A stretch of 25,138 nt of DNA from IMG/VR virus record IMGVR_UViG_3300028840_003526, positions 1 to 25,138 of that record, one strand, 5' to 3'. This document shows, piece after piece, positions 1-25,138 of the stretch. Source of the DNA: a virus. Position 1 is the stretch's first letter; the number at the start of each line of letters is the position of its first letter. The notes beneath the pieces are model-generated. The model did no database searches. It was not told the origin of the DNA and saw nothing but the letters and a program-made list of their open reading frames with translations. The position numbers and the translations under genes were made by a program.

Positions 1-670
1 CTGCTTCGTTGATTTGCTGAGTCCATTTGGCATGATTGAAATCTACCTTGGTCATATTCCCGTCTTTTACAAGAGTATCACACATGTGAGCTTGCATAAT
101 GGCCCGACTAAAATTGACAGCGAAGTCCTGTTCATTTGGAGTCGTTAGGTCGGGCGTCAGTGCCACATATGCATCTTGTTCGTTCGTCATGAATTCTTTT
201 GCTCTTAAGACATTTGCCTTTGCTCCCCGACCTTCGCCGGTAGGATGGAAGTCATCCATCAAATCCCAAGCGATTTCGCATTGGGTTTCTTCCCCACCCG
301 GTTGACATTGAGGCGATCTATGGGCAGCAAGCAAGAGCGGCATCGTTTCATCAAGCGTGATGTGTAAATCCGTGAATTGTTTGCCGATTCCTTCCCAGGT
401 AATTGTTGGGATCTGTCCTGGGTCGCGGCCCAACTTCTTCCTGAAACGCTCTCCGACTGCCGCCAAGGGGGCAGCCAGTGCCTTCTCTCCTGCCGTTTGC
501 AGCTTAGATGGCCTGTGCCCGAATGTGGCTGATGGACCCCAATATTGACTGGTGTTGGCAACAAAGTCTCGATCTCCCACTCCCGACTTCACCGGTTTTG
601 GTCGCATCGTTCCCATACTTTTACCTGGAGCCGCTTCGTGTAGTTCCAACCATTCTCTAAATAGTAACAT
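1..670 (-). CDS. Phage protein of unknown function, partial (C-terminus beyond left edge)
   Basis: An open frame reads leftward from an ATG whose complement lies at 668-670 and stays open for 223 codons to the window edge, so the C-terminus is missing. A GGGGAG ribosome binding site sits six bases before the start, which supports this ATG. The protein begins MLLFREWLELHEAAPGKS and continues with a mix of charged and polar segments. I see no signal peptide, membrane segment or catalytic motif that I recognise. The N-terminal pattern (aromatic, x, acidic, aromatic, aliphatic, x, x, acidic) resembles the T4 capsid-targeting peptide that begins MKTYQEFIAE, but that is only a similarity. The gene diverges from the structural operon starting at 749. 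The coding call is secure because of the long open frame, the ribosome binding site and codon use like its neighbours. The function is unknown. Confidence 0.8.
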   Translation of the reverse strand, partial: MLLFREWLELHEAAPGKSMGTMRPKPVKSGVGDRDFVANTSQYWGPSATFGHRPSKLQTAGEKALAAPLAAVGERFRKKLGRDPGQIPTITWEGIGKQFTDLHITLDETMPLLLAAHRSPQCQPGGEETQCEIAWDLMDDFHPTGEGRGAKANVLRAKEFMTNEQDAYVALTPDLTTPNEQDFAVNFSRAIMQAHMCDTLVKDGNMTKVDFNHAKWTQQINEA

Positions 671-685
671 GCTATCTCCCCATCC

Positions 686-693
686 TATTTATC
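686..693 (-). promoter_or_regulatory. Candidate T4-type late promoter for the leftward gene
   Basis: On the minus strand this reads GATAAATA, seven of eight matches to the T4 late consensus TATAAATA. It lies about 16 bases before the leftward start codon and just ahead of its ribosome binding site, which is where such an element would work. A single 8-base match in AT-rich sequence is weak evidence, and no -35 box is needed for this promoter class. Confidence 0.3.
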
Positions 694-735
694 GTCGCCG
701 GGCACTTTTATCCTAACAATTGGCATTTACTAATC

Positions 736-743
736 TATATATC
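736..743 (+). promoter_or_regulatory. Weak candidate promoter element before the rightward operon
   Basis: TATATATC matches six of eight positions of the T4 late consensus and could also act as a -10 box. It ends only five bases before the ATG at 749, so a transcript begun here would have almost no leader. The following gene also lacks a visible Shine-Dalgarno sequence, which fits a leaderless start, but the call is tentative. Confidence 0.2.
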
Positions 744-748
744 GTATC

Positions 749-1216
749 ATGAAAAAAGATCCAAAGCACAAGGATGAACTAGTTAAATCCGAGGAAAATC
801 TTCCAACAATTGCCCCTGGTGGCTCTCTTGATCTGATTAGCGATGAGGATCTTCTGGGCATGTATGATGAGATCATGTCCAATTTGCGTGAAGACCGTGA
901 ACAAACATCAGATCTGTTGGACGAATTCGCTGAAATGGTTATCAATGGAGGGGATGCTTCAAATGCCAGCAAGGAAGCCCTGGTGAATTTGGTACGACAC
1001 AAGTTAGATACAGCCGACAAAATGACCAAAATTGCTGAACTTAAAACACGCATCAAGCTGAAGCAGCCCTATGGTGAGTCAAAAGCTTATTTGAACAAAG
1101 GGCAGAATACGGGCGGTGGCGGCTCAAATACAATCAACATTTACGATCAGGGAGGCCTTAACAAGAGATCTCTACTAGATACTATTGAAAAAGCCCAAAA
1201 GAAGGGAGGAAAATGA
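749..1216 (+). CDS. Possible small terminase subunit, T4 gp16-like
   Basis: The protein has 155 residues. Residues 30-105 form a long charged helical stretch, including EALVNLVRHKLDTADKMTK, that looks like an oligomerising coiled coil. A Gly-rich linker follows, then a short strand (NTINIYDQG) and a final helix. T4 gp16 (164 residues) has the same order: acidic N-terminus, central coiled coil, an N-x-x-x-hydrophobic strand and a C-terminal helix. Small terminases form rings that recognise viral DNA and regulate the large-subunit packaging motor. The large subunit, which follows gp16 in T4, is absent here, so the assignment rests on layout only. No ribosome binding site precedes the ATG, and the start may be leaderless. 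The stop overlaps the next start as ATGA. An alternative reading is a structural coiled-coil protein of unknown role. Confidence 0.45.
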   Translation: MKKDPKHKDELVKSEENLPTIAPGGSLDLISDEDLLGMYDEIMSNLREDREQTSDLLDEFAEMVINGGDASNASKEALVNLVRHKLDTADKMTKIAELKTRIKLKQPYGESKAYLNKGQNTGGGGSNTINIYDQGGLNKRSLLDTIEKAQKKGGK

Positions 1217-2517
1217 AACAATACAACTTAGACGATTGGCTCGTTGAACAAGACATCCCCATGGCTGGTGGGCAACCCGATCCTTTTGGAATGACTCCTC
1301 AAAGTGACCCTTATGGTGCCGGGGCCATGCCGCCAGATCCGAATATTGCCAATCCGGCTCAGGGAATGCCTCCCGAACAAATGGGACAACCAGAACAACC
1401 CCCTGAAGACATTAGCCAAGATCCGCAAGCTCCCGATATGCCCGAGGAAGAGGAAGCTGAAGATGATTTTGAAGTCTGGAAGAAAAGCTACTTCAAACTT
1501 TCAATCAAGGGCGACGTTCAAGAAATGAAAGAGTCTTTGGCCCCTTGGTACGAAAAGGAGGAGCTTGATTCTTATCAAAGAAAGTTTGTGGACGACAACT
1601 GGGACATTCTTTTGATAAGAGAGAATAACACCCTCGTTGACAAAGCCTCCAAAGAAATTCGCAAGGCAATCAAAGAACAATTGGATCGAAACAATCCAGC
1701 CACAACCGTAGCCGATCACATGTTCCGCGTCATGGAGTCTGAGCCTACGCTGAACAACAAGTTCATCCAAATGTCTGGCTATGCCTGGAAGGGTGAACTG
1801 CATCGTAAATTCGTTGCATCGTTGTTAGGGGCCGTACAAGTGAGTAGTAGTCCCAACCAAGAAAATATCATCTTCAATGAAGAAGAATACTCGATCATGA
1901 TGCCAACTAGGATGAATGCCGATTGGGGCAATATGATTTTGGGCACTTGGAGTCTAAGAGAAGATGATCCTGAACGATACCTGTCCGAGCCAGAGCAAAA
2001 ACGGTTGCAGGAAGGAAGTCCTGAGGAAAGGGAAGTTCTTAGAAGACGATTAGTTGTGGAATCCATCGCTAAACAATTTGATACCAAGGCATTCATTGTT
2101 CATGTGGTGGGCGATGACGGAACAATTTATCTGTTGGGCTGGGATCTTTCGAACTGTCTCAGAGCAGCCTACACCGAAGGCAAGTTGGTGGTACGAACAC
2201 GCAAGTCAGACAATTCGGAAGCAATGATCGATGATGATGGAAACATCATCCCAATGATCGACCTGAACATTTACTTCGCGAAAGAAACAGGTGAACAGGA
2301 TGAAGAGGGTTTTCCGCAAATAGATGAGATTGAATTCATGCAACGACGTGACGGCAGTCTGTTTTTAACTGCGGGCGTTCAGACCATTAGAGATGCATCC
2401 AATGCCATGCAAGGAATGAGACTTCAAGAAATTCCTTATCAAGGCAACCCGAACGACCTACAAGTCCTCAGGCGATGCATTTATTCAGCACACGACCTAA
2501 TAATGAGAACGTGTTAA
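1213..2517 (+). CDS. Uncharacterised phage virion-type protein with Pro/Gln-rich N-terminus
   Basis: A 434-residue protein starts at an ATG overlapping the previous stop (ATGA) and is preceded by a strong AAGGGAGGAAA ribosome binding site. Residues 1-80 are a low-complexity Pro, Gly, Gln and Met-rich segment ending in an acidic run (EEEEAEDDFE). The remainder looks folded: a helical part at about 85-200 with conserved-looking Trp and Tyr residues, then a mixed alpha/beta part at about 200-420 with hydrophobic strands such as AFIVHVVGDDGTIYLLGWD. I see no catalytic signature and no membrane segment. The first residues, MKQYNLDDWLVEQ, loosely resemble a T4 capsid-targeting peptide. Its place between a possible small terminase and the tail genes suggests a virion or assembly role, which is inference. 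I do not recognise the family. Confidence 0.85.
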   Translation: MKQYNLDDWLVEQDIPMAGGQPDPFGMTPQSDPYGAGAMPPDPNIANPAQGMPPEQMGQPEQPPEDISQDPQAPDMPEEEEAEDDFEVWKKSYFKLSIKGDVQEMKESLAPWYEKEELDSYQRKFVDDNWDILLIRENNTLVDKASKEIRKAIKEQLDRNNPATTVADHMFRVMESEPTLNNKFIQMSGYAWKGELHRKFVASLLGAVQVSSSPNQENIIFNEEEYSIMMPTRMNADWGNMILGTWSLREDDPERYLSEPEQKRLQEGSPEEREVLRRRLVVESIAKQFDTKAFIVHVVGDDGTIYLLGWDLSNCLRAAYTEGKLVVRTRKSDNSEAMIDDDGNIIPMIDLNIYFAKETGEQDEEGFPQIDEIEFMQRRDGSLFLTAGVQTIRDASNAMQGMRLQEIPYQGNPNDLQVLRRCIYSAHDLIMRTC

Positions 2518-2525
2518 GGAGATAG

Positions 2526-3038
2526 ATGAGTACCTTTCGTGAATTTGTAGACAAGAAGGCCCGAAAAGCCAAAAAGCAACTGGGTATCGTCGAGAAGGTC
2601 CTGTCAGATAAAGGGGTCAGAGTCAAAAACTTCTTAGATCAGGATGATCCCTACATTTATGCCGTAGATCCCTCAGGAAGATTGCCCTTCGAAGGAGTGC
2701 GAATCTACAAGATTGGTGATGACATAGCATATCGTGTTCAAAAGGAGGAGAAGACACACCCATACGGCAAAGCATACCTTTTGGATATCGAAGGAATGTT
2801 TGATGATTTGATTTCCGATAACATTTCGGAAGAGAAAGCAGGAAAGACTATTATTAAAGCCATCAATAGCGAAGTGCGAAATTTCTTCATCAAAAGTGCC
2901 GAAGCAGAAAGAGAAGTGAGAGCCGCAGAACTGGATCGCCAAACCGATCCAATGGGAAGCACCCAGATGCGTAGTACGACTGGTACTGATTATGCCAACA
3001 CAGTGCAGAACAATACAAGATCGTATTCTCCCACCTGA
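2526..3038 (+). CDS. Uncharacterised phage protein, 170 residues
   Basis: The ATG follows TAAGGAGATAG, a good ribosome binding site that overlaps the stop of the gene before. The first 25 residues are very basic (MSTFREFVDKKARKAKKQ). A small alpha/beta region follows at about 30-90, with short strands such as YIYAVDPSGR and GVRIYKIGDDIAYRV. A helix-rich part lies at 90-135, and the last 35 residues are Thr, Gln and Ser-rich and probably disordered. There are no membrane segments or known active-site motifs. It lies in the same cluster as the proteins on either side, so it is probably expressed late and may be a head or tail assembly component. The N-terminal MSTFREFV resembles the T4 capsid-targeting motif. 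The function is unknown. Confidence 0.8.
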   Translation: MSTFREFVDKKARKAKKQLGIVEKVLSDKGVRVKNFLDQDDPYIYAVDPSGRLPFEGVRIYKIGDDIAYRVQKEEKTHPYGKAYLLDIEGMFDDLISDNISEEKAGKTIIKAINSEVRNFFIKSAEAEREVRAAELDRQTDPMGSTQMRSTTGTDYANTVQNNTRSYSPT

Positions 3039-3054
3039 TTTTTGAGGATTCGGG

Positions 3055-3062
3055 CATAAATA
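3055..3062 (+). promoter_or_regulatory. Candidate T4-type late promoter before the tail cluster
   Basis: CATAAATA matches seven of eight positions of the T4 late consensus TATAAATA. It lies in the 58-base gap after the gene ending at 3038, about 35 bases before the ATG at 3097. This is the only intergenic gap longer than about 12 bases between plus-strand genes in the window, which makes a promoter here plausible. It remains a single short match. Confidence 0.35.
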
Positions 3063-3097
3063 ATTCAAATGTCCCTTCCTTGTCTTCACTTGAATTA
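3061..3097 (+). repeat. Inverted repeat ending at a start codon
   Basis: TAATTCAA at 3061-3068 is the exact reverse complement of TTGAATTA at 3090-3097, with 21 bases between them. The second arm ends on the A of the ATG at 3097. If the arms pair in RNA they would hide that start, which has no visible Shine-Dalgarno sequence. The stem is AT-rich and the loop long, so it could equally be a protein-binding site on DNA or chance. Confidence 0.4.
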
Positions 3098-3651
3098 TGG
3101 CGATTCCAAACATAGACCCTAGACTTAGTCGGCTCATGATTGGCAATCGCGCAGAAAATCCCGATCCAGGATGGATTTCCCGAGGAGACTTAGTTTCTTT
3201 TGCATATAGTTTTTGGAAAAACGACCCCCGGCCTCTTGTAATAGTGACAGACTCACTAATGGATATGCCGACAGGAGACAGAATTAGAGGAGTGAATATT
3301 AACTACCTAACTTTCCCAGAAATCAAGTTCTTGCTGCAATACTGCAACAATGCGGGTTTCGTCTACCAATCATTTATGAACAACAAAAGAATCACTGATT
3401 CTTTCAGGACTTACCTGTCGGGCGGGATCAAGATGATTAGAAAGTTAGACTGTCAATTCATAGCTAAAGTAATGAGCATAATAAGTCCCACATTTGATCC
3501 GGCAGAAGTGGAAGCTATTAGGCAAGCAATCCACGAACAAGTCGCACAACAGGTGAATCCACCAACACCAACACCTGGAGAGGTAATGCCGCCACCAGGA
3601 CCCGCACCAGGACCGCCAGGACCAGGGCCCGCACCAGGAGGTGAAGTCTAA
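3097..3651 (+). CDS. Conserved-looking phage protein with Pro/Gly tail, directly before the tape measure
   Basis: This 184-residue protein has a compact N-terminal domain (about 1-120). It contains FAYSFWKNDPRPLVIVTD followed by IRGVNINYLTFPEIKFLLQ, a pattern I associate with a common but unnamed family of T4-like phage proteins. Residues 130-150 form a helix. The last 35 residues are almost entirely Pro, Gly and Ala (PPPGPAPGPPGPGPAPGG) and look disordered or polyproline-like. It occupies the place where tail assembly chaperones often lie, immediately before the tape measure, but I see no slippery frameshift site. The stop overlaps the tape measure start as TAATG, and AGGAGGT near the end of this gene serves as ribosome binding site for the next. 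The ATG at 3097 lacks a Shine-Dalgarno sequence. The exact role is unknown. Confidence 0.8.
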   Translation: MAIPNIDPRLSRLMIGNRAENPDPGWISRGDLVSFAYSFWKNDPRPLVIVTDSLMDMPTGDRIRGVNINYLTFPEIKFLLQYCNNAGFVYQSFMNNKRITDSFRTYLSGGIKMIRKLDCQFIAKVMSIISPTFDPAEVEAIRQAIHEQVAQQVNPPTPTPGEVMPPPGPAPGPPGPGPAPGGEV

Positions 3652-6600
3652 TGGCTGACACCATGCATGAAGTAACAGACAGTCTTGGCAACATAGGAAA
3701 GACTCTAGAGAATTCTTACGACGCTCTTAGAGAGCTTCTTATGTGTCAGTGCGGAAAAGCAACTAAGGTGGGAGAGAAAGAAACTCCTCCCGAAGAAAAG
3801 AGAAGAGGGCTGCTTGAAGAAATTCGAGACATCATGAAAGAGATACGGGATGACTTCCAAGACGAAATGGATAATTCCGAACGCTACGCTAAAAAAGTCG
3901 TCAAGTCCATTCAGAAAGAAGCCAAAGAAACCAGACGCGGAGCCAAGCGGGGCAGAGAGTCTAAGGACTTCAAAGATTTCACAAACGCTTTAGCGGGAAT
4001 AGAAGATGCCAGCAGCAACATTCAGGATGCTGCTAATGATATGCTCAAAAGCGTTGCCGGTCTTAAGACTATGGGGGCCGGTCGTGGCGGTGGTGGTGCT
4101 GGTGGCGGCGGTGGCGGTGGCGGTGGCGGCGGTGGCCGTCAAGGAGGGGCTGATGGACGCGAATATGCCAAGAGGTTTACTTCTGAGTTAGCCAGAGAAA
4201 GCAAAAGAGCGACAGCCGTTATCTTCCACGACATAAGCAAAGCTGTCCTTGGTGGCATGGACCCTGTACACATGCTGTTCCAAGGAATCTACAAGGACGT
4301 AACCGAATTTCGTGGTGACATGCGAGAAATAGCCCACGAAACAAAAGGAATCACAAAAGATATGCGGGGCATGCAGAAGGCATTTGCAGAAACAGGAGCC
4401 GCTGTAGCCCAGACCGGATTTGAACTAGGAACATTCCAAAAACAGTGGATACGAAACCTCCGAAGAGGCGTTAACACCCAAAAGGAAGGCCTGGAAGTTA
4501 GCAAGACCGGATTGAATTTGGCAACAATGATTGGCAGTGAAGCCCACTCCACAGCGGACCTACTCTACGAATGGAACATGCAGTTGGGCTTCAGTGGCAA
4601 TGAATTGGCACAAGTCAACAGAAGTGTTCGAGAAGTGGCCAAGTGGACCGGAGTCACAGGAGACAATCTCCTTAAGGCTGTCCAAAGCTCCCAAAGATTC
4701 TTAACAAACATGCGTAATGCGGGCACCTTAACCGCAGGGGCAGCCAAACAGATTACGCTGATGGTTGCGGAGTCTCAAAAGCTTGGCATTGCCGATCAGA
4801 TGGAAAGGGTCTTAGAAGCAGCCAGCAGTAGCACCAAGCTATTCTATGATGCCAGTGCCGAAACACAACGATTGTTGTTTGCGGCTGCCGGTAGTGTCGG
4901 CAAGATGTACGACCTTACGAAGGGTACGCTTTTGCAAACGCGAGGTGGGAAGGCGGCATTTGCCACAGGCTTGGAGAACATCATGATGTCCTTCGGTGCA
5001 ACCTTCGATGATCTGGCCACGATGTCGGAAGACGAATTGATGCGTATCAACATGGCCATGAAGAATGCCTATGGAATCGAATCAGCAGAACTAGAACGAC
5101 TATACGATTCCATAAAGAAGGGTTCTATGAGCCTTGGTGACCAAATAGCCGAACTAGAAGAAGAAATGAAAAACACAAACCTGACGACAGAGGAGCAACT
5201 GGATCTTCAAAAGAAGATGCAAGACACACTCATGTCTACCGGTTTTGAATTCATGACTATGTTCGACAAACAGGCCTTGAAAAGCGGTGCCTCTATGGAA
5301 CAGGTTGCGGAAAACGTAGTCTCCAAATTGAAGCCAGATCAATGGGAAGATTTGTCTGCGTTTGGCAAAGAGTTGGGAATGACGCTTGATCGAAACTCAT
5401 CGGCTATGGATGTTTATCATGCTTCCGCTCTGGGTGCAGCCAAAAAACTCCAAGAAGCAGGAGGCAAAGACTTCACTGCTGACATAAAAAAGGCTTTGGC
5501 TATTGGCGACATGAAGGGCATGAGAGAAATTCTCACCGAGATGAACGCGGAACAACAAAAAATAGCTGTTGACGAAAAGAAGGCTGTTGATCCTATCTCC
5601 GATATGGCCCAAACCGTAAATGAAATTAACGAAACATTGCGACACATGTCTAGAGGAGTCCTGGGCGGGATTATAGACATGCTGGGTCACTTTGGATTGA
5701 TTATCGGCATTTTAACCGGACTAGCTGCTTCTATTGTTTCAATCACGGGCGGCGGGCTTGGCGGCGGTATTGCGGGCAGTCTCATTGGTGGTCTTCTGAA
5801 AAGAGGGGGAGGAGCAGCGGCAGGAGGAGGAGCAGCAGCACAAGGAGGAGCGATGGCAGCCGGTTTGATGGATAAATCTGGCAAAGTTCTTCCTGTAATT
5901 CCTCCAATGGACCCTGCTGGTGCGGCTGCGGGAGCAGGAGGAAAGGCCGCTGGTAAGGCTGGCAAGGGACTTAAAATGCCCAAGATGCCTTCCATGAAAG
6001 GCTTGGCTTCACAGGGTAAAGAGCTACTCAAGTGGTCTGCTCAAATGGCCGTCTTTATTTTGGGAGTGGTTGCTATTGCTTCCGTGTTGTTGTGGGCTGC
6101 CGGTAAAATCACCGGCTTTCTTGGGCTAACGCCCAAGAAAGCCTTTGAGATAGGGCTTACAGTGGCAACGATACTTGGTGCAGTTGGCACCATCGGTGCG
6201 ATGGCCTATGGTGCAGCCAGGGGGCTTCAATTCTTAGGAACACTACAATCACTTGTTGACGACGTATGGAAAGGAGCGGGTGTATTTGCTGCGATGGCGA
6301 TTCCGCTTGGCTTGCTTTCGATTGCAATCATGGGCTTAGGCTGGGTAATCACTAGATTCGTAAAACCCGAAGATGTAGCCAAGATAGTGGGTGGAGTTAC
6401 AGCAATGTTTGCCGGTGTTGCGGCAATATCTCTTGCAATTTTAGCTAGTGCTGCTGGGCTAACTGTACTGGGAGCGTTAGTGACTGGTCCTCAGGGAGGA
6501 GCAATCATTGGTTATTTCTATGCAGGAGCAATTGCGTTTGGGCTTCTGGCTCCCGCAATGATGCTTATGGCATTGGCTCTATTGGGTTTGAGTTGGGCCG

Positions 6601-9600
6601 TCAGTAAGATTGCCGATCCGAAATGGGCAATGGATGTAGCGATGAGGATTGCAAAGCTGTTTACTGCTGTAGGAATCATTGCTGCTGTAGTTTTAGCGAG
6701 TGCTGCGGTTCTAACGGCACTGGGATCTTTGATTTGGTATGCCCCGATGTTGGCTGGATTCATGATGTTAGGAGCCATAACACTAGGAATCCTTATCCCA
6801 CCCATGGTCGCTTTAGCTCAGGGGGTCGTTAGTTTGTCAGCGGCTATTTTAGCATTTGGAATTGATCCTTCTGCTGCGGCTAATACAGCAATGAGTGTTG
6901 CGAAACTATTGGGTGCTGCCGCATTGATCGCGGCGGCTGTTGTGTTGGGTGCTGCTTCATTGACTGCTTTAGCAGCGATGGCTTGGTATGCTCCGATCTT
7001 GCTGCCCATGATGATAACAGGGGCTTTTGTTTTGGGTCTGTTAATTCCCGGCATGATTGCTTTGGCCACTGTAATTGTCAAGTTGGCTCAAGCCAGCATG
7101 GGATTTGATGCCGAGGAGGCCGCAGCAATAGCCAAGGATGTCTCTAGTCTATTGTGGTCAGCAGGAAAGATCGCTGCGGCGGTCGTAGCTGGTGCGGCTG
7201 CATTGGCTGCTTTAGGAGCTATGGCTTGGTATGCTCCGATATTGGCTATAGGCATGATTCTTGGTGCTGCTGTCTTGAGTGGATTAACCATAGGACTTAT
7301 GGCTCTGGGAACGGAGATAATTAACATAGCCTCCATAGTGTCTACGGTTGTTCCCGAAGAAGAAGAAATGCAGGAAATAACGAAGAAGTTAGCTGCATTA
7401 GGAGAAATTACAAAGCTGTTGGCCGATACAGTAGAAATCATGGTTAAACAGATTTTGCCAATTACAAACCCAGGTTGGTTTAGCGAATCTCCAGCCGAAA
7501 AACTCAAGAAAGCGATGCCTGAATTTAAAGCACTCTTCATAGACATGGGGGAATTTCTTCTCTACGGCATCATCAATCCAGTTGATACTTATTTCCCCGA
7601 CGAAGAAACGCTTAAGATCGTAGTACCCAAAATCCGAGGCATGGCCCAAATCATTGAAGCTTTAGCTCCGATCCTGGAATTCTTTGACAAGGTAGTAACA
7701 GATTGGACGGACAGAAGCATATGGAGTGGGCATTCAAAAGCCAGCGATTTGATGGAACAAGCAATGCCCGAGTTCCGCAAGTTATTCACCAAAATGAGCG
7801 AATTCCTTCTCTACGGCATTATCAATCCAGTTGATACCTACTTCCCTGACGAACAAACGATAGAGGCAGTTGTTCCTAAGGTAGAAGGCATGGCTAGGAT
7901 TTTACAGTCGCTTATGCCAATCATGCAGTTTGTGGAAGAAGTTGTTGGCAAATTCGGAAAGGACGTACAGTGGTTTGGTGATGGAACACTTGCAGAAGAA
8001 TTGGCGGGCAAACTTCCTATATTCAAAGCATTCTTCTCGGCCATTGCGGAATTCCTTCTCTATGGCATTGTGAATCCGGTTGACACTTACTTCCCCGACG
8101 AAGCCACAGCAGAAGATGTAGGCAACAGAATTTCTCGAATGGCCAGCACGATGGAAAGAACAGCTTCGTTCTTGACCACTTTGCAAGGAACAATGGAAAA
8201 GTTTACTGAAGAGAGCTTTTTCGGGGGATCTCCAATTCAAACTCTGTACAAACAAACAGCTAAATTTGCCACGTTCTTTGAAGCAATTGCCTGGGCCATA
8301 AGGAAGGGCATCATCGAACCAATTAACGATTACTTCCCAGACATTTCTGAATTAGAAGATGCCATAACCAAAATGGATATGCTGTCGGCTGCCGTTAGCA
8401 GAGGGATAGATCTAGAGGTGCTGAAAAAGCATATGGAGCAGGAATCTAAAGACGCAACCAAGAAGATGGGAAAAGATCCAAGGGCCCCGCTTAAAAAGGT
8501 GTCCAAGGCTTGGGTTGGTGATCTTAGTGCCACATATGCTGCACACGGTAAAGAATTGGCAGAAGGACGACAAGTCAAACAAGCAGAGAACAAGGTCACA
8601 GCATCAAAACGAAAAACCTCAACGGTACAAAGGAAGATGCTCCGTGATTTGTACGATGAAGGGCTCACGGACTTCAGCGACGATATGGCCAAGAGAGCCA
8701 GCCGAAGTCAAAGGGAGGTTTCCTTTAACATGCGTGGTTTAGGAGGGGGTATATTTGGGAACATGTTCCCCAGAGTACCAGGAATGGGAGCAGGATTGTC
8801 CAATCTATCTTTGCCTTTTATGGGTGGAATGGGGGGCTTGCCTGGAATGGGGATGGGAATGGGAACGGGAGCAGCACTTGTTGCGGGAGGAAAGGGACTT
8901 GCGGCTGGCGGCGTGGGTGGTGCGATAAAAGGCGGAGGTCAAGGTGCTGGGGGAGCGGGAGTGCTTGTAGACGAAGAACGTGTGCGGATGACTTTCGATC
9001 CTGAAACCGGTGAAATAACCGAGCAAAAATACACGTTGCCGGTCGGTGCAGATCCCGCGACCTATGCATCAAAAGTAAATATGGAAGCCGCAATGAACCA
9101 AGCTCTCAAACCGGCATCGGCAGATGAGAGAGCCAGACTTGAAGCCCTTCATGCCGAGAAAACCAGAAGAGCTATTGCAACAGGACAGGCTTTTACAGGA
9201 AGAGCAACCCCACCGGTTTCACAACAAACAGAGCAATGGACGCCGCTTGCGGCAAGTCTACCTCCCGAATTCTTGGCTAAAGAACGAGAAGTAGAGGCAC
9301 AATTCTTAGAGGCTCAAAAAGCCTACATGGCCAGCATGACAGAACACAGAATGGCCATGGACGAAGGGACAACAATACAAAAATCCTTAAATGAAGAAAC
9401 CAAAAAGGGAAAATCGGTTGGCTCAGAATTAACGGCCATTCGCAAAAAGGTTCTGGAGAAGGTAAAGAGGGGCGAGATTACTAGGGAGGAAGCACTAAAT
9501 GAGATGGAGGCTCTACAGAGAGCCCATGTCAAACGTCGTGGTGGACTCCGTGCCCGAGGAATGGCCAAAGGCGGTCAGTTCGTAACGAACGGTCCAGAAC

Positions 9601-9998
9601 TCTTATATGTTGGAGAACAAGGACCCGAACACGTTCAAATTACGCCAGGCGGTGCGGGGGTGCAACCAGTACAACCTACACAACGGCATGATGTGGAAAG
9701 CACGATGATGAGAGAACGTGCAACCACCAGCAACACAGCAACTTCTCTTCGGACTGACGAATTGTCCAGTATCGACGCTGCCAGTCAAGATCAAGTCAAC
9801 AAATTGACTGAGATAGAAGAGGGAATCCAAGAACTAGTTGCCCTGATGAAACCCAACAACGTAGTGGGAGCGGGCGAGGCACCTAGACCGAGTACGGCCT
9901 TGGATACACTTCCCGTTCAATCTCCTCAATATGGAGTGTGGAAATATGGTAAGCCAGGAGGCGGACCTAGCAGAAACGTTGTAAACGACGGAATGTAA
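3651..9998 (+). CDS. Tail tape measure protein
   Basis: At 2115 residues this is by far the largest gene, placed directly before the tube-end, hub and spike genes as tape measures are. The C-terminal part carries the typical tape measure signature (VTNGPELLYVGEQGPE, about residues 1979-1994). The order is: a charged helical N-terminus with a CxC at 32-34; a Gly tract at about 144-163; long helical and coiled-coil segments to about 670; a Gly/Ala-rich segment with membrane-like helices at 680-800; a repeat array from 828 to about 1587; a basic helical region; a second Gly/Met-rich stretch near 1700-1765; and a helical C-terminus. Tape measures fill the tube, set its length and often enter the host envelope during DNA delivery, where hydrophobic segments may help form a channel. 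The start overlaps the previous stop, with AGGAGGT before it. I see no transglycosylase or peptidase motif. Confidence 0.93.
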   Translation: MADTMHEVTDSLGNIGKTLENSYDALRELLMCQCGKATKVGEKETPPEEKRRGLLEEIRDIMKEIRDDFQDEMDNSERYAKKVVKSIQKEAKETRRGAKRGRESKDFKDFTNALAGIEDASSNIQDAANDMLKSVAGLKTMGAGRGGGGAGGGGGGGGGGGGRQGGADGREYAKRFTSELARESKRATAVIFHDISKAVLGGMDPVHMLFQGIYKDVTEFRGDMREIAHETKGITKDMRGMQKAFAETGAAVAQTGFELGTFQKQWIRNLRRGVNTQKEGLEVSKTGLNLATMIGSEAHSTADLLYEWNMQLGFSGNELAQVNRSVREVAKWTGVTGDNLLKAVQSSQRFLTNMRNAGTLTAGAAKQITLMVAESQKLGIADQMERVLEAASSSTKLFYDASAETQRLLFAAAGSVGKMYDLTKGTLLQTRGGKAAFATGLENIMMSFGATFDDLATMSEDELMRINMAMKNAYGIESAELERLYDSIKKGSMSLGDQIAELEEEMKNTNLTTEEQLDLQKKMQDTLMSTGFEFMTMFDKQALKSGASMEQVAENVVSKLKPDQWEDLSAFGKELGMTLDRNSSAMDVYHASALGAAKKLQEAGGKDFTADIKKALAIGDMKGMREILTEMNAEQQKIAVDEKKAVDPISDMAQTVNEINETLRHMSRGVLGGIIDMLGHFGLIIGILTGLAASIVSITGGGLGGGIAGSLIGGLLKRGGGAAAGGGAAAQGGAMAAGLMDKSGKVLPVIPPMDPAGAAAGAGGKAAGKAGKGLKMPKMPSMKGLASQGKELLKWSAQMAVFILGVVAIASVLLWAAGKITGFLGLTPKKAFEIGLTVATILGAVGTIGAMAYGAARGLQFLGTLQSLVDDVWKGAGVFAAMAIPLGLLSIAIMGLGWVITRFVKPEDVAKIVGGVTAMFAGVAAISLAILASAAGLTVLGALVTGPQGGAIIGYFYAGAIAFGLLAPAMMLMALALLGLSWAVSKIADPKWAMDVAMRIAKLFTAVGIIAAVVLASAAVLTALGSLIWYAPMLAGFMMLGAITLGILIPPMVALAQGVVSLSAAILAFGIDPSAAANTAMSVAKLLGAAALIAAAVVLGAASLTALAAMAWYAPILLPMMITGAFVLGLLIPGMIALATVIVKLAQASMGFDAEEAAAIAKDVSSLLWSAGKIAAAVVAGAAALAALGAMAWYAPILAIGMILGAAVLSGLTIGLMALGTEIINIASIVSTVVPEEEEMQEITKKLAALGEITKLLADTVEIMVKQILPITNPGWFSESPAEKLKKAMPEFKALFIDMGEFLLYGIINPVDTYFPDEETLKIVVPKIRGMAQIIEALAPILEFFDKVVTDWTDRSIWSGHSKASDLMEQAMPEFRKLFTKMSEFLLYGIINPVDTYFPDEQTIEAVVPKVEGMARILQSLMPIMQFVEEVVGKFGKDVQWFGDGTLAEELAGKLPIFKAFFSAIAEFLLYGIVNPVDTYFPDEATAEDVGNRISRMASTMERTASFLTTLQGTMEKFTEESFFGGSPIQTLYKQTAKFATFFEAIAWAIRKGIIEPINDYFPDISELEDAITKMDMLSAAVSRGIDLEVLKKHMEQESKDATKKMGKDPRAPLKKVSKAWVGDLSATYAAHGKELAEGRQVKQAENKVTASKRKTSTVQRKMLRDLYDEGLTDFSDDMAKRASRSQREVSFNMRGLGGGIFGNMFPRVPGMGAGLSNLSLPFMGGMGGLPGMGMGMGTGAALVAGGKGLAAGGVGGAIKGGGQGAGGAGVLVDEERVRMTFDPETGEITEQKYTLPVGADPATYASKVNMEAAMNQALKPASADERARLEALHAEKTRRAIATGQAFTGRATPPVSQQTEQWTPLAASLPPEFLAKEREVEAQFLEAQKAYMASMTEHRMAMDEGTTIQKSLNEETKKGKSVGSELTAIRKKVLEKVKRGEITREEALNEMEALQRAHVKRRGGLRARGMAKGGQFVTNGPELLYVGEQGPEHVQITPGGAGVQPVQPTQRHDVESTMMRERATTSNTATSLRTDELSSIDAASQDQVNKLTEIEEGIQELVALMKPNNVVGAGEAPRPSTALDTLPVQSPQYGVWKYGKPGGGPSRNVVNDGM
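4081..4138 (+). repeat. Poly-glycine microsatellite (GGY codons) in the tape measure gene
   Basis: A run of GGT and GGC codons encodes about 20 residues that are nearly all Gly, with a single Ala break. It separates the charged N-terminal helices from the next helical segment and probably acts as a flexible linker. The alternating GGT/GGC units resemble a microsatellite prone to length change by slippage in units of one codon, which would keep the frame. Confidence 0.85.
6114..6143 (+). repeat. Perfect 13-bp inverted repeat with TAAC loop inside the tape measure gene
   Basis: GGCTTTCTTGGGC at 6114-6126 pairs exactly with GCCCAAGAAAGCC at 6131-6143 across a four-base loop. It is followed by TTTGAG rather than a long U-run, so it resembles but does not fully match an intrinsic terminator. 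A second, shorter hairpin (GCCGGT 6099-6104 with ACCGGC 6111-6116) shares its last three bases, so the two cannot both form. It lies where the protein repeat array begins. Confidence 0.8.
6132..8411 (+). repeat. Tandem array of about 82-residue protein repeats in the tape measure
   Basis: Ten repeat starts, each marked by a Pro or Ala followed by a charged/Ala helix (for example PKKAFEI, PEDVAKI, PKWAMDV, PSAAANT, PEEEEMQ, PDEETLK), begin at 6132, 6366, 6618, 6867, 7110, 7353, 7596, 7845, 8094 and 8337. The spacings are 78, 84, 83, 81, 81, 81, 83, 83 and 81 codons. Units up to about 7350 are very hydrophobic, with WYAP motifs at 6735, 6984 and 7227. Later units are amphipathic and carry EFLLYGIINPVDTYFPDE at 7551, 7800 and 8049, with a diverged copy at 8292. 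The first two of these 54-base copies differ at five positions, all silent, which indicates selection on the protein. Confidence 0.85.
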
Positions 9999-10009
9999 CA
10001 AGGAGCAAA

Positions 10010-10570
10010 ATGCCAAAAGCAACATTGCCGGGAGGCCCATTAGTTGAAATCGCCAACGCTCAAGGAAAACCTGATTGTTGGTTGCAAATACCTCCCAAGC
10101 CCAGGATCTATTTCAAAGTTTTACCGGACATCTCCGACCAAAAAGGAGCCGATTATAGTGATGAATCGGTAATTGGTCGATCTAGTCCGCTGAAAACCTA
10201 TTCCTCATCTCAAAATAGAGCGATTGGCATGCAAATCCATTTTGTGGTTTCACACCCAGATGATGTCAGCATCAATCTCCAACACCTGAGATGGATAGAA
10301 AGTGCAGTTTATCCCAGAACAGGTAGCCTAGCAGGGGCCCCCTTTGTTCCGCCGCCCGTTTGCCAAATCAAATGCGGAACGCTTTTGGCGGATTTTCCTC
10401 TGTGTGTTGTTCTTAAAAGTTACTCCGTTAAGTTTCCAACGGAAGTGGCTTGGGATTCCACAACGTTTTGTCCCTTCAAGTTTGATGTTGATACGAATTG
10501 GGATGTTGTATACAGAACAAGCCGTTTGCCTGGGCAAGAGAAAATTTTAGGTAGTCCTGGAGGAGCGTAG
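10010..10570 (+). CDS. Baseplate tube-end adaptor (tube-initiator-like, XkdP N-terminal/gp54-like)
   Basis: This 186-residue protein follows the tape measure, with AAGGAGCAAA before the ATG. It is rich in beta strands. The segment around residues 55-110 (GRSSPLKTYSSSQNRAIGMQIHFVV, given here in part, then HPDDVSINLQHLRWIESAVYP) and the later LCVVLKSYSVKFP resemble the tail-tube-like adaptor domain that joins tube to hub in simple contractile systems, such as the N-terminal part of XkdP and T4 gp48/gp54. The PP between 112 and 116 and the final strand-turn-strand fit that fold. Its partners would be the tail tube above and the hub product of the gene at 10905 below. The stop overlaps the next GTG start as TAGTG. 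The assignment rests on gene order and pattern, without alignment. Confidence 0.6.
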   Translation: MPKATLPGGPLVEIANAQGKPDCWLQIPPKPRIYFKVLPDISDQKGADYSDESVIGRSSPLKTYSSSQNRAIGMQIHFVVSHPDDVSINLQHLRWIESAVYPRTGSLAGAPFVPPPVCQIKCGTLLADFPLCVVLKSYSVKFPTEVAWDSTTFCPFKFDVDTNWDVVYRTSRLPGQEKILGSPGGA

Positions 10571-10896
10571 TGGCCAACAACGTAACCGAAACAAACATTA
10601 ACTCTGAACTACTTGTTAGTACCGGTAGTCGGTATATAAACAACACCGTGATTTACTACGGTGATGAGAATCGGATGACGTTTTACACCTGGAAACGAGA
10701 GGACATCCCCGAGAGTCCAAACGACCAATTTACGGTAATCACGCCGGGAACAGAATATCGACCCGATCTAGTTTCCAGACAAGCTTATGGTACTGTTGAT
10801 TTTTGGTGGAGAATCATGGTGGCCAACCAAATTTGGGACATTTGGGATTTTAAATCGGGCATTACCCTTCGTTTGCCAGATGCGATATTGTTGTAG
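10570..10896 (+). CDS. LysM-like baseplate wedge protein (T4 gp53-like)
   Basis: A GTG start overlaps the previous stop (TAGTG), with GGAGG just upstream. The protein has 108 residues. Its C-terminal half, WWRIMVANQIWDIWDFKSG followed by ITLRLPD, matches the LysM-like pattern seen in T4 gp53 and at the end of XkdP: an aromatic pair, an Asn-x-Ile helix, a D/W turn, G-x-x-L and a final I/L-x-x-P strand. In T4, gp53 clamps neighbouring wedges around the hub. In Xkd-type tails the LysM domain is fused to the tube-end adaptor. Here the two domains are separate genes joined by translational overlap. There is no signal peptide, so cell-wall binding before assembly is unlikely. Confidence is good for the fold and moderate for the exact role. 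Confidence 0.7.
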   Translation: MANNVTETNINSELLVSTGSRYINNTVIYYGDENRMTFYTWKREDIPESPNDQFTVITPGTEYRPDLVSRQAYGTVDFWWRIMVANQIWDIWDFKSGITLRLPDAILL

Positions 10897-10904
10897 GAGA
10901 TAAA

Positions 10905-12491
10905 ATGTCAGTTAATTGTTTAGTTGGCTGTATTGGGAATGCCATGTGCAAGGGCAGAAAGTTAAATACGCCCCCCGACTACGATGTTTTGGCACCGTGG
11001 GTTAGAGCGACATTCTTGGGCGGTCAACCCAAGCCCTTTTTCATTACTGTGGGTAACAAATCGGCCCCTGGCAGGATTCCCTATCCCAACAACATTGTCA
11101 TTAACAGCTTTGAATACGGACACACGGATGGAATCGAATTGAAATTTGAAATCATAGACGAACAAGGAGGAGCTTTTGGAGATTTCGTTCATAACATGGT
11201 TAAGTGTGCTAAAAAAGCGGACGAATTGGTTGTCAAAGTTGCCGTAGAGTGGGGCTGGATAGGACAGAACTGCGATGGGACACACAACGTAGAAAAAACC
11301 CGACAACCTGTATATGCAACCCTACAAGATTTGGAAGTGAATTTTACTGAGGGAAAATTCAAATACAACATCACTTGCAAAGATGTTATGAATATGTTGT
11401 TTTCCACCAAAGAAGACTGCATTTATGGCGAGGACGGCAAGCCAATGCATCTTAAAGATGCAATTATTGACATTTGCAATCACAAGCCTCGCTTAGAGGT
11501 CGAGTTCAGAAAAATGGACGCCAACGGAGAAATCATCCCTGATGGAATAGAGTGGGACCAAGGAGGCAAACGAGGCCCTAAGCAAACTTGGGCGGGAAGC
11601 CTACAGGACAGATTAAGCACAATAAGAAGTTGGCTAGATCAACACAGGATGAAGCCACTAGAGGAAAACAGACAAAGTGGAGTTGTGGTTGTCTGGGATT
11701 CTGAACATCCCAACAAAATCATTATCCAACAAGAAGTCAAACCAATGAAAGATTGCAAATCGGCTGCCAATATTGGGACTTTTATCGTCAATGGGGGGAA
11801 GTGCAGTAATGTTCTTGAGTTCAGTCCCAAAATGAATTATGCGGCTGCTTGGGCTCAATTTGGTACTGGGGGTGCTAGTGGCAGTAGCAATACCGCCCAA
11901 CAACAAGACGCCGACAATCCCAACGAACAAGACAATACAGAACTGTCGGGTGACGCAGGGAAAATGCCCTTTCAAAAGAAACACAATGCAAAATGCACAA
12001 AAGCCGGTGTAAAATCGGAGACTGTGGGGGATGAGAGAAATAGACTCCAATATCCTCCAAAAGACGTAGATAAAAATGTAGGCAAAGCTAATCAAGAACA
12101 CGCTCGCGCAAATGCCAGATTCGAACAGTTGCATACGATAAGTGCCGAAATGAGAATCGTTGGTGATCCACGGCCAGAAATGGTAGATCCCACCAAAAAA
12201 GGCACACTAACATGTTCTATTGTTGTCATAAATCCTTTTCATCTGGTGAAGAGTCCTTTCGCCCAGAACCAGAATGACAACGCATGTGGGGATTGGTTGG
12301 CAGAGCCAGGATGCAACCCAGTATTGACCAACAGAGCTTGGAGAATAATGGGGGTCAACCACATCATAAAAGAGGGTTCGTATGTTACAACCGTTAAGCT
12401 CTTCCTAGAAGCACCCGGCACCGATATCCCAGATGACCGACCGACATTTGGTGCTGAGGGTGGGGATTTCATTGTTCAGAATTTGTGTTAA
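10905..12491 (+). CDS. Baseplate hub protein (gp27/XkdQ/gpD-like)
   Basis: The protein has 528 residues, with TAGGAGATAAA before the ATG overlapping the prior stop. The N-terminus is Cys-rich (four Cys within the first 15 residues or so counting C5, C9 and C15). Residues 60-170 show the beta-rich hub pattern: NSFEYGHTDGIELKFEIID, then VKVAVEWGWIG and LQDLEVNFTEGKFKYNITC. A middle helical domain carries DRLSTIRSWLDQHRM. A polar, Asn/Gln-rich insertion lies near 325-400. The last domain has GTLTCSIVVINPFHL and AWRIMGVNHIIKEGSY followed by a strand, as in the final hub domain. Hubs of this family form a trimer between tube adaptor and spike. The next gene encodes the OB-fold spike expected to bind it. 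The insertion and the Cys content are unusual. Confidence 0.72.
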   Translation: MSVNCLVGCIGNAMCKGRKLNTPPDYDVLAPWVRATFLGGQPKPFFITVGNKSAPGRIPYPNNIVINSFEYGHTDGIELKFEIIDEQGGAFGDFVHNMVKCAKKADELVVKVAVEWGWIGQNCDGTHNVEKTRQPVYATLQDLEVNFTEGKFKYNITCKDVMNMLFSTKEDCIYGEDGKPMHLKDAIIDICNHKPRLEVEFRKMDANGEIIPDGIEWDQGGKRGPKQTWAGSLQDRLSTIRSWLDQHRMKPLEENRQSGVVVVWDSEHPNKIIIQQEVKPMKDCKSAANIGTFIVNGGKCSNVLEFSPKMNYAAAWAQFGTGGASGSSNTAQQQDADNPNEQDNTELSGDAGKMPFQKKHNAKCTKAGVKSETVGDERNRLQYPPKDVDKNVGKANQEHARANARFEQLHTISAEMRIVGDPRPEMVDPTKKGTLTCSIVVINPFHLVKSPFAQNQNDNACGDWLAEPGCNPVLTNRAWRIMGVNHIIKEGSYVTTVKLFLEAPGTDIPDDRPTFGAEGGDFIVQNLC

Positions 12492-12500
12492 GGATTTTAA

Positions 12501-14597
12501 ATGGGAGCCAAATCAAATTTAGACGTGAATGCATCTCTGAGAGATGTAATCGATGACGTTCAAAATAGACTAGCTAGAATCGAGGGGAGATTCTCCGAGT
12601 TAGGGTACACCACCAAAACACTTGTTCAATCCGAAATCAAAACCCGATGGAAAGTCCCGGCTCAAGCACTAACACTGTTTGGCATGCACTTGGCTATTTG
12701 TGTAGATACTATCGATCCTTGGGGACAGGGCAGAGTGCGTTGGTTTAGCCCTCATTTAATTAGCCCTGATGCTACGGTGCCACAATTGCCATGGGCCACT
12801 CCTGTTTCTTCAATGGGGGGCTTTGATGATTGTGGACTACAATGGGTTCCCCCAGCCGGATCTAAATTGTGTCTTATTTTTGAGGGGGGAAATCGCAACA
12901 AAGCTTTTTATCTTGGCACCACATGGGATAGAGATACCGGTCCAGCGGGCAATAAGGCATGGGACTTTCCTATGCCTGAATATTCGAAGATCCACGATGG
13001 AAAACGTCAAGGCTATGTAAGCGGGGAAAATGATGGATCGCAAAACTTTCCCCCTTGGAACACCACCAACTATAACCACCCCGACATTGATGACATTTCT
13101 GAATTCAGGGACGACCCAGACGCTCAGATTAGAATCACATATCCGCATATGTATGGATTCAAATCACCTATGAAGCATTTTCTATTGCTAGACGATGGCA
13201 ACTACAAATGCAACCATAGGTGGTCTAGAGTCGAAATGCAAACAGGTGCGGGTGGAACTCTACTTTTCAAGGATGACAACCTACATCCATCAGGACAATG
13301 GCTCCACCCGCAATGCCAGTGTGGCGGTGGTGATGTTAGTGAGTGTAATGATGCCGATGGCAACCCCACGACAAACGCTTTCTTCCAAAGAGAGCCTACA
13401 TGTGCTAATCCTTATCACAAACACAGCAGTGAGTGTCGGCCATACCGAGGGGTAGGAACCCCACAGAACAACAAAATCGATTTGCCTCAAAGTGGTTTCC
13501 AAATCATTTCTCTCTCGGGGCACACCCTCTATGCCAACGATGAGGTCGAGCAGCCCGTAGACCGACCCGCTACGTGGTACAGACAAAACGACCCCAGTAG
13601 TCCAACTGCTGGTCTTTGGGATTTTGAGTTTGGAGAAACCGACAAATGTTTGTGTGAAATGGGCTTGGTTTCAACCACTGGACATAAAATTTGGCTGAAT
13701 GACGTTGAAATAGATACCAATATCCGATCAGAAGAAAATGGAATCTTTCTGAAAACAGCCACAGGCAATTACATTGCGATGAATGACCACACAACCGCTT
13801 GTCAAGAAGGAAGTCAAGATGGGCAAGCGGGTGCGATGCGTGGCATTCATATGGAATCTACTTCTAGGCATACTTTCGACATGGCAGATGTGGACAACCT
13901 ACAATGCCAAGCCAGAAAAGAAGGCGGCATTCCAGAGAATTCAGCGACAAATGCTTACGTCAAACTAAGGACTGGGTATGGACTTGAACTGATGATGGCC
14001 GACTTCAACACTCAGGAAGAAGAATGCCAACGACAATTCATCAGACTATTTTGTCCTCAATACGATGTCTGTTCTGGTCCGCACTTTATTAGAATGCAAG
14101 AAGACCCGGCAGGGGGACAAATCCAGGTACGAGCAGGAGGCGATTACTTCCTCTCAACATCGATGGATTACTACGCTGTCATAGGAGCGGACGATGTGTC
14201 GGCTCCCACCGGATTCAATGCCCCGATAAATCAAGGGAACATACCCACAGAATGGAGCCAATTTTGTGTTGGTGGCTGCATGGGTCCTAGAAACTGGATC
14301 ACGGTTGTAAGTCGCAATTCATTCCACGCTTCTTGCTCCGTCTATTTTAACGTCGCGGAGATCCATTTTTTCCTGGCCAAGGAACGTATCTATCTATTAG
14401 CTGGGGAAGACGTAAATGACCCTGATGGTGAGGGTTGTGGCCCATCGATGTATCCGGTGTGTGTCCTACAAGGCAACAGAATAGTGGCCAGTACCAGAGT
14501 CATGGCTTCTGCCGAACCGGATGCTCATGTTTGTCATATTTTCTATCTAAGACCATTTGCCAGCAGTGCCCCACTACCGGGTTGTACACAATTATAA
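12501..14597 (+). CDS. Baseplate central spike with gp5/VgrG-type OB fold
   Basis: This 698-residue protein starts at an ATG after TAAGGATTTTAA. Residues 10-45 form a short helix or coiled coil. Residues 60-150 are a clear OB fold of the gp5/VgrG/gpV type: VDTIDPWGQGRVRWF, PQLPWATPVS, WVPPAGSKLCLIFEGG and FYLGTTWD. The rest is beta-rich, with spike-like motifs GHTLYANDE and GHKIWLND followed by ENGIFLKTATGNYIAMND. I see no lysozyme domain, unlike T4 gp5. It contains 23 Cys residues, many in pairs, and a Cys/His cluster near residues 270-315 (QCQC, SEC, PTC, HKHSSEC). The spike sits under the hub and pierces the outer membrane or wall. The gene lies between hub and gp25-like wedge, as expected. 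The fold call is strong; the role of the Cys residues is unknown. Confidence 0.8.
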   Translation: MGAKSNLDVNASLRDVIDDVQNRLARIEGRFSELGYTTKTLVQSEIKTRWKVPAQALTLFGMHLAICVDTIDPWGQGRVRWFSPHLISPDATVPQLPWATPVSSMGGFDDCGLQWVPPAGSKLCLIFEGGNRNKAFYLGTTWDRDTGPAGNKAWDFPMPEYSKIHDGKRQGYVSGENDGSQNFPPWNTTNYNHPDIDDISEFRDDPDAQIRITYPHMYGFKSPMKHFLLLDDGNYKCNHRWSRVEMQTGAGGTLLFKDDNLHPSGQWLHPQCQCGGGDVSECNDADGNPTTNAFFQREPTCANPYHKHSSECRPYRGVGTPQNNKIDLPQSGFQIISLSGHTLYANDEVEQPVDRPATWYRQNDPSSPTAGLWDFEFGETDKCLCEMGLVSTTGHKIWLNDVEIDTNIRSEENGIFLKTATGNYIAMNDHTTACQEGSQDGQAGAMRGIHMESTSRHTFDMADVDNLQCQARKEGGIPENSATNAYVKLRTGYGLELMMADFNTQEEECQRQFIRLFCPQYDVCSGPHFIRMQEDPAGGQIQVRAGGDYFLSTSMDYYAVIGADDVSAPTGFNAPINQGNIPTEWSQFCVGGCMGPRNWITVVSRNSFHASCSVYFNVAEIHFFLAKERIYLLAGEDVNDPDGEGCGPSMYPVCVLQGNRIVASTRVMASAEPDAHVCHIFYLRPFASSAPLPGCTQL

Positions 14598-14605
14598 GGA
14601 GTGAA

Positions 14606-15025
14606 ATGGCTACTTTTCAAGGGGCCCCATATCCCATTACAAAACACGCAAGAGGATTTCTACACACCCAAACGGGAGCGGACCTTATTAGATCTGATCT
14701 ATTGAGCTTGCTACTAACAAATCCAGGTGAAAGGGTGATGCTGCCTGAATTTGGGACACCTTTGATGGAATTAGTCTTCGAACAAAATGATGCGGCGACC
14801 GCAGAGTTGGCAAGAGACATGATTGCAACCGCCATCGAAACATGGGAGCCCAGAATTGCGGTTACGGCAATAGAAACGAATGTTGGAGTACAAGATAGTC
14901 TCGACCTAACAGACCCCTTAGATGATTTGCCTCACATCCTTTATATCCGCATAGAATTTACGGATTTTGAAGACATTACTCAATTACAGGAACTCAAGTT
15001 AGAAGTGCCTCTCGGAGGAGCATAA
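14606..15025 (+). CDS. Baseplate wedge protein, gp25/GPW family
   Basis: The start is taken at 14606, where TAAGGAGTGAA gives a good ribosome binding site; the frame is open further upstream but overlaps the spike gene. The 139-residue product has the gp25-like hallmark ADLIRSDLLSLLLTNPGER followed by VMLPEFGTPLMELVFE, then a helix and C-terminal strands that pair with the next wedge protein. In T4 and R-type pyocins this family carries the EPR-type motif that links sheath to baseplate and starts sheath polymerisation. The length matches the family (about 100-140). Its stop overlaps the next ATG as TAATG, and the pair encodes two partners of the inner wedge. Confidence 0.9.
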   Translation: MATFQGAPYPITKHARGFLHTQTGADLIRSDLLSLLLTNPGERVMLPEFGTPLMELVFEQNDAATAELARDMIATAIETWEPRIAVTAIETNVGVQDSLDLTDPLDDLPHILYIRIEFTDFEDITQLQELKLEVPLGGA

Positions 15026-16596
15026 TGCCAGAAAATTGTCCTGCTGACGTACAGCCATTCTCACAATCAGAGATTATTCAGAACCCAAACGTCTTTAATC
15101 TCAACTATACAAACCAAGATTTCTGGTCCATGAAAACCAGATTAGTAGAATTTATGCGAGAGCGTTTTGGTGAGAATGGAACTGTCATACCGAACACCTT
15201 CAACGATTTGGTCGAAGGATCAATTGCGATCATGCTGACCGAAAACTGGGCCTTTTTGGCAGATACTCTTTCTTTCAAAATGGATCAAATTGTCAATGAG
15301 TTGTTCATTGACACAGTCACAGAAATTGACAACGCCTTCAGATTGTCGCGTTTGGTTGGTTTCGAGCCAACGCCGCCAATTGCGGCCCGATCCCTGTGGT
15401 CCGCGACCATCTTCAACACCTTTACTACGGATATTGTCATACCCGCCCCGGTAGTTGTAGAAGTTACCGTAGATGAAGGCCCGATTACCATAGAGCTATT
15501 TCCCGCCGACCCAAACAACAATCCGATTTTCGAGCAGGACATAATCATCCCTGCTGGAGCCTTGGTAAACCAAGCAATTGTTGGGTTAGAGGGAGAAACG
15601 GTTTCGGACATTTTCTCGGGAACAGGGGAGACTTTGCAAACATATCAATTGATTTCTTCTCCCGTTCTCTTCGACTCTATTACGGTGAGTGTAGATGGTG
15701 TTGTATGGGAAGAGGTCGATTTCTTTACCGAATCTCAACCCAGAAGAGAATATCGTGTTGAATATGATTCCTCCTACAATGCCTATGTGATGTTCGGAAA
15801 TAATCGAGCGGGACTCAGCCCTTCACCAGGATCACAGATAGAAATTACATATCGAATCGGGGGTGGAACAAGAGGCAATATTGTAACCGGGTTTGTGACT
15901 ACGGAGCGACAAGCTTTTGTTCCCGGCTTAGAATTTAGTGTGACGGTCACATTTACGAACTACACTAGAGGCGAATTTGGATACGATGGAGATACGCTAG
16001 AGGATATTCGCCGGAAGCTCCCTGAGTGGATTAGCACTCAAAACAGAGCGGTCACTGGGTTGGACTACAAAACAATAGCCGATCAATTTGCGACCCCATA
16101 TCACGGACAAGTGGGCAAAAGCACTGCGGTGTTGAGACAAAGTGGTTGTGCCGCGAACATCGTTGACATCTACATCCTTGCCAGCGACGAAAGTGGCCTT
16201 ATGGAGGCCGGTGACGAACTCAAAGCCGATCTTTTGGAAGAACTAGAAACCAAGAAGATGTTGACCGATCATGTTTGTATCAAGGATGGCACCCAAATAC
16301 TAGTTGACACTTCAATAGAAGCCGTTTTGGATCGATTCAACAGAAAATTCGAACAAGAAATCAGGACTCACATTGAAAGAAGAGTCAGTGCTTTCTTTGA
16401 TATAAACAACTGGGAGTTTGGGCAGACTTTAGACGCGAAAGATCTGACCAAGGCTTTGGCCGATTTGAAGCAAATCGACTCTTTCGAAATTACTTTCGTT
16501 ACGAATGACGAAAACAACTCAGGCCAGATCATTACTGCAAACTTCAACGAAATCATTAGACCGGATGATTTGACAATTTCATTCTTATTCACATGA
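15025..16596 (+). CDS. Baseplate wedge protein, gp6/Baseplate_J-like
   Basis: The 523-residue product begins at the TAATG overlap with the gp25-like gene, with CGGAGGAG before it. Residues 25-110 form a helical N-terminal region (NYTNQDFWSMKTRLVEFM and the following LVEGSIAIMLTENWAFLADTL) that resembles T4 gp6. A beta-rich middle contains the J-type pattern, including DGVVWEEVDFF and YRVEYDSSYNAYVMFGNN, then IEITYRIGGGTRGN. The region from 335 (RRKLPEWISTQNRAVTGLDY, the typical gpJ segment) through a ferredoxin-like C-terminus fits the family. Two gp6 copies and one gp7 form each wedge core in T4. The gene order 25-6-7 here mirrors XkdS-T-U. Confidence is high. Confidence 0.88.
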   Translation: MPENCPADVQPFSQSEIIQNPNVFNLNYTNQDFWSMKTRLVEFMRERFGENGTVIPNTFNDLVEGSIAIMLTENWAFLADTLSFKMDQIVNELFIDTVTEIDNAFRLSRLVGFEPTPPIAARSLWSATIFNTFTTDIVIPAPVVVEVTVDEGPITIELFPADPNNNPIFEQDIIIPAGALVNQAIVGLEGETVSDIFSGTGETLQTYQLISSPVLFDSITVSVDGVVWEEVDFFTESQPRREYRVEYDSSYNAYVMFGNNRAGLSPSPGSQIEITYRIGGGTRGNIVTGFVTTERQAFVPGLEFSVTVTFTNYTRGEFGYDGDTLEDIRRKLPEWISTQNRAVTGLDYKTIADQFATPYHGQVGKSTAVLRQSGCAANIVDIYILASDESGLMEAGDELKADLLEELETKKMLTDHVCIKDGTQILVDTSIEAVLDRFNRKFEQEIRTHIERRVSAFFDINNWEFGQTLDAKDLTKALADLKQIDSFEITFVTNDENNSGQIITANFNEIIRPDDLTISFLFT

Positions 16597-19500
16597 CACA
16601 AGACACAAAGACAATATACGAGTCTCCCAGAATAACGGATACGATTGAATTCACCATTCTCATCACGGATGCGGATGACTGTCCAATCACTCCCTATAAG
16701 ATAGATTACGTCAAGATCTATTTCGCGGAGAAGGAATTTGCCAACACCAACTTCTCGGAATACGAAAACGAAATCATTTCGGAAGACTTGCTTCTGGCAT
16801 ACAGGGCGGCAAAACAGGCAGTATGCGATGACCCTACCGAAACGAACATACGGGCACTAGAGAAAATCCAAGAGAGGATTGACGAAACCAAGAAGACCTC
16901 CGTTTTTTACTTCAGACAGGCCATCCCTGTCGAGGTCTTCGGATACGATGATCCAACAGGAGGCACAGAATCTTTTCCGGCATGGCTAAATCCCGATAGC
17001 GTTCCTCCCGATGAACGGGAGAAAGTCATCCAAGACAACATCCTCATCCCTGATCTTGATGAGAACGGAGATCCCATCCCAGGTCAGTTCAAGCTGTTTT
17101 GGGAACCAAAAGGGATGCGAGAAGGCGACTACTTCATCTGTTGGACTTGGACAGCTAATATCGCGGGCGATAAAACCACAGCCCATCAAGCATTCTTCTT
17201 GTTTGGGGATACGGCTCTGACAACGAGTCTTCCAACTCAACGTACCGATCCAGAAAAGTACGAAACACTGATGCGGAGATATCTGCCTCAGACCTATGAA
17301 ACACGGCTGGGTAGCTCGGACCTAAGTCCCGAAGTCATCCATGAACTCAACAACTCGGTCGCCAAGGGATTCACTTGGTTGGAAGACGTGGCCAACCAAA
17401 TATTCGGGGTCCTGGACGTAAATGCCACACCAGAAACATACCTGACGCCTTTCGCCAATCTCTACAACCTCAAACTCCGGTCTAGTGATCCCACTCTTTG
17501 GAGAAGGCAAATAGGGCAAGCTCCAAGCATCTACAAAAAGAAAGGGACCTACGGCGGTCTTAGCGATGCTTTTGGCGTAGCAGGAATGGTCCTGCAATCC
17601 TACAAGCAGCTTTGGCAAGTCATTTCCGACTATACATGGCAAGACTATTTTGAAGTCGCGGAAGGACAAACCGAGTTTTCTCTGTGCCAGGACGCCCTGC
17701 CCCTTGACCTAGACAACTTCGAACTATATTGGAGAGGTGTCGAAGATGACGACTGGACAGAGCTAACCGCCGACTACATAGACCTTGATGATGTCAACAA
17801 CTCTTTCACTTGGATTGGCGATCAACTATCAGTAGATCCTATTGTTCTGGAAACCGGAGACACAATTCGCATCATCTACAAGGTTGTTGAGGTCCCAGGT
17901 GCTACAGAACAAACCATTGAGGATTATGTTCGTAGTCTTCCTCTAGGCGATCTACGCGATGAAAGAGATCAGTGCTATCCTCCTAAAAACTGGAACGTGC
18001 GGGTAATTGAAGAAGATGACCCCATGTTTGATGTTATCATCCAGATCAAACACCCCCTCCACGAACCTCTTGTTTTCGGCCATATTAGAACGGAATTTCC
18101 CTATAGTGAAAACGTGTATAACATGGACGAATACAATGGCAGCAAGAGAGAATCAGGTGAGCCCTGTCATATAGATAAGGATTTCGTTGACTGCTGCAAA
18201 GATTGTGTGGGTAGTTATTATACAGTTGATATCGAAATAGAACACCTGACAAATGATCGAATTGTAGAAGCACAAAACATCTTAACAGAATATGTTCCAT
18301 TTCAGGCAATTCTACACTCTATGAACATAAGCGGGGCCATCAACGAATTCGTTCCGCCCCCAAGCGAAGAAATCAACGTGCAAGTTCAAGTGCGGGGCGA
18401 AGAAGTGATGCTGGCGGGTGAGGGACAAGTGATTTTCAACCGCGTTGTACCGCCCGAAACAGCCCTGGCCATTCTTAAAAGAACCATGTTGGCCGATATG
18501 GAGAATGTAGTTATGTCAAGTACAGGAACAGCCTATAACGACGATGTCGCCATCTTCTCTCCTGGAACCACCTCGGATGATTTGCATGGCAACTTTGTTA
18601 ACTTCGAAGCCTTGGGGATCAATGACGAAAGCGTGTCTGGTAGCCCACTAGATAATTCGAACTGGATGGAGATCCTAAGCCCACACATACTCGCGGGCGA
18701 CTACTCTCTCAGTGACGCAGTTGGCCATAGTGCTGTTGTGGCTGCTGCCGACCCAGCTTTAACGCAACCCGTAAATGAATCCCAATTCACTTTCCGACTC
18801 TCCAACAAAATCATTACTCAAGACCCAGCCAACATCATACAGGCCAACTACTTCACGTTTGATGATGCTGCTGTGGATTTTGCAGAATTAGGGGTCAAGA
18901 GCGAATGGGACAAAGAAAACACAGAATACACAGGGGACGCCTGGGAGTTATCTGTCCCAAGTTTCGGAGGTGGCCCCTACAAAATTCTTAATGTGCTGCC
19001 AGATGGAATCTTAGAGCTTGAAGACGACGGGACGCTTCCCGCTGCTACAACTGGCATTACTTGGACGTTACTTGATGATAGTGGCACCACCCGTGCCACC
19101 GGCACGGGTGGTGCCCTTTCTGTACGAGACAGAGGGTGTGTAGATTTTCGGCCTGGAAGTGTCGCTACCAGCATCGATGATGTGAGCAATATTTTGCGAA
19201 TTGGGGATTACGTGCTTTACAGTGGCACACAATACGAAATCATTTGTTTCAGCGATGATGATCCCCATCAGTTTTACATTGATGCTTACACTGGAGGCGA
19301 CGTGGCGGGGGTCGAGGTCACGGTTTATCGAAGACTTGCGGACAATGCGATAGCTCAACTGGGTTATCGGGGATTGACTTTGATAACTCCGGTGGATCAC
19401 GAAACTGGCTTGCCGATTCTCAATGGTGTCAATGCCAGTTACTTGCCAGATGGAACTCTGGATGCTTCTGAAAGCAGTAAGTTCAAAGAAAACTACATGG

Positions 19501-19871
19501 TTCTCATAGGCACCGACTACTACGCGATTGAGGAAATTGATGGAACAACCATTACTTTGGCTGGTCCTCATGCTGATTGGACGACGACGGGGACATCGGT
19601 TACTTACGACATTTACCGATTCATCAATCAATCTCTCAGCATTCCCGAGCGTACTCATCCCACCATACCGGGATATGATTTTGACTACGTGGATCGTCGG
19701 GGCAAACCGATCACAGAGGTAGACATCGAATACGGCAGTCCGATGATGGTCCGCATTTTTAATACAGAGGAAGACAGGAAGGATGAGATTCTAGACATTG
19801 TTCGTCAGGAAGAATCTATTACCTGTAAGATTGAATATGCTGATGGAACACAAGAAGAGATGGAGGTATAG
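16593..19871 (+). CDS. Large baseplate wedge protein with P2 gpI-like domain (gp7-like role)
   Basis: The ATG overlaps the previous stop (ATGA) and has no clear ribosome binding site, so it is probably translated by coupling. The protein has 1092 residues, close to T4 gp7 (about 1030) and far longer than P2 gpI or XkdU. Residues 10-205 are a beta-rich N-terminal domain. Residues about 216-345 hold the Tail_P2_I-type helical domain (LMRRYLPQTYETRL, WLEDVANQIFGVLD, WRRQIGQAPSIYKKKGTYGG), continued by YPPKNWNV near 465. A domain at 350-430 resembles beta modules in fibres. The C-terminal third includes three short repeats of about 45 residues near 790-1010, and a perfect DNA hairpin lies in this part. 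It probably closes the wedge and anchors peripheral proteins. Confidence 0.82.
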   Translation: MTQDTKTIYESPRITDTIEFTILITDADDCPITPYKIDYVKIYFAEKEFANTNFSEYENEIISEDLLLAYRAAKQAVCDDPTETNIRALEKIQERIDETKKTSVFYFRQAIPVEVFGYDDPTGGTESFPAWLNPDSVPPDEREKVIQDNILIPDLDENGDPIPGQFKLFWEPKGMREGDYFICWTWTANIAGDKTTAHQAFFLFGDTALTTSLPTQRTDPEKYETLMRRYLPQTYETRLGSSDLSPEVIHELNNSVAKGFTWLEDVANQIFGVLDVNATPETYLTPFANLYNLKLRSSDPTLWRRQIGQAPSIYKKKGTYGGLSDAFGVAGMVLQSYKQLWQVISDYTWQDYFEVAEGQTEFSLCQDALPLDLDNFELYWRGVEDDDWTELTADYIDLDDVNNSFTWIGDQLSVDPIVLETGDTIRIIYKVVEVPGATEQTIEDYVRSLPLGDLRDERDQCYPPKNWNVRVIEEDDPMFDVIIQIKHPLHEPLVFGHIRTEFPYSENVYNMDEYNGSKRESGEPCHIDKDFVDCCKDCVGSYYTVDIEIEHLTNDRIVEAQNILTEYVPFQAILHSMNISGAINEFVPPPSEEINVQVQVRGEEVMLAGEGQVIFNRVVPPETALAILKRTMLADMENVVMSSTGTAYNDDVAIFSPGTTSDDLHGNFVNFEALGINDESVSGSPLDNSNWMEILSPHILAGDYSLSDAVGHSAVVAAADPALTQPVNESQFTFRLSNKIITQDPANIIQANYFTFDDAAVDFAELGVKSEWDKENTEYTGDAWELSVPSFGGGPYKILNVLPDGILELEDDGTLPAATTGITWTLLDDSGTTRATGTGGALSVRDRGCVDFRPGSVATSIDDVSNILRIGDYVLYSGTQYEIICFSDDDPHQFYIDAYTGGDVAGVEVTVYRRLADNAIAQLGYRGLTLITPVDHETGLPILNGVNASYLPDGTLDASESSKFKENYMVLIGTDYYAIEEIDGTTITLAGPHADWTTTGTSVTYDIYRFINQSLSIPERTHPTIPGYDFDYVDRRGKPITEVDIEYGSPMMVRIFNTEEDRKDEILDIVRQEESITCKIEYADGTQEEMEV
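19083..19115 (+). repeat. Perfect 15-bp inverted repeat with 3-base loop inside the gp7/gpI-like gene
   Basis: GGCACCACCCGTGCC at 19083-19097 is the exact reverse complement of GGCACGGGTGGTGCC at 19101-19115, leaving an ACC loop. The stem is GC-rich and is followed by CTTTCTG. It encodes a Gly/Thr-rich turn (GTTRATGTGGA), so the protein reading continues through it. It could act as an RNA structure, a partial terminator, or a cruciform or protein site. It is the most stable hairpin I noticed in the window. Confidence 0.9.
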
Positions 19872-20350
19872 TGGAATTTACCGATACTATTCGTTTAAAA
19901 GGCGAAGTTGAACTTCTAAAAACCTGGAAGAATGGCAAAGAGGAGAGGATTATTTTCCCGAATGCCATTCTCAGGAAAGGTCGCGAGGCTCTTGCTGCAA
20001 GTCTAGCCAACGAATACGGAACCAACTACGATTTCTTCATCACCAGAATGCTTTTTGGTGATGGCGGAACAAGTGCAGATGGACAACCAAGGCATGTTGA
20101 TGCTAACAGGAATGGTCTTTTTGGCACCACTGTGGTGAACAAGCCCGTCATCAGCACAATTGATCCAAATAATGCCAGTCAAGTAGTTTTCACATCGACA
20201 ATTACTTACGACGAGGGAAATGGTTTTGTATTGAACGAGATGGCTCTCCAGATGAACACAGGAGATCTTTACAGTATGACGACATTTGGTGGTGTAACCA
20301 AAAGCTCGATCATGCAAATGACTTGGACGTGGCGACTGAGCTTTGTGTAA
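19871..20350 (+). CDS. Beta-rich phage virion protein, probably baseplate or fibre associated
   Basis: A GTG start overlaps the previous TAG stop (TAGTG), with GGAGG seven bases upstream. The 159-residue product has a basic helix (ILRKGREALAASLANEYG) followed by FFITRMLFGDGGTS, a helix-to-strand change seen near the N-terminus of some tail-collar and fibre-linked proteins. Its second half is strand-rich: QVVFTSTITYDEGNG, then FVLNEMALQMNTGDLYSM and a last strand MTWTWRLSFV. There are no enzymatic motifs and no membrane segments. Placed straight after the largest wedge gene, it probably attaches to the baseplate rim. The next gene overlaps its stop (TAATG). The family is not one I can name. 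Confidence 0.75.
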   Translation: MEFTDTIRLKGEVELLKTWKNGKEERIIFPNAILRKGREALAASLANEYGTNYDFFITRMLFGDGGTSADGQPRHVDANRNGLFGTTVVNKPVISTIDPNNASQVVFTSTITYDEGNGFVLNEMALQMNTGDLYSMTTFGGVTKSSIMQMTWTWRLSFV

Positions 20351-20628
20351 TGAAGAAGACATTTGAGATACAAGAAGTCTACGATCCCGCAGAGGATCGG
20401 CAATTCAAGGCTCTTATGATAGATGGAGAGCTATTTGATTTCGGCTTTGACATGGAAGAAGTCCGCAGAGCCAAGAGGATGTGTGGACAAGATTCTTTCT
20501 TGGGCAAAAGTCTTAAGGGCGACATATGTCAATTCTTCCTTGAGAGCTTGTCTGAGGTTTTGGGGCAAACGATTACGCTTGCCGAAGTCAATGCCGCGAT
20601 CAAGAAAGGGTATTGGGAATGTACTTAG
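20350..20628 (+). CDS. Small phage protein of unknown function, 92 residues
   Basis: The start is placed at 20350, where the ATG overlaps the preceding TAA (TAATG). An in-frame ATG at 20323 would overlap the previous gene by 28 bases and is less likely. The product is acidic and mostly helical, with a strand near residues 17-28 (FKALMIDGELFDFGFD) and a C-terminal helix pair (ICQFFLESLSEVLGQ, VNAAIKKGYW). There is no membrane segment and no known motif. Because it sits between a virion protein and a SET-domain gene in a coupled run, a chaperone or adaptor role is possible, but nothing in the sequence shows it. Confidence 0.7.
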   Translation: MKKTFEIQEVYDPAEDRQFKALMIDGELFDFGFDMEEVRRAKRMCGQDSFLGKSLKGDICQFFLESLSEVLGQTITLAEVNAAIKKGYWECT

Positions 20629-21161
20629 TCGAAGAAACCGACACCAGATTCTACCTAAAGGAATCGACCGTGCCGAATGCGGGCTTGGGAGTATTTGCTG
20701 CTGAACCGCTGAAGGCGGGAGACTACCTAGAGATTATCGGGGTCCAGGTCAAAACGAACTCTATCGCTGACGAATGTACCGCTTTTGCTGACAAATACAA
20801 GTTTGCCGCAGCGGGCAAGTTGGTGAAAAAGGAGCGGACGACGGACTTTTCTAGGAAAGTGGTTCCACTAGGTTATGGGGGAATGGTCAATCATGCTCCC
20901 AATGCCAAGATGCAAAACGCGATGATTGATTACCACAAAGGGCCCAAAAGGAACGCGGCAGCGGGACAGCCGGTATATCGTTTCCTCAGAAACATCGCAA
21001 AGGATGAGGAAATACTGGGCAATTATGGAGAACAGTGGATGAACATCATGGAATGGGCCGGGGATAAGGCCAATGAAGTTGGGGATGAGTGGGAAACCTT
21101 TTTGTCGTTCGACCTATATAATCTTAAGGAGATCATGAGCGAGTTAAGTCCCAAGGAGTAA
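20619..21161 (+). CDS. SET-domain protein (putative protein-lysine methyltransferase)
   Basis: The ATG at 20619 overlaps the end of the preceding gene; an in-frame TTG six bases earlier is also possible. The 180-residue product shows the SET order: GLGVFA at 22-27 with AGDYLE at 33-38 (SET N-terminal strand pair), GYGGMVNHAP with Asn91-His92 (the NH of the cofactor-binding motif) and EEILGNYGEQW with Tyr136 (the C-terminal E-E-x-x-x-x-Y-G motif holding the catalytic Tyr). The Cys-rich post-SET segment is absent, as in many small SET proteins. Such enzymes transfer methyl groups from S-adenosylmethionine to lysines on proteins. The gene is embedded in the baseplate/fibre run with tight spacing, so it is probably made late. 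The substrate, virion or host, is unknown. The C-terminal helices from 145 on are outside the SET core. Confidence 0.75.
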   Translation: MYLVEETDTRFYLKESTVPNAGLGVFAAEPLKAGDYLEIIGVQVKTNSIADECTAFADKYKFAAAGKLVKKERTTDFSRKVVPLGYGGMVNHAPNAKMQNAMIDYHKGPKRNAAAGQPVYRFLRNIAKDEEILGNYGEQWMNIMEWAGDKANEVGDEWETFLSFDLYNLKEIMSELSPKE

Positions 21162-21162
21162 T

Positions 21163-21966
21163 ATGCCAGAAATCGATCTAATTCAAGATGTTCTATACGA
21201 ACCGATTTATCCGTATCATTGGCTATACGACAATCTGCCTTTGCAGAACATTTTAACAAGGATTGAGCTTGTTAATTTCCAGGTAGACATAAATGCCGAT
21301 ATCTTGCGCAATTCCACGGGAACAGCGGGGAGTCTTGACAATCGGTTGAATCAATCGCTTGAAGACAGTGGTGCTTTGAAGCCGGTTGCCGTTGATGAGT
21401 CCATGCATAACATTGCCTTTCACACGGATGGAAGTGATGGAATATCAACGACTTACGTTCGAATGCTGGAATCAGAGCGAGATAAATTGGCATTTATCGA
21501 TCCTCAGGCAAACCAGCTTGATATAGAAATAGAGTCGATTTCAACAACGGAACTACTTGAGACAGGAACCGCCCGCTTTCGCCATTCAGATACGGTGACA
21601 TTTACCCTAGATGCTCCTGACATCATCAAAGCCCATACTGTATTTCCGCCAGCGGCGGCCCATCAACATTTTTACGATTTAGAGCCAGCCCACTTGACTC
21701 CGTCTTCGCCTGACTATCAGCACTACAAGACGACGGCGGCTGGAACAGCATTCATGTCGGATACGTTGAGAGTTTATGTGAACGGCATCCGACTTAGCGA
21801 CACTGAGGCTGTTTACGTTTACGACGGCAGCGAAGGACCTGATGGCACTTGGATACTAACCTCCATTTCTTCTACCAGTCCTGCCGCTGGCACATTCATC
21901 CTCAATCGAGCGTTGAATAGTTCGGACGTAATCAGAATTGATTTCGACCAAAGTTTAGCACCATAG
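21163..21966 (+). CDS. Baseplate- or fibre-associated virion protein
   Basis: CAAGGAG precedes the ATG, and the gap after the SET gene is one base. The 267-residue protein opens with YEPIYPYHWLYDNLPLQNIL, then a helical part including GTAGSLDNRLNQSLEDSG at about 51-68, then HNIAFHTDGSDG and YVRMLESERDKLAFI. I associate this kind of N-terminal region with tail proteins that bridge baseplate and fibres. The C-terminal 80 residues form a beta module, LRVYVNGIRLSDTEAVYVYD followed by SSDVIRIDFDQ, a pattern also seen at about 350-430 of the large wedge protein at 16593. No enzymatic residues are apparent. The role is inferred from this module and the neighbouring genes. Confidence 0.72.
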   Translation: MPEIDLIQDVLYEPIYPYHWLYDNLPLQNILTRIELVNFQVDINADILRNSTGTAGSLDNRLNQSLEDSGALKPVAVDESMHNIAFHTDGSDGISTTYVRMLESERDKLAFIDPQANQLDIEIESISTTELLETGTARFRHSDTVTFTLDAPDIIKAHTVFPPAAAHQHFYDLEPAHLTPSSPDYQHYKTTAAGTAFMSDTLRVYVNGIRLSDTEAVYVYDGSEGPDGTWILTSISSTSPAAGTFILNRALNSSDVIRIDFDQSLAP

Positions 21967-21976
21967 TAGGTACAAA

Positions 21977-22543
21977 GTGACTCGATTCAAACATGAAGAA
22001 TTGAGTTTCGGTTTTGTTATCCTGTTACCAGAATTTAACCCTGGTGCCCTTCAGGGTACTATGCGATCCATTCGCAATCGGTATCCAAAGGATTTCCCTG
22101 TTGTTTGCGTTACAGGGAAGGATACGACGGCAGCCGAACTCAAAGAGATTAAAGAATACTGCCCTGCTCACCGAGGCAAACATACAATTACCTCCCTGAT
22201 AAATACCGGAATGAAGAAGGGCAACAAGGCATGGAATATCATTATTATGGCTGGAGCCGTAGTGCGACCAAGTTTGGATCAACGATATTCCTATTGGATT
22301 GAAAGCGAAAAAGACGTGCTATATCCAATTGTTGTTGACTATAATCGTGACGGATATCCCGTCAAAATTTACGCCGAATTCTATGAGGCAACACTTAACG
22401 GCCTTTGCATGCACCACAAAACGTTTAAGTCCGTGGGAGATTTGTCTAATGATGTCTTTGAATGGTCCAGAAAGATCTGGGCCCTAGATGCGGCGAAACA
22501 GGGGGTGAAATTCAAAGCGATTCTGGGAACAAAGATGTGCTGA
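21977..22543 (+). CDS. Glycosyltransferase family 2-like protein lacking an obvious DxD
   Basis: The start is a GTG at 21977 with only a weak ribosome binding site; no in-frame ATG lies near. The 188-residue product has a GT-A-like opening, FGFVILLPEFNPGALQGTM with SIRNRYP and VVCVTG (strand, helix, strand), then TSLINTGMKKGNKAW and NIIIMAGAVVRP. In active GT2 enzymes a DxD motif that binds the metal and nucleotide sugar would be expected at the end of this last strand; here MAGAVV stands in its place. It may therefore be inactive, use an altered site, or bind rather than transfer sugar. It ends in FKAILGTKMC. Its 3' end overlaps the convergent gene at 22512 by 32 bases. Located among fibre genes, it could modify virion or host surface glycans. 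Confidence 0.6.
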   Translation: MTRFKHEELSFGFVILLPEFNPGALQGTMRSIRNRYPKDFPVVCVTGKDTTAAELKEIKEYCPAHRGKHTITSLINTGMKKGNKAWNIIIMAGAVVRPSLDQRYSYWIESEKDVLYPIVVDYNRDGYPVKIYAEFYEATLNGLCMHHKTFKSVGDLSNDVFEWSRKIWALDAAKQGVKFKAILGTKMC

Positions 22544-23135
22544 TGATTTCCGTTCTTTGTTTGATGGCAAGTCGGATCAGTTCCCATTCTTCCGACAACG
22601 GTTTGATTCCTTGGTCCAAAGCAACCAATTCCTCTACCACCTCTTCGATAGAACCGAAAACATTGGCTTCTCTTTGAGCGATAACCGGATCGTCGCTCTT
22701 GATTTTGTCAATCACATCAAACAACCAGCGAGGAAGATTGTAAAGTCCATTTTCACAAACAAAATAGGTAGGAATATGCCGACCTTCGGCAACATAGGTT
22801 TCATTTGCAGTTCCCCACTGAGGGATGCGATGATCCACCACGACAATGATGAAATCAGCAGAATCGGTGCAATGAAGATCATGACGGCGGTATGACCGCA
22901 CATATTGTTGCAATTCTCGGAATCGGCCAGCTTTTTGAAGTGCAACTTGATAGCCCGTATCTTCATTTCCGAATTTGCCCTCGGGTTTGTCGGTGGGATC
23001 TAGTAGGCCCACTTCAAGCTTGGGCTTTGTATGTCGGATCAATTTGCAGAATTCACGCCGCCATCCAACCCCTGCGTCTTCTGCATACTCCATCGCTCCA
23101 GACAAATAACCCAATGCACCGCTCAATTTCCCCAT
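22512..23135 (-). CDS. Nucleoside 2-deoxyribosyltransferase-like protein
   Basis: This minus-strand gene has a clear ribosome binding site (TAGGAG, seven bases before its ATG) and encodes 207 residues. The N-terminal strand and loop YLSGAMEYAEDAGVGWR (10-26) fits the nucleotide-binding start of this fold, DPTDK follows at 46-50, and ADFIIVVVD with GTANE (Glu112) matches the region that holds the catalytic Glu in 2-deoxyribosyltransferases. Related phage proteins are usually thought to act on nucleotides or their bases. It is the only minus-strand gene between 749 and the right edge, converging on the gene before it and diverging from the one after, which suggests a separately expressed inserted gene (moron). 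The family call is by motif only. Substrate and activity are unknown. Confidence 0.6.
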   Translation of the reverse strand: MGKLSGALGYLSGAMEYAEDAGVGWRREFCKLIRHTKPKLEVGLLDPTDKPEGKFGNEDTGYQVALQKAGRFRELQQYVRSYRRHDLHCTDSADFIIVVVDHRIPQWGTANETYVAEGRHIPTYFVCENGLYNLPRWLFDVIDKIKSDDPVIAQREANVFGSIEEVVEELVALDQGIKPLSEEWELIRLAIKQRTEIISTSLFPESL

Positions 23136-23200
23136 AGATCGCTCCTAAATGCTGTTCGAAAACTCTATTACATTAACCATTGTTGCCGAGGAGATAAAAT
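23136..23200. other. Divergent intergenic region with two ribosome binding sites
   Basis: This 65-base gap separates two genes reading away from each other, so each must have its own promoter here or upstream. The ribosome binding sites are plain (TAGGAG leftward, GAGGAG rightward). I found no close match to TATAAATA or to a spaced -35/-10 pair. TGTAATAG on the minus strand is the nearest -10-like sequence. Confidence 0.6.
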
Positions 23201-23875
23201 ATGTCAAGTGAGATTTTAGGCGAAATTACCCAACTTCTTTCCGAAAATAAAGTCGTTAATAGAATGAGCTTCTTCCAGATGAAGTATTTCATGGTGGGGA
23301 AAGAACCCACCCTACAGGCCAAACTACGACATTGTTTGAATGAAATATCGGCTAGAAGACATGCCCTGGAAAACATGGAATTAGCCATAGACGAGGCGAA
23401 AGACGACATCCGATTAGTGGAAATCGATATTGAGGGCGAACAAGGCCTTTTACGCGAATTTGAGGCAGACCACCTAAATAAAGAAAGTACCGAGATAGCA
23501 CTTCGGAAACTACAACGCAAGAAAAGAAAGTTGGAGATGAGTCTGGAAGATCTGCTGAAAACGCAGAGAGAAACCGAAGAAGAAGCGGATTTCTTCCTTA
23601 GAGCCTTCAGGAGAATTGAGGAGGTTGAACCCCTCAGGCCCTTCGATGACTACCAAACGAACCTAGAGCTTTGGAATGAAAAGTACAGCGAAGAGTTAAA
23701 ACTTCGGGTGCTGACACAAAAGCCACTAGATTTGAATCTGGTGAGATGCATTCTGGCTCTTGATAAAGACACCCCCATCAGAAAGGAACTTGTTGGCTGG
23801 TTGGAGCAAATCGAACAAAAAGCACAACTGCAAATCGAAAAAAAGCAAGGTAGGTTGAGCGACAAAGGAGAATAA
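23201..23875 (+). CDS. Coiled-coil protein of unknown function
   Basis: The ATG follows GAGGAGATAAAAT, a good ribosome binding site. The 224-residue product has a short N-terminal segment (ILGEITQLLSENKVVNRMSF and FQMKYFMVGKEPTLQAKL) and then a long charged helix from about 45 to 135 with heptad-like hydrophobic spacing, consistent with a coiled coil. A shorter helical part ends in a very basic, Gln-rich tail. There are no membrane segments and no catalytic residues I recognise. It opens the final run of fibre genes and is joined to the PKD gene by a TAATG overlap. That suggests a structural or assembly role such as a fibre chaperone or linker, which is inference. Confidence 0.75.
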   Translation: MSSEILGEITQLLSENKVVNRMSFFQMKYFMVGKEPTLQAKLRHCLNEISARRHALENMELAIDEAKDDIRLVEIDIEGEQGLLREFEADHLNKESTEIALRKLQRKKRKLEMSLEDLLKTQRETEEEADFFLRAFRRIEEVEPLRPFDDYQTNLELWNEKYSEELKLRVLTQKPLDLNLVRCILALDKDTPIRKELVGWLEQIEQKAQLQIEKKQGRLSDKGE

Positions 23876-24927
23876 TGGCAGACCGCGTCACAAGCATAGA
23901 TGAAGGCTATGTTCCTGGTGATTTATCGCTGTTCCCAGAGGCAATAGATGACAAGGTGATTTTATACCAAGCCGCCAACAATGCGGAAACCGTATTGAAA
24001 CAAGGATTGCCTTACAATGCCGACAAGATCATTGTCGAAGATGCCACCCTATTTCCACCACAAGGATTATTGCGGATAGGAGTACCCCCAGGAGAACCGG
24101 GAATTGCGGAAATCGTTTACTACGGCAACAGAACCGATACTGTTTTTACCAACACCCAACGCGGCTTTGTAGGTTCCAGACAAAACCAGTGGATTGCGGG
24201 TGTTCCTGTAGTCAATGCCGTTATGGCAGAACCACACAACGCGGTTAAAGATGCCGTTATCAACATGGAAGGTTACGCGGGTCTGCGAACAAGCACCGAC
24301 ACAGCCACCATTGCCGGAAAGGTACGACTCCTAGAGGTGAAGCATGTAGCCCCCAAGGCCCTATTCAGAGCATTTCCTCGTTTGGGGGCCCCACCACTAA
24401 ACGTTAGGTTTCAAAATTTCTCTTCTGGTAATGTCATTCGCGTATTGTGGGATTTCGGAGATGGCGGTTCTTCGTTAGAGCGAAGTCCCAACCACACTTA
24501 TTACGCGGAAGGAGAGTATACAGTCACGCTAACCGTTGTGACCGGAACGGGGGCACAGGGCATTACAACCAAAGAAAGCTACATTCGCGTTTCCGAAGAG
24601 GAATCCCTTGTTTTCTTCTATGTTGTACAAGCAGACCAATCTCAGCCAGCTTATTCTGTCGATACAGCAGCGGACCTAGTTGAAACAGGAACCAACCCCA
24701 GTGCCACGCCCGCCACGTTTAAATTTGTCGATCAGTCAGAAGGTGCAATAGCAAGTAGAGTTTGGGTTTTTGGAGATGGGGAAAGTGAAACCGCCTTAGA
24801 TCCGAACTTTCACTCTACAACACACACATATCAGTCTCCAGGAGAGTATGAACCGGGCTTGCTGCTGGTGTATGCCGATGAACGACAACTATTTGTCCCA
24901 CTAGACTATAAGGTGATAGTGATATAA
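23875..24927 (+). CDS. Fibre or adhesion protein with two PKD-like domains
   Basis: An ATG overlaps the previous stop (TAATG), with AAAGGAG upstream. The 350-residue product has an N-terminal module at about 15-140: DKIIVEDATLFPPQGLLRIG, AEIVYYG, NTQRGFVGS and AEPHNAVKDAVINME. I associate this kind of module with attaching proteins to phage baseplates. Two PKD-type beta sandwiches follow. The first has VLWDFGDGGSS (about residue 190) with NHTYYAEGEYTVTLTV, and the second has VWVFGDGES (about 295) with THTYQSPGEYEPGL. PKD domains are immunoglobulin-like spacers and binding modules common in surface adhesins. The next gene starts with a related N-terminal module, so the two are paralogues. A host-contact or fibre-spacer role is likely. 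Confidence 0.8.
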   Translation: MADRVTSIDEGYVPGDLSLFPEAIDDKVILYQAANNAETVLKQGLPYNADKIIVEDATLFPPQGLLRIGVPPGEPGIAEIVYYGNRTDTVFTNTQRGFVGSRQNQWIAGVPVVNAVMAEPHNAVKDAVINMEGYAGLRTSTDTATIAGKVRLLEVKHVAPKALFRAFPRLGAPPLNVRFQNFSSGNVIRVLWDFGDGGSSLERSPNHTYYAEGEYTVTLTVVTGTGAQGITTKESYIRVSEEESLVFFYVVQADQSQPAYSVDTAADLVETGTNPSATPATFKFVDQSEGAIASRVWVFGDGESETALDPNFHSTTHTYQSPGEYEPGLLLVYADERQLFVPLDYKVIVI

Positions 24928-25138
24928 TGAGTATCCCCGAATCTAGCTTATATCCTGATGCTTATGATTCCGACAATAATCTGTATTTGGTTCGTGATGC
25001 ACTAAGAATCCGTCTAGCAGAGGACTACAATCCAGGCGACACGCGAATCGTAGTGGAAGATGCCGATGAAGGGGTGACAATGGCAAAGTTCCCCGATACC
25101 GGCCTCATCACGCTTACAGAACAACAAAGTGATTTGGA
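24927..25138 (+). CDS. Second fibre protein, paralogous N-terminus, partial (runs off right edge)
   Basis: The ATG overlaps the previous TAA (TAATG), and AAGGTGA lies upstream. Seventy codons are visible before the window ends, with no stop. The start, SLYPDAYDSDNNLYL then ALRIRLAEDYNPGDTRIVVE followed by DADEGVTMAKFPDTGLITL, matches in order the module SLFPEAIDDKVILY, DKIIVEDATLFPPQGLLRI of the preceding protein. This points to duplication of an attachment module carrying a different distal part. The remainder, and so the binding domain, lies outside the window. Confidence 0.75.
   Translation, partial: MSIPESSLYPDAYDSDNNLYLVRDALRIRLAEDYNPGDTRIVVEDADEGVTMAKFPDTGLITLTEQQSDL

Follow-up and report, generated by a model that had tools for sequence, protein, structure and literature searches.

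The probable tail tape measure protein encoded by the open reading frame (ORF) at 3651-9998 contains an array of nine units of 79-83 residues (residues 827-1563), of which the first five are transmembrane-like (TM-like) and the following four are charged. The DNA analysed, referred to here as the window, comprises 25,138 bases and corresponds to a complete virus record in IMG/VR. The same order, with hydrophobic units preceding soluble ones and the period running on between them, was found in relatives of this protein.

Unit starts were located at residues 827, 906, 989, 1072, 1153, 1235, 1317, 1400, and 1483 (and 1564), at intervals of 79, 83, 83, 81, 82, 82, 83, 83, and 81 residues. Each interval lies within one residue of the values given in a first-pass annotation of this DNA, and the array with an 81-84 residue period described there is real. 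BLOSUM autocorrelation reached its maximum at lag 83, separately in the hydrophobic and the soluble parts, and the windowed autocorrelation was 2.36, compared to a shuffled maximum of 0.34-0.42. The change from hydrophobic to charged along the array was also confirmed: units 1-5 showed mean Kyte-Doolittle (KD) values of 0.99-1.58 with 3-9 charged residues each, and units 6-9 showed values of -0.24 to 0.37 with 18-22 charged residues each. All TM-like 19-mers (KD > 1.6) lie before residue 1235, and the KD 19-mer scan of the ORF found no such segment after residue 1234.

Three details of the same annotation held in part. The WYAP motif, attributed to the first units, is present in units 3-5 but not in units 1-2, while the motif of the later units, EFLLYGIINPVDTYFPDE, occurs unaltered in units 6 and 7, with a single change in unit 8 and in degenerate form in unit 9. 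Differences confined to silent sites, claimed for the near-copies in units 6 and 7, were indeed observed in the 18-residue motif (five third-position differences), but over the whole units the identity is 46% for protein and 52% for DNA; the codon near-identity is confined to the motif.

Table 1. Position of the probable tape measure gene, its repeat units and associated segments in the window.
Feature	Residues	Position	Strand	Evidence
Probable tail tape measure protein (2115 aa)		3651..9998	+	Longest ORF of tail module
Isolated TM-like segment	681-699	5691..5747	+	KD19 2.12
TM-like segment just before array	799-817	6045..6101	+	KD19 2.57
Hydrophobic unit 1	827-905	6129..6365	+	H-family profile, E 1.6e-15 (profile seeded with window units)
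Hydrophobic unit 2	906-988	6366..6614	+	Unit analysis, profile
Hydrophobic unit 3 (WYAP)	989-1071	6615..6863	+	Unit analysis, profile
Hydrophobic unit 4 (WYAP)	1072-1152	6864..7106	+	Unit analysis, profile, AF2
Hydrophobic unit 5 (WYAP)	1153-1234	7107..7352	+	Unit analysis, profile, AF2
Soluble unit 6 (FLLYGI)	1235-1316	7353..7598	+	Unit analysis, profile
Soluble unit 7 (FLLYGI)	1317-1399	7599..7847	+	Unit analysis, profile
Soluble unit 8 (FLLYGI variant)	1400-1482	7848..8096	+	Unit analysis, profile
Soluble unit 9 (degenerate motif)	1483-1563	8097..8339	+	Unit analysis, profile
C-terminal GGQFVTNGPELLYVGEQGPEHV motif (VGEQGPE)		9564..9647	+	Read in protein sequence

Scanning of IMG/VR with the gp6-like gene and the 186-aa gene downstream of the ORF returned more than 100 loci, the largest contig measuring 458 kb, and a set of 45 non-redundant homologous proteins, later extended, was taken as relatives, some of them on contigs above 300 kb. 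A search of the gp6-like protein against genome contigs found no relative. Unit profiles seeded with the window units revealed 318 units in roughly 25 of about 45 relatives, with a median spacing of 82 residues (5-95 percentile, 77-93), and two of the longest relatives contained 28 and 30 units. The hydrophobic (H) family preceded the FLLYGI (S) family in all 20 arrays holding both types, which share descent and do not represent 20 independent events; L131 and L141, among these mixed arrays, had been left out of profile building. In every array seen, the period of approximately 82 residues runs on across the H-S junction; its sharing by the two types is therefore not due to chance in this genome, and the coincidence that the first-pass annotation had envisaged was not borne out.

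The profile search detected no units in several homologues. Relatives such as L107, L108, L115, and L124 have one or two TM-like segments, which indicates that the wider group can do without a large hydrophobic array. L124, encoded on the 458-kb phage contig, contains its own 78-residue repeat at residues about 2153-2390, which was not recognised by the unit profiles, and L098, also without detected units, has its own 73-residue period.

Profile analyses revealed that the H family is not restricted to hydrophobic units. A profile built from 69 strictly hydrophobic units (KD >= 0.9) retrieved charged units (KD < 0.5) over their full length with E values of 1e-10 to 1e-5, while the best decoys (reversed proteins) reached about 6e-4 to 8e-4 for H profiles. 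Comparison of the hydrophobic and soluble H-family sets gave a profile-profile score of 64, with a reversed control of 12. In L116, units 10 and 11 lie next to each other and show 38% identity (z 13.7); they have in common, e.g., AFFIMAxPVxxFVxxxMxLGRxM, while the mean KD changes from 1.26 to -0.06. At the level of sequence, the H family therefore includes both membrane-like and soluble members, which can be close homologues.

The nature of this switch was analysed by comparing 82 hydrophobic and 31 soluble H-family units column by column. In both helices, the hydropathy pattern and the difference between the two forms were helix-periodic (about 100 degrees). The most hydrophobic face was in equal phase in the hydrophobic and soluble forms (10-15 degrees apart), while the hydropathy difference was located on the opposite face (166-169 degrees; P <= 0.002 compared to column shuffles), an opposition that is partly due to the lower amplitude in hydrophobic units. 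The result was stable when L116, L102 or L035 was left out. These column patterns argue firmly for a switch within the H family in which the core face was kept and the other face was changed.

Regarding the relationship between the H and S families, no significant similarity was detected between the hydrophobic and the FLLYGI units of the window, or between H and S by profile comparison of the expanded sets, and hhalign of the five hydrophobic against the four soluble window units returned nothing. An alignment of the nine window units made directly with MAFFT misplaced gaps, and one of overlapping unit triples was discarded because it had shifted by one unit. The single repeat family proposed in the first-pass annotation is thus supported by the H family of the relatives, which spans both types, but not by the hydrophobic and FLLYGI units of the window; the lack of significant similarity between these two is the outcome that the annotation had named as its refutation. 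The score between soluble H-family and S-family profiles was 29.5 forward and 29.3 reversed, a likeness that equal-length amphipathic helices would give. Two candidate links were rejected: a transitive one, from hydrophobic through soluble H-family to FLLYGI units (E 5e-6), because the reversed-profile control scored the same, and a bridge through unit 14 of L116 (E 0.004), because it fell within the decoy range.

One bridging unit between H and S remained after these controls. Both families recognised unit 5 of L065 in register, with E values of 7.6e-6 and 1.5e-9, against 1.6e-3 and 2.9e-4 for the best decoys, and unit 4 aligned with this neighbouring S unit with a z of 8.8 and a score of 71.5 forward and 11.5 reversed. 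The alignment was strongest at the unit end, so that a hybrid unit may be involved. In addition, the forward score exceeded the reversed one for 20 of 23 H-S junction pairs, some of them redundant. Common ancestry of H and S is therefore possible but unproven, and the FLLYGI units may constitute a separate, or very diverged, family with an equal period.

Two explanations of the shared period follow different sides of these data. According to the first, to which we give somewhat less than an even chance, the tape measure protein arose by the joining of two repeat families of separate origin, whose common period was set by the fit to the tail tube; the ruler role and a membrane role of the hydrophobic part could still hold. 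The absence of significant H-S similarity in the window and the expanded sets, the equal forward and reversed scores, and the drop of adjacent-unit identity to 16-31% at every H-S junction are consistent with it, while the double recognition of L065 unit 5, the L065 4/5 alignment (with the hybrid proviso) and the junction pairs argue against it. A straight helix of 82 residues at 1.5 A per residue would measure about 123 A, near three rings of a contractile tail, in which the ring height is about 40 A, and this could fix the period for both types; a hairpin arrangement of the units is equally open. The second explanation, which we put forward tentatively and with slightly more doubt, is that a single ancestral helix-turn-helix unit gave rise to all the others, being copied to change tail length and repolarised on one helix face to determine how many units would form a membrane channel and how many would remain soluble in the tube, in which case ruler and pore would be tuned by one modular array.

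Growth of the arrays by duplication was investigated in the relatives. Identity between adjacent units reached 99% at the protein level and 97-99% at the DNA level (L035, of which L139 is the complete copy). The soluble H-family block of L139, like residues 37-289 of L035, contains three near-identical tandem 86-residue units, and this triple is, judged by its identity, a very recent duplication. Comparison of the close relatives L139 and L137 revealed that most units pair one to one (69-94%), that S21 and S22 of L139 both pair with S20 of L137 (69 and 70%, respectively), and that L139 has extra copies in its soluble H-family block. Such pairings show, as far as sequence comparison can, that units were duplicated whole. 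Complete array proteins ranged from 1503 to 3314 aa, and their length rose by 95 aa with each unit (r 0.92, n=9). The identity was low at the H-S junction in every array, which indicates that copying takes place within each type.

Structure prediction of units 4-5 by AF2 showed two helices per unit, of 36 and 41 residues (pLDDT 73, pTM 0.56), located in unit 4 at unit positions 2-37 and 40-80. Prediction of units 4-7, for which the input consisted of mixed partial rows, showed a similar two-helix layout at low confidence (pLDDT 50, pTM 0.39). With these pTM scores, the tertiary models of the units are not considered reliable. A Foldseek search with the units 4-5 model gave no significant match, and the search with the units 4-7 model was uninformative.

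The explanation towards which we lean, slightly, is that of a large, contractile-tailed phage in which a duplicating helix-turn-helix tape would act as ruler and its hydrophobic part would insert into the host membrane to let the DNA pass. Within the virion, the chain would occupy the tail tube, its C-terminus would lie at the baseplate, and the number of units would set the tail length. On firing, the tape measure protein would exit through the tip; the soluble units, nearer to the C-terminus, would emerge ahead of the hydrophobic units, which would follow into the membrane. The latter, head-proximal and with about ten long helices per chain here, would insert into the inner membrane, probably as oligomers forming the DNA passage, and the soluble units would bridge from the tip through the periplasm. 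Membrane insertion is what we infer solely from hydropathy, and the DNA channel role is plausible by analogy with known tape measure proteins. At 36-41 residues, the predicted helices exceed the length required to cross a bilayer, which counts against insertion.

The hydrophobic units have 3-9 charges per 79-83 residues and a mean KD of up to 1.6, as is typical of polytopic membrane proteins, and their opposite helix face is also hydrophobic, which core packing alone would not require. Both features make it unlikely that these units never enter a membrane and instead form a packed core in the tube, or bind an assembly chaperone, before being ejected. This alternative agrees with the helix length, with the soluble units' helical face pattern being kept at reduced amplitude in H units, with the relatives that have only one or two TM-like segments, and with the chaperone binding suggested for hydrophobic tape measure regions (PMC5099701); the lambda tape measure protein, labelled near the inner-membrane ManYZ during injection (PMC13190303), speaks for the insertion of the hydrophobic part that we favour.

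The assignment of the ORF was based on position, size, helical content and C-terminal motif. Downstream of it lie gp53-like, Phage_base_V, gp25-like, and gp6-like baseplate genes, and in many relatives it is directly upstream of the conserved 186-aa gene and the gp53/gp25/gp6-like set. The protein is predicted to be mostly helical with repeats (AF2 secondary structure, units 4-7 and 4-5), and its VGEQGPE motif is of a type that occurs near the C-terminus of many tape measure proteins. The whole protein matched no Pfam, PHROG or NCBIfam tape measure model; in the relative L094, a sub-segment alone matches phrog_1272 (tape measure; 1.5e-8) and the whole protein does not. Named members usually match a curated profile, but many tape measure proteins do not. 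Because no curated profile matches the protein as a whole, its identity is only probable. The same lack of a model would fit another large internal virion protein, but this is very improbable for the longest ORF of the module, located upstream of the 186-aa gene and baseplate set in many relatives, with a VGEQGPE motif and a length that varies with the number of units.

Near the N-terminus, the protein has a glycine run (16 Gly in 17 residues; residues 146-162, window 4086-4136, + strand). Elsewhere, the tail/fibre region encodes a SET-domain protein (20613-21161, + strand; PF00856, E 9e-7, above the curated cut-off), and a protein with two PKD domains (23875-24927, + strand; E 1.7e-23) is probably a fibre or adhesion part. 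A 207-aa ORF on the reverse strand (22512-23135) lies inside the forward gene block and weakly resembles, below the cut-off (E 0.015), nucleoside deoxyribosyltransferases.

The only named-phage record matched by the protein was LR756511.1 (595 kb), through the N-terminal domain only, and tblastn of the repeat regions against named phages gave no match. The homologue in this record (L004) is 28% identical over residues 186-475, and its gp6-like gene shows 45% identity to that of the window; unlike the window protein, however, L004 is 1640 aa long, has two TM-like segments and yielded no units in the profile search. In the lactococcal siphophage TP901-1, deletion of tape measure repeats shortens the tail, and the protein has two hydrophobic regions with three predicted TM segments each, whose membrane action the authors could not show and for which they suggested chaperone binding (PMC5099701). 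Both proteins thus combine repeats with hydrophobic regions, but the TP901-1 repeats have 11 or 18 residues, without a large unit in hydrophobic and soluble versions. For the Pseudomonas siphophage JBD30, the excerpted account describes a tape measure trimer in the tube with its C-terminus in the baseplate, proposes that the rest exits and inserts as a membrane DNA channel, and describes no 82-residue repeat array (PMC11445458). Thermus phage P23-45 has a giant tape measure protein with an N-terminal RNA polymerase fusion, likewise very long, and the abstract mentions no such array (PMC10770324). Among the open-licence papers searched, none describes a tape measure protein arranged in this way; the hydrophobic-to-soluble array layout appears to be new, the kind of protein itself being already known.

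How a tape measure protein changes from a tube ruler to a membrane passage is an unsolved problem. Large phages with one helical unit type in membrane-like and soluble forms, in variable numbers, offer natural pairs for separating length-setting from insertion. The data suggest that tail length evolves in one-unit steps, and the layout suggests one modular way of setting tail length and building a membrane pore.
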